From Haloterrigena sp. H1 (GTDB lineage: Archaea > Halobacteriota > Halobacteria > Halobacteriales > Natrialbaceae), in assembly GCF_005938085.1 (NCBI RefSeq), contig NZ_SMZK01000001.1, forward strand, positions 1,860,001 to 1,924,000: a DNA stretch of 64,000 nt, read 5' to 3'. Each line of letters starts with the position of its first letter. The stretch's first letter is position 1. This document shows positions 1-64,000 of this stretch, one piece after another. The notes under the pieces are model-generated. The model saw only the letters and a list, made by a program, of their open reading frames with translations, did not search any database and was not told the origin of the DNA. A program made the translations under genes and the position numbers.

Positions 1-148
1 TTACCTCCATACCCATGACTGTGTATGTCGAACACGATTAGTGTTTCCGCGAACGGAGCGGTGACCGCAACTGTAGTCGACTCGACACTCGTCCGACTGC
101 AGAACCCGGTCCCGGAGATACAAGTACGCGAGTCAGCACAGTTCACTC

Positions 149-454
149 ATGCCAGAGATCACATCGGTCGACTCGCTCGAGTCGACGCCACACGCCGAGG
201 TATTCGACACCGACGCACCACGAACGGTTCGCCTTCAACTCGAGGCGGACGAACGCATGCCGAAACACCGCCATCCGGAGTCGAACGTCGTATTGTACGT
301 CTTGGAGGGGACACTCGCGCTCACGCTCGGGGACGACAGCTACGACCTCGAGGCGGGTGACGTCGTCCGCTTCGATGGGGACCAGGATATCTCGCCGCAC
401 GCGCGCACTGAGTGCGCGTCGTTGCTCGTCTTCGCGCCGAAGACGGACTCTTAG
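149..454 (+). CDS. Small cupin-domain protein
   Basis: A 101-residue single-domain cupin. The sequence shows the two cupin motifs: His-rich PKHRHPESNVVLYVLEG around residues 38-54 (metal-binding His pair and Glu) and a second half with YDLEAGDVVRFDGD and a late His (SPHART). It ends in ASLLVFAPKTDS. Small cupins of this kind bind a divalent metal and have varied or unknown roles, so no substrate can be assigned. The start ATG follows about 30 bases of non-coding sequence and opens the only frame with cupin homology. It converges on the UDG-like gene, and the two stop codons overlap by 4 bases. Confidence 0.85.
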   Translation: MPEITSVDSLESTPHAEVFDTDAPRTVRLQLEADERMPKHRHPESNVVLYVLEGTLALTLGDDSYDLEAGDVVRFDGDQDISPHARTECASLLVFAPKTDS

Positions 455-1083
455 CCGACGGTCGTCGCGACGCCTTTCGTCTGTCGGTAATCGCTGTCGA
501 GGATCGCCTCGAGTCGCGACACGATCGCCTCGCGGTCGTCGCCGTACCACTCGACTGGGTCTTTGACCGGGACGACCAGAAAGCCACGGCCGCGGATGTC
601 GGTGGCGTGGAGGTCGTCCATCTCGAGGTCGAGCCGATGTCGCTGGGTCGTATACTCTCGGAGGACGTGGTCGGTCGCGCGAGCGCCGACCGGCAGCAAG
701 ATGTGTGCGTTGATCGCGCGCAGTTCGGCGTCGAAAAAGCGCTCGAGCGTCGCGTAGTCGTCGTCTGTCGGCGTCTCCCCGTCCGGCAGGCTGCACATGT
801 GGATGTAGCTCAGAAAGCAGTTCTCGAGGGTAGGTTCGTCACGCGGACCGCTGGCGAAGTCGACTGTCCGCAGGACGTCCTGAATCGCACGTCCGCTCTC
901 GGTTTCAGTAAACGGAACGCCGGTAGATTCGCCGCCGTGGACGCCGGGATAGTCCCCGATCACGTGAAAATCGGCATTGGCGTCACCGTAGCCGAAGACC
1001 GCCGGTCGATCGTCGGGATCGGAGCGGTCAAAGGGTGGCTCGAGTCCGAACGGGTTGCTCGTCCTGTCGGTCACGTTTTGCAC
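451..1083 (-). CDS. Uracil-DNA glycosylase superfamily protein
   Basis: A protein of about 210 residues of the uracil-DNA glycosylase fold, presumed to act in base-excision repair of deaminated cytosine. Visible motifs are VIGDYPGVHGG (GxxPG-type motif A), then FLSYIHMCSLPDGETPT, ILLPVGARATDHVL and a C-terminal VPVKDPVEWYG. No N-terminal four-Cys cluster of the family 4 type is visible. I chose the GTG that gives MQNVTDRTSNPFG, because the open frame further upstream is low-quality sequence; a second GTG lies three codons in. The 3' end overlaps the cupin gene by 4 bases in convergent orientation. The fold is clear but substrate specificity is not. Confidence 0.8.
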   Translation of the reverse strand: MQNVTDRTSNPFGLEPPFDRSDPDDRPAVFGYGDANADFHVIGDYPGVHGGESTGVPFTETESGRAIQDVLRTVDFASGPRDEPTLENCFLSYIHMCSLPDGETPTDDDYATLERFFDAELRAINAHILLPVGARATDHVLREYTTQRHRLDLEMDDLHATDIRGRGFLVVPVKDPVEWYGDDREAIVSRLEAILDSDYRQTKGVATTVG

Positions 1084-1185
1084 ACTGGGAGAAAGCGGCG
1101 AGCAGTCAAAACGACAGCGGTCGGATCGGGATCGGTGATCGAACGGCGGTGGACTTATGGTTCGTTCGTCCGTGTTCTGTCGCAG

Positions 1186-1677
1186 ATGTATCAGACGGGT
1201 CACTACGGTGGCGCGCTCGTGGCGTACACGCCACTTGGGACCGTCGTCGGCCTGCTGGGATACGGCGAACTCGCCATCGTCGGCGGCCTCGTCTGTGTGG
1301 CGCTGTCGACGCTGCCAGACGTCGATCACCGACTCCCGCTGATCGACCACCGCGGAGCGACTCACACGATCCTGTTTGCGCTGACCGTCGGCGTCGGCCT
1401 CGCCACACTGGCTGCCGTCCTCGTCGGCACGGCCTCCGCGTTCGTCGAGACCGGCATCGGGAGCTTCGCGTTTCTCGTCGGCGTAGTGTCGATCGGCTCC
1501 CATCTCCTCGCGGACGCGCTGACACCGATGGGAATTCGGCCATTCTGGCCGGTTTCGAGCCGTCGGTACTCGCTTGCGGTGACGACGGCCGCCAACCCGG
1601 CCGCCAACTATGGCCTGTTCGGGCTGGGGATTACAGCCGCCCTCGTGGGGCTGTCGCTTGTTATCGTCCTCGGGTGA
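1186..1677 (+). CDS. YdjM/DUF457-type membrane metal-dependent hydrolase
   Basis: A 163-residue integral membrane protein with four to five hydrophobic segments. The family signature is visible: an N-terminal His (QTGHYGGALVAY), LSTLPDVDHRLPLIDHRGATHTI with clustered Asp/His residues, and IGSHLLADALTPMGIRPFWPVSSRRYSL with HxxxD. The YdjM/LexA-regulated family is predicted to bind metal in the membrane; its substrate is unknown. The ATG at MYQTGHYGG is chosen because homologues begin with this segment and the upstream frame only shadows the gene on the other strand. Its 3' end overlaps the heme A synthase gene by 17 bases in convergent orientation. A second member of the family lies at 23507-23992. 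Confidence 0.85.
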   Translation: MYQTGHYGGALVAYTPLGTVVGLLGYGELAIVGGLVCVALSTLPDVDHRLPLIDHRGATHTILFALTVGVGLATLAAVLVGTASAFVETGIGSFAFLVGVVSIGSHLLADALTPMGIRPFWPVSSRRYSLAVTTAANPAANYGLFGLGITAALVGLSLVIVLG

Positions 1678-2503
1678 CGACGAGGCTGCCGACGAACGTC
1701 ACGAGGAGCGCGGCTGTGGCGGCGAAGTAAGGTAGCTCGAGTGCGGGGTTGACCGCCTGCCGGCCGAAAAAGAGGACGAGAACGACGAGCGGCGGCGCGA
1801 CGAGCAGCGGCGCGACGGACTGGCCGGAGAGCCGACGGCGACCGACCATCGCGGCGACGATTGCTGCACCGAGCAGTGTGAGCGTCACGGCGTACTGAAT
1901 CAGTTGCATCGTCGGCGAGTACGTCTCGATGCCGGCATCGACGGCGGGGCTGAGGACCACGTGGGCCGGCAACGCGACGATTCCGAGCGCGAGTGCGCCG
2001 GTGACGTGGGTCGTCGTCAGTCGCGATGCCCACACGAGGACTGTCGCGACGAGGAACAGCGTGAAGATGGTGACAGCCGTCCAGAAGTGCAGTGACAGGA
2101 TGTCCATCGTGTACTGCGTGACGGTTTCGCGGCCGAGTGCGACCTGGACCGGCGTCAACACCATCCCGAGGACGACCAGTCCGGTGACGCGCCGGTCGAC
2201 GTCGGGCAGTCGCCAGGCTGCAAGCGCCGAGCCGATGATGGCGAAGCCGGCGAACATGGCGACGAAGCGGTGGAACCACTCGTAGAAACTCGGCAGGTTC
2301 GCCGGAAACAGGTTGTACGGGCCAGCATCACACTGGGGCCAGTTCGCCTGACAGGCCAGGCCGGAGCCCGTTGCTTTCGCCGCAACACCCAGCAGGATCG
2401 TCGCCGCAACCAGCGTGAGCGTCGCAGTCAACAGGTGCGGGTAACTGAACCGATCGATCAGCGACTGAACTCTCGAGGCGGGCGTGTGATTGTCGTACGA
2501 CAC
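1661..2503 (-). CDS. ctaA: Heme A synthase (COX15/CtaA)
   Basis: A 280-residue multi-pass membrane protein that oxidises the C8 methyl of heme O to give heme A for aa3/ba3-type terminal oxidases. The start is MSYDNHTPASRVQSL, followed by a first membrane segment and then GLACQANWPQCDAG (the conserved Cys pair of the extracytoplasmic loop) and SFYEWFHRFVAMFAG (the ExxHR heme-ligand motif). A second half repeats this design with QYTMDILSLHFWTAV and later His residues (PAHVV). About eight hydrophobic helices are visible. It fits functionally with the ba3 oxidase operon at 55.7-59.0 kb but is not linked to it. Confidence 0.93.
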   Translation of the reverse strand: MSYDNHTPASRVQSLIDRFSYPHLLTATLTLVAATILLGVAAKATGSGLACQANWPQCDAGPYNLFPANLPSFYEWFHRFVAMFAGFAIIGSALAAWRLPDVDRRVTGLVVLGMVLTPVQVALGRETVTQYTMDILSLHFWTAVTIFTLFLVATVLVWASRLTTTHVTGALALGIVALPAHVVLSPAVDAGIETYSPTMQLIQYAVTLTLLGAAIVAAMVGRRRLSGQSVAPLLVAPPLVVLVLFFGRQAVNPALELPYFAATAALLVTFVGSLVVTRGR

Positions 2504-2969
2504 GGGCGTTCACGGAGGGATTAGAACGGACCATACTTAGGTTGACCGAGTCGTTCGGTTCGGCGGGAAGCAGTCCGGATCGTCAGTCTGTGCCGCTCAG
2601 ATGGCTGGCGTCCGGCGGACAAAGTCAAGTAGCCTTGTACGCCCCTCGGGAATCTCTTTCTGATCAGTACAGTGTAGGGTTGTCGAGATATCACTTAGAA
2701 TTCATCACAGCCACCATTAGTCGAGGGCTACCTCTTCGTTCGGAGGTGCTCCGAGAACAACCACGGCAACTCCAGTTAGTGCGACCAACAACATTGTTCT
2801 CCCCCATAAGTATTTTTATTAAAAATACATAATATGGTATAAATTAGGGCGAGAGAGGTGTTCACCAGTTAACGATGATTTAGGGCAAGACTATTATTTC
2901 ACTGCCTAATTAATGGGAATCTTACTATATTTCTTCTCGCTTAGATCCGAGTACAGTCTGGTGAGAAGT
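2504..2969. other. Non-coding gap turning AT-rich toward the lysyl oxidase gene
   Basis: About 470 bases between divergent genes. The left part has normal high G+C and should hold the heme A synthase promoter. From about 2640 rightward the sequence is strikingly AT-rich for this genome and includes the perfect palindrome at 2810-2828. A possible 96-codon frame (2542-2832) has no recognisable domain and I do not accept it. TATA-like sequences (TATAAATTA near 2836) lie upstream of the lysyl oxidase gene. Confidence 0.6.
2810..2828. repeat. AT-rich perfect palindrome
   Basis: The arms GTATTTTTA and TAAAAATAC are exact 9-base inverted repeats around a single T. They lie in the AT-rich block upstream of the lysyl oxidase gene. 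Possible roles are an intrinsic terminator for an absent gene, a regulator site or an island junction. The sequence does not decide. Confidence 0.55.
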
Positions 2970-3851
2970 ATGAAAATAAGATGGGTAAAAGGTAGGAAGC
3001 GTGCGGCGGCACTGATGGGGGTTCTCCTCATTGTAGTGGCGGGGGTCGGCATAATCACGCTCGGGGGCGTTGCGGTTGACAACCCGTTCACAGTGGACGA
3101 CAGTAGCACGGACACCCCCACGACCTCCGGAAGCGAAGGTGCCGCGGACGAGGAGGCCATCCCGGCGGGCGAAGAGAACTCGACGACACCGCCACCCACG
3201 ACAGCTGAGTCCGACCCTGAACCCTCGGACGACCAAGTTGAGGATAGGTCAGGGGTCAACTTCGTTCCAGGTGTCAGGGATTTCAACGTTTCAACAGAAG
3301 TGTTTGATGAGTCCAGCCCTGACGTCGAAGACGGCTTTGTAACCCCAGGCGAACATAGGCTACTCCGGTTTGATATGATCATCTACAATATGGGAGACAC
3401 GGATGCCGAATTAGGCCGTCCTGAGAACCGCCCGGATCTATTCGAATATTCGGAATCCCATGGTCACGCGCACTTAAAAGGTTTCAATAAATATATACTG
3501 CTTGACAAATCAGGTCAGAGGACGGGTGCGGTGAGAAAACAGACATTTTGTCTTCGGGATCTGTACCAAACCCGTTCAACCGCCAGGAGTAGTTCCCAGT
3601 TCGATTGTGAGTATCAAGGGATTAGTGCCGGGTGGGCTGACGAGTATGACGCGTCTCTGCCCGGTCAATACATTGTTATTGACGATCTCCCTGATGGAGA
3701 GTACACACTGCAAGCCACGACGAACGCAGCAGGCACGATTGACGAGACTTGCGACGGCGATAACACCGTTCGGGTTGACCTTAGTATAAAAAATGATATA
3801 GTTACGGTCCATACTTCACAAAGCCACTATGTGAGACCATCTGCTTGCTGA
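2970..3851 (+). CDS. Lysyl oxidase homologue, membrane-anchored
   Basis: A 293-residue copper amine oxidase of the lysyl oxidase family, which oxidises lysine side chains or amines to aldehydes using Cu and a lysine tyrosylquinone (LTQ) cofactor. Residues 11-33 form a signal anchor, 40-95 an acidic Thr/Ser/Pro/Glu linker, and 97-293 the catalytic domain. SHGHAHLKGF supplies the three copper histidines (H164, H166, H168). K190 in RKQTFCLRD and Y226 in GWADEYDASLPGQ align with the human LOX LTQ pair (GHKASFCLED and CYDTYGADIDCQ). PGQYIVIDDLPDGEYTL matches the LOX core. The ATG at 2970, preceded by GGTGAG, puts the anchor at the N terminus. Base composition is far more AT-rich than in neighbours, and ATA/AGG codons suggest transfer. 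The enzyme probably acts outside the membrane. Its physiological substrate is unknown. Confidence 0.9.
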   Translation: MKIRWVKGRKRAAALMGVLLIVVAGVGIITLGGVAVDNPFTVDDSSTDTPTTSGSEGAADEEAIPAGEENSTTPPPTTAESDPEPSDDQVEDRSGVNFVPGVRDFNVSTEVFDESSPDVEDGFVTPGEHRLLRFDMIIYNMGDTDAELGRPENRPDLFEYSESHGHAHLKGFNKYILLDKSGQRTGAVRKQTFCLRDLYQTRSTARSSSQFDCEYQGISAGWADEYDASLPGQYIVIDDLPDGEYTLQATTNAAGTIDETCDGDNTVRVDLSIKNDIVTVHTSQSHYVRPSAC

Positions 3852-4004
3852 GAGATTTAGACTTCTCTTAGGATTATAACATATATAGTTCAACATGTAT
3901 TTTTAAATGTAGAATATCAATCAATCGTTCAGTCATTTTCGATTCCCGTTTTCGAGTATTCAACTATAACTGCTATGTATGATGTCTCCACAGTTCAACT
4001 CGAG

Positions 4005-4634
4005 ATGCGACCTACCAAACTCACTCGGCGCGGGTTCGTCGGAGGTATCGGTCTACTCGCCGGAACCGCAGCAACCGGGACAGCTGTCGCACGACGACGG
4101 CGGAAGGGCCAAAGCGGTGGTTCATCGGGCTCTCTTGAGTCGTTATCGGATGCAGAACGAGCAGGCATTCGCTACATGCGTGAGGAAGAAAAACTCGCTC
4201 GTGACGTCTATCTCACATTCTACGAGGAATGGGGGCTGACGATCTTCGATCGGATCGCGAATTCGGAACAGCGACACACGGACGTGATCAAGAATCTGAT
4301 CGATAAGTATGGCCTCGACGACCCATACCGCGATGCGATCGGGTCGTTCACGAACGACGAACTCCAGTCGCTCTACGATTCACTGGTGGCACGCGGTCGC
4401 GAATCGCCAACGGAGGCACTCATAGTCGGCGGACTCATCGAAGAGACCGACATCGTCGATATTCAGGACTTCATCGACCAGACCGACAACGACGACATCA
4501 TCACCGTCTATTCCAACCTGATAGAGAGTTCGGAGAACCACCTGTCCGCGTTCGTCGACGTGCTTGCAAAGCGCGACATCGACTACGAACCGCAGGTTCT
4601 CTCTCAGGAGACCTACGACCGAATTGTCGCGTAA
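4005..4634 (+). CDS. Tat-exported DUF2202 ferritin-like protein
   Basis: A 209-residue protein. The N terminus MRPTKLTRRGFVGGIGLLAG is a twin-arginine signal ending near GTAVA. The mature part is a DUF2202 four-helix ferritin-like domain with REEEKLARDVYLTFYEEWG (ExxxxR...Y) near residue 57, NSEQRHTDVIKNLIDKYG (ExxH) near 87, a middle helix pair, and ESSENHLSAFVDVL near 172 (second ExxH). These Glu/His pairs are the expected di-metal ligands. The role of DUF2202 proteins is not established; metal storage or oxidation is a guess from the fold. I prefer the ATG at 4005 because it opens the Tat n-region and a TATA-like sequence (CTATAACT, 3963-3970) lies upstream; an ATG at 3975 is possible. The neighbouring lysyl oxidase is also extracytoplasmic. 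Confidence 0.85.
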   Translation: MRPTKLTRRGFVGGIGLLAGTAATGTAVARRRRKGQSGGSSGSLESLSDAERAGIRYMREEEKLARDVYLTFYEEWGLTIFDRIANSEQRHTDVIKNLIDKYGLDDPYRDAIGSFTNDELQSLYDSLVARGRESPTEALIVGGLIEETDIVDIQDFIDQTDNDDIITVYSNLIESSENHLSAFVDVLAKRDIDYEPQVLSQETYDRIVA

Positions 4635-4647
4635 GCGGGTTCGAGCG

Positions 4648-5790
4648 TTACGACTCGAGCGTGACCCACTCGCCGCGGTCGTCGCTCTCCTCGATCGCGT
4701 CGAGGACCCGCTGAGCGCCGAGGCCGTCCGCGAAGCTGGGTTCGTACTCCTTGCCATCGGCGACGGCACACAGGAACTCGTAGTTCTCGTGGACGAACAG
4801 ATGCTCCCAGCCGATGACGTGGCCCGGCGGCCACCAGTGGTCGATGTAGGGGTCGGCTTCGTCGGTGACCAGAATCGTCTCGTAGCCGCGATCGCCGGCG
4901 CGGAGCACCTCGAGTTCGTTCAGCCGCTCGAGTGAAAATCGCAGACTGCCCTCGGAGCCATGGACCTCGATCGTGTGGTCGTTCTTGTGACCCGTCGCGA
5001 AGCGTGATCCCTCGAGCGTACCCATCGCGCCGTTTTCGAACGCGAGTTGGGCCGAGTAGGCGTCGTCGACGGTGACGGGGCGAGTTTCGGGGTCGGCATT
5101 GTCGACCGTGTCTTCGGTCGGGCGCTCCTCGACGAACGTCCGTAAGTGGCCGCTGACGCGTTCGATGTCGCCTGCGAGGTCGTCGCTGCCGACGAGAAAC
5201 CGCAGGAGATCGACCGTGTGCGCGCCGAGATCTCCCAGTGCGCCCGACCCGGCCAGTTCCGCGTCGTTGCGCCACGACCACGGGGCCTCGGGATCGACTA
5301 GCCAGTCTTGGAGATAGCGCCCGCGGATGTGATGGATCTCACCCAGTTCGCCCGCTTCGAGCAGTTCCTTGGTATACTGGATCGCCGGCACGAACCGGTA
5401 ATTGAACGCACACCCCGCCGGAACGTCGCCGCCGGCCTCGCGTGCTGCGTCGGCCATCACCTCGGCCTCGTCGAGCGTCGGCGCGAGTGGCTTCTCACAG
5501 AAAACCGGGGTTCCCGCTTCGAGGGCGGCGACCGACGGCTCGCGGTGGACGTGGTTCGGCCCGAGGTTGTAGAAGACGTCGACCTCGTCGACGACGTCGC
5601 GCCAATCGGTCGCGGTCGAGTCGAAGCCAAGTCGCTCGGCGGCGTCGGCCAGCGCCGACTCGGTTCGGCCGATCAGGACGCTGCGTTCGATTTCGGGCGC
5701 GTCCGGGAAGAACATCGGCAGCCGCGCCATCGCGTTCGCGTGTGCTTTGCCCATGAACCCGTAGCCGAGCACGCCGACCTCGAGAGGCAT
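4648..5790 (-). CDS. Gfo/Idh/MocA family oxidoreductase
   Basis: A 380-residue NAD(P)-dependent oxidoreductase, probably acting on a sugar or cyclitol. The N-terminal Rossmann fold starts at once with VGVLGYGFMGKAHANAM (GxGxxG), followed by FYNLGPNHVHREPSV and the family motif CEKPLAPTLDEAE (the Lys of EKP is catalytic). The C-terminal alpha/beta domain carries SGALGDLGAHTVDLLRF (GxxxDxGxHxxD) and GTLEGSRFATGHKNDHTIEVHGSEGSL. The length is typical. The ATG MPLEVGVLG sits directly before the dinucleotide fold. No pathway neighbours reveal the substrate. Confidence 0.9.
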   Translation of the reverse strand: MPLEVGVLGYGFMGKAHANAMARLPMFFPDAPEIERSVLIGRTESALADAAERLGFDSTATDWRDVVDEVDVFYNLGPNHVHREPSVAALEAGTPVFCEKPLAPTLDEAEVMADAAREAGGDVPAGCAFNYRFVPAIQYTKELLEAGELGEIHHIRGRYLQDWLVDPEAPWSWRNDAELAGSGALGDLGAHTVDLLRFLVGSDDLAGDIERVSGHLRTFVEERPTEDTVDNADPETRPVTVDDAYSAQLAFENGAMGTLEGSRFATGHKNDHTIEVHGSEGSLRFSLERLNELEVLRAGDRGYETILVTDEADPYIDHWWPPGHVIGWEHLFVHENYEFLCAVADGKEYEPSFADGLGAQRVLDAIEESDDRGEWVTLES

Positions 5791-5847
5791 GGACAGGCGT
5801 TCACCGGCCCGGTAGTTAGCGCTTTGTGGTGCGACAGCCGGGGGTGG

Positions 5848-6477
5848 TTACGACTCGTCGGTCTCGAAGCCGCCGCGGTGGACGATTTCTGCGAGCGGCT
5901 TGCGGTCGCTGGGCTGTTCGCGCGCTTGCAACTCATCAGGGAGCGTCTCGGGCGGTGCGCGCTCGCCGATCGCGACCATCGCTTCGACGGCGAACTCCTC
6001 GGGAACCTCGAGTTCGGCGGCCGCACGCTCGTAGTCAAAGCCAGCCATCCCGTGGATGGCCAGATCGCGGCGTGCGCCCTCGAGCGCGAGGTTCTGCCAA
6101 GCGGAACCGGTGTCAAAGGAGTGAACCGGGGCCGGTTCGCCGTTGTGGTCGAACGTCGTCTTCGAGACGATCACGGCGAGTACGGCAGCGTCGGTCGCCC
6201 ACGCCCGATTCCCTTCGGAGAGGAGGTCGACGAAGGTGTCCCACTCGTCGTCCTCGCGACTTGCATAAATGAACCGCCAGTGCTGGTTGTTGAACGCGGA
6301 GGGTGCCCAGCGGGCGGCCTCGAACAGTGGAAGATACTCGGCTTCGTCGAGCGGTTCGCCAGTCATCGCGCGTGGCGACCACCGGTTGACGAACAGCGGG
6401 TCGATCTCGTGGTCGGGGTCGCGGTGGTCGGCAACGTCGTCGCGCAGGTCGTGGCGAGTCGCAGTGGATTCTGCCAT
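5848..6477 (-). CDS. Nitroreductase family protein
   Basis: A 209-residue FMN-dependent nitroreductase-like flavoprotein that would use NAD(P)H to reduce nitro compounds, quinones or similar acceptors. Visible features are the N-terminal FVNRWSPRAMTGEPLDEAEYLPLFEAARWAPSAFNNQHWRF (the RSxRxF-like FMN-binding segment and the APSxxNxQxW motif) and a middle FDTGSAWQNLALEGARRDLAIHGMAGF. Length is usual for the family. TATA-like ATACATAT on the minus strand near 6500 fits a leaderless transcript. It is adjacent to, but apparently separate from, the oxidoreductase gene downstream. Confidence 0.88.
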   Translation of the reverse strand: MAESTATRHDLRDDVADHRDPDHEIDPLFVNRWSPRAMTGEPLDEAEYLPLFEAARWAPSAFNNQHWRFIYASREDDEWDTFVDLLSEGNRAWATDAAVLAVIVSKTTFDHNGEPAPVHSFDTGSAWQNLALEGARRDLAIHGMAGFDYERAAAELEVPEEFAVEAMVAIGERAPPETLPDELQAREQPSDRKPLAEIVHRGGFETDES

Positions 6478-6704
6478 CGATCGCTGGTAGGGACCTGCGA
6501 TATGTATACGTTATCGGACAAACGGGATACCAGGTAACACTCGTGTCGTGGTCATGTCCGCTGATTATACACTGATAACTGTCATGATTCGTGTGTGATA
6601 GACACTCGTGACAGCAGAGATCGCTGGGTACTGTGAATCCGGTTGCGCTGCCGTAATCCGGCGCGAAAAACGTGGAGAGAGAAGATCGTACGTCGATCGA
6701 GCGA

Positions 6705-7775
6705 TCAGTCGTCGGCCGGCGTCGGTGTCTCGCGTTCGATATCGATGTCGCCCGCGTCGAGGTCCGCCTCGACGTTCCGGGCTGCCTGCACCATGTTCTC
6801 CATCTTGCCGTAGGCGACCTCACGGGGCAGCAGCTTCAGGCCACAGTCCGGCGAGACGACCAGCTGTTCCGGCGGGACGATCTCGAGACCCTTCTTGATG
6901 TTCTCCTCGATCTGTTCGACCGACTCGACCTCGGCGACGTGGACGTCAGTGACGCCAAGCGCGAGATCGGCAGTGAACTCGGGGTCTTTGAACACGTCGA
7001 GCTGTTCGTAGTCGCCGTTTGCGAGTTCGAGGTCGAACTCGTCGACGGGGAACTCGAGGATTTCGGGGTAGATCCGAGAGTAGTCGCCGTAACAGACGTG
7101 CAGCCCGATGCGGACGTCTTCGGGGATGTCTGCGACGATGCGCTCTAGGGCTTCGCCGACGATGGCGTGGTCGTCGGGCGTGGTCGCGAGCGCGGGCTCG
7201 TCGATCTGGATGTAGCGTGCGCCGGCGTCGACGAGCTTTTCGATCTCCTCGTTGACGAGGTCAGCGAGGGCGTAGGCGAGGTCCGCGTCGTCCTCGTAGG
7301 CCTCGTTGAACGCCCAGCTTGCGAGCGTGTAGGGTCCGGTGATCGGGACCTTCACGGGGCGGGATGTGGCGCTGGCGGTGAACTTGTACTCGTCGACGAG
7401 CCAGCTTTCGTCGTACTCGACTTCGCTGACGACGGAGGGCTTGTCGAAGTAGTTGTGTCCCCACACCTTGACGGGGCCGTTGAACTCGTAGCCGTCGATG
7501 CGGTGGGCGAAGAACTCGACCATCTCGTTGCGTCGCATCTCGCCGTCGACGACGGTGTCGAGGCCGGCACGCTCGTGTTCGTTCGTAATGACGCGAGCGG
7601 CGTCGTCTTTCGCTTCCTGCCAGTTGTCCTCGTCGAAGTCGGCCTCGTCGTCCTCGTAGAGCTCTTTCGCGCGGTTGAGCCACTTGGGTTTGGGGTAGGA
7701 GCCGACGACGCTCGTCAGCAGGAAGTGGTCGTTCTCGTGATCCTCGGGTCGGAACTGGTCTTTGTTGTCGCTCAT
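6705..7775 (-). CDS. metE: Core methionine synthase (MetE C-terminal type)
   Basis: A 356-residue methyltransferase corresponding to the catalytic half of cobalamin-independent methionine synthase; it methylates homocysteine. The zinc ligands are all present: H226 and C228 (GLHVCYGD), E250 (DLELANGDY) and C311 (SPDCGLKLLP). TSVVGSYPKPKWL near residue 21 and YIQIDEPALA near 188 are further MetE signatures. The ATG overlaps the stop of the upstream partner gene as ATGA, so the two are almost certainly co-translated. Archaeal core MetE proteins lack the N-terminal half of bacterial MetE. Their methyl donor is debated (methylcobalamin or a corrinoid protein in studied cases), and the donor here is unknown. 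Confidence 0.92.
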   Translation of the reverse strand: MSDNKDQFRPEDHENDHFLLTSVVGSYPKPKWLNRAKELYEDDEADFDEDNWQEAKDDAARVITNEHERAGLDTVVDGEMRRNEMVEFFAHRIDGYEFNGPVKVWGHNYFDKPSVVSEVEYDESWLVDEYKFTASATSRPVKVPITGPYTLASWAFNEAYEDDADLAYALADLVNEEIEKLVDAGARYIQIDEPALATTPDDHAIVGEALERIVADIPEDVRIGLHVCYGDYSRIYPEILEFPVDEFDLELANGDYEQLDVFKDPEFTADLALGVTDVHVAEVESVEQIEENIKKGLEIVPPEQLVVSPDCGLKLLPREVAYGKMENMVQAARNVEADLDAGDIDIERETPTPADD

Positions 7776-8776
7776 GCTGGGGTCACCTCCGCGAGGTCCG
7801 CAGCTTCCGCAAGGACCTCGAGTTTCTCGACGTACTTCGCGTAGGGCAGGTAGAACGTCTCCGTGTTCGTCGTCAGGTAGACCGTCTCGAAGTCGGCCGT
7901 CTGCAGTTGTCCCTCGACCCATTCGACGCGGTCGCGGATCGCTTCGGCGTCCTCGACGAGGGTGTTCTGGCCGTCAGCGAGGCCGAGTGCGATGTCGTCG
8001 GTCGCGCCGTACTCCTGAATGTTGTAGAGGTTATCGTCCTGATCCGAAACGAAGTCGAAGCCGACGGCGTCGATGTCGGCGTCGAGCAGGTGGGCGTAGA
8101 CCTTCTCCTCGAGTGCGCCCCAGTAGGGGTGGACGACGACGTCGGCGTCGATCGCACTCGCGACCTGGTCGATCGCCTCGCTCGCGCGTTCGTCTTCGCC
8201 GTCGTCGGGTGCGTTCTCGACCAGCGAGGGCTCGAGCAAGAAGAGCGTCTCGACATCGGGGAAGGCGTCGGCCTCGTCGGCGAGGAAGTCGGCGATCGCG
8301 GCGAGGAAGTCGGCCTCGTCGCCGTAGTGTTCGTCGGTCGCGAGGTCGGCAAGCGAGTAGGGGCCGGGGAGGACGGCCTGCAGATCGTCGCCGTCGGTCA
8401 GGTCGGCCGCCGCCTCGAGTTCCGAGGCGATGTCACCGGTGGCTGCGAGGTCGTCGGTGACGACCGGCTCTCGATAGAAGTTGTTGTTGTCGTAGTAGCG
8501 GACGATCCCGCGCGTTTCGACGGCGTCGGCGACTGCGAGCGGGTGAGCGAGCATGTCGTCCCAGCGCAGCTGTCCTTCGACGATGCGGTCGAGGCCGGCG
8601 TCTCCCTGGACGCCGATCACTTCGTCGCGGGCCTCCTCGTAGACTGCGGTGATCTCCTCACCCTCGTCGCCGCTGATGAGGTCGTGTTTCTGGTGGCCTT
8701 TGAGATGCGAGAGGTCGTCTTTCGCCCAGTCCGGGAGCGGATACAGCCCCGGCGTGGTCGAAACGTACTCAGTCAT
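7772..8776 (-). CDS. MetE-like partner protein lacking zinc ligands
   Basis: A 334-residue MetE-fold (UROD/MetE-like) protein, first gene of a two-gene unit with metE. It starts MTEYVSTTPGLYPLPDWAKD, with QGDAGLDRIVEGQLRWDDML, LPGPYSLADLATDEHYGDE and LFLLEPSLVENAP in the same order as the equivalent segments of the downstream gene. At the zinc-site positions, HxC has become HPYWG (H216, Y218), and the segment matching SPDCGL reads TNTETF, with no Cys. I infer a non-catalytic or methyl-donor-handling partner. Annotation pipelines often name it as a methyltransferase. TATA-like CTTAATATT lies about 28 bases upstream of the ATG. Confidence 0.85.
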   Translation of the reverse strand: MTEYVSTTPGLYPLPDWAKDDLSHLKGHQKHDLISGDEGEEITAVYEEARDEVIGVQGDAGLDRIVEGQLRWDDMLAHPLAVADAVETRGIVRYYDNNNFYREPVVTDDLAATGDIASELEAAADLTDGDDLQAVLPGPYSLADLATDEHYGDEADFLAAIADFLADEADAFPDVETLFLLEPSLVENAPDDGEDERASEAIDQVASAIDADVVVHPYWGALEEKVYAHLLDADIDAVGFDFVSDQDDNLYNIQEYGATDDIALGLADGQNTLVEDAEAIRDRVEWVEGQLQTADFETVYLTTNTETFYLPYAKYVEKLEVLAEAADLAEVTPA

Positions 8777-8800
8777 CGTACACCTGGCTAGGCTATACCG

Positions 8801-8812
8801 ACGCTTAATATT
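8801..8812 (-). promoter_or_regulatory. Promoter of the MetE-like gene pair
   Basis: An AT-rich TATA-like element (AATATTAAGC on the minus strand) centred about 28 bases before the ATG at 8776 suggests a leaderless transcript covering both genes. The rest of the gap up to 9101 (about 290 bases) shows no gene, tRNA or clear riboswitch-like structure. Confidence 0.55.
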
Positions 8813-9101
8813 TTCCATCCACTGTAATACACTGCAGTAATTCTTGCGGGTTTCGACGTGATCGACGGCTCGAGTTGGGAACGGTGTGAACATACGTCAC
8901 AGGCAGAGAGACATCGGTTTTGCCATCTGCACTCGAGACTGGCGATAACTGATGCCGTATGAACAGTTCACACATTTCCCGTGAGAGCCTTCAGTCGATC
9001 AGTACAGGTAACGGACAGGTCTCAGAGGATACTAACTCAGTCGTACACGTCTGAAAATGAAATCGTCGTTCACGGTCGCCGAGGCGACAATGAAGTCAGA
9101 A

Positions 9102-9296
9102 TTAGTTGCGGACGACGTTCGTCGCGCGGGGACCCTTGGGGGCCTGTTCGATATCGAAGTCAATGTCTGTGCCTTCTTCGAGGTCCGGACCGCCAACGTC
9201 TTCCATGTGGAAGAACACGTCATCGTCCGCGTCGTCCGTCGAAATGAAACCGTAGCCGCCTGTGTCGTTGAAGAAATCAACCGTACCGTTTGCCAT
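9102..9296 (-). CDS. cspA: Cold-shock domain protein (CspA family)
   Basis: A 64-residue OB-fold RNA/DNA-binding protein: MANGTVDFFNDTGGYGFISTDD carries the RNP1-like GYGFI motif, and VFFHMEDV the RNP2-like VFFH motif. It ends in APKGPRATNVVRN, as haloarchaeal cold-shock proteins do. It is unusually acidic (many Asp and Glu), as expected in a high-salt cytoplasm. These proteins bind single-stranded nucleic acid and can act as RNA chaperones. It is monocistronic, with a promoter at about 9321-9332. Confidence 0.96.
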   Translation of the reverse strand: MANGTVDFFNDTGGYGFISTDDADDDVFFHMEDVGGPDLEEGTDIDFDIEQAPKGPRATNVVRN

Positions 9297-9320
9297 TACA
9301 CTAATTCAAAGTGCAATCAT

Positions 9321-9334
9321 ACGGTTAAGTATTC
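9321..9334 (-). promoter_or_regulatory. cspA promoter (TATA-like)
   Basis: On the minus strand GAATACTTAACC lies about 28-36 bases upstream of the cspA ATG, the normal place for a haloarchaeal TATA box driving a leaderless mRNA. The sequence upstream of it (9335-9400) is AT-rich. Confidence 0.5.
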
Positions 9335-9734
9335 CGCATTTGTTTTTGAAAGGCGGTAACAACAGTTACAATATCTCGTAATATAGTGTTTGAATAGGCA
9401 TTTAACCACCATTCGGCAAGAATAAGACCAATAGTGTCTGGTGCGTCACAATGGAGGAAGACTTCCGATATATCCACAGTTCTGCTACGTTGGTGTGGTC
9501 CACGCACTCACAGAGTGGGTTTGTAGACAGTCTGGCGTTCAGTTCGCAGACCGATAGTAGCCACTGAACGTTACTACACACCTGATCGCACGACGACCCG
9601 GCGTCGTGTGTCACTCGGTTCAGTTGTTACGATACTCACCAGCTGGTTCACCGTAGATCTGGGGTTGTCAACACCAGAGGAAGACTTCTCCGACACCCAC
9701 AGTATGGCAAACCCGCGTTCGTCATGTCGGCTCC
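9335..9734. other. Intergenic region with an imperfect direct repeat
   Basis: No convincing gene. Two copies of a sequence of about 45 bases sharing TCTGG and GAGGAAGACTTC, and ending in CCACAGT, lie at 9437-9480 and 9658-9703, roughly 220 bases apart. Short frames here (for example 9402-9614, minus) have no recognisable domain. The repeat could be scars of a lost small element. The left part contains AT-rich stretches. Confidence 0.45.
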
Positions 9735-10307
9735 TCAGCGATGCAACTCGAGCACAGTCAGCGTCTCGAAGGGGAACGACTCGTCAGCGACGGCGACAGC
9801 GCTAAACCCTTCTTCGCCGGCACGCTCGACGACCGCGTCGACGCCGGTGAGACTGCTAACCAGCAGGTAGACGACGCCGTCGGGAGCGAGCACGCGGCCG
9901 ACAGCGGCGAGGAACGGATCGATGACGGCCCGGCCGTCTTCACCGCCCGAGAGCGCGTGTTCCATCCAGTCGTCCCACTCGTTTTCGGGGTCTGTCGGCA
10001 GGTACGGCGGGTTGAACACTACCGTATCGAACATCCCATCCTGAAACGGAGTGACGAGATCCGCCCGCACCGTTTCGACGTTCGCAGCCCGTGCCTGGCG
10101 GACTGCGTGCGGGTTCAAATCAGAGGCGATCACGCGCGCCCCCGTCTCGTCGGCGATTCTGCCGGCGACGTAGCCCGAACCGGTGCCGACCTCGAGCACG
10201 AGTTCGTCCCCTGTCAGGCGCGCTGTGGCTGTCTCGGCCAGCAGCTGCGAGTCCTCTGCAGGCTGATAGACGTCCGGTTCTTGATCACGTCGGTCCTCGA
10301 GTCCCAT
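9735..10307 (-). CDS. HemK2-like N5-glutamine methyltransferase (aRF1)
   Basis: A 190-residue class I SAM methyltransferase of the HemK2/Mtq2 type. It probably methylates the Gln of the GGQ motif in archaeal release factor 1. Motif I is LVLEVGTGSGYVAGRIADE (about residues 36-54), an acidic end of strand 2 is IASDLNPHAV, and the catalytic NPPY motif appears as FNPPYLPTDPENEWDDW near residue 93. The length fits the short archaeal/eukaryotic form, which lacks the N-terminal domain of bacterial PrmC. Its start codon directly abuts the stop of the upstream MscS gene (no intergenic base), so the two are probably co-transcribed. Confidence 0.9.
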   Translation of the reverse strand: MGLEDRRDQEPDVYQPAEDSQLLAETATARLTGDELVLEVGTGSGYVAGRIADETGARVIASDLNPHAVRQARAANVETVRADLVTPFQDGMFDTVVFNPPYLPTDPENEWDDWMEHALSGGEDGRAVIDPFLAAVGRVLAPDGVVYLLVSSLTGVDAVVERAGEEGFSAVAVADESFPFETLTVLELHR

Positions 10308-11459
10308 CTATCGTTCCTCCGGTGTCGTCATACGCTGTTCCGTGTGGTTATCGGCTGGCTCGGTCCCGGGGGCGTCGGCGACCCGAAAGCCGCCGGTCTC
10401 GGCACGGCCGGTGAGTTCACGCTGTGGGTATGGGATCTTGATGCCTTCGGCTTCGAACGCGTCCTTGATCGCGTTGATCGCGGCGGTCCGGGCGTTCCAG
10501 TAGCGTCTGGCACTCGGTTTGTCGATCCAGAACCGAACCCCGAGCACGACTGCGGAGTCGCCGAAGGACTTGCCGACGACCTGTGGAGACGGTGCCGCCA
10601 GCACGTCGTCGACCTCGCCGATCGCTGCTTCCGCGAGGTCGGCAGCCCGTTCGACGTCGGCCTCGTAGTCGACGCCGACCTCGACCTCGATGCGGAGTCG
10701 GCCCCGCCTCGAGCGGTTGGTCACCATACTCGTCGAGATGACGTCGTTGGGGATCATGATGTACTCGCCGTCGAACGAGCGGATGCGGGTATTGACGATC
10801 GAGATGTCGGTGACGATTCCCTCGTTGTCTTCGACTTCGATCCAGTCGCCGATCTCGAACGGCCGGGCGAACATCAGGACGAAGCCCGCAAGCACGGTTC
10901 CGAGGGTCTGACGGGCAGCCATACCAATGACGATACCGAGAAACCCGGCCCCGACGAGGAGGCTTCCGAGGTCCTCGATCCAGATCCCCAGAACGACGAC
11001 CAGCGAGACCGACCAGATGATGACCTGCGTGATGCGGTGAGTGATCTCGCGCTGGTGGTCGGTCACGGCCGCGGCCGATCCCAGGACCTCCCGAAGCACG
11101 CGACGCACGAACCGCGTGAGGATGACCGTGCCGATCAGCAGGAGAAACGAGAAAACCGCCTTTACGACGATGTCCCCGCCGAGTTCGAGGTTCGCGTACT
11201 GCCGCTGGACGGTCGCGGTCTGGTCCCAGACGCCGACCAAGACGGCGAGGCTCACCAGACAGGTGCCGGCGAGCAAGGCCATCGACACGATGTCGGCGTA
11301 CAACGGCTTCGTCCGCTCGGCGAGTCGCTCGTGGAGCCGTCGGTAGGAGAGCAAGACGGCAAGGACGAGTCCGGCCGCCAGAAGCGACACTACGAGTTTC
11401 AGCTCGGTGGTCGGCACCGCCTCCGACAGCCAATCGAGCCCCGTCAGTAGTCCGGCCAT
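10308..11459 (-). CDS. MscS-family mechanosensitive channel
   Basis: A 383-residue membrane protein with about four N-terminal hydrophobic segments. These are followed by the MscS pore helix and beta domain: GAGFLGIVIGMAARQTLGTVLAGFVLMFARPFEIGDWIEV, then VTDISIVNTRIRSFDGEYIMIPND, the diagnostic MscS pattern. The C-terminal alpha/beta portion ends in ALEIPYPQR-like sequence (EGIKIPYPQREL). Such channels release solutes on hypo-osmotic shock. The ATG MAGLLTGLDWLSEAV opens the first hydrophobic region. The palindromic repeat at 11576-11684 lies about 115 bases upstream. Confidence 0.93.
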   Translation of the reverse strand: MAGLLTGLDWLSEAVPTTELKLVVSLLAAGLVLAVLLSYRRLHERLAERTKPLYADIVSMALLAGTCLVSLAVLVGVWDQTATVQRQYANLELGGDIVVKAVFSFLLLIGTVILTRFVRRVLREVLGSAAAVTDHQREITHRITQVIIWSVSLVVVLGIWIEDLGSLLVGAGFLGIVIGMAARQTLGTVLAGFVLMFARPFEIGDWIEVEDNEGIVTDISIVNTRIRSFDGEYIMIPNDVISTSMVTNRSRRGRLRIEVEVGVDYEADVERAADLAEAAIGEVDDVLAAPSPQVVGKSFGDSAVVLGVRFWIDKPSARRYWNARTAAINAIKDAFEAEGIKIPYPQRELTGRAETGGFRVADAPGTEPADNHTEQRMTTPEER

Positions 11460-11575
11460 ACGTTCGTCTCTCCGACCTGTCGTCCGCGCAGCTTTGAGTA
11501 TCCGTTGGTTGGGCCCGATCGGCTCTATCGTCGGGGAAATCCGAACAATTCGGGCTCGTCGGCCGACTCGGGCTT

Positions 11576-11684
11576 ATACTACTGGACAGCAGTCAAGACG
11601 ACGCCGGTCGCGAATTTGCGGCCGACACCTGCGGGGACGGCCACATACATGCGACCGGCGTCACGTCGGTCTGTCCGGCAGTAT
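11576..11684. repeat. Palindromic intergenic element, family 1, copy A (109 bp)
   Basis: The ends ATACTACTGGACAG (11576-11589) and CTGTCCGGCAGTAT (11671-11684) are imperfect inverted repeats, and an inner pair (GACGCCGGTCGC / GCGACCGGCGTC) extends the palindrome. The first 33 bases are identical to the reverse complement of 18699-18731 in copy B. The right end falls exactly on the first base of the ksgA stop codon. It carries no coding capacity. It looks like a MITE or REP-like hairpin element. Confidence 0.75.
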
Positions 11685-12523
11685 TAGTCGGCGTCAGGCT
11701 CGCCGACCTCCCACGCGAGCTGAGCCAGCGCAGCGAACTCGGCAGGTGCCATCGCACCGGCTCGCTTCTGGAGGACGTCGTCATCGGCCGCGTCGACGAC
11801 TGCTTTCGGTTCTGCGAGCCCGGAGATGTGTGCCGTGTTCCGGATCGCGTTCCGGATCGTCTTCCGGCGCTGGGTGAACAGCGCCTTGACGAACCGCAGG
11901 AAAAACTCCTCGTCGTCGACCTCGTAGTCGGGCTCGCGTGGGACCGCGCGAATCACTGCGCTCTGGACCGCCGGCGGCGGCGAAAACGCCTCCTTCGGGA
12001 TCGACTCGACGAGTTGGATGTCCGCATAGTGCTGGCTCGAGACCGAGAGCCGGCCGTACTCGCTCGTTCCGGACTCGGCGACCATCCGCTCGGCGAACTC
12101 CTGCTGGAACATCAACACGAGCGGCTTCCCCTCGGGAAACAGCCGGAAGGCGATCTCGCTCGAGACGCCGTAGGGCAGATTTGAGACCGACGCCGAGAAG
12201 TCGGGCAGGTCGACTGCGAGAGCGTCGCCTTCGATCACGGTCAGTTCGCCGGCCGCGATTTTGTCGGCGAACTCCTCACGCAGGAACGCAGCGAGGTCGG
12301 GGTCGCGTTCGACGACAGTTACCTCGTCGCCGACCGCGAGCAACCGATCGGTCAGTACGCCCGTTCCACCGCCGATCTCGAGTACGTGGCTCGTGTCGGC
12401 GTCGATCTCCTCGAGATACGTCGGTAGCCGGTCGAGGACGCGATCGTCGACGAGAAAGTGCTGGTCGTGGTCCGGATCGCCGCGGATACCCGCCCGGGCG
12501 ATCAGTGCGTCTGGATCTCTCAT
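11684..12523 (-). CDS. ksgA: 16S rRNA dimethyladenosine transferase KsgA/Dim1
   Basis: A 279-residue SAM-dependent methyltransferase that dimethylates two adjacent adenosines in helix 45 of 16S rRNA during small-subunit maturation. The start region DPDALIARAGIRGDPDHDQHFLVDDRVLDRL has the family FLVD motif. Motif I is HVLEIGGGTGVLTDRLLAV, then TVVERDPDLAAFL. The catalytic NLPY is in VSNLPYGVSSEIAFRLF, and the C-terminal RRKTIRNAI RNA-contact helix is present. It follows the DUF655 gene, as in many archaea. Its 3' end runs into the palindromic element. Confidence 0.96.
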   Translation of the reverse strand: MRDPDALIARAGIRGDPDHDQHFLVDDRVLDRLPTYLEEIDADTSHVLEIGGGTGVLTDRLLAVGDEVTVVERDPDLAAFLREEFADKIAAGELTVIEGDALAVDLPDFSASVSNLPYGVSSEIAFRLFPEGKPLVLMFQQEFAERMVAESGTSEYGRLSVSSQHYADIQLVESIPKEAFSPPPAVQSAVIRAVPREPDYEVDDEEFFLRFVKALFTQRRKTIRNAIRNTAHISGLAEPKAVVDAADDDVLQKRAGAMAPAEFAALAQLAWEVGEPDAD

Positions 12524-12852
12524 TGCCGTCGCTATGACGAGAAGCGGTGTAAACGCACTGTCTTACACGTGCCTTTTTGCGCCTCGGGTTCGCTCGCGGT
12601 GCTCGCTCACTGCTCACCGCAAAAACCTACGCTAAAAAGGCCGCTCGCTCCCGATGGTCGCTCACGGGTGCTGCACTTGCAGCCTGACTGCAGTGGGAAT
12701 TGCTCCGATCTAGATGAACACGCCCGCGATGCCAACGAATTCGCCGCCGACAAAGCCAGTAACAGGTAGTAATCGTCCTTGCCGGTCCACTCGAGTCTTC
12801 TCGAGCTACCTATGCCGGTGGAAAATAACTCCCCTCTCGGGTAACAGACTCG
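12524..12852. other. Gap with nested stem-loops between the DUF655 gene and ksgA
   Basis: No accepted gene. Bases 12571-12581 (GCCTTTTTGCG) pair with 12630-12641 (CGCTAAAAAGGC), enclosing a second stem 12596-12601/12615-12620 (GCGGTG/CACCGC). A further stem GTGTAA/TTACAC lies at 12547-12568. This could be a terminator, a processing site or a small RNA. A 26-codon minus-strand frame (12710-12790) ending in a hydrophobic GGEFVGIAGVFI segment is noted but not called. Confidence 0.45.
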
Positions 12853-13449
12853 TTACTGGTTCTGTTCTTGTTCCCGTCGGCCCACGAACGTCTGATATTT
12901 CAGATCGTCGTCGCGCAGTTCCTCGAGAATCCGCTCGACGAGAATGTCGTCGGGATCGTGCAGGCCGGAGACCCGGTCGGACAGCTCCTCGAAGCTCTCG
13001 AAGGGCTTGCGCTTGCGCTCATCGAGGATGCTGTTGCGGAGCTTCTTCCCGATTCCCGGCAGCAGGTTCAGCTGGTGGAGTCGCAACGTGATCGGCTGTG
13101 CATCGTTGTAGAAATCGACGAAGCGTTCCTCGTTGTCCGTGACGAGATCGGCGACGACGTACTCGAGTTCCGACTGCGCACCCGAAGAGAGGGCTTCGTA
13201 TTCGACGCGGTGGGCTTCGGTGACGACCTCCCGCTCGGCGGGCGGCTCGACGACGACCTCGCTGCCGATCGTGAGCCGTTCGTCCTCGTCGAACGCGACC
13301 TGATAGAGCTGGAAGTCATCAATGCCGACAGCGTACCCTGCCGGTGACTTCGCGTATTGCGGTCGGCCGTCGTCAGACAGCCCGTGTGCGAGGTAATCCA
13401 ACACGACCGCGCGCCGAACATCCGTTTCGTCGCCATCGGCTTCGCTCAT
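12853..13449 (-). CDS. DUF655 family nucleic-acid-binding protein
   Basis: A 198-residue archaeal protein of unknown function with two recognisable parts. The N-terminal half is an OB/S1-like beta region (AVVLDYLAHGLSDDGRPQY...). The C-terminal region carries a helix-hairpin-helix, LNLLPGIGKKLRNSILDERKRKPFESFEEL. HhH domains contact DNA or RNA non-specifically. The conserved setting between rpoF/L21e and ksgA suggests a link to transcription or ribosome assembly. The ATG at 13449 has a TATA-like TATTTAAGTA about 28-36 bases upstream, so it probably has its own promoter as well as read-through from rpoF. Confidence 0.9.
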   Translation of the reverse strand: MSEADGDETDVRRAVVLDYLAHGLSDDGRPQYAKSPAGYAVGIDDFQLYQVAFDEDERLTIGSEVVVEPPAEREVVTEAHRVEYEALSSGAQSELEYVVADLVTDNEERFVDFYNDAQPITLRLHQLNLLPGIGKKLRNSILDERKRKPFESFEELSDRVSGLHDPDDILVERILEELRDDDLKYQTFVGRREQEQNQ

Positions 13450-13472
13450 TATTGTTTGTTACGGCGAGGGCG

Positions 13473-13484
13473 TACTTAAATAGT
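13473..13484 (-). promoter_or_regulatory. Promoter upstream of the DUF655 gene
   Basis: On the minus strand, CTATTTAAGTACG lies about 25-35 bases before the ATG at 13449. Its position and sequence fit a haloarchaeal TATA box for a leaderless mRNA. It suggests that DUF655-ksgA can be transcribed separately from L21e-rpoF. Confidence 0.55.
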
Positions 13485-13616
13485 CGGCTCGCTTTCAAGA
13501 GGCGGCACGCGGAACTGCCGCGGTTTCGATACGACTACATCGCATACTGTCGGCCAACGGCTGGAGTCCGGATCGCCGAGCCGATTTTCGAGAGAATCAG
13601 TACCCGAACGCCGCTC

Positions 13617-13973
13617 TCAGACGTACTGTGCGACGACGTTGAGAATGTCGTCGAGTTCGTCCCCCGACAGCGAGTAGCGCTGCTGTGCGTACACCGACCG
13701 GAGTTCGTCCCGGTCCTGTGGCAGGAGGTTGGCGATCTTGTAGGCCGTCGGTTCGTCGACCTTCTCGAGGTCCTGGAGGTCCTCGACGAGTGTCTGGGCC
13801 TCCTCGGGCTCTAAGACGGCGAACCGGTTGGCGTGTTCGATCGCTCGCGCGAGTTCGTAGCGCAGCTCGCGATCCTCGTCCAGCGCGCGTTCGGCTTCGA
13901 TGTCGGCGAGCAGCTCCTTCGTCTCCGAGACCGTCAGGAACTCCTCGTCGACGATCTCTTTGAAGATCGTCAT
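13617..13973 (-). CDS. rpoF: RNA polymerase subunit Rpo4 (RpoF, Rpb4 homologue)
   Basis: A 118-residue subunit of archaeal RNA polymerase that forms the Rpo4/Rpo7 stalk with RpoE. The sequence shows the N-terminal EIVDEEFLTVSETKELLADIEAERA strand-helix and the C-terminal HRDC-like helical part: EKVDEPTAYKIANLLPQDRDELRSVYAQQRYSLSGDEL with its typical DELR motif. It starts six bases after the L21e stop, so it is co-transcribed with the ribosomal gene, the common archaeal arrangement. Confidence 0.95.
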   Translation of the reverse strand: MTIFKEIVDEEFLTVSETKELLADIEAERALDEDRELRYELARAIEHANRFAVLEPEEAQTLVEDLQDLEKVDEPTAYKIANLLPQDRDELRSVYAQQRYSLSGDELDDILNVVAQYV

Positions 13974-13979
13974 CCCTGT

Positions 13980-14288
13980 TCAGATCCGGCTCTTTTCCTG
14001 GTTCTGTGCGCGCATGTGTGCCGCAGCGACGAGTAGGGTCTTCTCCTTGCCGCCGTCGTTGATCTCGACTTTGAAGACGCTACCCTGTTTGCCGACGACT
14101 TCGCCGGTGAGACCGTCGAAGCGCGGGTGGAAGCGACCGTCTGCGACGCTTGGGTCGATCTTCAGGTGGACTTTCTCACCCTCCTCGTACTCCTGAATCG
14201 CACGCTGTGGCGGCGACGTGCCGCGGTCTCGAGGATCGTTTGCGAGCTTTCTCCGGGTTCCCTGACGAGGGCCATTAGATTTCGGCAT
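13980..14288 (-). CDS. rpl21e: 50S ribosomal protein L21e
   Basis: A 102-residue archaeal/eukaryotic-type large-subunit protein. [26 protein letters not shown] is the basic rRNA-binding N terminus, followed by an SH3-like barrel: [34 protein letters not shown] ... [13 protein letters not shown]. The ATG at 14288 is fixed by the family's conserved MPKSxGxRxxTR start and by the promoter at 14318-14325. It is first gene of the L21e-rpoF-DUF655-ksgA cluster. Confidence 0.97.
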
Positions 14289-14317
14289 AGTCGTACGACC
14301 GCTTTGTCCGGTGATGG

Positions 14318-14325
14318 TTATAAAA
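14318..14325 (-). promoter_or_regulatory. Promoter of the L21e-rpoF operon
   Basis: On the minus strand GTTTTATAACC forms a strong TATA box centred about 33 bases before the L21e ATG, predicting a transcript with a leader of only a few bases. Confidence 0.7.
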
Positions 14326-14501
14326 CACACGTATTCGGGTTGCTCGAGTGGCGGCAGCGATCCTGTCGGAGCCCCCAACACACGGCGACGGACGCGATCA
14401 CCGCATCGACGTCGATGAGCGGTCGGCTGCGTCGGGTGCATCACTCGAGATGATGGGAACGAGGATAACCGATTAAGTAGCGATACGACCACGGCTCGTA
14501 T

Positions 14502-14771
14502 ATGGACGAGTCCAGTGAGATTCGAGTCGACGAAACAGCGCTCGGAAGTGCAGTAGGTGTTCTCTGGGCCGGTGGTGTCGTTGTCCTCGGGCTGGCGGCG
14601 CGGCTGGGATGGGGAGACAAGTGGCGTGATATGCTGTCTGACGTGTACATCGGGTACGACTCGACACCCCGCGGGATCACGATGGGTGCTGTCTGGGCGT
14701 TCGTCGATGGGTTCGTCGGTGCGTATCTCCTCGCCTGGCTCTACAATCGCTTTCGTCGGATGGGGAAGTGA
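14502..14771 (+). CDS. Small two-helix membrane protein (haloarchaeal 'holin'-like)
   Basis: An 89-residue protein with two hydrophobic segments: [23 protein letters not shown] (about 16-38) and [22 protein letters not shown] (about 63-84), joined by [12 protein letters not shown]. Haloarchaeal homologues are often labelled 'bacteriophage holin' on topology alone; no phage genes are near. Its real role is unknown. It lies directly upstream of the interrupted permease fragment, with a stop-to-start distance of about 10 bases, so the two may once have been an operon. Confidence 0.8.
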
Positions 14772-14781
14772 GACAGAGAAG

Positions 14782-14945
14782 ATGACGTGGGTTCGCTCGT
14801 TGCTCTCACGCAGTCGCGAGGGGAAAATCGGGCTCCCAGAAGTCGGCGGGATGGTCTCGGGCGGGATCTACGCCGTCCTTGGCGTCGCGATGCGGCAAGC
14901 CGGGAACGCGGTCCCGCTCTCGTATCTCATCGCGGGGGCGATTAC
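14782..14945 (+). pseudogene. Amino-acid permease (APC family) N-terminal remnant
   Basis: About 55 codons recognisable as the first helix of an APC-superfamily amino-acid permease: [24 protein letters not shown] then AGNAVPLSYLIAGAIT. Reading continues into the left end of the tnpB element and stops at 15081. A few residues seem to be missing between GLPE and GGMVSGG compared with the usual family sequence (from memory). The remainder of the permease is not found right of the element, so insertion was accompanied or followed by deletion. The remnant cannot be functional. Confidence 0.75.
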
Positions 14946-16424
14946 GGAGAATCAAGGAGAAAGCCCCACCCTTCAGGGCGGGGATGAATCCGACACTTTC
15001 CTTCACAAACCACCATTCGATGGCACGGCAGGATATTCCACGCTGCGTAATCCATACCTTCAAGTAGGTTTTTCTACATAGGTTACGTATGGCGGAACAG
15101 GTCGTCACCCGCACCTACACTGCTTCCATCAGGAATCAGCCACAGGTGCAAGACGGCCTTGAGTCGCTCGGGTTCGCCGCCAGTAAACTCTGGAACGTCG
15201 GACGGTGGACAATCAGTCGTGTCTGGGATGAAATCAACTACATCCCTGAACATGATGAATTAACCGCGTACCTCAAGTCGCACGAGCGCTATGATGACCT
15301 GCATTCTCAGTCAAGTCAGCGAGTCCTTCAAGAACTCGCTGAAGCGTTCAACGGCTGGTACGGCAAACGACGTAACGAAGACCAACGGGCGAATCCGCCC
15401 GGCTACCGTAAACACGGCGACGACCACCCACGAAGCACGGTCACGTTCAAGCAGAAAGGTTTCAAACTCGATACTCAGTACAACCGCGTCCGACTCTCCA
15501 AAGGCTCGAACCTCAAAGAGTATTGGTCGGACTTCGTTCTCTGCGAGTACCAGACGCGGCCCGACGTTGACCTCTCTACCGTCGAGAGCGTCCAACAAGT
15601 TCGGGCGGTCTGGACTGGTGAGGAGTGGGAACTACACTTCGTGTGCAAAGTCGAAATCGAAGTGGCTGCCGCGCCCGGAGAGAAGACTGTGGGTGTTGAT
15701 CTCGGGATCAACAACTTCGCCGCACTCGCCTACGAGGATGGTCACAGCGAACTGTACCCGCTGAACTGCTTGAAACAGGACGACTACTACTTCAGCAAGC
15801 GTCTCGCTCGCTGTGACGATTCTGACTCAGAGCAGGCCACGCGGTTGAACCAGAAGAAATCGGCTCGCCGAACCCACTACTTCCACACACTCTCGAAACA
15901 CATCGTCCAACGATGTGTGGACGAAGAAGTTGGAACTATTGTGGTGGGCGACCTTTCCGGTATCCGTGAGGACGAGGAGAACGGCGAGTCGAAGAACTGG
16001 GGGAAACATGGCAACCTCGACTTGCACTCGTGGGCGTTCGACCGGTTCACTGACCTACTCGAATACAAGGCCGAGATGGAAGGCATCTCGGTTGAGGAGG
16101 TATCCGAGCGGGATACGTCGAAGTCGTGTTCGTGTTGTGGACGCAAACGCGACTCAAACCGTGTTGAACGTGGGTTGTACGTATGCGACGAATGCGGTAT
16201 GGTGGCGAACGCTGATGTGAACGGTGCTGAGAACATTCGACAGAAAGTATCTCCGAGTCCCGCCACGGATGGCGGTGATAGGAGTAACGGCTGGTTGGCA
16301 CAGCCATCGACGTACCTGTTTGACAAGGAAGCTGGTGCGTTCGAACCTCAAGAACAGGTCACGTCGTAAACCACAATATCCCAACGCGGGAATCCTCGCC
16401 CTTCAGGGCGGGGAGGATGTCAAG
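14946..16424 (+). mobile_element. IS200/IS605-group element carrying tnpB only (IS1341 type)
   Basis: Both ends carry a similar hairpin, with the shared core CCCTTCAGGGCGGGGA: GCCCCACCCTTCAGGGCGGGG at 14963-14983 on the left and the second near 16393-16416, followed by AGGATGTCAAG. There are no terminal inverted repeats and no target duplication, as expected for this group. The left flank ends in ATTAC, resembling the TTAC target of IS608-like elements; I place the left edge there by inference. The only gene is tnpB, with no tnpA, so the element would need a transposase supplied in trans. It interrupts an amino-acid permease. Confidence 0.85.
15089..16369 (+). CDS. tnpB: TnpB family RNA-guided endonuclease-like protein
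   Basis: A 426-residue TnpB, the family ancestral to Cas12, in which a RuvC-like nuclease cuts DNA guided by an RNA from the element's right end. The N-terminal part binds RNA/DNA. The first RuvC Asp is D204 in VGVDLGINNF. The zinc ribbon is CSCCGRK (C347/C350) with VCDECG (C366/C369), and the last Asp is D376 in NADVNGAENI. At the usual RuvC-II Glu position the sequence is IVVGDLSGI (G287), so the canonical Glu is absent. E325 in LLEYKAE is a candidate replacement. It starts ATG with a mobile-element leader and reads in the element's orientation. Confidence 0.93.
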   Translation: MAEQVVTRTYTASIRNQPQVQDGLESLGFAASKLWNVGRWTISRVWDEINYIPEHDELTAYLKSHERYDDLHSQSSQRVLQELAEAFNGWYGKRRNEDQRANPPGYRKHGDDHPRSTVTFKQKGFKLDTQYNRVRLSKGSNLKEYWSDFVLCEYQTRPDVDLSTVESVQQVRAVWTGEEWELHFVCKVEIEVAAAPGEKTVGVDLGINNFAALAYEDGHSELYPLNCLKQDDYYFSKRLARCDDSDSEQATRLNQKKSARRTHYFHTLSKHIVQRCVDEEVGTIVVGDLSGIREDEENGESKNWGKHGNLDLHSWAFDRFTDLLEYKAEMEGISVEEVSERDTSKSCSCCGRKRDSNRVERGLYVCDECGMVANADVNGAENIRQKVSPSPATDGGDRSNGWLAQPSTYLFDKEAGAFEPQEQVTS

Positions 16425-16630
16425 CTGGTAACTCAGGCTGTCATAGAAGAGTTCACACGACCGACGTATAGAGATCTCTATTAAGAGTACCACCAGTTTT
16501 AGACACTGTTTCCATACTCGACCTTCGGGACTCCATGGCATACTTCACGCTCCAGGTATTTCAGCGGGATTCTCATGGAGTCACCCTCAGGACACCCACA
16601 GCTATCATACTGGCAGCGAATGCCCGTCGT
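16425..16630. other. Scar region right of the tnpB element
   Basis: About 200 bases between the element and the MBL hydrolase start. I find no continuation of the interrupted permease here and no other gene. An open frame reaches upstream of the MBL gene start but its extra residues do not look like family sequence. Confidence 0.5.
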
Positions 16631-17314
16631 ATGCACGCCGAAGACGATGCTGGCCTGCACGCACTGCCGATCACGGTCGCGTACGGCGAGCGAGAACTGA
16701 CCGTCACACCTGCAATCGTCGAGACCGACCGCGGGCTCGTCCTCTGTGACGTCGGTCCACAGGGAGCCGTCGACGGCCTCGAGACCCACCTGGGAAGCCT
16801 GGGCTACGACCTCGAGGACATCTGGCTGGTAGTCCTCACTCACCACGACGGGGATCATGCCGGTGGGCTGTCAGAACTGAACGAACGCGTCGATACAGTC
16901 GTCGCGACCCACCACGCGGAAGCGCCGTACGTCGCCGGCGAGCGCGAGCCGATCAAGGGCGACGGCGACCGCTACCCGCCCGTCGCCGTCGACATCGAAC
17001 TGGTCGACGGGGTTCGGATTCCGACGGTCGCCGGCCCCATGGAAGTCGTCGCGACACCTGGCCACGCGCCGGGGCATCTCTCGCTGTACCTCCCCGACGG
17101 AAACCTGCTCGTCGCGGGGGACACACTCGTCGCGGACGGAGCTGAACCACTTGCCGGCCCGAAACCGCAGTTTACGCCCGACATGGACCGCGCGATCGAG
17201 TCGGTCGGGAAGCTGGCTGACCTCGAAATCGACCACACGCTGTGCTATCACGGCGGCTACGTCCAAGCGGGAAGTGACAGGATTCGCGAGATTCACGAGC
17301 AGCTGCGCAAGTAA
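16631..17314 (+). CDS. MBL-fold metallo-hydrolase
   Basis: A 227-residue metallo-beta-lactamase-fold hydrolase. The metal motif is LTHHDGDHAGG (HxHxDH-like, here HHDGDH), followed by VATPGHAPGHLSLYL, VAGDTLVADG (metal-bridging Asp) and CYHGGY near the C terminus. The length and order match small cytosolic MBL hydrolases of broad thioester/lactone type; the substrate is unknown. I chose the ATG at 16631 (MHAEDDAGLHALPITV) because the first beta strand begins there. The longer frame from 16535 adds 32 unconvincing residues. Confidence 0.88.
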   Translation: MHAEDDAGLHALPITVAYGERELTVTPAIVETDRGLVLCDVGPQGAVDGLETHLGSLGYDLEDIWLVVLTHHDGDHAGGLSELNERVDTVVATHHAEAPYVAGEREPIKGDGDRYPPVAVDIELVDGVRIPTVAGPMEVVATPGHAPGHLSLYLPDGNLLVAGDTLVADGAEPLAGPKPQFTPDMDRAIESVGKLADLEIDHTLCYHGGYVQAGSDRIREIHEQLRK

Positions 17315-17424
17315 GCGCACGAACGAAACCGCGGTGCCGATCGATCCCAACGGAGGGCTACAGCCGCGGTCGACGACGGGACTGAAGCGGAATTCTCATC
17401 GGTGTCGACGACGAAAACGGGATA

Positions 17425-17868
17425 ATGCGACTCGAACTCCGCGTCTGTCAGCACTGTCTCGATGGCGATCACGGCAACGAGCGTCGCACGGCGCTTCTCA
17501 ACGACATGGTCAACTGCGCCGAACAGATCAAGGAACACAAGGACGTCCTCGACCTCGATGCGGTCCACATCCGCAAGGTCAGAGACGACGAACAGGGGAA
17601 ACCGGCGGCGCTGCCGGTCGTCTCGGCGACGATTCAGAACGATCAAATCGTGCTCAACGACACGCAACTCGTCGCGGAGGGCCAGGACGGAAACATGCTC
17701 GTCTACACCAACCCCGACGACGTGCTGACCGTCCTCGCGGGGAACCTAGACGAAATCAGCAAGGCCGTCACCGACGACGTAACCGTCGACCTCTCGTCGA
17801 TCGGCGCAGAGATCGTCTCGCAGGCCAACTTGGGTGCGAACCGCGGCGATCAAGAACAGAGCCAGTAA
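17425..17868 (+). CDS. Haloarchaeal conserved hypothetical protein with CxxC start
   Basis: A 147-residue acidic soluble protein of unknown function. The N terminus MRLELRVCQHCLDGDHGNERRTALLNDMVNCAEQIKEHKD has CxxC, a nearby DGDH and another Cys, which could bind zinc. The rest is a regular alpha/beta sequence (LPVVSATIQNDQIVLNDTQLVAEGQDGNMLVYTNPDDVLTVL). Codon use and composition match neighbours, so I regard it as a real gene. It stands alone between the MBL gene and the aEF-1beta pair. Confidence 0.75.
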   Translation: MRLELRVCQHCLDGDHGNERRTALLNDMVNCAEQIKEHKDVLDLDAVHIRKVRDDEQGKPAALPVVSATIQNDQIVLNDTQLVAEGQDGNMLVYTNPDDVLTVLAGNLDEISKAVTDDVTVDLSSIGAEIVSQANLGANRGDQEQSQ

Positions 17869-18016
17869 GCGCTCGGCGTTTCTTCGTCGTCCCAACTCAC
17901 GTTCTGGTGACGATCCGTCCAGTAGCGACAGCGAACGCTACTGGCGGACTACTACTGTCGGCTGCTGGCCGCGAGTGGCCCAGCGCCGAAACGGCTGAAA
18001 AACGGACGCTCGCCGT

Positions 18017-18283
18017 TTAGATACGGCCGACGTTCTCGACGCCGACGCTTTCGACGCCGTCGACCTCGGTGAAGTTCTCCTCGACGGTCTCCGTGCCGCC
18101 CGCACTGTCGGGGACGATCACGGTCGGGTACAGGGCAACGAGACCGAACGCGACTTCCTCACGTTCGACGCCGTTGATCTTTGCACCCTCGGGGAGGGTA
18201 CTCTCGAGGCGCTCCTGGAGCGCGTCGAGGTCGATTTCGGGGCTGTCCGGCATGACCTTGATTTTGGCAGCGACTTTTCCCAT
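18017..18283 (-). CDS. ef1b: Elongation factor 1-beta (aEF-1beta)
   Basis: An 88-residue guanine-nucleotide exchange factor for aEF-1alpha in translation elongation. [51 protein letters not shown] is the archaeal EF-1beta fold, ending [22 protein letters not shown]. The ATG at 18283 is the conserved family start. It follows the zinc-finger gene by 5 bases and is presumably co-transcribed with it. Confidence 0.95.
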
Positions 18284-18288
18284 GGTAG

Positions 18289-18468
18289 TTACGGGCCGGT
18301 GAAACCGCAGTCGGGACACTCATAGAGGTTGCTCTGCTTGCGACATTTGGCACAGCGGTAGATCTGCTGGCCGCAGTCGGGACATTTGAACGCAGCTGCG
18401 TTCGTGCCCGCGATGTTGAGCCCGCAAGAGACACAGGCACGTGCCTCTCGGTCGTCGGTCGTACTCAT
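18289..18468 (-). CDS. HVO_2753-type small zinc-finger protein
   Basis: A 59-residue protein with four CxxC knuckles: ACVSCG, FKCPDCG, YRCAKC and [11 protein letters not shown] (two zinc fingers). This is the HVO_2753 family, for which the Haloferax volcanii protein has been shown to be a zinc protein influencing swarming and biofilm formation. The molecular target is not known. A strong Shine-Dalgarno (GGGAGGTG) sits just before the ATG and a TATA box GTTAAAAACGG lies near 18492-18501, so its mRNA has a short leader. It heads the operon with aEF-1beta. Confidence 0.93.
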
Positions 18469-18796
18469 ACACCTCCCTTCCCGCCCGCCGTTTTTAACGG
18501 TTGTCTTTCGACGGCTGCGCGAGCGAACCGAGCCGGGGACGATGATCACGCTTCCGAAACGGCGAGTGCCGGTCGCGTTTTCAGAGGGAGAAAAGACGGT
18601 GGCGGATACTTTATGCCCCAGTTGAAACATCGATGTGAGATCCGGTTGCTCGACGCCCAACCGGATCTCTGCCTCTGACATTTCATACTGCCGGACAGAC
18701 CGGCGTCGTCTTGACTGCTGTCCAGTAGTATCACTCGATCACCAAGTTTTTCGACAGTATCAACATTCAAAGTCGTGCCCGTCCTACGGCGAGTGA
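18469..18796. promoter_or_regulatory. Divergent promoter region with repeat copy B
   Basis: A 328-base gap between divergent genes. The minus-strand TATA box (GTTAAAAACGG, about 18492-18501) serves the zinc-finger/aEF-1beta unit. The right end (T-rich AAGTTTTTCG, about 18744-18753) probably serves nreA. The middle holds the 47-bp palindrome at 18685-18731. No gene seen. Confidence 0.5.
18685..18731. repeat. Palindromic intergenic element, family 1, copy B (47 bp)
   Basis: The ends ATACTGCCGGACAG and CTGTCCAGTAGTAT are imperfect inverted repeats. Bases 18699-18731 are an exact reverse complement of the first 33 bases of copy A (11576-11608), so this is a shortened form of the same element. 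It lies between divergent promoters. Confidence 0.75.
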
Positions 18797-20152
18797 ATGC
18801 GCCTCGACGACTACATCGAGGAGTTAGAGCCCGACGAGGAGGCAGAGCGTCGCCGCCTCGCCAAAGAGAAGTCCTACGCGATCACGGACCATTTAGCGGA
18901 CTTCGAGCGGCGGTTCGACGACGCCGTCAGTGGCGACACCCTCGTCGGCTCGACCGCACCCTCGATCTTCGTTGGGCGATCGAACTACCCTGATATTCCC
19001 GTCGGCGTGCTCTCGCCGGTCGGCGACGAAGATGCCGCCGCGGAGTACGTCACCGACGGCGACTGGTACCAGCAGGGGTATGCGATCGACGACGTGCTCC
19101 AGCGACGAACTGGACTGCTGAACTCGAGCAAGCGCGCCAACGTCGACTCGCCGTCGATCGCGAGCCGGCTGACGCCCTCGGTTCATGACACGTGGGACGG
19201 CTTCGTCGGCATCCAGCGCGAGGTCGCCATCGCCGACCGGCCGGTCGACCTCGAGATCGGCCTGGACGACACCCCCGATCTCGGCCTCGATGCTGGAACG
19301 GACGTCGCGACGCCGCGAGGCCCGCGTGCCAACGCGCGCAACGCCGAACTGCGCGAGAACCCCTACGTGCCTCGGCCGGTCAAGAAGACGCTCGAGGACG
19401 ACGACTGGCAGGCCGAAGGGGCGATGACCTACCTGTATCGGCGCGGCTTCGACGTCTACGACATCAACTCGATCCTCTCGGCGGGCGCACTCGGGCAGAC
19501 CGAGCAGCGCCGGCTCGTCCCGACGCGGTGGTCGATCACGGCCGTCGACGACACCGTCGGGAAGTACCTGCGTGGGCGTATCCGGAACGCACCCAGCGTC
19601 GACGAGGTGCAAGTCTGGGCCAACGAGTACATGGGCAACCGCTACTGGGTCGTGCTCGCACCCGGCACCTGGGAGTTCGAACTCGTCGAGATGAAAGCGC
19701 CAGGCAGCATCTGGAATCCGAACCCAAACGACGACGTCTGGCTCCAGAGCGCCAGCGAGGGCTACGAGGGGCGCTCGAGTTACGTCGAGGAGACCGCCGG
19801 TGCCTACTACGCCGCCCGGCTGGGGGTCTTAGAGTATCTCGAGTCGATCGGCCGGCAGGCGAAGTGTCTCGTCTTGCGTGAAGTGTCGGACGACTACTGG
19901 GCTCCCGTCGGCGTCTGGCAGGTTCGCGAGAGCGTTCGCAACGCCTTCGAGGGTGTTCCCGGGAGCGCCAGCGACCGGGGGCTCGGCGAGCGGGAATCGC
20001 TCGCCGGTGAGTACGGTGAAGCGGAGACGTTCCACGAGGCCGTCGCGGCGGTCGCGACACAACTCCCGGTCTCCTACGCGCGCCTGCAGCGCAAATCCGA
20101 ACTCGCAGCCGGATTACAGTCGAACCTGAACGCCTTCTCGAACCTGGAGTAA
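18797..20152 (+). CDS. nreA: DNA repair protein NreA
   Basis: A 451-residue archaeal Nre protein; family members are involved in resistance to DNA damage (mitomycin C in studied species) and can bind PCNA. Sequence landmarks are VGSTAPSIFVGRSNYPDIPVGVLSPV near residue 52, SSKRANVDSPSIASRLTPSVHD, EIGLDDTPDLGLD, and VPTRWSITAVDDTVGKYLRG. The C terminus LQSNLNAFSNLE gives Q441-x2-L444-x2-F447, a weak PCNA-interacting (PIP-like) box without the second aromatic. The length is normal. The start is the only ATG ahead of the conserved N terminus. Confidence 0.93.
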   Translation: MRLDDYIEELEPDEEAERRRLAKEKSYAITDHLADFERRFDDAVSGDTLVGSTAPSIFVGRSNYPDIPVGVLSPVGDEDAAAEYVTDGDWYQQGYAIDDVLQRRTGLLNSSKRANVDSPSIASRLTPSVHDTWDGFVGIQREVAIADRPVDLEIGLDDTPDLGLDAGTDVATPRGPRANARNAELRENPYVPRPVKKTLEDDDWQAEGAMTYLYRRGFDVYDINSILSAGALGQTEQRRLVPTRWSITAVDDTVGKYLRGRIRNAPSVDEVQVWANEYMGNRYWVVLAPGTWEFELVEMKAPGSIWNPNPNDDVWLQSASEGYEGRSSYVEETAGAYYAARLGVLEYLESIGRQAKCLVLREVSDDYWAPVGVWQVRESVRNAFEGVPGSASDRGLGERESLAGEYGEAETFHEAVAAVATQLPVSYARLQRKSELAAGLQSNLNAFSNLE

Positions 20153-20183
20153 GTCGGCCGAACGAGTCGACACGCCAGCTGAG

Positions 20184-21272
20184 TTACTGGTCGAGCTCCG
20201 TGAACGACGTCTCTCGCTCGCGATCGACGTCAGAACCGCCATCCACGTCCGCCGACGACGAGCGCTCGAGGCGATCGAAAACCGTTACGCTGGCTTTGAA
20301 CACCGCGAGCACGACAGGGCCGATGAACAGGCCGACGAGCCCGAAGAGGACGCCGCCGCCGACGACACCCACCAGCGCGAGTGCTGGATGGATCCCGGAG
20401 CCTCGATCGACCAGGAGTGCCCGGAGATAGGCGTCGACGACGGCGAGCACGGCGAGCCCGTATCCCAGCAGGACCACGCCGCCGAGCGGACCGCTCGAGA
20501 TCGCGTGGACGACGGTCACCGGCCCCCAGACGAGCCAGATCCCGACCGTGGGCACCACCGCCACGACCGACAGTGCGATCGTCAGCACGGTCGCGTGCGG
20601 AACGCCGAGCAGAACCAGCCCCAGCCCGCCGAGGAGTCCCTGTAACACGGCGACTACCAAATGACTGCGCAACACCGCCCAGACGACGCTGTGAATCTCC
20701 GCGACCAGCTCGTCGACGAGTCGACGTTCGAGCGGGGCGATCCGTCGGAGCCAATCGAGGGCCGCGGGACCGTCGACGAGCAGGAAGTAGAGAACGACGA
20801 CGAACACGAGCGTTCCGGCGACGACGTCGACGACGGTGGTCACGAAGCCGACGGTCTGGGCGACGGTGACATCGGTCGCCGTCCTGATCGTGTCCGCGAG
20901 TTCGCTCCAGAGCGCCGCCTCGAGCGTCGCGGCCGCCGGCGCGTCCAGTCCGAGCGTCGTCCGTGCGAACGTTCGTCCGGATGCAGCGATCGCGTCGGCA
21001 GACACGGTCTCGAGCACCGACGTAGCGGCCTCGAGAACGAGCACGGAGACGACCACCAGCGGGACGACACCGCCGGCGACGGCGAAGGCAGTGACCACGA
21101 CACCAGCAGGTCGCGTGCCGACGTGTGGGACCAGTCGCTCGTACGCCGGCCGGAGGGCGACCGCGAGCACGCAGGCGGCCAGCACGTACTCGACGAGCGG
21201 GAGGACGATCAGCGCAGCGAGCGCACCGAGGACACAGATCGGGAGGGCGACCACCGCGGACCGAGCGTCCAT
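20184..21272 (-). CDS. AI-2E family transporter
   Basis: A 362-residue integral membrane protein with the AI-2E (PerM/TqsA) layout. There are two to three N-terminal helices (VVALPICVLGALAALIVLPLVEY ...), a long soluble segment (about 90-170), then a helix cluster with VLQGLLGGLGLVLLGVPHATVLTIALSVVAVVPTVGIWLVWGP, the family's conserved re-entrant-like block. It ends in an acidic Asp/Ser-rich tail. Family members export autoinducer-2 or act as Na+(Li+)/H+ antiporters; which applies here is unknown. TATA-like CTTATGG lies at about 21294-21300. Confidence 0.88.
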   Translation of the reverse strand: MDARSAVVALPICVLGALAALIVLPLVEYVLAACVLAVALRPAYERLVPHVGTRPAGVVVTAFAVAGGVVPLVVVSVLVLEAATSVLETVSADAIAASGRTFARTTLGLDAPAAATLEAALWSELADTIRTATDVTVAQTVGFVTTVVDVVAGTLVFVVVLYFLLVDGPAALDWLRRIAPLERRLVDELVAEIHSVVWAVLRSHLVVAVLQGLLGGLGLVLLGVPHATVLTIALSVVAVVPTVGIWLVWGPVTVVHAISSGPLGGVVLLGYGLAVLAVVDAYLRALLVDRGSGIHPALALVGVVGGGVLFGLVGLFIGPVVLAVFKASVTVFDRLERSSSADVDGGSDVDRERETSFTELDQ

Positions 21273-21361
21273 ACGCCTGTCTCTCTCGAGAGTGCCATAA
21301 GTGTTGACTATCTATACTCTCTCTGCGATAGACAATACGGGCGACCGCGAGCACAGAACGG

Positions 21362-22057
21362 CTACAGCGGGACCGGCAGCCACTCGAGGAACCGAATCAC
21401 GAAGAGCGGATCGAACACCGGCTCGTGCAGGACGAGCCAGTCGAGCAAGATCAGCCCGCCGCCGTGAGCGACGACTGACGGGAGAATAGAGTCGGAGGCG
21501 TAATCGACGGCCCCGAACAGGACGTCCGTCGGGCCCGACAGCACGAACTCGATCGGTGGCTTCGACGTATGGTGGAGCATATAGACGAGGGGGCTGATGA
21601 ACACCGCGACGATGCCGATCTCCTTGACGCCGACACAGAGTAATCCGCGATAGTAGGTTTCGGCGGCGAGTGCGAGTATGAGGAGCTTGATCGCGTGTGG
21701 GACGAACGCTGCGGGCGTGGCAGCCGTCTCCCAGATCGGATAGTATGCACGGATCGTCGGCAACGTCGAGCCGACGAGGTAAAAGGGGAGGACGAACAGC
21801 GCGAGCAGGACGGTGTTTCGCACCGCGACGCGATCGACGTGCCACCCGATCCGGTTTCCGTGTGACAGGCCAAGCGCGAGCGGCCCGCCGATCAGGAGCA
21901 CGCCGTCGACGACGAGCCGGCGGTTCAACTCGCCGGGGACTAGGTACATCCACAGCAGCGAGAGCACGATACCGACGACGAGCGTCTTCTGGACCCAGGA
22001 CAGTCGGAGCCGATCCCGGAGCCAGCGGACGGCGTGTCGATCCGGCTCGGACGCCAC
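21362..22057 (-). CDS. CPBP/Abi-type intramembrane protease-like protein
   Basis: A 231-residue membrane protein with about six hydrophobic helices resembling the CPBP (CAAX protease and bacteriocin processing) family. The first active-site motif, usually EExxxR, reads AETYYRG, retaining one Glu and the Arg. LVYMLHH provides the second-motif His and VVAHGGGLILLD the third. The missing first Glu of the pair could mean reduced or altered activity. It follows the DUF5789-like gene with three intergenic bases, suggesting an operon. The substrate is unknown. Confidence 0.7.
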   Translation of the reverse strand: MASEPDRHAVRWLRDRLRLSWVQKTLVVGIVLSLLWMYLVPGELNRRLVVDGVLLIGGPLALGLSHGNRIGWHVDRVAVRNTVLLALFVLPFYLVGSTLPTIRAYYPIWETAATPAAFVPHAIKLLILALAAETYYRGLLCVGVKEIGIVAVFISPLVYMLHHTSKPPIEFVLSGPTDVLFGAVDYASDSILPSVVAHGGGLILLDWLVLHEPVFDPLFVIRFLEWLPVPL

Positions 22058-22060
22058 TGG

Positions 22061-22348
22061 TTACTCGTCGGCAGTTGGAATCGGGCCGGTCCCGATCACG
22101 TCCCGGACGTGAGCCTCGAACTCCTGATGGCGCTGGAAGTACGTCTCGTCGACGTCCGCGAGGACGGCCGACAGTTCGCGGGGTCCATCGGGGGTCCGGA
22201 TCACGGTCTCGCCCTCGAGGCGGTCGACTTCGCTTTTCTCCTTGGGCCAGGTCAGTCGCGAACTCACGCGAGCAAGCGGCGCACCCTCGACGGGCGTGTG
22301 GGTCCCGAGTGAGACAGCCGGCTCCGCGTCCTCGTCCTCGTCACTCAT
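22061..22348 (-). CDS. Haloarchaeal DUF5789-like small protein
   Basis: A 95-residue acidic soluble protein. MSDEDEDAEPAVSLGTHTPVEGAPLARVSSRLTWPKEKSEVDRLEG is followed by RTPDGPRELSAVLADVDETYFQRHQEFEAHVRDVI, a pattern I associate with the haloarchaeal DUF5789 family (assignment from memory). Its function is unknown. The ATG at 22348 has a TATA-like GTTTGAATC about 25-32 bases upstream. It lies three bases before the CPBP-like gene. Confidence 0.8.
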   Translation of the reverse strand: MSDEDEDAEPAVSLGTHTPVEGAPLARVSSRLTWPKEKSEVDRLEGETVIRTPDGPRELSAVLADVDETYFQRHQEFEAHVRDVIGTGPIPTADE

Positions 22349-22486
22349 GGGCGTCGGTTTGCGAGCGCGGTGATTCAAACTTTCGCTTCCATGGGTCTGG
22401 CCAGGGGCCCGAAACGGCCGGAACCTCTCCGGTAACCGAGGTGTGTCTGACGTATCGTTTTGTGGTGGGGCACCGAACGGCCGCGT

Positions 22487-23455
22487 ATGACAAGCCTGAC
22501 GGAGGTCTACGACGGGACTGCACCGGGGGTGACGAGCCGCCGGCTGTACGCGGGCACGGCGCTCGTGCTCCTCGGTGCGGTCCTGGCCGTCGTAGCCGTG
22601 CTCGTGGCGACGACCGACCTCTTCGGCGGGTACGTGGTCGCTCTTTCCGGAGACATCGCCCCCCAGTTCGCGACCGTCCGTATCGGGGGCGCTCTCGCCG
22701 GATTGAGTGTCCCAACCGCGCTCGTCGGCGTCTTCGTCGTCTTACCGGCCAGCCGTCGCGTACAGGCCGCCGCCGTGATCAGTGGCAGCCTCTGTCTGCT
22801 CGGCGTCGCACTCTTCTGGCACGCCTACCCAACCCACTGGCGTGGCTACGGCCAACAGCTCACGCTCGAGGTGTCCGTCGTCTACCTGCTCGGGCTTCTG
22901 ACGTCCGTGTGGAGTCTGTTCAGCGCCATCGCGACGTTCAAGCGGCGCAACGACCCTGGCGGGTCCCTCCAGATGAACGTCACCCGACACAACAAGACAG
23001 TCATCGAGGCCGACGACGAGGAGGTCTCGGAGGGCCTTGGCGGGATCGGATTCCTCGGCGGGACGCCCGACGGAGACGTCGAGACACAGACCAACGCGGA
23101 CGATACATCCGGAGCGGCGCTCTCGTACGACGAGCGCTCGAGTACGACCACGACAACGGGATCGGCGGCCGGCGGTACCGGTCAACGCGACCGACACGTC
23201 GGCGCGGCTACCAGCGACGGTGGCTCCGCGGCGTCGGATATCTCCTCACCGCTCGAGGGCGGCGACGGCCGCGACGCCGAGATCGTCGAGTCGACGCCCG
23301 ACCAGCCGGCAGAACCCACGGACCGCTACTGTGGGAACTGTGCGGACTTCGAATACGTCCGGTCCTCCGAAGGGATGGTCCCCTACTGTGCGCGCCACGA
23401 GACGGCTATGGACGACATGGACGCGTGTGAGGAATGGACGGCGAATCGGCGCTAA
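22487..23455 (+). CDS. Membrane protein with C-terminal zinc-ribbon-like tail
   Basis: A 322-residue haloarchaeal protein. Residues 1-155 hold four to five transmembrane segments (LYAGTALVLLGAVLAVVAVLV, then a GGALAGLSVPTALVGVFVVLP segment and further ones). A region of about 110 residues follows that is low-complexity and rich in Gly/Ser/Thr/Asp. The C-terminal domain has YCGNCADFEYVRSSEGMVPYCARHETAMDDMDACEEW, with four Cys and a His that could bind a metal cluster. I relate it to haloarchaeal DUF7139-type proteins from memory. No function is known. It is monocistronic. Confidence 0.8.
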   Translation: MTSLTEVYDGTAPGVTSRRLYAGTALVLLGAVLAVVAVLVATTDLFGGYVVALSGDIAPQFATVRIGGALAGLSVPTALVGVFVVLPASRRVQAAAVISGSLCLLGVALFWHAYPTHWRGYGQQLTLEVSVVYLLGLLTSVWSLFSAIATFKRRNDPGGSLQMNVTRHNKTVIEADDEEVSEGLGGIGFLGGTPDGDVETQTNADDTSGAALSYDERSSTTTTTGSAAGGTGQRDRHVGAATSDGGSAASDISSPLEGGDGRDAEIVESTPDQPAEPTDRYCGNCADFEYVRSSEGMVPYCARHETAMDDMDACEEWTANRR

Positions 23456-23506
23456 CGAATGTGCTGGGCGGTTCGGACGCGTTTCGTCTCGCAGTGACAG
23501 CAGGTA

Positions 23507-23992
23507 TCAAATCCCGAGCAGCTGTCGACCCAGTTCGAAGCCCCGCCGGGGGAACTCAAAGATGACCACTGCGGCCAGTGCCAGTTCGCCGACGGTGACG
23601 ACCGTGGTCACGAAGTCGGCGCGCTTGCTACTGACCGTGACCCCGGTTGGGAGCCCGAACTCTTGCTTCCAGACCGGATAGAACAACGCGATCCCGCGCT
23701 TGCTGCCCGCCACGTCGAGGACGTAGTGAGTCAATACGCCGATCCAGACGTACTCGAGGTTACCGAAGATGTAGGGAAACGCGACGAACCCGAGTAAGAC
23801 CGGCAGGTTGTGCAGGGTCTTCCGGTGTTTGCCGAACTCGGTGTCGACGTCAGGGAAGAGCGCCCCCAGCGTGATCGGCACGCCGATCATCACGATCGTT
23901 TTGAACGTCTCCAGATCCCCCACCGGCTCAAGCAGATACCCCAGCCCGATGCTCAACAACACGGCGTTCAGCACGTGTCCCTTCTTGTTCAT
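23507..23992 (-). CDS. YdjM/DUF457-type membrane metal-dependent hydrolase
   Basis: A 161-residue membrane protein, second member of the family in this window (the other is at 1186-1677, in a divergent form). It starts MNKKGHVLNAVLLSIGLGYLL (N-terminal His) and has LGALFPDVDTEFGKHRKTLHNLPVLLGF and IGVLTHYVLDVAGSKRGIALFYPVWKQEFGL, which provide the PDxD, HRxxxH and HxxLD metal motifs. Four hydrophobic segments are visible. Function is predicted only from fold. Confidence 0.88.
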   Translation of the reverse strand: MNKKGHVLNAVLLSIGLGYLLEPVGDLETFKTIVMIGVPITLGALFPDVDTEFGKHRKTLHNLPVLLGFVAFPYIFGNLEYVWIGVLTHYVLDVAGSKRGIALFYPVWKQEFGLPTGVTVSSKRADFVTTVVTVGELALAAVVIFEFPRRGFELGRQLLGI

Positions 23993-24070
23993 CTACCACT
24001 ATCTGGGGAGTCACGTGGGGAATAGTTTTCTCTCGAGAGAGTCGCCGACGCGAACGGGTTTCCGAGCTGA

Positions 24071-24583
24071 TCACTGGGCCTCGATCTCGGCGAGCAGATC
24101 CTCGAGCGCCCGATCGACGGTCTTCGCGCGAACGGCGGCCCGGTCGCCGTCGAAGACATACCGGGTGACGGTCGCATACGATTCCTCGCTGCCCCACGGG
24201 CCCGCATAGGAGATGCCGATATAGACGGTGCCGACCGGATCATCGTCGGTCCCGCCGGTTGGACCGGCGATCCCAGTCGTTGCGACCCCCCACGTCACGT
24301 CCGTGACGTCGCGGACCCCCTGTGCCATCTGGCGGGCGACCGGTTCGGAGACGGCACCGTGTTCGTCCAGCGCCTCGCGGCTCACGCCGAGGTGGCGGCG
24401 CTTGGCGTCGTAGGCGTAGGTTGCCAGGCCGGCGTCGAAGTAGTCGCTGGCACCCGGGACGGCGGTGATCGCGGCACCGATCAGCCCGCCGGTACAGGAC
24501 TCGGCGACGGCTAGCGTCTCCTCGCGGTCGCGAAGCGCGTCGCCGACTGCCATCGGCAACTCGCGGTCGATGTCGTCGGTCAT
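24071..24583 (-). CDS. CinA-type nicotinamide-nucleotide amidohydrolase
   Basis: A 170-residue stand-alone CinA C-terminal domain, which deamidates nicotinamide mononucleotide to nicotinate mononucleotide (pyridine nucleotide salvage). Motifs are TLAVAESCTGGLIGAAITAVPGASDYFDAGLATY (the catalytic SCTGG serine), VSEPVARQMAQGVRDV and WGVATTGIAGPTGGTDDDPVGTVYIG. The length is usual for the single-domain form. It stands between divergent units and has no partner nearby. Confidence 0.9.
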   Translation of the reverse strand: MTDDIDRELPMAVGDALRDREETLAVAESCTGGLIGAAITAVPGASDYFDAGLATYAYDAKRRHLGVSREALDEHGAVSEPVARQMAQGVRDVTDVTWGVATTGIAGPTGGTDDDPVGTVYIGISYAGPWGSEESYATVTRYVFDGDRAAVRAKTVDRALEDLLAEIEAQ

Positions 24584-24714
24584 ACTCGAGTCGATGGGCG
24601 GGATCGTTGTGAAAGCGCGGGTAGCGATCTCGGTCGCTTCGATCGCCGCGCCGAACCCGTCCCGCTCGAGCCGGAAACGGAAAGAACACGGGACATGGCG
24701 TCCGAGTATCCGGT

Positions 24715-25815
24715 ATGAACTACGAGACGCCGCTGTTCTTCCACGTGATGAAGTATGCGGACGCGGCGGACCGCGACGTCATCGATATGGTCAGCGGAAA
24801 CCCCGACTGGGAACCCCCCGAAGCGCTCCGGGAGGGGCTGCGCGAGTACGCCGACCTCGAGCCCGACCGGTTCCAGTACGCGCCAAGCGAGGGACTGCGC
24901 GAGTTGCGCGCGGAGATCGCCGCCCGTCGCGGCGTCGACGCCGAGCAGGTCGTCGTCACGAACGGCGCGGGCGAAGCGAACTACCTCGCGATGGCGCGAG
25001 CGCTCGAGCGCGAGTGTGGAAACGAGATCCTGCTGACCGATCCCGTCTATCCGTACTATCCGGGGAAGACGACGATGCTCGGCGGGCGGCAGCGATTCGT
25101 CTCGGTCGACAACGAGGGATACCTGGACCCCGCCGATGTCCGTGCGGCCGCAAGCGACGAGACGGCCGCGATCGTCGTGAACACGCCGAACAACCCGACG
25201 GGTGCGGTCTATCCCGCCGAAACGATGCGCGAACTCGTCGCGATCGCCGAAGAGTACGACGCGATCCTGATCAGCGACGAGGTGTACGACCACTACGACC
25301 TTTCGGGGGCGTTCGCGAGCGCGCTCGAGACCGACTCGGCCCACCGGATCGTCACCAACGCGTTCTCGAAGTCGATGGCGATCACCGGGGTGCGGGTCGG
25401 CTACGCGATCTTCCCGCCGGAACTCGTCGCGGACGCTAAGAGTCGCCACATGCTGGTCAACGTCGCGACCACCCGACCGGGCCAGTACGCCGTGTTGCAG
25501 GCACTTCGCGAGACCGGCCCCGACTACTACGAGCGCAACCGGGAGCGGCTCCGCGAGCGAGTCGCAACGTTTACCGACGCGCTCGAGGCGGCCGGCGCAG
25601 AATACACCACGCCGAGCGGGTCGTTCTACGTGATGGCACGCTTCGAGGGCTATCCGGGCACGCTCGAAAACGTCGAACGGCTGATCGACGAGGCCGGCGT
25701 GGCCGGAATGCCCGGCGAGGCATTTGGCGACGCGCGCAGCGAGTGGCTGCGGTTCGCGCTCGTGACGCCACGCGTCGAAGAGGCGGCCGAACGGCTGGCG
25801 GCGTATTTCGACTGA
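24715..25815 (+). CDS. PLP-dependent aminotransferase (class I/II)
   Basis: A 366-residue fold-type I aminotransferase. The sequence starts with MNYETPLFFHVMKYADAADRDVIDMVSGNPDW and has the cofactor site NGAGEANYLAMARALERE, the NTPNNPTGAVYP motif, DEVYDHYDL and the Schiff-base lysine K219 in NAFSKSMAITGVRVGY. The C-terminal part has SGSFYVMARF and an Arg near the end (WLRFALVTPRVEEA) for substrate carboxylate. It probably acts on an aspartate- or aromatic-type amino acid; specificity cannot be read. It lies 60 bases before get3 on the same strand. Confidence 0.9.
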   Translation: MNYETPLFFHVMKYADAADRDVIDMVSGNPDWEPPEALREGLREYADLEPDRFQYAPSEGLRELRAEIAARRGVDAEQVVVTNGAGEANYLAMARALERECGNEILLTDPVYPYYPGKTTMLGGRQRFVSVDNEGYLDPADVRAAASDETAAIVVNTPNNPTGAVYPAETMRELVAIAEEYDAILISDEVYDHYDLSGAFASALETDSAHRIVTNAFSKSMAITGVRVGYAIFPPELVADAKSRHMLVNVATTRPGQYAVLQALRETGPDYYERNRERLRERVATFTDALEAAGAEYTTPSGSFYVMARFEGYPGTLENVERLIDEAGVAGMPGEAFGDARSEWLRFALVTPRVEEAAERLAAYFD

Positions 25816-25874
25816 GATCGACTCGAGGGCTCGAGACCGACGAATACTCGTGTCGGGACGGGAAACCCCGGAGT

Positions 25875-27110
25875 ATGAGCGGCATCGACGTCGAACCGGT
25901 CGAGGAAGACGAGCAAACGACGAGGGATAGCGACGACGGCGAAAACACGATCGAGGTCACGCCGACGGACTCCGTCGACGCCGACGAGGAGCGCGACACC
26001 ATCGACGTCGAGCCGTCCGACGAGCCGATCGACGGCCCCGACTACGTCCTCTACGGTGGGAAAGGCGGCGTCGGAAAGACGACGATGGCGGCTGCGACCG
26101 CCCTCGACAGCGCCCGCAGCGGGACGCCGACGCTGGTCGTTTCGACCGATCCCGCACACTCGCTTTCGGATACCTTCGAAACCGACGTGCCGGCCGAGCC
26201 CGGCCGAATTCGCGACGACATTCCGCTCTACGCGGCCGAAATCGATCCCGAGGCTGCGATGGAGCGCGGCGAGACCCCCTTCGGCGGGGCGGGTGGAAGT
26301 GCCGGAACGGAAGCGGACGACGATCCCTTCGCCGGCGGAGCGGGCGCGGGCGGTGCCTCCCCCTTCCCCGGTGGTGAAGGAGCGGAGGGCGGTCCACTCG
26401 GGGGTCTCGGCGACATGCTCGGCGGCGAATCACCGATGGACGCCCTCTTCGGCGGTGCAATGCCGGGTGCCGACGAGGCCGCCGCGATGCAACTTCTGCT
26501 CGAGTACATGGACGACGAGCGCTTCGAGCGCGTGGTCGTCGACACGGCCCCGACCGGCCACACCCTCCGCCTGCTGCAGTTGCCCGAGATCATGGACACG
26601 ATGATGGGCCGGCTGATGAAGTTCCGCCAGCGCATCGGCGGCATGCTCGAGGGTGTCAAGGGGATGTTCGGCGGGCAGGAGACGCCGGAAAACGAAAACG
26701 AGCTCGAGGATCTGGAAGTGCTGCGCGAACGCATCGAACGGCTGCGGGCGGCGCTGCAAGATCCCGCGCGGACCGACTTCCGGATCGTGATGATCCCCGA
26801 GGAGATGAGCGTCTTCGAATCCAAACGACTCCGCCAGCAGCTTCAGGAGTTCGAGATCCCTGTCGGCACCGTCGTCGTCAACCGGGTGATGGAGCCGCTG
26901 TCGAACGTCACCGACGACGTCGAAGGTGAGTTCCTCCAGCCGAACCTCGACGACTGCGAGTTCTGTCAACGTCGCTGGGATGTCCAACAGTCCGCACTCG
27001 CCGAGGCACAGGACCTCTTCCGCGGGACCGACGTCCGGCGCGTGCCGCTGTTCGCCGACGAAGTCCGCGGCGAAGACATGCTTGCGGTCGTCGCTGCCTG
27101 TCTTCGATAG
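25875..27110 (+). CDS. get3: Get3/TRC40-ArsA family ATPase
   Basis: A 411-residue P-loop ATPase of the Get3/ArsA family. In eukaryotes Get3 targets tail-anchored proteins; haloarchaeal Get3 homologues are thought to have related chaperone roles. Residues 1-55 form an acidic extension, 61-70 the P-loop (GGKGGVGKTT), 92-96 DPAHS, and 223-231 DTAPTGHTL. Residues 135-198 form a Gly/Pro/Met-rich insert (GDMLGGESPMDALFGG) matching the yeast Get3 client-loop position, and 235-268 a Met-rich helical region. C361 and C364 (CEFC) match the zinc-binding CxxC of Get3 (CKRC), which ArsA proteins usually lack. The ATG at 25875 is preferred. No arsenic genes lie nearby. Confidence 0.9.
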   Translation: MSGIDVEPVEEDEQTTRDSDDGENTIEVTPTDSVDADEERDTIDVEPSDEPIDGPDYVLYGGKGGVGKTTMAAATALDSARSGTPTLVVSTDPAHSLSDTFETDVPAEPGRIRDDIPLYAAEIDPEAAMERGETPFGGAGGSAGTEADDDPFAGGAGAGGASPFPGGEGAEGGPLGGLGDMLGGESPMDALFGGAMPGADEAAAMQLLLEYMDDERFERVVVDTAPTGHTLRLLQLPEIMDTMMGRLMKFRQRIGGMLEGVKGMFGGQETPENENELEDLEVLRERIERLRAALQDPARTDFRIVMIPEEMSVFESKRLRQQLQEFEIPVGTVVVNRVMEPLSNVTDDVEGEFLQPNLDDCEFCQRRWDVQQSALAEAQDLFRGTDVRRVPLFADEVRGEDMLAVVAACLR

Positions 27111-27133
27111 TCGTCGCGACTGGGGCTCGAGCC

Positions 27134-27523
27134 CTAGTCGGAATCAGCGCTGTCTCCGGACCACTCGCCGCCGACCCGGTCGACGCCCATCATCGCCTCG
27201 CCGGGATGCTCGGTGAAGACGACCTTCTGATTTTCGTCGGGGACGTCGAACGTCTCGCTGACGTATGCCATCGTTGCGAGAGCGAACGACCGCTTTCGAT
27301 CGAACGAGCGACCCTGTCGGATCTCCGCATCGAGAAAGAGCAACGGTCCTTCGACGGCGCGTCCGAGATGGAGGTCGGCCCCGTCGCGCTCGCGGATCGT
27401 CACGGCGACGTGTCCCGCGGTCGTCGCCATCTCGGTCGTATAGAGGTCTGTCACCCGCTCGGCGAAGTCGGTTTTCTCTGCGTCGGATAGCGACAGCGTC
27501 GTCTCGAACTGTAAGAGTGGCAT
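27134..27523 (-). CDS. Tautomerase/MIF superfamily protein
   Basis: A 129-residue protein with N-terminal Pro after Met (MPLLQFETTLSLSDAEKTDFAERVTDLYTTEMATT), the catalytic base of the 4-oxalocrotonate tautomerase/MIF fold. TIRERDGADLHLGRA and LFLDAEIRQGRSFDRKRSFALATMAYVSETFDVPDENQKVVFTEH follow the MIF-like pattern. The substrate is unknown. The ATG at 27523 is chosen so that Pro becomes residue 1 after Met removal. It converges on get3 with 23 bases between stops. Confidence 0.85.
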   Translation of the reverse strand: MPLLQFETTLSLSDAEKTDFAERVTDLYTTEMATTAGHVAVTIRERDGADLHLGRAVEGPLLFLDAEIRQGRSFDRKRSFALATMAYVSETFDVPDENQKVVFTEHPGEAMMGVDRVGGEWSGDSADSD

Positions 27524-27656
27524 GCCTCGAGTTAGCCGGTCAGTCTCTTGTGCGTTCCGCGGCTCGTCTTCCGGTGCTTTTGACCGACCGTTTACCGAGG
27601 GACGCCTCGCTGTGTGGCGACGCCACCAGCGCGGCAAACCGCAGAGTAAAAGGTTG

Positions 27657-29168
27657 TTAGTCGTCCGCAGGCAGCTGCTGTTCGCCGATATCGGGGCGGC
27701 TCACGTCGCGGTCGGTCTCCTCGCCTTCGATATCGTAGGGGTACTCCCCGGTGACACAGCCCAGACAGAGGTCGATACGGTCTTTCTCGAGTACCTCGGC
27801 GACGGCGTCGGTCGAGAGGTACGCGAGGCTGTCAGCACTGATCTCGTCACGGATCTCGGCGACGGATTTGTCCGCGGCGATCAGTTCATCCCGGGTGGCC
27901 ATGTCGATACCCATGTAGCATGGGGCGACGATCGCCGGTGCGCCGATGCGGACGTGGACTTCCTCGGCCCCGCAGTCTTTCAGGAGCTGGACGAGCTGGG
28001 TCGAGGTCGTTCCGCGGACGATCGAGTCGTCGATGACGGTGACGGTTTTGCCCTCGATCGTGGACTTGATCGGGTTGAGCTTCAGCCGGACCGCGCGTTC
28101 GCGTTCGTCCTGGGTCGGCATGATGAACGTCCGGCCGACGTAGCGGTTTTTCATCAGTCCTTCGGCGAACTCGACGCCGTCGTCGCTCTCGGCTCGCGGC
28201 TCGCCGTCGGCGGTCGTCTCGCTTGCGGCGTCGGCGTAGCCCGAGGCGAAGGCGCGGCCGGAGTCGGGGACAGGCATCACGACGTCGGTCTCGACGCCGC
28301 TTTCCTCCCAGAGCTTGCGCCCGAGTTCGCGCCGGGCCTCGTAGACGAGGGTGTCGTCGATGACGCTGTCCGGGCGCGCGAAGTAGACGTGTTCGAAAAA
28401 GCAGTGGGCAGTGTGTTCCTGTTCGACGAGCTGGTAGGTATCGAAGCCCTGGCCGTCGTCCTGGAGGACGACGAGTTCGCCCGGCCGAACGTCGCGAATC
28501 AGTTCACCGTCCAGCGTGTCGATCGCCGCCGATTCCGAGGCCAGGATGTAGCCGTCCTCGAGTTCCCCGATACACAGCGGCCGGTTCCCCTGCGGATCGC
28601 GCACGCCCAGTACCGTGTCATCGTGGCTGATCGTCAGCGAGTACGAGCCGTGGATACGTCCCATCGTGCGCTTGACGGCGCGGACCAGATCCTCTTCCAA
28701 GAGGTTGCGCGCGAGATCGTGGGCGATAACCTCGGTGTCGCCGTCACTCGTAAAGGCATGTCCCGCGGCTGCGAGTTCCTCACGGATCTCGTCGGCGTTG
28801 ACGAGGTTGCCGTTGTGCGAGAGGCCAAGCGACCCGCTCTTGAACGAGACGGAGAAGGGCTGTGCACAGGAAGAGTCGACCGAGCCGGCCGTCGGATACC
28901 GGACGTGGCCGATCCCGGCCGCCCCGTTGAGCGTCTCGAGATCGTCCTCGCCGAAAGCGTCGCCGACGAGGCCCATTTCGACGTGGCTGTGCTGCTGAAA
29001 GCCGTCGTGTGTGACGATCCCCGCGGACTCCTGGCCCCGATGCTGGAGCGCGTAGAGTGCATAGTACAACGGTCGTGCCGCGTCCCGACCGTCGAGTGAG
29101 ACGCCGACGACGCCGCACTTTTCGGTCATTCCTGTTCGCCGGGGAGTTTCGCCCCGCCCATCAGTCAT
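27657..29168 (-). CDS. purF: Amidophosphoribosyltransferase
   Basis: A 503-residue glutamine PRPP amidotransferase, the first committed step of purine synthesis. The Ntn-type glutaminase begins at C18 (MTEKCGVVGVSL), followed by LQHRGQESAGIVT, GIGHVRYPTAGS and LGLSHNGNLVN. The phosphoribosyl domain contains VTVIDDSIVRGTTSTQLV and the PIKSTIEGK segment. A second possible start is the internal ATG directly before the catalytic Cys (29129). I prefer 29168 because TATA-like TTTTTATC at about 29193-29200 sits about 27 bases upstream; this gives a 17-residue propeptide. No other pur genes are present. Confidence 0.92.
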   Translation of the reverse strand: MTDGRGETPRRTGMTEKCGVVGVSLDGRDAARPLYYALYALQHRGQESAGIVTHDGFQQHSHVEMGLVGDAFGEDDLETLNGAAGIGHVRYPTAGSVDSSCAQPFSVSFKSGSLGLSHNGNLVNADEIREELAAAGHAFTSDGDTEVIAHDLARNLLEEDLVRAVKRTMGRIHGSYSLTISHDDTVLGVRDPQGNRPLCIGELEDGYILASESAAIDTLDGELIRDVRPGELVVLQDDGQGFDTYQLVEQEHTAHCFFEHVYFARPDSVIDDTLVYEARRELGRKLWEESGVETDVVMPVPDSGRAFASGYADAASETTADGEPRAESDDGVEFAEGLMKNRYVGRTFIMPTQDERERAVRLKLNPIKSTIEGKTVTVIDDSIVRGTTSTQLVQLLKDCGAEEVHVRIGAPAIVAPCYMGIDMATRDELIAADKSVAEIRDEISADSLAYLSTDAVAEVLEKDRIDLCLGCVTGEYPYDIEGEETDRDVSRPDIGEQQLPADD

Positions 29169-29192
29169 GGGAGTCAGTAGTGACTCGAGCCG

Positions 29193-29200
29193 ATAAAAAC
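29193..29200 (-). promoter_or_regulatory. purF promoter (TATA-like)
   Basis: On the minus strand TTTTTATCGG is centred about 27 bases before the ATG at 29168, consistent with a leaderless purF mRNA and supporting the longer start. Confidence 0.5.
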
Positions 29201-29355
29201 CCCCGTGTTTGTGCTTCTATAGACGGTCCTACAATCGAATTATATCCACGAACGTGGATATTTCTCGGGAACCACACGATGAAGAGGCCTCGCTACGGCT
29301 CGCACCCGCTCCAACGATCAATTACGAGTCGCCCAACGATGGTGTGGATGAACCC

Positions 29356-29369
29356 GTGTCCGGCAGTAT
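29356..29369. repeat. Single arm of palindromic family 1
   Basis: GTGTCCGGCAGTATC upstream of the MutS-like gene matches the right arm (CTGTCCGGCAGTAT) of the family 1 elements in 13 of 14 bases. I see no matching left arm within about 120 bases, so this is either a degraded copy or chance similarity. Confidence 0.4.
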
Positions 29370-29397
29370 CAAGAGCGTTCCCTCGAGTCCACCGTGT

Positions 29398-31173
29398 ATG
29401 CGACTCGAGGAGTACTGGGGAGTCGGTCCGAAGACGCGGGAGACGCTGGTCGAGGCGCTGGGTCGCGAGCGGGCGGTCCAGGCGATCGAGAGTGGGGACG
29501 TCCGGGCGCTTGCCGACGCCGGGTTAGCCCGCGGGCGGGCGACACGAATTCTCCGGCGGGCAACCGACAGCGCCGGCATGGACGTGTTAGCGACCAGTGA
29601 CGCGCGAGCGGCCTACAAGGAACTGCTCGATCTGGCGGTCGACCACGCCGTCACGCAGCGCGCGGCGGATCGCATTCGGGTGCTCACGCCACTCGAGAGT
29701 CGGACAGCGATGGCGGAACGACTCGACGCCGTTCTCGCGGCCAGGGACGCCTGGGCAGATCTCGACGACGCCGACCGCGAGACCGTCCTCGCGGCCTACG
29801 AGCGCTACGACGAACGCGAGGGCAGCGAACACGCCGCCGTCGAGGCCGCGCTCGCGCTGGACGAGGCTGGCGTCGACTCCGGGCCGTTCGCTGCGATCGC
29901 TGATCTCGAGCGCGCGCGGCTCGAGGAGGCCGCCGAGGCGCTGGCAGCGCTGGATGGCGGCCGAGTCCGGTCGGGTGCCGACGAGGAACTCGACCGGCTT
30001 CGGGGCGTGCTGGGTACCGTCGAGGACATGGACGCCAACGCAGTCGACCTGATCGAAGACCTGCGATCAGAGGGCGTTCGCGACGTCGAAGGCTTTCGCC
30101 AGTCCTTCGAGGATCACCTCCTGAGCGAGACGGACGTGACGATCGATCGGGTTCGGGATGCGATGCCCACCGACGCGACGGACGCGACCGACTTCGTCGG
30201 CGGGACGTTGCGCACCCTCCGGAGCGAGCTCACCGCGGCGGTCGACGAACGCGAGGAGACCATCGCCAGCGACCTTCAGGAAACGCTCGCGGATGCCCGC
30301 GAGGCCGTCGATCGGGCGGTCGAAGCGGTCGACGAGATCGCGTTGCAGCTCTCGCTGGCCCGCTTTGCGCTCGCGTACGACTGTACTCGGCCGACGTTCG
30401 TCGAAGGTGAGCAGGCGGCCGTCTCCGTCGTCAACGCACGCAATCTCACGCTCGCCGCGCGCGATGAGACATCGGTGCAGCCGGTCACCTACGGACTGGG
30501 TGAACACCGCGTCGCGAGCGTTCCCGACGACGTGAACGCGGTTCCCAGCGAAGAGCGCGTCGCCGTCCTGACGGGGGCTAACAGCGGCGGGAAGACGACG
30601 CTGCTCGAGACGCTGTGCCAGGTCGTCCTGCTGGCGATGATGGGGCTGCCGGTGCCCGCGGATCGAGCCGAAGTGACACCCGTGGACTCGCTGGTCTTTC
30701 ACCGCCGCCACGCGAGTTTCAACGCTGGCGTCCTCGAGTCCACGTTGCGCTCGATCGTTCCGCCGCTGTCGTCGGGCGGCCGGACGCTGATGCTTGTCGA
30801 CGAGTTCGAGGCGATCACAGAGCCGGGCAGCGCGGCCGACCTGCTCCACGGGCTGGTCACGCTCGCCGTCGACCGCGAGGCGCTCGGTGTGTTCGTCACC
30901 CACCTCGCGGACGATCTGGAGCCGCTGCCGCCCGAGGCGCGGGTCGACGGCATTTTCGCGGAAGGGCTGAACCCCGACCTCGAGTTGCGCGTCGATTATC
31001 AGCCACGGTTCGACACGGTGGGCCGGTCGACGCCGGAGTTCATCGTCTCGCGGCTGGTCGCTAACGCGGGCGACCGGCGCGAGCGAGCCGGCTTCGAGAC
31101 GCTGGCGGCGGCCGTCGGGGACGAGGTCGTCCAGCGGACGCTCGCGGATGCGCGCTGGAGCGCTGACGAGTAA
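29398..31173 (+). CDS. MutS-like ATPase with N-terminal HhH
   Basis: A 591-residue archaeal MutS-related protein. Residues 5-55 (YWGVGPKTRETLVEALGRERAVQAI ... ADAGLARGRATRILR) look like tandem helix-hairpin-helix. About 60-330 form helical core/lever and coiled-coil regions, ending in RFALAYDCTRPTF. The ATPase has Walker A GANSGGKTTLLE (about 392-403), Walker B LMLVDEFEAI (about 464), SFNAGVLESTLRSIV, and VFVTHLADDL. There is no mismatch-recognition domain I (no FxE motif) and no Smr domain. This argues for branched-DNA handling (MutS4/5/MutS2-like) rather than canonical mismatch repair. The ATG at 29398 gives the HhH start. Confidence 0.88.
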   Translation: MRLEEYWGVGPKTRETLVEALGRERAVQAIESGDVRALADAGLARGRATRILRRATDSAGMDVLATSDARAAYKELLDLAVDHAVTQRAADRIRVLTPLESRTAMAERLDAVLAARDAWADLDDADRETVLAAYERYDEREGSEHAAVEAALALDEAGVDSGPFAAIADLERARLEEAAEALAALDGGRVRSGADEELDRLRGVLGTVEDMDANAVDLIEDLRSEGVRDVEGFRQSFEDHLLSETDVTIDRVRDAMPTDATDATDFVGGTLRTLRSELTAAVDEREETIASDLQETLADAREAVDRAVEAVDEIALQLSLARFALAYDCTRPTFVEGEQAAVSVVNARNLTLAARDETSVQPVTYGLGEHRVASVPDDVNAVPSEERVAVLTGANSGGKTTLLETLCQVVLLAMMGLPVPADRAEVTPVDSLVFHRRHASFNAGVLESTLRSIVPPLSSGGRTLMLVDEFEAITEPGSAADLLHGLVTLAVDREALGVFVTHLADDLEPLPPEARVDGIFAEGLNPDLELRVDYQPRFDTVGRSTPEFIVSRLVANAGDRRERAGFETLAAAVGDEVVQRTLADARWSADE

Positions 31174-31215
31174 CACAGGACGATCGCTCCAGCCTCCGCG
31201 GTCCGTTTCGCTGCG

Positions 31216-31839
31216 CTAGTTCTGTCGATCCCCGCGTCGATCGTCGTCCTCGAGCCAGCAGTCCGGCGCGGGTTCGTCTCTGTCCCCACGGTCATCATCG
31301 AGCGAGTCGCCGTACGTGTAGACGGTGCTGTCGTACTCCTCGCAGACGCGTGCCTCGAGGTAGGCCCGTGCGGCCCGCCGGGAGAGGCCGCCCAGTTCGA
31401 CGACGTCGGCCAGCGCGGTTTTGATCGCGCGAAACCAGATCCTGAGCGCGCGGTCGTCGGCGGGGTCGACCGCCACGATCGCGCCGCGGCTCCCGTCGGC
31501 GATCGGATCCGACGTCGCTCGCGAGCCCACGGATCGCTCACCGCCGTCGCGGCCGTCACCCCACTCGAGCCAGCAGACCCGGTAGGCGTCGACCGCGTAG
31601 TCGGCCGCCGGATCGACGAGATACAGCGCCTCGTAGACGCGGGGATCGAGCTGGTCGGTCAGGATTCGTTCGCGGGTGATCGAATCCGTCACGAGTGAGG
31701 GGGCGATCGCACCGGCTGCCAGGGGTGTGGCGGCGCTGATCTCGTCGGTCAGCGACAGGTCGTCGCCGCCCCAGTGACTGTATCGCAACTCGTAGAGCCG
31801 ATCCGGCCGCCGATAGGCGACCAACGCCCTATGGCCCAT
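31216..31839 (-). CDS. Haloarchaeal DUF6735-like protein
   Basis: A 207-residue protein of unknown function, common in haloarchaea (I associate it with DUF6735 from memory). Conserved stretches are MGHRALVAYRRPDRLYELRYSHWGGDDL at the N terminus, YEALYLVDPAADYAVDAYRVCWLEWG, and LRIWFRAIKTALADVVELGGLSRRAARAYLEARV. The C terminus is acidic and low-complexity. It is a soluble protein with no catalytic motif that I can see. It converges on the MutS-like gene. Confidence 0.8.
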   Translation of the reverse strand: MGHRALVAYRRPDRLYELRYSHWGGDDLSLTDEISAATPLAAGAIAPSLVTDSITRERILTDQLDPRVYEALYLVDPAADYAVDAYRVCWLEWGDGRDGGERSVGSRATSDPIADGSRGAIVAVDPADDRALRIWFRAIKTALADVVELGGLSRRAARAYLEARVCEEYDSTVYTYGDSLDDDRGDRDEPAPDCWLEDDDRRGDRQN

Positions 31840-31970
31840 CGTTCACCCGGGCTGGCAGTGACGGCGGCTGGTCCTCGAGACTCGGTATGCGTACTGTCTG
31901 ATGGATCACGGGGGGCTTGGCCGCCCGTCCGTACTTGAATCTGCGGACGACGACCGCGACCGACGGGCGG

Positions 31971-32417
31971 TTACGTCGTCGCGCTGGCCCGTCGCTCGGC
32001 GCGGGCCGCGACTGCCTTGTTCATCGCGACGAACGCCCGTTCGACCTTGGTCTCGTCGAACACCAGCGAGGTAAGAGCGCCACGAACCGTCTCCCGCTGG
32101 AGCAACCGCGTCCGCCGTCCATCGTCGATCGGCTGGAGATGAAACTCGTGGTAGCGATCGAGCGCGAACGGGAGCCAGAATCGGTCGAGCCAGGCGAGCC
32201 GTCTGTACGGCTCGACGGTGACGAGCACTTGGCCGTCGAGGAGTCCACGAGCGTCAGCGGGTTCATCCCGCCCTCGGCGCTCCGTCCCGTCGATCACGAT
32301 CCCCTCGACCCGACGAGTGAGGGGGTTCCACTCGGGATAGGTGTCGAACGCGAGCAGGGCTTCCCAGACGACCTCGGGCGGCGCGTCGATCTCGACGAAC
32401 ACCTCGACCTCGTTCAT
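31971..32417 (-). CDS. SRPBCC (START-like) family protein
   Basis: A 148-residue helix-grip protein: MNEVEVFVEIDAPPEVVWEALLAFDTYPEWNPLTRRVEG is the typical beta-helix opening of polyketide cyclase/START-like proteins. Later, RLAWLDRFWLPFALDRYHEFHLQPIDDGRRTRLLQRETVRG completes the sheet. These proteins bind hydrophobic ligands or act as regulators; the ligand here is unknown. It lies about 110 bases downstream of the Dps-like gene on the same strand. Confidence 0.85.
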   Translation of the reverse strand: MNEVEVFVEIDAPPEVVWEALLAFDTYPEWNPLTRRVEGIVIDGTERRGRDEPADARGLLDGQVLVTVEPYRRLAWLDRFWLPFALDRYHEFHLQPIDDGRRTRLLQRETVRGALTSLVFDETKVERAFVAMNKAVAARAERRASATT

Positions 32418-32528
32418 AGAGACCGTAGCACATACACAGGAAAGGCTGTACCGGTCGCCGCCGTCGACAGTTGCGGTGCTCCGGCGGTGGCGCGACCGCC
32501 CGAGTGTGGACGAATGATGGCCGACAGC

Positions 32529-33188
32529 TTATGCGCTGTCGTTGAATCGCCGGTTCGTCGACAGCGGTGCGTCGCCGGGTTCGCCCCGGACGAAGTGGCC
32601 GGCCGGGTTGATCTCGCCATCGCGTTCCATCGAGAGGAGTTCGACGAACCACGCCTCGTGTTCGATCTCCTCCTGGAGAATGCGCGAGGCCATGTCGTAG
32701 GTCCGCGGGTCGACGTCACGAGTCATATCGCAGACCTCCGACCACGTCCGGATCGCACAGCGTTCGGCCTCGAGCAGGACCTCGAGAACCCCTTCGGCAT
32801 CGAGGCTGGTGGTGTTGAACCCGCCCTCGTCGTCCATCGGCGTCGGTACCTCTGCGTCCGGACAGGAGGCCCGATCAGCGAAATCTCGGATGTCGTTGGG
32901 GAGCGCCCCGCCGAGTTCGTACACCCGCGGCGCGACGAGTTCGAAGTGGGCCCGGTCCTCAAGACGGGCATCTTCGGTGATCTCCTTGTAGTCTTCGTGC
33001 CCCGCCAGATGCATCCGCAGGTTCGTATAGTAGTAGTAGGTGGTGAACTCGGCCCCGATCGCGTCGATCAGTTTCTCGCGGAGGTCTTCCGGCTCGAGTC
33101 CACGTTCGCGGATGACTTCCATACCGACGCGTTCACTCGTATCGCCGTGACTAACGCTCCCTGCAGAGTGTGGTTTGTCATCAGACAT
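32529..33188 (-). CDS. Dps-like (DPSL) ferritin-family protein
   Basis: A 219-residue ferritin-like protein, probably an iron-oxidising, DNA- or cell-protecting Dps-like cage. The four-helix core shows [54 protein letters not shown] (Glu and ExxH ligands) and [23 protein letters not shown] ... [17 protein letters not shown] (second ExxH). The Cys in [10 protein letters not shown], together with C in [13 protein letters not shown], matches the Cys pattern of archaeal DPSL proteins. I chose ATG 33188 ([13 protein letters not shown]). It is a good candidate for regulation by oxidative stress or iron, but no operator is seen. Confidence 0.85.
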
Positions 33189-33462
33189 CGCATCCGTTGG
33201 CACCATAACGCGTCACTTAGAGGTTCGCGTACAGTCTCGAGATAATATTCGTTTTATCGTTACGATCACCCACTTCTGACAGCAAATCAACTTCGTGTGG
33301 CCAGACGGTTAGACGACAGTCCGTCCGAAACGGCTGTCGCGTCAAGCGTTATGACGGGACGGTATCAGAAAGGGAAGGGGTTCGTGGCCGATCGTCGAGT
33401 CGGTATCGCACGGGGTCAGCAGGACCGTAATTCCCTTGCCCGACGGACACACAGAGTCGTCT

Positions 33463-34740
33463 ATGGACCGACCGGATCGTGGGATCTCGCGTCGTGCGTT
33501 CGTCCGCAGCGCCGTCGCCATCGGCGGTGCGAGCGCACTCTCCGCCTGCCTCCAGCGCGAACCGACCGAGGACGTGCCACAGGCCACCCACGCACCTGAT
33601 GCGCTTCCCGATCGCCAGCACGCCTGGAACGAGTTTCTCGAGCCCGACGACCACGGCAACGACCTGCCCCCCGAACATCACCTCTTGCTCGGCCTCGAGT
33701 ACGTCGGCGACGGTCCCGCCGACGCCACCGACGAACGCGAGCAACTCGAGGCCGCGTTCCGAACCCTCGAGAAGGCGTACAAACGCGGCAACGAGGGACT
33801 GGTGTTTACGATGGGCTACGGGCCGGCCTATTTCGACCGGTTTGAGGCCGACCTCGCGGGCGTCGACCTCCCCAAGCCGACGGCGCTGACACCGTTCGAG
33901 GCCCCGCAACTCGACGAGTACGACGCGTTGCTCCACCTGGCCAGCGACTACGGCCACGTCACGCTGAGTGTCGAGGAAGCCATGAAAGGCGACCTCGAGC
34001 AACTCAACGGCATCGACGTCGACGGAACCTTCGACGGCATCTTCGAGGTTGCCGAGCGCCGAACCGGCTTTATCGGGAGCGGTCTCCCGGCGGACAACCA
34101 GTCCGACGTCATCGGGGTTCCCGACGGCGATCCCGTTCCGGAGGACGCGCCGATGTTCATGGGGTTCAAATCGGGCTTCAAAGGGAACCAAGCGACCGAA
34201 GACCGCGTCACGATTCAGGACGGCCCGTTCGCCGGCGGCACGACGCTTCACCTCTCGAAGCTCCAGTTGAACCTCCATCAGTGGTATGACCAGGACAGTC
34301 GCCACCAGCGCGTCAGCAAGATGTTCTCGCCGACCCACGCCGACGACGACCTCGTCGAGGGGGCCGGGCACAACCTCGGTGACTCGAGTCGCGTGACCGA
34401 AGTCAGCGAGGACGCAGCCGAGGTTGCCCGGAAAGGCACAGTCGGTCACGCCCAAAAGGCCGCTCGCGCCCGCGAGGGCGGCGAGCCGATCATCCTGCGT
34501 CGGGACTTCGACTCGACCGACGACGATCAGGCGGCCACCCACTTCCTCTCACTACATCGATCGATCGCTGATTTCGTCAAGACTCGTGAGGCGATGACCG
34601 GGACCGACCTCGCCAAGAGTGGCTCAGTCGGCACACTAACTAACAACGGCATTCTTCAGTATCTCAGTGTCCACAACCGAGCAAACTACCTCGTGCCGCC
34701 GCGGGGACTGCGGTCCCTGCCTGTGCCGAATCCGACGTAA
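33463..34740 (+). CDS. Tat-exported lipoprotein, DyP-type peroxidase-like
   Basis: A 425-residue protein. The N terminus SRRAFVRSAVAIGGASALSACLQ is a twin-arginine signal with a lipobox (LSAC), so the mature protein should be lipid-anchored outside the cell. The body resembles DyP-type peroxidases (haloarchaeal DUF7405-like): ERRTGFIGSGLPADNQ, FMGFKSGFKGNQATEDRV, VGHAQKAARAREGGEPIILRRDF, HFLSLHRSIADFVKTREAM and a C-terminal NGILQYLSVHNRANYLVPP. A textbook GxxDG motif is not evident, though conserved His/Arg/Asp residues are present. Heme binding is an inference. Start chosen at MDRPDRGISRRAF. Confidence 0.75.
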   Translation: MDRPDRGISRRAFVRSAVAIGGASALSACLQREPTEDVPQATHAPDALPDRQHAWNEFLEPDDHGNDLPPEHHLLLGLEYVGDGPADATDEREQLEAAFRTLEKAYKRGNEGLVFTMGYGPAYFDRFEADLAGVDLPKPTALTPFEAPQLDEYDALLHLASDYGHVTLSVEEAMKGDLEQLNGIDVDGTFDGIFEVAERRTGFIGSGLPADNQSDVIGVPDGDPVPEDAPMFMGFKSGFKGNQATEDRVTIQDGPFAGGTTLHLSKLQLNLHQWYDQDSRHQRVSKMFSPTHADDDLVEGAGHNLGDSSRVTEVSEDAAEVARKGTVGHAQKAARAREGGEPIILRRDFDSTDDDQAATHFLSLHRSIADFVKTREAMTGTDLAKSGSVGTLTNNGILQYLSVHNRANYLVPPRGLRSLPVPNPT

Positions 34741-34822
34741 CGAGTGAACTTGCCGTGTAAGGTCGGAATCCAAACTGTGGCCGCCGATAATAGTTAAGAC
34801 AGAGACACACATCTACGTTAAT

Positions 34823-35044
34823 ATGTTCTCAGAGGGGCTAGAGATCCCGGAGTGCGTCGCCGATCTAATCACAATCGTTCAACTGCTTCTGGGAGTGCTG
34901 ATCCCGATCGCGATGATCGGATGGGTTGACATGATTCTCGACAGCTACTTCCGCCCGGACGACCTCCGGTTCTATCCTGAAGTGGCGCTAGCCCAGGTCG
35001 GTGGGGTCGTCGTGATATACCTTCTCGGCACGCTCTACGAGTAA
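34823..35044 (+). CDS. Small two-helix membrane protein
   Basis: A 73-residue hypothetical protein with two hydrophobic segments: ADLITIVQLLLGVLIPIAMIGWV (about 12-35) and LAQVGGVVVIYLLGTLYE at the C terminus, separated by DSYFRPDDLRFYPEV. Codon use is normal and a TATA-like TAGTTAAG lies about 30 bases upstream. Function unknown. Confidence 0.65.
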   Translation: MFSEGLEIPECVADLITIVQLLLGVLIPIAMIGWVDMILDSYFRPDDLRFYPEVALAQVGGVVVIYLLGTLYE

Positions 35045-35140
35045 TCATTTGCTGCCGTCTCTTTCGTCACGAACCGAACGACTCCTCTCTCGCCCACGCT
35101 GGATATCGATTCCGTCCTCGAGTGTCACTGCTCGAGCGAC

Positions 35141-35578
35141 TCAGTCTGAGTCGGTCGGCACGTGTGTCCGACTGCTGTTTGCTGCCAGCTCGTCGAACAG
35201 TGCCGCGGCATCGTCGGCGAGGGGATAGGCGTCATGATAGGGATCGATCTCGCGGTCGGTCCCCGTGACGGACTGGATCGCGTCGGCGACTCGCTCGTAG
35301 TTCTCGCCCACGATGTCCTGAACGAGCACAGGCATGCCAGCACGCTCACAGAGTTCACTCGCGGCAGCCCGGCCCGCCCAGACCGTCTCGGCATCGATAT
35401 CGACGAAAAACAGCGCAAAAGGGTCCTCGCCGAACTGCGCCTCGAGAAAGTCCTGTGCGGCCGGATCGTCCCAGGGGACGACGCCGACGCCCTCGAGCTG
35501 GCGCATCGCGGTCGAGGCGGCCGAACAGAACGGGCAGTCGCCGTCGTAGAGAAGGATGCCGGTGAACTGTGACGTCAT
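35141..35578 (-). CDS. DCC1-like thiol-disulfide oxidoreductase
   Basis: A 145-residue thioredoxin-fold protein of the DCC family, named for the DxxCxxC motif seen here as LLYDGDCPFCSAA near the N terminus. VVPWDDPAAQDFL and VWAGRAAASELCERAGM follow the family pattern. It probably exchanges disulfides in the cytoplasm or at the membrane face; partners are unknown. The ATG is MTSQFTGILLYDGDC. It is close to the ferredoxin gene on the same strand (about 70 bases). Confidence 0.88.
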   Translation of the reverse strand: MTSQFTGILLYDGDCPFCSAASTAMRQLEGVGVVPWDDPAAQDFLEAQFGEDPFALFFVDIDAETVWAGRAAASELCERAGMPVLVQDIVGENYERVADAIQSVTGTDREIDPYHDAYPLADDAAALFDELAANSSRTHVPTDSD

Positions 35579-35648
35579 ATCGGTACATACCACCTGCAGG
35601 GAGAAAACGTATGCGACGGCACAGGGGCGCATGCTCGTGGGATGGGCG

Positions 35649-36023
35649 CTATCCGAGCTTCGACCGACCCGGTGGCCTGTCGTGGTCGGCGCGGTGCTGG
35701 AGCAGTTCGCCGTACTGTTCGACTTCGATGACGCAATCGGAGCGGGGGCGTGCGACACAGGTGAGGACGAATCCCGCCGCTTCGTCTTCGGGGTAGTACC
35801 GCTTGGCTTGGCTGTGATCGACCTCGCCGGAGATGAGTTTCGCGCCGCAGGTGATACACCAGCCCTGCTGGCAGTCCGCGGAGAGCCAGATGCCAGCCGA
35901 CCGGGCCGCTGCGAGGATCGATTCGTCCGCCCGGACCTCGATCGTTCGGGAGTCGCCGGCGGCGTCCAGCTCGGCGTCGACTGGCACGCGAAGTTCGACG
36001 TCCCACGTCGCGGGATCAGTCAC
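35649..36023 (-). CDS. Plant-type 2Fe-2S ferredoxin
   Basis: A 124-residue protein with the [2Fe-2S] cysteines CQQGWCITCGAKL (CxxxxCxxC) and FVLTCVARP (fourth Cys). VRADESILAAARSAGIWLSAD precedes the cluster loop, as in plant-type ferredoxins. The acidic surface is typical of halophiles. The start is GTG (VTDPATWDVELRVP), because upstream codons do not resemble ferredoxin. It donates or accepts electrons in an unidentified reaction; the adjacent DCC thiol oxidoreductase might share a redox role. Confidence 0.85.
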   Translation of the reverse strand: MTDPATWDVELRVPVDAELDAAGDSRTIEVRADESILAAARSAGIWLSADCQQGWCITCGAKLISGEVDHSQAKRYYPEDEAAGFVLTCVARPRSDCVIEVEQYGELLQHRADHDRPPGRSKLG

Positions 36024-36192
36024 GGAGACGGGTACGGCCGCCCGCGAAAAAGGCCTGCGGTCGGCAGCCTGCAAGCCCCGGCTCGCCGGAATCGATCGAC
36101 TCGGTTCCGCGTCGATCGCTCGCTCGATCGGAGACGAATCGGCCGGAACGCGCTGGGGCGGCCTATATCTGCCGCGTCGGTGTCCGTTCGCT

Positions 36193-36999
36193 ATGACGAA
36201 CATCGCCATCACCGGTGCGGCGGGGAACGTTGGGCGGGCGATCGTCGACGCGTTCCCGTCCGACGACCACGAGCTGACGCTCTTTTCCCACAGCGAGACC
36301 GACGACCTCGAGACGACACTCCTCGAGATCACCGACCGGGAGGAGTTCGTCGACGCGCTCGCGGGTCAGGACGTGGTGATCCACCTCGCGGCCATCGCCT
36401 CGCCACGGGCCGCGTGGGACGAGCTGCGCGGACCGAATATCGACGGGCTCTACAACGCCTTCGAGGCCGCCCTCGAGAACGATCTCGAGCGGGTAGTCTT
36501 CGCGAGTTCGAACCACGCAGTCAACATGCGAAACACCGTCTCACCGATCCGCCCGGAGTCGACGGTCGGCATGCCCGAGGTCGTCCGCCCGGACGGGGCG
36601 ATCGATCCGGACACCTACTACGGCGTTACAAAGGTCTTCGGCGAGGCGATGGGCTCGTACTATGCGAACCGACACGGACTCGAGGTCGTCAATCTCCGGA
36701 TCGGCTGGCTACTCACCCGCGACGAACTCCGCCAGGAATGTCGGGAGCGAGACGGGGCCGGCGAACGCTACGCACGTGCGATGTGGCTCAGCCCCGGCGA
36801 CTGCCGGCGGTTGCTCAACGCGGCCGCGACGGCGACGCTCGAGACGTCGCCGCTGGTCGCACACGGCATCTCCGATAACTCGGAGCGGTTTCTCTCACTG
36901 TCCGAGACCATGCAGGCCCTCGCATACCGTCCCACAGACGACGCCGAAGCGGTGCTCAGCGACGCGTCGGACGGGCGAGCCGGGCTCGAGACGAGTTGA
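36193..36999 (+). CDS. NAD-dependent epimerase/dehydratase (uronate dehydrogenase-like)
   Basis: A 268-residue extended SDR. MTNIAITGAAGNVGRAIVDAF is the nucleotide-binding motif (TGxxGxxG). ASPRAAWDELRGPNIDGLYNAFEAAL, FASSNHAVNMRN (catalytic Ser region) and DTYYGVTKVFGEAMGSYY (the Tyr-xxx-Lys pair) complete the active site. The length and NHAVN segment resemble uronate dehydrogenases/NAD(P)-dependent oxidoreductases; the substrate cannot be fixed. The start is the first ATG before the glycine motif. Confidence 0.88.
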   Translation: MTNIAITGAAGNVGRAIVDAFPSDDHELTLFSHSETDDLETTLLEITDREEFVDALAGQDVVIHLAAIASPRAAWDELRGPNIDGLYNAFEAALENDLERVVFASSNHAVNMRNTVSPIRPESTVGMPEVVRPDGAIDPDTYYGVTKVFGEAMGSYYANRHGLEVVNLRIGWLLTRDELRQECRERDGAGERYARAMWLSPGDCRRLLNAAATATLETSPLVAHGISDNSERFLSLSETMQALAYRPTDDAEAVLSDASDGRAGLETS

Positions 37000-37087
37000 T
37001 TCCCGGCAGTCGCGGCGACATATCTCCGTTCCAGAGTGGATTCGCCGAACCGTAACATGGAATACCGACACGTTCGTAGGCGCACAC

Positions 37088-37363
37088 ATGTCAGTCAAGG
37101 TGTCAGAGTCGACCGGCTATGGGCCGAACACACAGATGTCCCTGTTCGGCTATATCATGGCCGCAGTACTCGTTATCATCCTTCTTCCGCTTCTCCCCGT
37201 GCTGGCTGTCGTGTGGGTTCTCTGGAAGGTGTTCGTCTCGGACGAGGAACTCGAGCATAGTTTCGAAACGTGGCGCCGTGAAGCCGACCGCTCCAGCACC
37301 GACCGACTCGAGGCTGCCGACGACGATGCCGAAACCGACGAGGACGCAGCCGACGACGCCTAA
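37088..37363 (+). CDS. DUF7535-like single-pass membrane protein
   Basis: A 91-residue protein: MSVKVSESTGYGPNTQMSLFGYIMAAVLVIILLPLLPVLAVVWVLWKVFV has one or two adjacent hydrophobic segments, followed by a charged acidic tail (EELEHSFETW ... DAETDEDAADDA). I associate it with the haloarchaeal DUF7535 family from memory. Function unknown. Confidence 0.75.
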   Translation: MSVKVSESTGYGPNTQMSLFGYIMAAVLVIILLPLLPVLAVVWVLWKVFVSDEELEHSFETWRREADRSSTDRLEAADDDAETDEDAADDA

Positions 37364-37426
37364 ACCGAATCGACCAACCCGCTGTTTTGAAACGCCGTCA
37401 TCGCGCCGTTGTCGCTTCTACCGCTG

Positions 37427-38437
37427 TTAGTCGTCTATACTGACCGCCGCACGGAGGTCCGACGGCGCCTCGCCGGGCAGCGCGTCGCGGTCGTGGGGGG
37501 TCTCGAACTCGAGGTCGGGACCGCGGGCGACGATCCGGTGGGGATTCACGTCGGGGTGGGTCGTGTAGTAGTGTTCTTTGATGTGGGCCATGTTCACCGT
37601 CTCGGCGACGCCGGGCGTCTGGTACAGATCACGCAGATATGGCCAGAGGTTGTCGTACTCTCGGATTGGCTGGACGTTACACATGAAGTGCGTGTAATAG
37701 ACGTTGTCGAAGCGGACGAGGGTGGTGAACATCGCAATGTCCGCCTCCGTCAGCCGATCGCCCGCGAGATAGCGCTGGTCTCCAAGCACCTCGTCCCAGT
37801 GATCGAGCGCCGCGAAGAGCTCATCGACTGCCTCGTCGTAGGGCTTCTGTTTCGTGGCGAAGCCGGCCCGATAGACGCCGTTGTTGATCGGCTCGTAGAT
37901 TTCGTCGATGATCCGATCGACCTCGTCCCGATAGCCCTCGGGATACAGGTCCACGTCTCGTTGCGCATACTCGTCGAACTCGGTATCAAACATTCGCATG
38001 ATCTCTTCGGATTCGTTGTTGACGATCGTGTCTTCCTCGGTGTCCCACAGCACCGGCACTGTCACGCGACAGGTCGCGTCCGGGTCCGCACGGACGTAGA
38101 GTTCCCGGAGGAAGTCCGCGTCGTGGACGTGATCGCGGGTACAGCCGTCCTTCTCGGGCGTGAACTGCCACCCGTCTTCGTCACGATACGGATCGACGAC
38201 CGAGACCGAAATCGCGTCCTCGAGCCCCAGAAGCGACCGCAGCAAAAGCGTTCGATGAGCCCACGGACAGGCATACGAGACGTAGAGGTGGTACCGACCC
38301 GCTTCGGGCTGAAACCGGGCGTCGGGATCGTCCCGGATTTCGTCTCGAAACGGCGTCTCCTGGCGCTCGAACGACCCATCGCTGGTGGTGAGGTCGAACG
38401 CGTCGGTGCGCCACTCGCCGTCGACGAGCATGTTCAT
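37427..38437 (-). CDS. ECM4-type glutathione S-transferase
   Basis: A 336-residue glutathionyl-hydroquinone reductase-like protein. MNMLVDGEWRTDAFDLTTSDGSFERQETPFRDEI is the family N terminus. YHLYVSYACPWAHRTLLLRSLLGLEDAI holds the CPWA catalytic Cys. The C-terminal alpha domain has KQKPYDEAVDELFAALDHWDEVLGDQRYLAGDRLTEADI. Haloarchaea lack glutathione and use gamma-glutamylcysteine, so the thiol cofactor must differ from that of bacterial enzymes. I prefer the ATG at 38437. Monocistronic. Confidence 0.9.
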   Translation of the reverse strand: MNMLVDGEWRTDAFDLTTSDGSFERQETPFRDEIRDDPDARFQPEAGRYHLYVSYACPWAHRTLLLRSLLGLEDAISVSVVDPYRDEDGWQFTPEKDGCTRDHVHDADFLRELYVRADPDATCRVTVPVLWDTEEDTIVNNESEEIMRMFDTEFDEYAQRDVDLYPEGYRDEVDRIIDEIYEPINNGVYRAGFATKQKPYDEAVDELFAALDHWDEVLGDQRYLAGDRLTEADIAMFTTLVRFDNVYYTHFMCNVQPIREYDNLWPYLRDLYQTPGVAETVNMAHIKEHYYTTHPDVNPHRIVARGPDLEFETPHDRDALPGEAPSDLRAAVSIDD

Positions 38438-38528
38438 AGACCCGTCTCGGGTCGCGAGCAGCAAGTACCCTCGCTAACACCCATGTCACTGGGTTCGCCG
38501 CTTGTCACTGCGTCCGTCGATCGAGACC

Positions 38529-39518
38529 TCAGAGTGCCACGCTCACGACCCAGTAGCTCACCCCGAGTGCGACGAGGGCAATACCCTCGAGCCGGGTCAG
38601 CCGCCGGCCGGTCGCAAGCACGGCCGTCGCGAACGCGGTCAGCACGCAGAGCCACCCGATGCCGAGGAAGACGGCGGGGTCGACCGTCGTCGGCCGGACG
38701 ACGGCGACGAGCCCCAGAACGCCGAGAGCGTTAAAGACGTTCGAGCCGACGACGTTGCCCGCCGCGATGCCCACGTCGCCCCGACGGATGGCGACGACGG
38801 AGGTGACGAGTTCCGGCAGCGAGGTTCCGGTCGCGACGATCGTCGCGCCGACCGTCCACTCCGAGATGCCGACGGCCAGTGCCAGTCCGACCGCAGAATC
38901 GATCAACACGCGCCCGCCGCCGATCACGAGGAGGAGGCCCGCGAGGGCGCGACCGCCCTCGAGCGCCGGCCGAATCTCGCGCGGATCGCCCTCGTCTGGA
39001 GCGAGCGGCGGTGGCGTCGCTCCCCCGTCGGTCGGTTCGGGTCGGCTACCGCCGGCCCGGGTTCCCGCCCGAATCGCGACGCCGAGCGCGCCGAGGTAGC
39101 CGCCCAGCAGCGCGAGGAGGAGTGCTCCCTCGAGTCGCGAGACGGCCCCGTTCAGGAGGACGACGGTGGCGACTGCCGTCGCGGCAGCCATTGCGAGTGC
39201 GTCTCGACGGACCAGCGTCTCGGTGACCCGAAACGGCGAAAGGACGCCAATGAGACCGAGGACCACGCCGAGGTTGAACAGGTTCGAGCCGACGACGTTG
39301 CCGACCGAGACGTCGCCCCGGCCCGCGAACGCGGCCTCGACCGAAACGGCGATCTCCGGCGCGGAGGTTCCGAAGGCGACGACCGTGAGGCCGACGACGA
39401 GCGCGGAGACGCCGGCCGCACCGGCGAGTCGCGAGGCCCCGGTCACGAGGAGGCGTGCACCGATCCACAGAGCGAGGACGCCCACTGCGAGCAGGACGGC
39501 GTCGACGACGAGAACCAT
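38529..39518 (-). CDS. Sodium/calcium exchanger (CaCA family, YrbG-like)
   Basis: A 329-residue membrane antiporter with ten hydrophobic helices in two inverted halves. Alpha-1 repeat: GLTVVAFGTSAPEIAVSVEAA ... VGNVVGSNLFNLGVVLG. Alpha-2 repeat: GATIVATGTSLPELVTSVVAI ... AGNVVGSNVFNALGVLG. The conserved Glu/Asn residues in these repeats bind the cation. A charged, proline-rich loop separates the halves. It exports Ca2+ (or other cations) in exchange for Na+. The ATG MVLVVDAVLLAVG opens helix 1; earlier frame sequence is not part of the family. Confidence 0.93.
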   Translation of the reverse strand: MVLVVDAVLLAVGVLALWIGARLLVTGASRLAGAAGVSALVVGLTVVAFGTSAPEIAVSVEAAFAGRGDVSVGNVVGSNLFNLGVVLGLIGVLSPFRVTETLVRRDALAMAAATAVATVVLLNGAVSRLEGALLLALLGGYLGALGVAIRAGTRAGGSRPEPTDGGATPPPLAPDEGDPREIRPALEGGRALAGLLLVIGGGRVLIDSAVGLALAVGISEWTVGATIVATGTSLPELVTSVVAIRRGDVGIAAGNVVGSNVFNALGVLGLVAVVRPTTVDPAVFLGIGWLCVLTAFATAVLATGRRLTRLEGIALVALGVSYWVVSVAL

Positions 39519-39621
39519 CGGTACTGGTGCTTTTCGGAGAACACAGTGAAAAACGTCGGGCACGCAGGCCGGTCGACGCGAGCCACAAGCGTTTAAGCGG
39601 TCCCCGTGAGCACTCGAGGGT

Positions 39622-40683
39622 ATGGCAGACGACGGGGAGCGACACCGCCAGAGTCGGCTGTTCACGGACGACGACGGCGGGTTCGACGCCGACCGCGCAC
39701 GCGAGGAATCCCTGCCGGTTGAGGACGGCAAGGTGGTCGACACCGACGAGTTAGCCGACCACCAGCGCTACGTCGAGGGGCGGGGGATCTACGACGAGCG
39801 CAATCGGGTCAACGACCTCACGGGCAAGGAGTGGAAGTACGCCACGAAATCCATCATCGCGGAGGGCTACCCGCCCGACCTCCAGCACGAGCTGCGCAGC
39901 GAACACGGCGGGCAGAAACCCCCGCGGCTCTGTGCCGAGTTGATCGGCCGGTTCAGCAAGGCCGGCGACACCGTCCTCGACCCCTTCGCCGGCGTCGGCG
40001 GCACCTTGCTGGGCGCGAGCCTCTGTGAACACGAGGGCACCGGTCGCCGTGAGGCGATCGGCTTCGAGCGCACCGACCGGTGGGTCGAGATCTATCACGA
40101 GGTCCTCGAGCGCGAAAACGACGAGCGCCGCGCCCGCGGCGAGCCGCCGCTGGCTGCCCAGGACATGCGCCACGGCGACTGTGCCGACCTGATCGACGAC
40201 GTTGACGACGACTCGGTCGACCTCCTTCTTACCGACGTCCCCTACTGGCACATGGACGAACTCGAGCAGACGCGCAATGAGCGCCGAACTCGTGAGAGTA
40301 AGCTGGGATCGTTCGACGGACCGGACGACAGCGAGGACGGCGACATACCCTCCGAAACAGACGCGACCTGGGAGACGAAAGCCGACTGGCTCGCGGACAT
40401 GGCCGAGAAGTTCGACCGCTTTACCGACGCTGTCGCCCCGGACGGGCACGTCGTCGTCTTCATCGGGGATATGTACCGCGAGCAGTCCTACGAATTCCTC
40501 TCGGCGGAGCTGGCACAGGCAATCGAGTCGACCGCACCGCTGTCGCTCGCGGCGACCCTGATCTGGTACGATCCAACCAAGGACCTCCACGTCTACGGCT
40601 ACCCGTTCTCCTTCGTTCCCTCGATGGTCCATCAGAACGTCCTCGTCTTCCGTCTCGAGGACGACGTTTCATCGTCCGACTGA
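39622..40683 (+). CDS. Orphan DNA methyltransferase (amino-methylating type)
   Basis: A 353-residue SAM-dependent DNA methyltransferase. SAM motif I, DPFAGVGGTLLGAS, lies at about residue 120, ahead of the catalytic motif at about 204-209, which reads TDVPYW rather than the usual D/N-PPY/W. Motif X-like KPPRLCAELIGRFSKAGDTVL precedes motif I. N4/N6 amino-methyltransferases carry such motifs; the I-before-IV order differs from that of many (beta-class) enzymes. No restriction endonuclease is adjacent. The promoter is TATA-like TTTAAGC near 39591. The recognition sequence is unknown. Confidence 0.8.
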   Translation: MADDGERHRQSRLFTDDDGGFDADRAREESLPVEDGKVVDTDELADHQRYVEGRGIYDERNRVNDLTGKEWKYATKSIIAEGYPPDLQHELRSEHGGQKPPRLCAELIGRFSKAGDTVLDPFAGVGGTLLGASLCEHEGTGRREAIGFERTDRWVEIYHEVLERENDERRARGEPPLAAQDMRHGDCADLIDDVDDDSVDLLLTDVPYWHMDELEQTRNERRTRESKLGSFDGPDDSEDGDIPSETDATWETKADWLADMAEKFDRFTDAVAPDGHVVVFIGDMYREQSYEFLSAELAQAIESTAPLSLAATLIWYDPTKDLHVYGYPFSFVPSMVHQNVLVFRLEDDVSSSD

Positions 40684-40957
40684 GACGAACAGGTAAACCG
40701 ATGTCCCGGCTCTCGTGGACCGAGAGGTGGATCAGGAAACGGGACGACGGCTGCCCGTCTGACCGCTGTCGGCCGATCGTCTGACGCGGTTTTATTATCC
40801 CACACCGTAACGAAACGAATAGGCGCGCTGGCGGCCTCCCCACCACACTCCCCCCATCCACTCGCCTGCGCGCCTGCTCCCGTTTCTCTTCCCATAACCT
40901 TCGGGACACGTACCACAGTCGGACCGGTATCGCGATGGTAGCTCCCGCGGCCGGCCC

Positions 40958-41620
40958 TCAGGCGCTTGCAGGTAACAGTGCGGACCGAACCGCATCCGCA
41001 CGGTCTGTTTCAGTGATGACCGCCACCTCGTCCCCGACTGCGAGTTCCGTTCCCGGCAGCGGGATCGTCAGCGGCTCGCGAGCGCGGCCGTGGGCGTAGA
41101 TCCGTGCGGATTCGGGCAACTCGAGTTCGCTCATTCGCTTTCCGACCGCTGGCGACCCCTCCGTGATCTCGAGGACGGTCAACTGGAGGTTTGCCGCGAG
41201 GTCGGCAACGACGTTGAAGTCGCCGCCCAGCAGGGCGGTTTTCGCACCCGCAGCGCCGAGTCGTTCAGGGTAGATAATCTCGTCGACCTCCGCAGCGTAC
41301 TTCTCGTAGATGTCCTCGCGGTAGTCCGCGTCGATCCGCAGGACGGTCCGACAGCCGTGGTGAGTCCCGACCATACAGGCTGCGAAGTTGACGTTGAGAT
41401 CGGGCGTAAAGGCCCCGATCGCGTCGGCCGTCTCGATTCCAGCATCAGCGAGGACGTCTTCGTCGGATCCATCGCCGTGTACTGTCTCGAACTCGCCGTC
41501 GGAGACACGCTTGAGCCGGTCGATGTCGTTGTCGACAACGGCGACATCGTGGCCCTCTTCGTCGAGGATCGTTGCCGTCCGCGAGCCAACTCGGCCGTAT
41601 CCAACGATGACGAATCTCAT
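40958..41620 (-). CDS. TrkA family potassium channel/transport regulator
   Basis: A 220-residue protein with an N-terminal Rossmann TrkA-N (RCK) domain, MRFVIVGYGRVGSRTATILDEEGHDVAVVDNDIDRL (GxGxxG and nucleotide-binding acidic residue), and a C-terminal TrkA-C domain, LEITEGSPAVGKRMSELELPESARIYAHGR ... GDEVAVITETDRADAV. Such proteins bind NAD(H) or ATP and gate K+ uptake or channels; the membrane partner is not adjacent. The start ATG begins right at the Rossmann fold. It is divergent from the NCS2 permease, which has its own promoter in the gap. Confidence 0.9.
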   Translation of the reverse strand: MRFVIVGYGRVGSRTATILDEEGHDVAVVDNDIDRLKRVSDGEFETVHGDGSDEDVLADAGIETADAIGAFTPDLNVNFAACMVGTHHGCRTVLRIDADYREDIYEKYAAEVDEIIYPERLGAAGAKTALLGGDFNVVADLAANLQLTVLEITEGSPAVGKRMSELELPESARIYAHGRAREPLTIPLPGTELAVGDEVAVITETDRADAVRSALLPASA

Positions 41621-41764
41621 GGTACCACAGTACACGCTCCTGGGTCAAATACGTTCGTCCGCCGACCGTGGGCAGTCGCCCACCCACACCCAATCCGATC
41701 GCCGGCTCGTCAGCCTATCAATCAGGACGCATGAATGTTCTTTCGTGACATACCGTGCTGGACA

Positions 41765-41778
41765 AAAACGCTTAACTA
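41765..41778 (+). promoter_or_regulatory. Promoter of the NCS2 permease gene
   Basis: AAAAACGCTTAACT is centred about 35 bases before the ATG at 41808. It has a purine-rich BRE-like start and a TTAA core, which is the usual haloarchaeal arrangement. Confidence 0.5.
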
Positions 41779-41807
41779 ACCAGTGTTGCTACGCTCGAGC
41801 ATCCAAA

Positions 41808-43271
41808 ATGGGGGCTATCGAGTTACTGGCGTCGTATTTCGAGTTCGAGGAACACGATACCGATTTCACGACCGAACTGGTCGCGGGGATTACGACGTTC
41901 CTGGCGATGTCGTATATCATCGTGGTGAACCCGACGGTGTTGCTGCCGGCGATTATGGGGTTCAACGAACAGGGCGATATCAACCAGCAGACGACCATCG
42001 ACGGGGCCGTCTACGGCTTAAACGAAGTGTTCCAGATGCTGGCGATCGCGACGATCATCGCCTCGGTCGTCGCGGTGCTGGTGATGGCGCTGTACGCCAA
42101 CCGACCGTTCGGACTGGCTCCCGGCATGGGGCTCAACGCCTTCTTTACGTTCACCGTCGTCATCGGGATGGGGATTCCGTGGCAAACAGCCCTCGCCGCG
42201 GTTTTCGTCGAGGGAATCATCTTCATCGCGATCACGGCGGTCGGTGCCCGGAAGTACGTTATTAACCTCTTCCCCGAACCAGTCAAATTCTCGGTCGGTG
42301 CGGGGATCGGTGTGTTCCTGCTGTTTATCGGGCTTCAAGAGATGCAGGTCGTTACGGGCGATCCAGCGACCCTGGTCACGCTCGGTAACATCGCACAGAA
42401 TCCAGCCGCGATCCTCGGGCTCGCCGGCCTCTTCTTGACGTTTATCCTGTGGGCACGCGGGATGAAGGGCGCGATCATCGCTGGCATCGTCACGACAGCC
42501 GTTGCCGGCTGGGGACTGTTGCTCACTGGCGTTGCAAGCGCGTCAGCACTCGCACCCGAGACGTTGTTCGACGAGAGAACCGGCGAGGTCACCTTCGAAG
42601 CAGTGACATCCCCACACTACGACATCACGCCGCTTGCCGGTGCGTTCGTCGAGGGACTTCGTGATGTCGACCCGCTGACGTTCGTACTCGTCGTGTTCAC
42701 GTTCTTCTTCGTCGACTTCTTCGACACCGCCGGGACGCTCATCGGCGTCGCCCAGTTCGGTGAGTTCTTGGACGAAGACGGCGAACTCCCCGAAATCGAG
42801 AAGCCACTAATGGCCGACGCTATCGGGACGACTGTCGGGGCGATGGTCGGCACCTCGACGGTGACGACCTTCGTCGAGTCGTCGACTGGCGTCGAGGAAG
42901 GCGGCCGCACCGGGTTCACTGCCCTCGTAGTTGGTGCCCTGTTTGCAGTGTCGCTGGTCGCAGTACCAGTCATCGCCGCGATCCCTGCCTACGCCTCGTT
43001 TATCGCGCTCGTCGCCGTCGGGGTCATCATGCTCCAGGGCGTCCTCGATATCGACTGGCAGGACCCGGCGTGGTCGGTTTCCGCCGGCCTAACGATCACC
43101 ATCATGCCGCTGACGTACTCGATCGCCACCGGCCTGGCTGCCGGGATCATCGCCTACCCGCTGATCAAAACGGCGATGGGCGAGCGTACCGACGTTCGTC
43201 TCGGGCAGTGGGCGATCGCCGTCGCGCTGATCGGCTACTTCTACGTCTCCACCAGCGGGATGCTCGGCTAA
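41808..43271 (+). CDS. NCS2 family nucleobase permease (AzgA-like)
   Basis: A 487-residue membrane transporter with 12-14 hydrophobic segments. It is an AzgA-type guanine/hypoxanthine:cation symporter on the basis of ELVAGITTFLAMSYIIVVNPTVL, PFGLAPGMGLNAFFTFTVV, FFFVDFFDTAGTLIGVAQFGEFL and GTSTVTTFVESSTGVEEGGRTGFTAL, all family signatures. The ATG MGAIELLASYFEFEEHDTDFTTE precedes the first helix. It probably imports a purine base with a proton or Na+; the exact substrate is inferred. Confidence 0.92.
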   Translation: MGAIELLASYFEFEEHDTDFTTELVAGITTFLAMSYIIVVNPTVLLPAIMGFNEQGDINQQTTIDGAVYGLNEVFQMLAIATIIASVVAVLVMALYANRPFGLAPGMGLNAFFTFTVVIGMGIPWQTALAAVFVEGIIFIAITAVGARKYVINLFPEPVKFSVGAGIGVFLLFIGLQEMQVVTGDPATLVTLGNIAQNPAAILGLAGLFLTFILWARGMKGAIIAGIVTTAVAGWGLLLTGVASASALAPETLFDERTGEVTFEAVTSPHYDITPLAGAFVEGLRDVDPLTFVLVVFTFFFVDFFDTAGTLIGVAQFGEFLDEDGELPEIEKPLMADAIGTTVGAMVGTSTVTTFVESSTGVEEGGRTGFTALVVGALFAVSLVAVPVIAAIPAYASFIALVAVGVIMLQGVLDIDWQDPAWSVSAGLTITIMPLTYSIATGLAAGIIAYPLIKTAMGERTDVRLGQWAIAVALIGYFYVSTSGMLG

Positions 43272-43316
43272 GCTCACGTCGAGCACCGCTCGAGCGGCCA
43301 CTGAACCGATCCACTC

Positions 43317-43397
43317 ATACGGTTTGCTGTAACGATGTACCAGTGCAACCGCAGGGCGGTCGCGGTTGCACCGGTAATGATTTACAGTAGACCGTAT
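43317..43397. repeat. Palindromic intergenic element, family 2, copy E (81 bp)
   Basis: The left arm begins ATACGGTTTGCTGTAACGAT and the right arm, read as the reverse complement, begins ATACGGTCTACTGTAAATCA. They are paired over about 36 bases, meeting at GTGCAACCGC on both arms with a short loop. It lies between the NCS2 permease stop and the glutaredoxin-like gene. The flanks (CTC before, CAG after) are the same as those of copy F. Confidence 0.75.
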
Positions 43398-43489
43398 CAG
43401 AACGCGCTCGTGTGCAGTCGTTGCTGGCCGATACCAAACCATCGCAATCACTGTGCTCTTGGGGTTCGAGGCCCCTACCTTCGGTCACG

Positions 43490-43747
43490 ATGGCAGACAT
43501 CACGCTGTACGACCTCCCCGGCTGTCCGTTCTGTGCGATGGTCCGGACGAAACTCGACGACCTCGACCTCGACTACGACACCATCGAGGTGCCCCGCTTG
43601 CACGGCGACCGGACTGAAGTCAAGCAAGTCAGCGGCCAGACGGGCGTGCCGGTCATCACCGACGAGGCGACCGGCGTCGAAGGAATGCCTGAAAGCAGCG
43701 ACATCGTCGAGTACCTCGAGGAAACGTACGGCGACGAGACCGCCTGA
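43490..43747 (+). CDS. Glutaredoxin/GST-N-like thiol protein
   Basis: An 85-residue thioredoxin-fold domain: ADITLYDLPGCPFCAMVRTKLDDLDLDYDTIEV holds the CPFC redox motif and the GST N-terminal pattern. SGQTGVPVITDEATGVEGMPESSDIVEYLEETYG holds the cis-Pro and helix 4. It lacks the helical GST C-terminal domain. It acts as a small redox protein or thiol ligand-binding domain. ATG at 43490. Confidence 0.88.
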   Translation: MADITLYDLPGCPFCAMVRTKLDDLDLDYDTIEVPRLHGDRTEVKQVSGQTGVPVITDEATGVEGMPESSDIVEYLEETYGDETA

Positions 43748-43866
43748 TACCGGCGACAATCAGCCGGTTCCAGGACAGCCACGAATCGGCGTACTACGAC
43801 AACAAAACACAGTGACAACGGGCGGGAGCTGTATCGAACGCCGATCAAACGGCTAGACGCGACCGA

Positions 43867-44832
43867 TCAAGCTGCTTCTTCGTACTCCGACCGCTCCCGG
43901 ATGACGTCTCGCAGTTCGTCGGCGTTTCGAAGATCAGCGAGCTCGTCGCGTTCGACCAGCGCCGTGCCGTCGACGGACTCCTGTTTCGCCCGGTCGACGA
44001 CGTAGACCGACCGCGTGCGGGTAACTGCCCCGATCGAACTCATGATCCGGGCGCGTTTCTTCGCGGCCTTCGTGAACTTCGAGTGACCCGTCAGGACGAT
44101 GTCGCTGTCGTCTTCGTCCTCACTGACGGCCGTAAACGGCGAGCGGACCGTCGGATGGACGCTGTAGCCGGCCCGCGTGAAGACGGCGACTACCTGTTGG
44201 TCGTCGGGGTCGGCCTCCGGGTCGTCCGGCGTCGCCTCGCTCTCGTGGACCTCGTCGGCCCCCTCGAGGACGTCGACTGGGCTCGTCAGGGGTGCTTCGA
44301 ACAGTTCCTCGAGCGCCATCGCGACCTCGACGGAGGCGTTCATGCCGTCTTCGTACTTCGAGACGGTGCGCCGCGAGACGCCGAGTTCGCTGGCCAGTTG
44401 GCCGAGACTCCAGTCTTTGTCCTGGCGTTCGTCGGCCAGCAGATCGCCGTCGATGTTGACGTAGAGGCCGCCCGGCGCAGCGTAGATCAGCGGCGGGACG
44501 TTCTCGATAAAGAGATTGTACGCCGTATCGGGACTGAAGACGGGGACGCCGTGTCGGAAATAGACGACGTCCGGTTTCAGGTCCTCGTCACGGCTGCGCA
44601 GTCCGATGACCAGCGGCGTCGCTTCCAGGTAGGTTCCAAGCCGACGCATCTCGTGGCCGGTCGCCTCGTTGAACGCGTCGATATTCGCGAGGATCTTGAC
44701 GAGGATCAGATCGTCGCCACGTCGCGCAGCAATATCGAAACTCTTCGGCCGAATCGCACACCGATCGCTCACCACGAATCCCGCGTCCTCTAACATCGCG
44801 GTCACGTTGCCGACCAGTGCGGAGCGGGACAT
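43867..44832 (-). CDS. Archaeal HTH-type transcriptional regulator
   Basis: A 321-residue protein of the archaeal family labelled putative HTH-type transcriptional regulatory protein. The N-terminal part is a restriction-endonuclease-like fold without recognised catalysis ([51 protein letters not shown]). The HTH (Cro/C1 type) is [42 protein letters not shown] near residue 150. The target operon is unknown. It is divergent from tiaS, and a TATA-like CTTATAGG lies about 28 bases upstream of its ATG. Confidence 0.88.
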
Positions 44833-45000
44833 ACGGGGTTGTAAGCGATTCCTCCTATAAGAGAGTTTCCCCGTGATGTCCGCGTCCCGTGTCGCGATTC
44901 GAGCCAATCTCAGGAGTATTCTTATATAGAGGTTTCTACCGCCGGCGGTGATGGGACGGATCCCGAAAGGGGTTACTCGGCGGGCGTGCAACCATCGCCG
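44833..45000. promoter_or_regulatory. Divergent promoter region between HTH regulator and tiaS
   Basis: 168 bases between divergent ATGs. It carries CTTATAGG on the minus strand near 44857-44864 for the regulator and TTCTTATATAG near 44919-44929 on the plus strand for tiaS. The latter lies about 75 bases before the ATG, so a leader or a further TATA is possible. Confidence 0.5.
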
Positions 45001-46308
45001 ATGACCGTCGTCGGGATCGACGATACGGACTCGCGCGAGCTGGGAATGTGTACGACATACGTCGCCGCGGCGATCGCCGAGCGACTGCGCCAGGACGGCT
45101 CGAGCGCGATCCCGCGGCTCCTGCTCGTCCGGCTCAACCCCGCCGTCGAGTACAAAACCCGGGGCAACGCCGCGCTGGCGATTCACACGGACTGTGATTC
45201 CGATCGCGCGTTCGCACTCGCGCGCGAGCGACTCGAGTCACTGGCCGAGACCACGGACGAGCGGACGAACCCCGGGCTCGTCGTGGCGGCCCACGACCCC
45301 GACGACGATCCAGTGCCGGACGACGTCACTGCGTTCGCTCGAGCGGCGATCCGCGATCACCTCGCAATCGACGATGCCGAGAGCCTGATCGACCGCCACG
45401 GCTACCGATCGTGGCACACCGGCGACGGCCGCGGCCGGATCGGTGCGCTGGCCGCGATCGGGGCCTGGGACGCGCTCGCGGAGTGGACCTACGAGTACAT
45501 CTCCTACCGCGAACCCGACCGGTGGGGAACGCCCCGCGAGGTCGACCACGAGAGCGTCGTCGACGCGGCCGACTGGGGCTATCCCGACGTGTGGGATACG
45601 GTCGACCGTGGCGAGAACGAGACCGTTTGCGTGCCCCACACGCCCGGTCCAATCTTGCATGGTATCCGCGGCGACGATGCAGACGCCGTCCGCGCGGTCG
45701 CCGACCGGATCGAGAGCGAACCCGTCGCCGCGACCCAACTGTTCGTCACGAATCAGGGGACGGATGTCCACTTGCAGGACGGCTCGCTGTCGACAGTCGA
45801 CGACGGCCACGCCTACCGCCTCGAGGGACGGGTCGCCAGCGAACCCGAAACACGACGCGGCGGCCACGTCTTCGTCGAGCTCGAGCCGCCAGCCGCTGGC
45901 GACAGCGCGGCCGACGGTGCGTCCGAGCGACTCATGTGTGCCGCCTTCGAGCCGACGAAACGCTTCCGGGATCGCGTGCGAGCGCTTCGTATCGGCGATC
46001 GACTCACCGCCTGTGGCGAGGTATCCGACGGCACGCTCAAACTCGAGAAGTTCGCCGTCCACGAGCTCGTGCGAACCGAACGGGTCACCCCGATCTGTCC
46101 AGATTGTGGACGGACGATGAAGAGTGCCGGGCGGAACCAGGGCTACCGCTGTCGGGAGTGTGGCACGTCGGCGGCAGAGAAACCGACACAGGAACTCGAG
46201 CGCGAACTCGAGGACGGTTGGTACGAGGTGCCGCCGTGTGCACGTCGGCATATTGCGAAGCCGCTCGTCCGGGGTGGATTCGACGCGCCGACGCATCCGG
46301 AGCGGTAG
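45001..46308 (+). CDS. tiaS: tRNA(Ile2) 2-agmatinylcytidine synthetase
   Basis: A 435-residue enzyme that joins agmatine to C34 of the tRNA(Ile) CAU anticodon so that it reads AUA, an archaeal decoding step. [29 protein letters not shown] is the TiaS N-terminal ATP-binding motif (GIDDTDS). [35 protein letters not shown] lies mid-protein, and a C-terminal OB region and zinc ribbon follow ([22 protein letters not shown]). It ends in [24 protein letters not shown] copy of these last codons occurs again at 46988-47056. Confidence 0.95.
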
Positions 46309-46466
46309 ACGGCGGGTCGTCGTTCGAAGGAGAACTGGTGATACGATCCGCTGTCTCGAGTGACTGGCAACTTGCAGGAGCGGTCGCGGGCCCACCGGCA
46401 CTAGCTGACAGACGGCCGTATGACAGTGGTTCGTATGACGTGGCTTGCAACCGGCAATACGAGCCG
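46309..46466. other. Gap between tiaS and USP gene
   Basis: About 160 bases. The segment CCGTATGACAGTGGTTCGTATGACG near 46417-46440 and AATACGAGCC near 46457 vaguely recall family 2 repeat ends but do not form a convincing palindrome. No gene. Confidence 0.35.
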
Positions 46467-46871
46467 TCACCGGACGATCGTGACCGAAACGGGAGAGCGA
46501 CGGGTGACCGCCTCCGCGACGCTGCCCAACAGGACTCTCGACATTCCGGACCGACCAGTACTGCCCATCACGACGTGATCGATGTCGTGCTCGTCGATAT
46601 ACCGGCGGATCGTGCGGGCGGTATGGCCCTCGATGAGCGCCGTTTTGATCTCCCGATCGTGTGTCTCGGCGGTCGTCGCCGCGTCCTCGAGAAACGCTTG
46701 CCCCTGCTCTTTGGCGTATTCGTAGGGCGTCGTCCCCGGGTCCGACGGGACCCGAGTGACCTGAATGACGTGCAAGACGTGGATCTCGGCGTCGGGAAAC
46801 AGGTCGAACGCTTCCTCGAGTGCGTCGGTCGCTCGCGAGGAGCCGTCAACCGGAACCAGAACGCGAGTCAT
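46467..46871 (-). CDS. Universal stress protein (ATP-binding type)
   Basis: A 134-residue UspA-fold protein. MTRVLVPVDGSSRATDALEEAFDLFPDAEIHVLHVIQV is the N-terminal nucleotide-binding region, and HVVMGSTGRSGMSRVLLGSVAEAVTRRSPVSVTIV carries GxxGx9GS, the ATP-binding motif. The length is usual for the single-domain form. USPs are cytoplasmic stress and signalling proteins; the specific stress is not known. Downstream of it lies the tiaS tail remnant. Confidence 0.92.
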   Translation of the reverse strand: MTRVLVPVDGSSRATDALEEAFDLFPDAEIHVLHVIQVTRVPSDPGTTPYEYAKEQGQAFLEDAATTAETHDREIKTALIEGHTARTIRRYIDEHDIDHVVMGSTGRSGMSRVLLGSVAEAVTRRSPVSVTIVR

Positions 46872-46987
46872 AGTCCACGTAGACGCCGGGCAGACAAGGG
46901 GCTACCGTGACTGTAAGCAGACGTGATAGGTCAGTATCGACCGTAGCGGGGTAGTGGTAGCCGAGCGACTCTATCCCATACCGATGT

Positions 46988-47056
46988 GTGCGCCGTCGCC
47001 ACGTCGCGAAGCCGCTCGTCCGGGGTAGGTTCGACGCGCCGGTGCATCCGGAGTGA
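46988..47056 (+). pseudogene. Duplicated C-terminal tail of tiaS
   Basis: The codons read RRRHVAKPLVRGRFDAPVHPE followed by stop TGA, against [21 protein letters not shown] stop at the true tiaS end (46246-46308). The nucleotide match is close over about 70 bases including the stop, with only a few mismatches. No upstream part of tiaS is present; the preceding bases are unrelated. It must be the remnant of a duplicated or relocated tiaS end about 750 bases downstream of the parent. Confidence 0.85.
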
Positions 47057-47143
47057 TAACACGGCACGGATGTCTGAGCGCCACCGCGAGCGCGTCGTCG
47101 GCTCGGCGCTGACCTGTCCAGCCGATGGAGAGACGGGCGAGGA

Positions 47144-47731
47144 TCAACCGCGTTTCTCGTCGAGTTTCGATCGGAGTTGTCGTGCGATGACCTCGTCGTC
47201 GAGCAGCGAATCGGGGCCGGTGAAGTGAACGACCGGGCCGTTCTCGACGCGGAGCCACTCGTCGCTGCCGGTGCCGGCGAGCGTTACGGTCCGTCGCGAC
47301 GCGGGGAGTCCGTTCGCACGTCGCCGGTCGGTCAGTTCGCGAACACTCGCGACCTCGAGTGCGGTCTCGTCGATCGGTGAGACGACGAGGTCGTACCGTG
47401 ACAGCGACGGATCGAGCGTTCGCATCGCATCACGGTAACGGTGAGCGGCGTCACAGGCTCGCTGGGCATCGGCGTGGGTGTCGAATCGTGCGTCCGTGAC
47501 CGGCGCGGGTCGAATCCCCGACTCGCGACAGGAGACGACGAAGCCACCGTCGGTGCTTCGAAGGGCAGCAACGGTGTCTCGCGCCGCCCTGATCGTCTCG
47601 ACTGGAGTCGCGTACTCCTCGCTCTTGGCTGTCGTCTCGCGGGTCACGGGCAATGCACCATCGGGTTCGAACCGTCGGCTTGCCTCGTTTTCGCGACGAC
47701 ACGACCGCTGTCTCCGGATCGTCTCAGACAC
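47144..47731 (-). CDS. Haloarchaeal DUF7551/7552-like protein, putative iron-regulated
   Basis: A 195-residue protein of unknown function. ATPVETIRAARDTVAALRSTDGGFVVSCRESGIRPAPVTDARFDTHADAQRACDAAHRYRDAMRTLDPSLSRYDLVVSP resembles haloarchaeal DUF7551/DUF7552 domains (association from memory). The C-terminal part ends WLRVENGPVVHFTGPDSLLDDEVIARQLRSKLDEKRG. The first 30-35 residues are basic and look less conserved, so the true start could be inside. Forty bases upstream is a perfect 16-base palindrome of the DtxR/SirR type overlapping a TATA box, so expression may respond to iron or manganese. Confidence 0.7.
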   Translation of the reverse strand: MSETIRRQRSCRRENEASRRFEPDGALPVTRETTAKSEEYATPVETIRAARDTVAALRSTDGGFVVSCRESGIRPAPVTDARFDTHADAQRACDAAHRYRDAMRTLDPSLSRYDLVVSPIDETALEVASVRELTDRRRANGLPASRRTVTLAGTGSDEWLRVENGPVVHFTGPDSLLDDEVIARQLRSKLDEKRG

Positions 47732-47769
47732 GCCGGTTCCGTATTCCCTGTCAGCGTTCCCGCCATATT

Positions 47770-47785
47770 TTTAGGCAGGCCTAAA
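47770..47785. promoter_or_regulatory. DtxR/SirR-type palindromic operator
   Basis: TTTAGGCAGGCCTAAA has perfect 7-base arms (TTTAGGC / GCCTAAA) around two bases, the form bound by DtxR-family metal-dependent repressors (SirR/Idr type) in archaea. It lies about 40 bases upstream of the ATG at 47731 and overlaps a minus-strand TATA-like AAAAATATGG (47763-47772). Metal-dependent repression of that gene is the likely role. A TATATTGAT on the same strand could serve as a second promoter. Confidence 0.7.
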
Positions 47786-47932
47786 TCAATATAGGCATTC
47801 TGGTTTCGGCTAGCCACAGCGCTCACAAACAGCCATCACCACGAAAAAACCACAGTCAGTTCGGCAGTCAATGTGCCGTCGACGGAAGCCGATCACTGTA
47901 TGACTATTGATAGAAATTGCAAAATCCGACGG

Positions 47933-48136
47933 TCAGCGCACGTTGACGCCATGCCGGGCGAGGAACTCGCTGGCTCGTTTGATCTCGACGGGGCTGCCGA
48001 CGATCCGGCACTGGTCGTCGCCCTCGGTGAAGACCGAAACCGTACAGACGTCATCGAGCTGCGCCTCGAGCCCCTCGAGTGCCTCGCTGGGGAGGACGAT
48101 CTGGGTGCTGTCACGCAGCTGCGATGCGTTCGACAT
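47933..48136 (-). CDS. VNG_1110C family small protein
   Basis: A 67-residue haloarchaeal protein: MSNASQLRDSTQIVLPSEALEGLEAQLDDVCTVSVFTEGDDQCRIVGSPVEIKRASEFLARHGVNVR. This is close to the VNG_1110C family that I know from Halobacterium. KH-like beta-alpha structure (CRIVGSPVEIKRASEFL) suggests possible RNA binding, but that is an inference. TATA-like ACATAAACG lies about 30 bases upstream. Monocistronic. Confidence 0.85.
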   Translation of the reverse strand: MSNASQLRDSTQIVLPSEALEGLEAQLDDVCTVSVFTEGDDQCRIVGSPVEIKRASEFLARHGVNVR

Positions 48137-48220
48137 ACTTGATTGGACGGTCGCCGGTCGTTTATGTGTGTCGAAATTACGTTGCCAATGGTGATGTTGT
48201 TTAGTAGTGGTGTCCGCGCA

Positions 48221-49855
48221 TCAGCCCGTTCCACGGACCGTGACCGTCCGCGTGTCGCTCGAGTGGGGCGACCGGACCGTCACCGGGAACGTGTCGTCGT
48301 TGGCCACCGGATAGGTTTCGTACCCCAGCGAGACCGTCGCCGTCTGGCCGGGTTGAAGACTAACGGCCTGGGAATCGACCACCTCGGGCGAGCGACCGAC
48401 CACGAGCTCGACGTCGTGCGAGGCTGCGGTCTCGCCACCGTTTTCGACGGTCGCGGTCACCTCGAGCCAGTCGCCGCCGTCCACCGGCGCATTCGTCCCG
48501 GTGATCGACACCGAGAACCTCGCCTCGCCGGACCCACCGTTCCCGTCCCCATCGCGGCCGTAAACCAGGACGGACCGCGAGGCCGAATCGTCGCCCGTCC
48601 GCACCCGAACCGGAAACTCGTCGTCGTTCGCGACGGGGTATGTCTCGTAGCCCAGTGAGACGGTCGTCGTCTCGCCCGCGTCGAGGGTCACCCGTTGCGT
48701 GTCGACAGTCGTCGGATCGTGCCCGACCACGAGTTCGACCTCGCGGCTAGCAGGCCCCTCACCTCCGTTCTCGAGCGTCGCCGTCACCTCGAGCCAGTCA
48801 CCGCCGGTCACGGGGGCGTTCGTCGACAGGTCCGACACGTTTAGTTGGCCGGCCCCCTTGTCGTCGGTTCCGATGACGGTAACGTCCGTCTCCGCGGCCG
48901 CGTGGCGCGTCTCGACGCGGACCGGAAACGTCTGCGTGTTACGGACGGTCGCGGTCGTGAACTCGAGTTGGACCGTCTCCGTCCGGCCGGCGAACACCTC
49001 GACAGTCGTGCTGTCGACGTGGGTGGGATCGTGGCCGACGATCAGATCGAGTGTCGCCTCGACGAGGCCGTGATAGGTGCTGTCGCCGTCGATCTCAAGT
49101 TCGGCATCGACGACGAGATCCTCTCCCGCCTGTACCGGGGCGTTCGTCCCGGTGATCCGCACGTCACGCATCGCTTCGATCGACGGTCCCTCGGTTCGGG
49201 CGGCGGACACGCGACCGTCGCGGCAGACGACCCACGCCATCATCGGGTAGCCACCGATGAACCAGATGGCGTCGCCCGCCGTCGTCGTGTACGTGGCCCT
49301 CGCGTCCGCCCCCGAGACGTCGGCGCTGTCGACGTACGTGGCGTTGCGCCCTTCTTGCCGGAGGACGCGCTCGAGGATCCCACTGTCGTCCGTGGCCGTC
49401 GCAGTCACTGTGAGCTCGTCGCGCGTGGTGATCGTGGCATCCGGCCCGGGATCGCACGTGACCGTCACGCTCGGAGCCGTCGGCGCGTCGTCGGTGACCG
49501 TCACCCGCCAGGAGGCCGTGGCCCCGTCGGCGGCCACAACGACCTCGTACGTCCCGGCCTCGTCGAACTGACCGTGAGCGGCTGGATTCCCCGTTCGGTG
49601 CGTGTAACTCCAGAACGGTGCGCCCGGTGCTATCTCAGCTACTCCGCGACCGTCGACCCACCACTCGACCGCCGTCGGGTCGATGCCGGGTGCGGCCGCA
49701 GCCTCGAACATCACCTCACCGCCGGGCTGGACGGCAGTGTCGCCGTCGGCCGGGAGGACTCGCTCGAGGCGGCGCGGCTGGGCACGCCCGATCCGCGTCG
49801 CCGTGAGGGCGCTCACGCTACTCCCCACCGCTGTGACGTAGTCCCGCCTGTGCAT
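48221..49855 (-). CDS. Tat-exported cell-surface protein with three CARDB-like repeats
   Basis: A 544-residue protein. The N terminus MHRRDYVTAVGSSVSALTATRIGRAQP is a Tat-like signal. A PKD-like domain follows (WWVDGRGVAEIAP...FWSYTHRTG), then an Ig-like region with CDPGPDATITTRDELTVTATATDDSG. The second half holds three CARDB-type repeats of about 95 residues, each opening like TNAPVxGGDWLEVTATxEN and containing ELVVGHDPTTVD and GYETYPVANDDxFPVxVR. No catalytic motif is seen, so I infer an adhesive or structural exoprotein. The last two repeats are the most similar. Confidence 0.85.
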   Translation of the reverse strand: MHRRDYVTAVGSSVSALTATRIGRAQPRRLERVLPADGDTAVQPGGEVMFEAAAAPGIDPTAVEWWVDGRGVAEIAPGAPFWSYTHRTGNPAAHGQFDEAGTYEVVVAADGATASWRVTVTDDAPTAPSVTVTCDPGPDATITTRDELTVTATATDDSGILERVLRQEGRNATYVDSADVSGADARATYTTTAGDAIWFIGGYPMMAWVVCRDGRVSAARTEGPSIEAMRDVRITGTNAPVQAGEDLVVDAELEIDGDSTYHGLVEATLDLIVGHDPTHVDSTTVEVFAGRTETVQLEFTTATVRNTQTFPVRVETRHAAAETDVTVIGTDDKGAGQLNVSDLSTNAPVTGGDWLEVTATLENGGEGPASREVELVVGHDPTTVDTQRVTLDAGETTTVSLGYETYPVANDDEFPVRVRTGDDSASRSVLVYGRDGDGNGGSGEARFSVSITGTNAPVDGGDWLEVTATVENGGETAASHDVELVVGRSPEVVDSQAVSLQPGQTATVSLGYETYPVANDDTFPVTVRSPHSSDTRTVTVRGTG

Positions 49856-50039
49856 ACGGAAGAATGCGGAAGATAGACGGGTATAGCTAACACAACGTTG
49901 GTGAGACGTACACACCAGAGGAAGCGAATGTTCAGTACACTGGAACGGCGGCGACGACGGGCAGGTTCGTCTCCGTGGCCGCGTCGGTCGGCGCGGGTCT
50001 CGAAAGGGTTTTTCGGCACGACCGGTTGTGTACGGGCAA

Positions 50040-51152
50040 ATGGGGCTCGAGGATGAAATCGAGGCAATCGAGGAAGAAATCGCCAACACGCCCTACAACA
50101 AGTCGACGGAGGCCCACATCGGCCGGCTGAAGTCCAAGCTCGCGGAAAAAAAGGAGAAACTCGAGAAACAGCAGTCCGGCTCGGGCGGCGGTGGTGGCTA
50201 CTCCGTCGAGAAACACGGCGACGCGACTGTCGCACTGGTAGGGTTCCCGAGCGTCGGCAAGTCGTCGATGTTGAACTCGCTAACCAACGCCGAGAGCGAG
50301 ACCGGCTCCTACGAGTTCACGACGCTCGACGTCAACCCGGGGATGCTCAACCACCGCGGCGCGAACATCCAGCTGCTCGACGTGCCGGGGCTGATCGAGG
50401 GCGCGGCGACAGGGAAAGGCGACGGGCAGCAGGTGCTGGCGGTCGTCCGCAACGCCGACCTGATCATCTACGTCCTCTCGGTGTTCGAGATCGACCAGTA
50501 CGACCGCCTGCAGAAGGAACTCTACGACATCAACATCCGCGTCGACCAGGACCCCCCGCGAGTCACCGTCCGCCCGAAGATCAAAGACGGTATCAAGATC
50601 ACCTCGAGCACCGATCAGGACCTCGACGAGAAAACGATTCAGGACGTGCTCCGTGACCAGGGCTACGTCAACGCCGACCTCAACCTGCAGGAAAACGTCA
50701 CCATCGACCGGCTGGTCGACGGGCTGATGGACAACCGCGAGTACATCCCCTCGATCACCTGCGTCAACAAGGTCGACCTGATCCAGCCGGACTACAAAGA
50801 GACCGTCGACGAACAGTTGCGCGACCGCGATCTCGACCCCGAGGAGGTCACGTTCATCAGCGCCGCGAAGGAGAAGGGGCTCGACGCGCTCAAGGACCGA
50901 ATCTGGGAGAATCTCGGACTCATCCGGGTCTACATGGATAAACCCGGCCGCGGCGTCGACTGGGAGGAGCCGCTAGTCATCGAGGAGGGAGCCACCGTCG
51001 GCGAAGCGATCGAGAAACTCGGCGGCGAGATGGAAGACCGCTTCCGCTTTGCCCGCGTCAGCGGCCCCAGCGCGACCCACGACGAACAGCAGGTTGGGAT
51101 GGATCACGTCCTCGAGGACGAAGACGTGCTGAAGCTGATTCTGCGCCGATAG
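50040..51152 (+). CDS. drg: DRG family Obg-like GTPase
   Basis: A 370-residue GTP-binding protein of the developmentally-regulated (Drg/Rbg) type, linked to ribosomes and translation in eukaryotes. N-terminal helical arm: MGLEDEIEAIEEEIANTPYNKSTEAHIGRLKSKLAEKKEKLEKQQS. G1 is VALVGFPSVGKSS, G3 LLDVPGLIEGAATGKGDG, G4 VNKVDL and G5 ISAAKEKG. The C-terminal TGS domain is VYMDKPGRGVDWEEPLVIEEGATVGEAIEKL. The ATG is fixed by the conserved start. Monocistronic. Confidence 0.96.
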   Translation: MGLEDEIEAIEEEIANTPYNKSTEAHIGRLKSKLAEKKEKLEKQQSGSGGGGGYSVEKHGDATVALVGFPSVGKSSMLNSLTNAESETGSYEFTTLDVNPGMLNHRGANIQLLDVPGLIEGAATGKGDGQQVLAVVRNADLIIYVLSVFEIDQYDRLQKELYDINIRVDQDPPRVTVRPKIKDGIKITSSTDQDLDEKTIQDVLRDQGYVNADLNLQENVTIDRLVDGLMDNREYIPSITCVNKVDLIQPDYKETVDEQLRDRDLDPEEVTFISAAKEKGLDALKDRIWENLGLIRVYMDKPGRGVDWEEPLVIEEGATVGEAIEKLGGEMEDRFRFARVSGPSATHDEQQVGMDHVLEDEDVLKLILRR

Positions 51153-51376
51153 TCGCGGTCGGCCCGTCGTCGGAGCGCCGGCACTAGTTCGTGTTCGACG
51201 CCTCGAGTCGAATTAAGACGTTCATTGTGACAATAGTATAATATTCATTTTCGAGACGGGTTGTCTCGGGGCAGACCAGCACGATCATCACGGATTCTAT
51301 CGTGCGTGATTATTGATTAGACAGGAGTTGGATCGGAACGGTGAAGCATGTCCGGCGACCCGACGACTAGGTAGTT

Positions 51377-53095
51377 ATGGCAGAGTTCGGCGCGCTCTCG
51401 CTCGTTCCCCCGTTGCTCGCGATCGGTCTCGCGATCGTGACCCGGCGGCCGATGCTGTCGCTGTTTCTTGGCATCTGGTCGGGGGCGGCCATTTACACCG
51501 AGAGCCTCGGCATCGGACAGACCTTCGACTGGATCGTCGCCGCGATCATCGTCGATGATGGGTTTCACGTCCAGATCCTCGTCTTCACGCTCCTGTTGGG
51601 GTCGGGCGTTGCACTTATTTGGCGACTCGGCGGCGCGCTCGCCGTCCGCGAGTGGGCGACGGATCACTTAGAGAGCCAGCGGACCGTCGGGATGACCACG
51701 TGGATTCTGGGGGTCGCCATGTTCTTCGACGACTACGCCAACACGGCGATCGTCGGGAGCACGATGCGCGAGATCTCCGACGAGTTGCGGATCTCCCGCG
51801 AGAAACTCGCCTACATCGTCGACTCGACGGCCGCCCCCGTTGCGACGCTCGGTATCTCGAGTTGGGTCGCATTCCAGCTGTCGCTGATCAGCGACGCCTA
51901 CGAGAGCATGGGCGTCGCGGAGGAAGCGCCGACCGCGTTCGCGACGTTCGTCCGATCGATCCCCTACAACACCTATGCGCTGCTGGCGATCGTCATGGTC
52001 GGCATCATCGTCTACACCGGTCGGGACTACGGCGAGATGCTCGACGCCGAACACCGATCGTGGACGACCGGCAATGTCAACCGTGAGGACGCACAGCCCC
52101 TGCAGAAGGTCGAGGAGGAACTGGGCGCGCCGATCGATCAGCGGCCGATGCTCCGGATCTTCTTTGCGCCCGTCGTCGTTCTGATCGCGGTGACACTCGC
52201 GAGCGCGTTCTGGACGGGCTACCAGTCGTGGGCCACGGTCCAGGCTGAGGCAGGACAGCCGACATCGATCGGAGCCGCAGTTGAGGGCGACGGGATCGAA
52301 GCGCTCGTGTCTGCGACCGTTCAGGTACTGGTCGACATCGTCGGCGCGGGTGACTTCGCGACGGCGCTGACCTGGGGATCGTTCGCCATGGTCGTCTCGG
52401 CGATCCTCCTCGGGCTCGCCTACGGGCTGTTCGATATCGGAGAGGCCGTCGACACCGTCCTCGACGGCTTCGGGATCATGCTGACGGCGGTGACGATCCT
52501 CGTTCTCGCCTGGACGATCAGCAGCGTCGCGGACACGCTCGGCACGGGAGACTACGTCGCCGGGCTCGCGCAGGGCTACCTGTCGGCGGAACTGCTCCCC
52601 GTGCTCATCCTGTTCGTCGCCGCCTTCGTCGCGTTCACGATGGGGTCGTCGTGGGCGACGATGGGGCTGGTCACGCCCATCGCCGTGCAGGTCGCCTACG
52701 AGTTCGGAACTGGATTCGAACTCGTCCCGGTCGCCGTCGGTGCCGTCTTCTCCGGTGCGATCTTCGGCGATCACTCCTCACCGATCTCCGACACGACGGT
52801 GCTCTCAGCGACGTTCAGCGGAGCCGACCTGATCGACCACGTGCGGACGCAACTGCCCTACGCCGCGACCGTCTTCGTCGTTGTCGTGGGCTGTTACCTC
52901 CTCAACGGCTACCTTGGCGTGCCCGCGATCATCTTCCTGCCGCTGGGCGTCATCGCCCTCGTCGGCCTCGTCGTCGGCCTCTCGAGAGTCGACGCCGACC
53001 GAAAGGACCTCGAGCCGGTTGCCACGCGGCGGGCGGCAGACATCGACCGCCGTGGTCGTGAGGGGGACGGAGAGCTCTCAGAGGGAGCCGAGTAG
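51377..53095 (+). CDS. nhaC: NhaC-type Na+/H+ antiporter family protein
   Basis: A 572-residue membrane transporter with about 11-12 helices of the NhaC/YheL family. Motifs are GVALIWRLGGALAVREWA, MTTWILGVAMFFDDYANTAIVGSTMREISDELRISREKLAYIVDSTAAPVATLGISSWVAFQLSLI and FVAFTMGSSWATMGLVTPIAVQVAYEFG ... GAIFGDHSSPISDTTVLSATFS. The FFDDYAN and GDHSSPISDT blocks are the family ion-binding signatures. It exports Na+ for H+ in pH/salt homeostasis. A 224-base AT-rich leader precedes it. Confidence 0.92.
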   Translation: MAEFGALSLVPPLLAIGLAIVTRRPMLSLFLGIWSGAAIYTESLGIGQTFDWIVAAIIVDDGFHVQILVFTLLLGSGVALIWRLGGALAVREWATDHLESQRTVGMTTWILGVAMFFDDYANTAIVGSTMREISDELRISREKLAYIVDSTAAPVATLGISSWVAFQLSLISDAYESMGVAEEAPTAFATFVRSIPYNTYALLAIVMVGIIVYTGRDYGEMLDAEHRSWTTGNVNREDAQPLQKVEEELGAPIDQRPMLRIFFAPVVVLIAVTLASAFWTGYQSWATVQAEAGQPTSIGAAVEGDGIEALVSATVQVLVDIVGAGDFATALTWGSFAMVVSAILLGLAYGLFDIGEAVDTVLDGFGIMLTAVTILVLAWTISSVADTLGTGDYVAGLAQGYLSAELLPVLILFVAAFVAFTMGSSWATMGLVTPIAVQVAYEFGTGFELVPVAVGAVFSGAIFGDHSSPISDTTVLSATFSGADLIDHVRTQLPYAATVFVVVVGCYLLNGYLGVPAIIFLPLGVIALVGLVVGLSRVDADRKDLEPVATRRAADIDRRGREGDGELSEGAE

Positions 53096-53110
53096 ACGGC
53101 CGCCCCGCCA

Positions 53111-53117
53111 ATTTTTT
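53111..53117 (+). promoter_or_regulatory. Promoter of the VOC gene (T-rich TATA)
   Basis: The T-run in GCCAATTTTTTGG lies about 27-32 bases before the VOC ATG at 53143 and just after the nhaC stop; it fits a TATA box, and could also be a U-rich terminator of nhaC. Confidence 0.4.
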
Positions 53118-53142
53118 GGAGCGCGCAGGCTTCTACTGGGGT

Positions 53143-53937
53143 ATGGACGGAACACTCGACCATACGATGATCCGCGTCGCGGACCTCGAGGAATCGCTCG
53201 ACTGGTACCAGACTCACCTCGAGTACGAGGAGAAAGACCGCTACGAGGGCGACGGCTTCACTATCGTCTATCTCGGGCCCGAAGACATGCACGAGGACGG
53301 TGCGATGCTCGAGCTGACCCACAACGAAGGCGACGAACCCGAGGTCGGCGACGCCTGGGGGCACGTTGCGGTCCGCGTTCCCGACGGCGAACTCGAGGAC
53401 TACTACCAGCAGCTCATGGACGAGGGCGTCGAGGATTACCGCGACCCCGAATCCTGTGGCGGCCGCTACGCGTTCGTCAAGGACCCCGACGGCCACGAGA
53501 TCGAACTCGTCCAGCGCGACCCCGACGAAGGGGCGCTCTGGTCGCTCGACCACACGATGATCCGCGTCGAGGACGCCGACGAGGCGCTCGGCTTCTGGAC
53601 CCGCAAGTTCGGCTACGACGAGGTCGGCCGCTGGGAAGCCGACACTTTCGCGAACTACTTCGTCGAACCCACCGACGCCGCCCCCGAGGCGATGTCGGTC
53701 GAACTCACCTACAACTACGACGGTCGCAGCTACGAGCAGGGTGACGCCTGGGGCCACCTCTGTGTTCGCGTCGACGACCTCGAGGAAGACTGGGACCAGC
53801 TCATGACGCGCGAGGCCGACGACTACCGCGACCCAGAGAGCAACGACAACATGTACGCCTTCACGAAAGACCCGGACGGCCACGAGATCGAACTCATTGA
53901 ACGCGACCTCGCGGCTGACTCGCTGTTCCCCTTCTAA
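53143..53937 (+). CDS. Tandem VOC (glyoxalase-fold) protein
   Basis: A 264-residue protein made of two glyoxalase/bleomycin-resistance domains, residues 1-135 and 135-264. The first is LDHTMIRVADLEESLDWYQTHLEYEEKDRYEGDGFTIVYLG ... GDAWGHVAVRV ... FVKDPDGHEIELVQRD; the second repeats this as LDHTMIRVEDADEALGFWTRKFGYDEVGRWEADTFANYFVE ... FTKDPDGHEIELIER. The metal ligand pattern (H in DHTMI, E in GHEIEL) occurs in both. This is the lactoylglutathione lyase layout, though haloarchaea lack glutathione, so the substrate is open. The repeat element copy C begins exactly at the last base of the stop codon. Confidence 0.9.
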   Translation: MDGTLDHTMIRVADLEESLDWYQTHLEYEEKDRYEGDGFTIVYLGPEDMHEDGAMLELTHNEGDEPEVGDAWGHVAVRVPDGELEDYYQQLMDEGVEDYRDPESCGGRYAFVKDPDGHEIELVQRDPDEGALWSLDHTMIRVEDADEALGFWTRKFGYDEVGRWEADTFANYFVEPTDAAPEAMSVELTYNYDGRSYEQGDAWGHLCVRVDDLEEDWDQLMTREADDYRDPESNDNMYAFTKDPDGHEIELIERDLAADSLFPF

Positions 53938-54027
53938 TACTACCGGACAACAGTCAGTGAATACTCGATCGCGTCTCGACAGCGTCTTGGGTGCGAACGA
54001 GGTCTGAACCGTTTTGTCCGGCAGTAT
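53937..54027. repeat. Palindromic intergenic element, family 1, copy C (91 bp)
   Basis: Left arm ATACTACCGGACAACAGTCA begins on the last base of the VOC stop codon. Right arm TTGTCCGGCAGTAT (54014-54027) is the imperfect reverse complement of the left. It lies between the VOC stop and the stop of the convergent USP gene (54042). Confidence 0.75.
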
Positions 54028-54041
54028 AACTCGCTCGAGCG

Positions 54042-54422
54042 TTATTCGGGGATCGGCACGACGACGACCGGCCGATCCGCGGCCGCGAGGAGCCGTCGAG
54101 CGCTCGAGCCGACCTCGCGCGTCGCATCGGGACCGCCACCGTGTGTCCCGATAACGAGTTCGTCGGCGTCATAGTCCGCCGCGGCCTCACAGAGCACGTC
54201 GGCGGGCGTCCCCGATCGCCGCTCGGTCTCGACATCGCCGACGGCCGCGAGCCGAACGGTGGCGACGTTCAGCGCCTCGCCGGCGTCGCGACGCGCCGTC
54301 GGATCGTCCGATGGCGCGACCGCGATCACGGTTACGGCGTCGTCGGCCGTCGCGCGGTCGTCGAGATAGTCACAGATCGCCGCCGTCGTGTGGACGGAGT
54401 CGGTCCCCGCGAGATAGCGCAT
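54042..54422 (-). CDS. Universal stress protein family protein
   Basis: A 126-residue UspA-fold protein: MRYLAGTDSVHTTAAICDYLDDRATADDAVTVIAVAPSDDPTARRDAGEALNVATVRLAAVGDVETERRSGTPADVLCEAAADYDADELVIGTHGGG opens and fills the fold. The C terminus DATREVGSSARRLLAAADRPVVVVPIPE ends it. The ATP motif is degenerate (GTHGGGPDATREVGSS), so ATP binding is uncertain. Its closest relative in the window is the USP at 46467. It converges on the VOC gene. Confidence 0.85.
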   Translation of the reverse strand: MRYLAGTDSVHTTAAICDYLDDRATADDAVTVIAVAPSDDPTARRDAGEALNVATVRLAAVGDVETERRSGTPADVLCEAAADYDADELVIGTHGGGPDATREVGSSARRLLAAADRPVVVVPIPE

Positions 54423-54780
54423 ATCGGTCTTCGAACGGCACTCGCGAAGAATCCTGTGATGCGTGATCGCAGGACACGCGTTGGCGATACCGCTTTTTCC
54501 GACCCAGAAAACGCACTCGGATTACTAATACGATGGCAGCGGATGAACCGACCGGGGGACGAGATAGCCAGTCACCAACCCCGTGATGGTCCCCCGACCT
54601 CCCCACATCCGATCATCCCAGGGTCGCGACGACGGCCACGGTCCGTGGTCCCCCCTCTCGCGGACCGTGTCGCGTCGCTCGACCCCACCATGCTTCGGAA
54701 TCGAAGAGTCAAAAAATCGCTTCGGCCCACCATAGGACCCACGTCGGACGCTCGTTTTCGAGTCTGCCAGCCTGCCTCTC
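54423..54780. other. Intergenic region without a recognised gene
   Basis: About 360 bases between the USP start and the repeat element. An ATG at 54532 opens only 17 codons before a stop (MAADEPTGGRDSQSP...), so I do not call it. No tRNA-like fold seen. G+C rich. Confidence 0.4.
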
Positions 54781-54860
54781 ATACGGTCCGTTGTCACGAT
54801 GTACCGGCGAACCACGACCCGTCTGTGGGCGCGCCGGCACCCACTGACTGGAGTTCGTAT
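54781..54860. repeat. Palindromic intergenic element, family 2, copy F (80 bp)
   Basis: Begins ATACGGTCCGTTGTCACGAT, very like copy E's left arm (ATACGGTTTGCTGTAACGAT). The right end GGAGTTCGTAT finishes on the first base of the stop codon of the neighbouring minus-strand gene (54860). Arms pair less well than in copy E, so it is a decayed copy. The CTC and CAG flanks equal those of E. Confidence 0.65.
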
Positions 54861-55171
54861 CAGTGTTGGCCGTACAACGAATACGTGATCGCAACCAGTC
54901 CGAACAGCCGACTCAGGTTCTCGAGGAACGCGATGACGATCTGTTCTGGCTTGAGCAGCGTCGTCACCGCGACGTTGACCACGAACGGACACAGTGTCAA
55001 TAACAGCAACCCGACGGCGAGATATAGCATCGATCGGGCATCGTTCCGGCGGTAGCCACGGTAGGCCTGATAGGCGATGAGCGTCCCGAAGAGCGCGACG
55101 AGAAAGAGACTCGCGACGGTCAGTAACTCGAACAGCGTCGCTCCATCGAGGCGCACGACGGACCGGGTCAT
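54860..55171 (-). CDS. DUF7521-like membrane protein
   Basis: A 103-residue membrane protein with three hydrophobic segments: FELLTVASLFLVALFGTLIAYQAYRGYRR, SMLYLAVGLLLLTLCPFVVNVAVTTLL and IAFLENLSRLFGLVAITYSLYG. I associate it with haloarchaeal DUF7521 from memory. Its ATG overlaps the upstream gene's TGA as ATGA, so it is coupled to the winged-helix regulator. Such pairs may form a membrane sensor/regulator unit, an inference from position. The repeat copy F begins at its stop codon. Confidence 0.8.
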   Translation of the reverse strand: MTRSVVRLDGATLFELLTVASLFLVALFGTLIAYQAYRGYRRNDARSMLYLAVGLLLLTLCPFVVNVAVTTLLKPEQIVIAFLENLSRLFGLVAITYSLYGQH

Positions 55172-55515
55172 CGCATCCCCTCCCACATACGGGTGAACTT
55201 GTCGGCGACGTCTTCGTCACGGTAGGTCAACTCGACCGAGAACGCCCCCTCGTCCAGCGAGAGTTCCAGTCGATCCAAGTTCGCACGGTAGACGCTGTAG
55301 TGGTTGCCGTCTTGGGCGAGTTCCGTCTCTTCGGTGACGAGGTGACACTCTTCGAGTCGGTCGAGTCGCCGATAGATCGTCGGGAGAGAAGCGTCACAGC
55401 GTTCGCTCAGGGTACTGGCAGACATGGGTTCGACGCTCGTGTGGGTGAGGATATCCCGTGCGTACTCATCGTCGAGGACTGCGAGCAGTGTCGACAGATC
55501 GGTGTCCTCACTCAC
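55168..55515 (-). CDS. Winged-helix (ArsR-like) transcriptional regulator
   Basis: A 115-residue DNA-binding protein. LSTLLAVLDDEYARDILTHTSVEPMSASTLSERCDASLPTIYRRLDRLEECHLVTEETELA is a typical winged HTH. DGNHYSVYRANLDRLELSLDEGAFSVELTYRDEDVADKFTRMWEGMR follows as a wing and effector part. The start is a GTG (VSEDTDLSTL). It is divergent from the cbaD operon, separated by about 230 bases, so it may regulate itself and the ba3 oxidase. The partner membrane gene overlaps its stop. Confidence 0.85.
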   Translation of the reverse strand: MSEDTDLSTLLAVLDDEYARDILTHTSVEPMSASTLSERCDASLPTIYRRLDRLEECHLVTEETELAQDGNHYSVYRANLDRLELSLDEGAFSVELTYRDEDVADKFTRMWEGMR

Positions 55516-55716
55516 TGGTATAGCAGTTCGTTTCGGGATCCCTATGAAAAGCAGTCCGATTTCTCTGAACGAGAAAACGCTGTCGTCGGCCGCCACGGCG
55601 TACGTCATCGACAGCGTCAGCGCTGCTTTCGGCGGCTGACTCGGCCCACGACAGTACCAGTAATCGATACTTTCGCCGTCCAAGGCGGAATTTCGCGTGC
55701 GAACGCTCCACAGAGG

Positions 55717-55724
55717 TTATTTTG
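55717..55724 (+). promoter_or_regulatory. Promoter of the ba3 oxidase operon
   Basis: GGTTATTTTGG lies about 25-30 bases upstream of the cbaD ATG, the right place for a TATA box of a leaderless polycistronic mRNA. Confidence 0.5.
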
Positions 55725-55746
55725 GCGACCGTGGGGCAACTTCGAT

Positions 55747-55926
55747 ATGGATTCTCGTGTCTCGCGAGAGATCGGTCACGACGAGTACGATCCATGGGGG
55801 ACGCTCTCACTCATCGTGCTGTACTTCGTGGCCCTCACGCTCATGTGGCTGTTCACGTATTTCATCGAGTTCGTCGGCAACGAGCCGACGGTGTTTAGCA
55901 CAGGCGTGTGGGTGATCGTCGGATGA
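55747..55926 (+). CDS. cbaD: ba3-type oxidase small subunit (CbaD-like)
   Basis: A 59-residue single-pass protein, MDSRVSREIGHDEYDPWGTLSLIVLYFVALTLMWLFTYFIEFVGNEPTVFSTGVWVIVG. By position and length it corresponds to the small subunit IIa/CbaD that begins ba3 oxidase operons (Thermus; Natronomonas cba). Its TGA overlaps the ATG of the subunit II gene by three bases. Probably assembles next to subunit I in the membrane. Confidence 0.75.
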   Translation: MDSRVSREIGHDEYDPWGTLSLIVLYFVALTLMWLFTYFIEFVGNEPTVFSTGVWVIVG

Positions 55927-56723
55927 GGATCCATCAGTACGAGAAGATCTGGATCGTGGGTGCGATGATACTGATCGTCGGCTTCATCGTGACGATTACG
56001 TACGGATCGGTCGGGCTCGGTATCACGATGATCGGCGACGAGGAGGAGACGATCGCACCGGACGAACTCAACGATGACGAACAGTTCGGCGAGCCGCGAG
56101 TCGAACAGGTCGGTGAAAACGAGTACGCGGCCTACGTCGTCGCTCAGACGTTCATCTTTCAGCCGGATCCGATCGAAATACCGGCGAACAACGAGATTAC
56201 GTTCCACGTGACGAGCCGGGACGTCATCCACGGCTTCTACGTCCCCGGAACGAATATCAACGCGATGGCCATTCCGGGCCAAGTCGCGAAGCTAACCGTC
56301 GAATTCGACGAACCCGGTGAGTATGGCCTCATCTGTCACGAATACTGTGGCTCCGCCCATCACACCATGGAAGGGCTGATTGTCGTTCAACCTGAGGACG
56401 AGTTCGACCTGACCGAACTATCCGCCGAGACACCGGACACCGTCGCGCCGGGCGACGAGGTCCAGCTAAACGCAACGGTCGAAAACGGTCAACTCGAGCC
56501 GCTCGAGACTACCGTCAACGCCGAAATCGGGGGACAGACGTTCCAGCGGGACGTCACCGTCGACGGCAATAGCTCCCAGAACGTGACGTTCACCGTCGAG
56601 AGCGACCAACTCGGTGAGGGCGAGTACGACTGGTCCGTCTCCGTCGACGACTACGAAGAAACTGGGTCGGTAGAAGTGGTTCCAAACGGAACAGCTGAGA
56701 CCGAGGGGGGTGAGGGGCCGTGA
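55923..56723 (+). CDS. cbaB: Cytochrome c oxidase subunit II (ba3 type) with extra C-terminal domain
   Basis: A 266-residue subunit II. Residues 10-35 form the single N-terminal anchor (IWIVGAMILIVGFIVTITYG). The CuA domain spans about 65-157. Ligands are H103 (VIHGFY) and C138, C142, H146 and M149 in CHEYCGSAHHTM, the complete binuclear CuA site. Residues 170-254 form an extra beta domain (CARDB/Ig-like: DTVAPGDEVQLNATVEN ... GEYDWSVSVDDYEETGSV) not found in Thermus-type subunit II. It receives electrons from a halocyanin or cytochrome donor; no donor gene lies beside it. Its TGA overlaps the GTG start of cbaA. Confidence 0.9.
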   Translation: MRIHQYEKIWIVGAMILIVGFIVTITYGSVGLGITMIGDEEETIAPDELNDDEQFGEPRVEQVGENEYAAYVVAQTFIFQPDPIEIPANNEITFHVTSRDVIHGFYVPGTNINAMAIPGQVAKLTVEFDEPGEYGLICHEYCGSAHHTMEGLIVVQPEDEFDLTELSAETPDTVAPGDEVQLNATVENGQLEPLETTVNAEIGGQTFQRDVTVDGNSSQNVTFTVESDQLGEGEYDWSVSVDDYEETGSVEVVPNGTAETEGGEGP

Positions 56724-58477
56724 CGGCCCTGTTCGTCGACGAGTATCCCGCAGAGGCACGACTCGTTAAGGCTGCCTTTCTGAGCTCGTTTATCGCGTTC
56801 GGGATCGGCGCGCTCTTCGGGATCATTCAGGCGCTTCACCGGACGGACATCTTCCGATTCCTCGAATCAGCGAAGTACTATACCGTCCTGACGGGCCACG
56901 GCGTCTTCCTCGTCATCGCGTTCACGATCTTTTTCCTCGTCGGGTTGTACCAATGGGCTGTCACGGATAGCCTCGAGCGGGGCCCCGTCGACATCCGGTT
57001 CACTTGGCTCTGGTACGGCCTGATGGCGATTGGATCATTCCTCGCGGGGATTTCGATCCTCGCCGGATTCCTCGAGCAGCCCCCAATGGTGCTCGGCTCG
57101 GAGTTACGTGCGAACGTACTCTTTACGTTCTATGCGCCGCTGCAGGCCAATCCGCTCTACTATATTGGGCTCGCTCTCTTCTTAGTCGGGACATGGCTCG
57201 CAGGGATCGACTGGTTCCGCACGTGGTGGGCCTGGCGGGACGAAAACCCCGGAGAGCGGATTCCGCTCCGGACGTTTATGGTGTTGACGACGATGATCAT
57301 GTTCTTCCTCGGATCGGTCGGCGTCATCGTTGCAGTCCTCGTGTTTATTCTGCCGTGGTCGCTCGAGATAACCGAGAGTCTCAACCCCTTGCTGACCCGA
57401 ACGCTGTTCTGGTTCTTCGGCCACATGATCGTGTACTTCTGGTTGCTGCCGGCGTACCTGCTCTGGTACACCGTGTTGCCGAAGCTCTCGGGTGGGCGAC
57501 TGTTCAGCGATCCACTCGCCAGAGTCGTGTTCATCCTGTTCGTTCTGCTGTCGACGCCGGTTGGAATCCATCATCAGTACATGGATCCCGGCATCGCGGA
57601 GGGGTTCAAGTTCATCGCGATGACCAACACGATGTTCCTGCTATTGCCAAGCTTCCTGACGGCGTTTACCGTCGTCGCCAGTATGGAACACGGTGCCCGC
57701 CAGCGCGGCGGCGAAGGGCGGTTTAACTGGCTTCAAGCACTTCCGTGGCGGAACCCGGCGTTTACTGGCATGGCGCTGGCCGGGCTGGTCTTCGCGTTCG
57801 GCGGCTTCACGGGCATCGTCAACGCGGGGATGAACATCAACTATCTCGTCCACAACGCGCTGTGGATCCCCGGACACATCCACGCACAGGTGGGCACCGC
57901 GACCGCATTGACGCTGATGGCCGGGTCGTACTGGCTCGTGCCACAGCTGACCGGGAACCGGCTCGTCGGCCGGCAGGTCGCCCTCTTCCAGGTCGTGCTC
58001 TGGTTCGTCGGGATCGTGTTCATGACGAACTCGATGTTTCGGGCTGGGCTCGTCGGCGTCCCACGGCGGACGGCGGAACCACAGTATCAGGGCTTCGAAT
58101 ACGACGTTGCCGTCGGTTCGATGGGCGAGCTCAACGCCCAGCTCGCGCTCGGTGGTACGTTGCTGTTCATTTCCGCGCTGCTCTTTCTCACGGTGATGCT
58201 CCTAACAGTGTTCAACAACGACAGTGAGCCGATCGTCGACGGGACGCTCCCGCCGGCGCTGTCCGGGCCGGAGGACTCGCCGCCGGTCCTCGACAACTTG
58301 CGGCTGTGGTTCGGGATCGCGTTCGCACTCGTCGTTCTGGCCTACGCTCTTCCACTGGCCGGGATCGCAGCTCAAAGTGGACTCTTCGGCCAGGACATTC
58401 AGCCGTTTCCCGTCTCCAGCGAAGCCGTCATGTATCTCGAGTTCGGACTAGACTATGTTGGAGCGTTAATCACCTGA
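56720..58477 (+). CDS. cbaA: ba3-type cytochrome c oxidase subunit I
   Basis: A 585-residue catalytic subunit with about 13 helices of the heme-copper oxidase superfamily, B family. Visible are YYTVLTGHGVFLVIAF (heme b His), LFWFFGHMIVYFWLLPAYLLWYTVLPKLSGG (CuB His region with Tyr), PVGIHHQYMDPGI (CuB His pair), and NALWIPGHIHAQVGTATALT (heme a3 and b ligands). It reduces O2 and pumps protons. GTG start, coupled to cbaB by overlap. A short cbaC overlaps its stop by one base. Confidence 0.94.
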   Translation: MTALFVDEYPAEARLVKAAFLSSFIAFGIGALFGIIQALHRTDIFRFLESAKYYTVLTGHGVFLVIAFTIFFLVGLYQWAVTDSLERGPVDIRFTWLWYGLMAIGSFLAGISILAGFLEQPPMVLGSELRANVLFTFYAPLQANPLYYIGLALFLVGTWLAGIDWFRTWWAWRDENPGERIPLRTFMVLTTMIMFFLGSVGVIVAVLVFILPWSLEITESLNPLLTRTLFWFFGHMIVYFWLLPAYLLWYTVLPKLSGGRLFSDPLARVVFILFVLLSTPVGIHHQYMDPGIAEGFKFIAMTNTMFLLLPSFLTAFTVVASMEHGARQRGGEGRFNWLQALPWRNPAFTGMALAGLVFAFGGFTGIVNAGMNINYLVHNALWIPGHIHAQVGTATALTLMAGSYWLVPQLTGNRLVGRQVALFQVVLWFVGIVFMTNSMFRAGLVGVPRRTAEPQYQGFEYDVAVGSMGELNAQLALGGTLLFISALLFLTVMLLTVFNNDSEPIVDGTLPPALSGPEDSPPVLDNLRLWFGIAFALVVLAYALPLAGIAAQSGLFGQDIQPFPVSSEAVMYLEFGLDYVGALIT

Positions 58478-58674
58478 TGCATACTTCCCCCGCTAAATTA
58501 CTCATCCTCATCGCACTGAGCCTCGTGATCCTCGTTGAGGGACGGACGGTCCTCGCGTTCTTCGGGATCGAGATCGCTCCGCTCGAGACGGCACTGATCG
58601 GGGTCGTCATCATCGCCACTCTCGTCATCTGGGCGGTCCGGCCGCTCCGTGGCAGTCCCTCGGAGTCGGAGTGA
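58477..58674 (+). CDS. cbaC: ba3 oxidase operon small membrane protein (CbaC-like)
   Basis: A 65-residue protein with two hydrophobic segments: SPAKLLILIALSLVILVEGRTVLAFFG and APLETALIGVVIIATLVIWAV, followed by RPLRGSPSESE. By order it corresponds to CbaC of the Natronomonas cbaDBAC operon. It starts at TGATG overlapping the cbaA stop, so translation is coupled. Its exact structural role is not established. Confidence 0.75.
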   Translation: MHTSPAKLLILIALSLVILVEGRTVLAFFGIEIAPLETALIGVVIIATLVIWAVRPLRGSPSESE

Positions 58675-58775
58675 CGAGGGTCCGGTCGCGACGCCGCTTT
58701 CGACGCCCCCAGCATGAGCGTATCGGCTGGAACAGTGTAGCAGATTAAAGACCATCCGGATGGAGCGTCCACACC

Positions 58776-58979
58776 ATGTTCGAGACGCTTACGCCACGAG
58801 GCGCGATCACAGTAGGATTACTCGCGATCCTCCCTGCGGTCGTCTTTGGGCTCACTCGATCTGGGCTCGGTGGCCTCATCGCGACGGTAAACGTCGTCTT
58901 GATCTCTGCGGCGCTGTACATCGCGATGTCGCCACTCGAAGGACCAGCCCGGACTACCGCCCACGACGCGAGCATGTGA
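58776..58979 (+). CDS. Putative cytochrome ba3 oxidase accessory subunit
   Basis: A 67-residue membrane protein: MFETLTPRGAITVGLLAILPAVVFGLTRSGLGGLIATVNVVLISAALYIAMSPLEG. Two hydrophobic segments. Haloarchaeal homologues of this type lie at the end of ba3 oxidase clusters. About 100 bases separate it from cbaC, so it may have its own promoter (TTAAAGACC near 58744). Its function as an oxidase subunit is inferred from position. Confidence 0.7.
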   Translation: MFETLTPRGAITVGLLAILPAVVFGLTRSGLGGLIATVNVVLISAALYIAMSPLEGPARTTAHDASM

Positions 58980-59029
58980 CTCCCCATCAGTGGAATAGCG
59001 ACCCGCAAGACACCGACCGGTGAGTCACG

Positions 59030-59767
59030 TTAGCGATCAGCCCACTCGAGCCAGCCAAACAGCCGGTCGCGCAGCCGCCGTTCGCCGGCTCGTGAGAACC
59101 GATGGCCCTCCCCTGCGAATCGCTCGAGACAGACATCAGTCTCGAGTCGCTTCGCCGTATCGAAACTGTCCGCGGGATCGACGACCGCGTCATCGCTGCC
59201 GTGGAAGATCGCAACTGGGACCGACAGGGTCGCCACGACGTCATCGAACGGATGCCGATCGAGAGCGTCGAAGAATCGGTGGTCGAGCCGTTCGCCGGTG
59301 TCGAACGTCCACTCCCCGTCACGCTCGACGGTCGCGCGATACTCGTCGAACGTCCCGGCGGTCGTCACGGGCGCTCGTGTCGCGACTGCCGTGACGCGGT
59401 CGTCGACAGCAGCGGTGTGAAGGGCGACTTTCCCGCCGAAACTCGAGCCGAACAGGACGTACGAGTCGGGATCGAAGTAGTCGACGACGTGGCGGAGATC
59501 AGTGAGCCGTGCCTCGAGTGTCGACTCGATGAACGTGCCGTCGGACTCACCGCAGCCCCGACAGTCGAAGCGGACCGCGTTGTAGCCCGCGTCGACGGCC
59601 CGTCGACACCGCTGCTCGTAGCTGCCCGATTTGTCGCTTCGGAGGCCATGACAGAAGACGAGCCAGTGGTCGGACTCGGCCTCGTGATGGACGGCAGCGA
59701 CGGTCGGCGGCTCCGTGTCCGTCCCCGTCTCTGCGCCAGTGATCGGAACCCGATGTGTCTGGGACAT
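59030..59767 (-). CDS. Alpha/beta hydrolase
   Basis: A 245-residue alpha/beta-hydrolase-fold enzyme of the small esterase/lipase type. HEAESDHWLVFCHGLRSDKSGSYEQRCRRAVDAGYNAVRFDCRGCGESDG is the oxyanion loop region, and YVLFGSSFGGKVALHTA holds the nucleophile elbow GSSFGG. A late Asp (IFHGSDDAVVDPADSFD) and His (FAGEGHRFSRAGERRLRDRLFGWLEW) complete the triad. The substrate is unknown. ATG MSQTHRVPITGAETG is chosen; sequence above it reads through an intergenic zone. Monocistronic. Confidence 0.88.
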   Translation of the reverse strand: MSQTHRVPITGAETGTDTEPPTVAAVHHEAESDHWLVFCHGLRSDKSGSYEQRCRRAVDAGYNAVRFDCRGCGESDGTFIESTLEARLTDLRHVVDYFDPDSYVLFGSSFGGKVALHTAAVDDRVTAVATRAPVTTAGTFDEYRATVERDGEWTFDTGERLDHRFFDALDRHPFDDVVATLSVPVAIFHGSDDAVVDPADSFDTAKRLETDVCLERFAGEGHRFSRAGERRLRDRLFGWLEWADR

Positions 59768-59881
59768 TTCGTCCCGTTCCAACAGGGGCCGGGGCCTTGA
59801 TATCGACGTTCCCGTAATCGCAGTTCCGTTCGGACTCGAGTCGGCGAACCGTTTATCGCATCCCGCGAGGTTGGTACGGCT

Positions 59882-60046
59882 ATGACCCGCACGACCTATC
59901 GGTGTCAGTGTGGCGCGTTCCTCGAGTTCAAACAGGACCTCGAGAAAGAGCCCGGAACGACGACACGGAACTGGAAGTGCAGGGACTGTGGGACGCCGGT
60001 CCCAGGGATCACGGCTGAAAAGATCAGCCATCAGGACCCGTCCTGA
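59882..60046 (+). CDS. Small zinc-ribbon protein
   Basis: A 54-residue protein, MTRTTYRCQCGAFLEFKQDL ... RNWKCRDCGTPVPGITAEKISHQDPS. CxC at residues 8-10 and KCRDCG at about 33-38 form a probable single zinc ribbon. It is too short for many gene finders but has typical codon use and a clear start/stop. Function unknown; small zinc proteins of this size are common in haloarchaea and often regulatory. Confidence 0.65.
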   Translation: MTRTTYRCQCGAFLEFKQDLEKEPGTTTRNWKCRDCGTPVPGITAEKISHQDPS

Positions 60047-60209
60047 CAGCTGTGACAGCAGACCGACAGCTGTTCAGGGCAGTCGGACAGGGTATTCGGT
60101 GGCTCTCGGTGTCGTTCAGCCCGCGGTTGAGGGAGCTACTCGGCTTTTATTACAGGTAGTTGATATCGAAACACAGATTTACGGTCTCGGCCCAGTATCG
60201 TTCGCACAA

Positions 60210-60350
60210 ATGGTCCGTCGTGTCGATCCCGCTGTCCGCGTTCGTGTCATTGGCCCGTCCGAGTCCAGGGTCCCGACACGAGCCCACGCAGCGACGGCGG
60301 CGACAGCAGGCGACGATCCGGACGACCCCACGGAGGTGACCAGCCGATGA
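60210..60350 (+). CDS. Possible small protein coupled to the integrase-like gene
   Basis: A 46-residue frame, MVRRVDPAVRVRVIGPSESR then Ala/Asp-rich to TEVTSR, whose TGA overlaps the integrase-like gene's ATG as ATGA. TATA-like CTTTTATTAC near 60143-60152 lies too far upstream (about 60 bases) to be sure. The coupling suggests a genuine upstream gene, but I recognise no family. The rest of the 300-base gap before it has no gene. Confidence 0.35.
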   Translation: MVRRVDPAVRVRVIGPSESRVPTRAHAATAATAGDDPDDPTEVTSR

Positions 60351-61459
60351 GCAACGTCGCGATCAGGGACGCGGTCGATACCTACCTGCAGCGAAAAGCC
60401 GTCGGCGACCCCGACGGCCCGGGTGCAGGGACGTACGCCTCGAACGCCGAGTCGATCCTCCGGCGCTGGACCGAGTGGCTTGAGGGTGAACACGGCGTCA
60501 GGTCGATCACCGAACTCGACGTCGAGTCGATGCGTGCCTACGCCGTCGAACTCCGCCGTCGCACCGAGCGAGGCGAGTACACCGCCTCGACTGCGGGCAC
60601 CTACTACGCGGTCGTGCGTGCGTTCCTCTCGTGGTGTGTCCACGGTGGGATCCGCGAGACGAACCCCGCGGCGACCGATCGCGCCGAAGACGCGCTCCCA
60701 AGCGCCGAGCCGCGGCCGGACAGCGACACCTGGACGGCCACCCAGCGACGGGAACTCGAGCGATACGTCCGCGAGCGAGCGATAAGCAGCGCCTCACACC
60801 CGGACCGTGAGCGCCGGAGTCGGCTGCGCGAGTACGCGATGGTCGCCGTCCTCGCCCACTCGACGGTTCGTGGCTCCGAACTGTTCCGGGTCCCCGACGA
60901 CGACCGTCGAACCGGTGCGACGTGGGACGACGTGGACTTCTATACCGGAACGATCCGGGTGCTCGGCAAGTCCCAGCGCCTCGAGGACGTCCCCCTGCCT
61001 GCACGCGCCCGAACGCCGCTGCGGCGCTACCGGGTCGTCCTCGATCCACCGTCGACTGACTGGCCGCTGTTTCCGACCGCTCACGCACCGTCGATCGCCC
61101 GACGGGTACGGTCGGTCCTGCGCGATCGGGGCTACGAGGAGGACACGATCGAATCCTTACTCGAGGACGCCACGGCGACGGAACTCGCCCGCGAGCGGTC
61201 GATCGCACCGCCGGCGATCACCACCGAGGGGGCACGGTCTGTGTTACGACGGCTCTGTGAAGAAGCCGGTATCAACATCGACGGCGACTATCTGACGCCG
61301 CGTGGCGTTCGCCGGGATCGATCGACCGAGTCGTACAGACGAGAGGCGACGACCTCGAAGCCGACGCTGCGGGCGTCGGTGCTCGAGCAATCGATCGTCG
61401 TGCCCGACGAGGGCTCGCCCGCCGCTGGCGGGCGTGACGAGCCGACAGAAAACAACTGA
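60347..61459 (+). CDS. Tyrosine-recombinase-like protein lacking the catalytic Tyr
   Basis: A 370-residue protein with a SAM-like N-terminal domain (AVDTYLQRKAV ... RRWTEWLEGEHGVRSITELDVESMRAYAVELRRR) and a phage-integrase C-terminal domain (REYAMVAVLAHSTVRGSELFRVP, R175; GKSQRLEDVPLPAR, K208). The HxxR box reads TPRGVRR (R319 replaces His, R322 kept). The later His/Trp position reads TLRASVLEQ (Ala), and the expected C-terminal Tyr is missing; the tail reads IVVPDEGSPA. So three of the active-site positions appear lost. It may bind DNA without recombining. No att site or cargo is seen. Length and composition look native. Confidence 0.8.
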   Translation: MSNVAIRDAVDTYLQRKAVGDPDGPGAGTYASNAESILRRWTEWLEGEHGVRSITELDVESMRAYAVELRRRTERGEYTASTAGTYYAVVRAFLSWCVHGGIRETNPAATDRAEDALPSAEPRPDSDTWTATQRRELERYVRERAISSASHPDRERRSRLREYAMVAVLAHSTVRGSELFRVPDDDRRTGATWDDVDFYTGTIRVLGKSQRLEDVPLPARARTPLRRYRVVLDPPSTDWPLFPTAHAPSIARRVRSVLRDRGYEEDTIESLLEDATATELARERSIAPPAITTEGARSVLRRLCEEAGINIDGDYLTPRGVRRDRSTESYRREATTSKPTLRASVLEQSIVVPDEGSPAAGGRDEPTENN

Positions 61460-61479
61460 TTCTCGTCCGTTCGACGCGC

Positions 61480-63333
61480 TCAGACCACGAGCAGCCACAG
61501 GACCACCGTCAGGACGAGTGTCAATAGAAGGACGGTGGTCCCGATGCTCGCCCGGAGGTGAATCGTCGAGGGACGGCCACCGTCGGTCGGCTGGCGCTCG
61601 TCGACGTCGACCAGCGGGAGGCGGCGTGCGGCCGCATCGACAGCGAGGACCGGGTTGTTCCCGACCCAGTAGCAGCGTTTGACCGCGCCGACGACGGCGG
61701 CGTCGACGGCGGCGTACGTCTCCGTCACCGCGAGCATCGTCCAGCGGCTACCGTAGTACGTCACGGGGTAGACGACCATCGCCGGATCTCCCAGGTCGAG
61801 TTTCGAGAGCGGCTTCCGGACGACGGCGAAGGTGACGGCCGCAACGCCGGTCAGGATGCCGGCGGTCTCGAGGTGGCTCGGGCTGTAGGGATGGAGCGTG
61901 CCCTCGCCACCGGGGTACGCGAACGTGAAGTGGCCGCCGTGGGCGTGCAGCGTCGGTGCGAGATCGGCTAGTCCCTCCCACCAGACGCCAAAGAGGAGAC
62001 AGGCACCGCCCAGCCCGAGCATCGCGACGGTCTGGCCGGGCTTGGCGTCGGCGACCTCGAACTCACTCTCGCCGTGGAAGAAGACGTAGTAGCCGAGCTT
62101 GATGAACGAGAGGAGCGTGCCGATCGCGCCGAGCCAAAGCAGCCAGTACAGCGCCTGGTACTCGGGCTGGCCGTAGTAGTGGGGATCGGGGTTCGCCGCG
62201 TCGAAGAGCATCCCCTTACTCACGTAGCCGTTGAAGCCCGGAATCGCAGTGATCGAGAGCGCGCCGAGCCCGTACCCGATCGTGGTCAGCGGCATCTCGC
62301 GCCAGAGCCCGCCGAGCTTATAGAGGTCCTCCTCGCCGGTCCGGTAGATGACGACGCCGACGGCCATGAACAGCAGGCTCTTGAAGAGGATGTTGTTGAA
62401 CAGGTGCGACAGCGCGCCGGCGACGGCAATCTCGGAGGACATCGCCGCGCCCATACCGATCCCAGCCACGATGTACCCGAGCTGGGCTTGAATGTGGTAG
62501 GACAGCAGCGCCCGCATATCGTGTTGCAACAGAGCGAACGTCGCGCCGTAGACGGCCATCAGCCCGCCCATGTACGCGACGTAGATCGCCAGGTCGCTCT
62601 CGCTCCCGATCGGGAACGCCCGGTAGAGGATGAACGCGCTCGTCTTGGTCGTATAGACCGAGAGGAACACCGAGGCCGCGATATGCGGTCGCGGGTAGGT
62701 GTCGGGCAGCCAGGTGTGGACGCCGATGAAGGCGACGTTGACGCCCATCCCGAGCACTGCAAGCAACGCTGGAATGCCGGTGGCGATCCCGGTTTCAGTA
62801 TAAATGAACGTCCCGGTCTGGACGTAGTGAGCGGCGATCGCCAGCATCACGAGCACGCCACCGGTGCCGTGGAAGAGCGCGTATCGGAAGCCGGCCCGGA
62901 CCGCCTCGCCACCGTACTGCCAGACGACGAGCGTGCTGGTCACGGCCATTAGCTCCCACATGAACAGGAGCACGAGCCAGTCGCCGGCGAAGGCCGCGCC
63001 GATCGACGAAGAGACGTAGACGAGCGCCAATGCGACGAGCGTCTTGCTGGCCTCGCTCGAGTACGCGTAGATGACGCTACAGATCCCCAAAAAGCCGAGT
63101 CCGAGCCCGACCATCCTGGAGAAGTCGTCGACGTAGTAGGGAACGACCTCGAAGCCGAGGAACGTCCCGCCCAGATGCTCCCCACCGGGTGCGACCAGCG
63201 AAATCGCCAGCACGGCCGCGAGACTCAACGCACCGACAGCGAAGCCGGCGATTCGGGGCAGGACGAGGACGAGCAGTGCCGCCACAAAGACGAGAAGCGG
63301 CGGGTACGCCAGCGAGAGGAGTTCGAGTTCCAT
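61480..63333 (-). CDS. mrpD: Mrp/Mnh-type antiporter subunit D (NuoN/L-like)
   Basis: A 617-residue proton-translocating membrane protein related to complex I subunits. About 14-16 helices are visible, with FAGDWLVLLFMWELMAVTSTLVVWQYGG (the conserved Glu of helix 5), FHGTGGVLVMLAI, HTWLPDTYPRPHIAASVFLSVYTTKTSAFILYRAF (conserved Lys), LLQHDMRALLSYHIQAQLGYI (His/Asp) and LSHLFNNILFKSLLFMAVGVVIYRTG (Lys). The C-terminal 200 residues include a His-containing loop (LHAHGGHFTF) and two end helices. Its ATG overlaps the neighbouring gene's stop by one base, so they form one operon. Confidence 0.9.
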   Translation of the reverse strand: MELELLSLAYPPLLVFVAALLVLVLPRIAGFAVGALSLAAVLAISLVAPGGEHLGGTFLGFEVVPYYVDDFSRMVGLGLGFLGICSVIYAYSSEASKTLVALALVYVSSSIGAAFAGDWLVLLFMWELMAVTSTLVVWQYGGEAVRAGFRYALFHGTGGVLVMLAIAAHYVQTGTFIYTETGIATGIPALLAVLGMGVNVAFIGVHTWLPDTYPRPHIAASVFLSVYTTKTSAFILYRAFPIGSESDLAIYVAYMGGLMAVYGATFALLQHDMRALLSYHIQAQLGYIVAGIGMGAAMSSEIAVAGALSHLFNNILFKSLLFMAVGVVIYRTGEEDLYKLGGLWREMPLTTIGYGLGALSITAIPGFNGYVSKGMLFDAANPDPHYYGQPEYQALYWLLWLGAIGTLLSFIKLGYYVFFHGESEFEVADAKPGQTVAMLGLGGACLLFGVWWEGLADLAPTLHAHGGHFTFAYPGGEGTLHPYSPSHLETAGILTGVAAVTFAVVRKPLSKLDLGDPAMVVYPVTYYGSRWTMLAVTETYAAVDAAVVGAVKRCYWVGNNPVLAVDAAARRLPLVDVDERQPTDGGRPSTIHLRASIGTTVLLLTLVLTVVLWLLVV

Positions 63334-64000
63334 TAGTTGGTCACCTCCGTCATGAGCTCATCGAACGGCACGTCGCCGAGTTGCTCGAAGGGCATCCCGA
63401 AGACGCCTTCGACGATCTGCATCGCCAACTCGAGGAAGACCGCGTAGTCGGGACCGATCCCGAGGACGATTGCGCCGGTGGCGATGACGGCGATCGGTGC
63501 GAGCATGAGCCACGTGCTCTCTGTTCGCGGCGAGCGACGTGGCCAGCCACCGGCCGGCGGGCCACCGGTGAGGTGGTCGTCGTGGTCGCCGTGGTGATCG
63601 ACGGCGGCGACGGCATCGTCGTGATCGTCGTGGTCGTCACGGGTGCTGGCCTCGGCCGCTTGCGTATCGGTGGACTGGCTCGATGCGTCCGTGCCATCGG
63701 CGGTCGTATGATCGCTTGGATATTTGTCGACAGCGTATTCGTAGTCATCCGTGTCGGCTGCGTGTGGCTCGTTCTCGATACCGGACGTGTCAGCGGGCTC
63801 GCCGCCATCGGCGGCGACGCTCTCGTCATCCGAGGTAGTAACGTACGACTGGATGAGGCCCCCCTCCGGGAACTCGAGTAAGGGTTTGGCGTCGTGGCGG
63901 TCCTCGCTCTCGAAGAAGGCAGTGTAGACGACCGGCCAGAAGTACGCGATGTTGAGCACGGCCGAGAGCAGGAGTGCACCGGCAAACAGCCAGTAGCTGC
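63333..64000 (-). CDS. Mrp-type antiporter subunit D-like, C-terminal part (truncated by window)
   Basis: The last 222 or so codons of a gene continuing beyond the right edge. It enters as SYWLFAGALLLSAVLNIAYFWPVVYTAFFESED, the D-subunit helix after the proton-channel core. A 120-residue insert follows, rich in Asp/Glu/Thr and then His/Asp (DDHDDHDDAVAAVDHHGDHDDHLTGG), before the final helix TWLMLAPIAVIATGAIVLGIG and LAMQIVEGVFGMPFEQLGDV. The His-rich block could bind metal ions; this is inference. A second D-like subunit follows, as in haloarchaeal Mrp-like clusters. Confidence 0.8.
   Translation of the reverse strand, partial: SYWLFAGALLLSAVLNIAYFWPVVYTAFFESEDRHDAKPLLEFPEGGLIQSYVTTSDDESVAADGGEPADTSGIENEPHAADTDDYEYAVDKYPSDHTTADGTDASSQSTDTQAAEASTRDDHDDHDDAVAAVDHHGDHDDHLTGGPPAGGWPRRSPRTESTWLMLAPIAVIATGAIVLGIGPDYAVFLELAMQIVEGVFGMPFEQLGDVPFDELMTEVTN

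Follow-up and report, generated by a model that had tools for sequence, protein, structure and literature searches.

The window, the whole 64,000-nucleotide stretch analysed here (G000:C1:1860001-1924000), carries a solitary gene for a short-type DUF7552 protein, flanked by VNG_1110C-like and Usp genes. The locus comprises the following features, with the evidence for each in brackets.

47144..47647, reverse strand: short-type DUF7552 coding sequence as revised here, 167 aa from a GTG start, stop codon included (alignment, domains)
47147..47377, reverse strand: conserved C-terminal half, NGLP..TVT...EWLR.EN.P.VH...DDE...RQL (domain search, relatives' alignment)
47378..47596, reverse strand: DUF7552 domain, PF24422 (profile match)
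47648..47769, reverse strand: 5' leader, about 120 nt (orthologue alignment, RNA folding)
47770..47785, no strand assigned: predicted DtxR-type operator palindrome TTTAGGC-AG-GCCTAAA (sequence, motif counts, conservation in 5 Natrinema orthologues)
47788..47793, reverse strand: TATA-like element TATATT (sequence; invariant in 5 orthologues)
47770..47803, reverse strand: 34-bp promoter block, a phylogenetic footprint (orthologue comparison)

The gene had previously been drawn too long, as a 195-aa model starting from GTG 47731. We rejected this model because the orthologue in locus L069 carries in-frame stops in the additional stretch. The start at GTG 47647 was supported by the orthologue alignment and by the third-position bias of the changes. 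The leader was aligned without gaps across the orthologues, showed no codon-position bias and, when folded, gave no unusual RNA structure (z 0.49), and it is therefore probably non-coding. A 40-codon open reading frame (47647-47766, ATG at 47766) is present at constant length in all five orthologues and overlaps the GTG start (GTGA). It was rejected as a coding sequence because changes were spread evenly over its codon positions (11/16/9; the real gene of that pair gave 6/15/46).

The protein matched DUF7552 with an E-value of 9e-25 (87.1 bits; gathering cut-off, 27). The earlier note had described the gene as DUF7551/7552-like; the DUF7552 half of that description held, and no match to DUF7551 (PF24420) was found in this protein at E-values up to 1. 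Conservation among the relatives extends to the C-terminal half (about 75 aa), which matches no Pfam model. The structural model was confident for the DUF7552 half only, the C-terminal half being of low confidence, and a fold search with it returned no significant match. Searches of the sequences of solved structures with the DUF7552 and DUF7551 family profiles likewise returned nothing significant, and a search for the two families by name found no papers in the literature collection covered. Few invariant residues of the metal-ligand type, and no obvious metal-binding cluster, were seen in the alignment. The product is probably a small, soluble cytoplasmic protein.

The perfect palindrome TTTAGGCAGGCCTAAA reported by the earlier note was confirmed at 47770-47785. 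It was the sole match in the window to TTTAGGYNNRCCTAAA at up to two mismatches (0.05 expected). The TATA-like element, which the palindrome had been thought to overlap, instead abuts it 2 bases upstream, so that the predicted operator lies in the promoter, beside this element and near the presumed transcription start. In the five Natrinema orthologues, CGAAACCAGAATGCCTATATTGA and the palindrome are kept as an almost invariant block. The 34-bp block showed 0-2 differences between orthologues, and the 42 bases just upstream of it showed 14-24 differences in the more distant pairs. Because the upstream neighbour VNG_1110C lies on the same strand as the DUF7552 gene, the site most likely serves the DUF7552 gene only. 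Of the four orthologue loci retrieved, all have VNG_1110C beside the gene and three have Usp.

A genome search for further copies, as proposed in the earlier note, yielded eight perfect copies of TTTAGGCNNGCCTAAA. With two mismatches allowed, the count was 21 vs 10 for the controls, so that noise accounts for part of the looser matches. The exact Y/R form TTTAGGYNNRCCTAAA occurred 12 times, and its reversed control did not occur. Across 29 genomes of the genus, TTTAGGYNNRCCTAAA was present in 6-20 copies per genome and the reversed control in 0-1; the summed counts were about 355 and 3, respectively. Judged by this distribution, the TTTAGGYNNRCCTAAA-type palindrome is a genome-wide regulatory site.

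Several genes of this genome are immediately preceded by a perfect or one-mismatch site, namely those for a PF01497 binding protein (C2:250.9 kb), a DUF5059-plastocyanin protein (C2:252.2 kb), an Fe3+-type binding protein, SBP_bac_6 (C1:2635.8 kb), and an ABC ATPase with a TOBE domain (C1:977.6 kb), and two sites lie just before a second DUF7552 gene (C1:147.7 kb); the gene starts at these loci are based on open reading frames. This recurrence before metal-uptake genes was beyond chance. Some further sites precede genes without a clear iron link. The Dps/ferritin gene (C1:1055 kb) was dropped as a target because the site lies behind that gene, not before it. The cluster at C1:2634 kb (L019:4390-6857) contains LPG_synthase_TM, RGP-like and SBP_bac_6 genes with several palindromes; its LPG_synthase_TM gene belongs to PF03706, which we take to be linked to UPF0104. 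HVO_1859 (called UPF0104 family) was up 11.6-fold in iron-starved Haloferax (PMC11349517), an induction consistent with the PF03706 gene of this cluster as a putative orthologue. Further, a near-identical gene stretch with a one-mismatch site was observed on two contigs (L021 and L022; C1:2971961 and C8:22963), representing either a duplication or assembly redundancy.

The second DUF7552 gene (C1:147 kb, L017:2999-4719) encodes a fusion with DUF7551 and has a DUF7260 gene after it, and the two palindromes before it are 36 bp apart. Among 53 full-length DUF7552-DUF7551 genes, 44 had a site (up to two mismatches) no more than 300 nt from the domain start, whereas the reversed motif gave 0/53 and shuffles gave 0; several of the remaining genes had sites elsewhere in the locus. 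Many had two sites 34-36 bp apart enclosing a TATA-like element, e.g., CTTATCA. On annotated plasmids of Halobacterium, Haladaptatus, Halobellus and Halosolutus, full-length relatives have genes for ABC transporters or iron permeases, and for NAD(P)/FAD oxidoreductases, in their vicinity. The full-length gene of Halorientalis litorea is preceded by two sites, and its neighbours include no iron-transport or oxidoreductase genes. The DUF7551 domain of the C1:147 kb protein (L017:3796-4719, model ma4c808e531df) showed a weak whole-domain likeness to the H-NOX, BcsD and TRAPP folds (Foldseek vs an H-NOX/TRAPP-like fold: E 0.012, prob 0.98), and structural alignments fell in the middling range (Z 6.2-6.6 over about 150 residues, rmsd about 4.6-5.4). 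The DUF7551 family has an invariant Cys122-His123. At the place in its alignment that we take to correspond to the H-NOX haem ligand there is no conserved histidine, and we therefore do not claim haem binding.

DUF7552 was found in 83 of the 125 genomes of the family. Short-type relatives beyond the closest orthologues share 44-56% identity with the window protein, and their genes mostly follow a site directly or occupy the second position of an operon led by a site-headed PF01497 gene. The latter arrangement, in which the PF01497 gene encodes a siderophore-type binding lipoprotein and the palindromes stand at the operon head, was found in several other genera, frequently with an FAD oxidoreductase downstream of the short-type gene. 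In two Halorientalis loci (L110 and L111), a PF01325 DtxR-family regulator is encoded close downstream of the operon. All 17 genome-contig loci, including those of Natrinema, had a site directly before the gene or at the operon head. At one locus (L109), about 1.2 kb separates the binding protein gene from the short-type gene, so operon membership there is not certain. Another locus (L082) carries a decayed copy with an internal stop and no site.

The TTAGG-N4-CCTAA palindromic core is present in the 47770-47785 site, and the core TTAGGTTAGCCTAA, found verbatim in relatives, is the beginning of the published DtxR/IdeR consensus TTAGGTTAGCCTAACCTAA. Two clear DtxR-family proteins are encoded in the genome, a 228-aa FeoA-domain protein (C1:1748552) and a 142-aa protein (C1:967085), one of which shares homology with IdeR and DtxR along most of its sequence. 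Both observations agree with the earlier assignment of the palindrome to the DtxR type. Autoregulation of the two DtxR genes was rejected, as no good site lies near either of them.

We consider it likely that the palindrome, whose conservation, regulon and operon context are evident at the sequence level, serves as the operator for a metal-activated repressor of the DtxR family and that the gene encodes a metal-repressed accessory factor for the use of ferric siderophores. With ample Fe2+ (or Mn2+) in the cytoplasm, the repressor would sit between the TATA element and the transcription start and block the gene; upon starvation it would leave, and the gene would be expressed together with the other members of the iron-uptake regulon. 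The protein would then most likely assist a step after import, e.g., by freeing iron from the ferric siderophore or passing it on. Repressor binding, the direction of the response and the identity of the metal are predictions of this scheme, as is the biochemical role, its weakest step. Because the small DUF7552 protein of Natrinema is encoded behind a switch of the DtxR type, and its gene shares an operon with a siderophore-type import protein in other haloarchaea, it most likely acts in iron starvation and aids the use of imported iron. Haem, cobalamin and F420-type compounds are also ligands of PF01497 proteins, and the near-match in NCBIfam is an F420-0 binding protein, below cut-off; the siderophore is therefore a ligand that we infer. 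More speculatively, and rather doubtfully, DUF7552 and DUF7552-DUF7551 proteins could form a previously unrecognised haloarchaeal cytoplasmic ferric-siderophore module that frees iron with the neighbouring FAD oxidoreductase, DUF7551 being an H-NOX/TRAPP-like ligand-binding domain without the usual haem histidine.

The same operator could instead serve a regulon for which manganese is the main signal, or one that senses both metals by way of two regulators, with the gene acting in manganese homeostasis. The best NCBIfam match of the 228-aa regulator is indeed the manganese regulator MntR, below cut-off, and its PDB matches include Mn-sensing as well as Fe-sensing members. However, the genes behind the sites encode siderophore-type and Fe3+-type ABC systems, and a non-exhaustive search found no Mn transporter among the neighbours examined; we regard this reading as improbable. 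Slightly less probable still is control of the same iron genes by a regulator of another family: DtxR binding is predicted, and 16-bp TTTAGG palindromes could serve other winged-helix dimers, but the core is identical to the DtxR/IdeR consensus, a DtxR-family gene lies beside the operon and the targets are iron-transport genes. That the palindrome arose by chance and has no function deserves almost no credence. Perfect palindromes do occur by chance and the window holds a single site; this reading is nevertheless already contradicted by the comparative data, namely the enrichment in genome and genus, the promoter footprint in five orthologues and the site before most relatives. The metal-responsive DtxR-type operator proposed in the earlier note is supported, at the level of prediction, by the site type, its recurrence before iron-transport genes, promoter conservation, the PF01497 operon of other genera and the DtxR-family regulators encoded in the genome and beside that operon.

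The predicted DtxR-family operator shares the TTAGG-NNNN-CCTAA core with actinobacterial DtxR/IdeR operators, which have a 14-base identity with some relatives' sites and likewise precede metal-uptake genes. Unlike them, it is a 16-bp TTTAGG-N4-CCTAAA palindrome, and the relatives often have two palindromes spaced 34-36 bp apart, with an archaeal TATA element between them. The primary papers on haloarchaeal regulons are reportedly Martinez Pastor 2024 and Leyn and Rodionov 2015. The candidate regulators belong to the same family, in the same class of organisms, as those of the iron networks of Halobacterium (Idr1/Idr2) and Haloferax (Idr/SirR/TroR), and siderophore-type ABC genes of Haloferax are induced upon iron starvation (PMC11349517). 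The PF01497 gene that is the operon partner in several genera corresponds to FecB/FhuD-FecCD-FecE ferric-siderophore ABC systems (PF01497, PF01032), unlike the solitary setting of the window gene. The window protein has the DUF7552 domain and its gene has an operator in common with the full-length relatives, but it lacks DUF7551 and has a different conserved C-terminal half.

Two protein families without known function that are widespread in haloarchaea would thus be tied to iron uptake, a link that draws on the operator, promoter conservation and operon context. The handling of iron in archaea after siderophore import is poorly known, and concrete genes, sites and partners are now at hand for its study.
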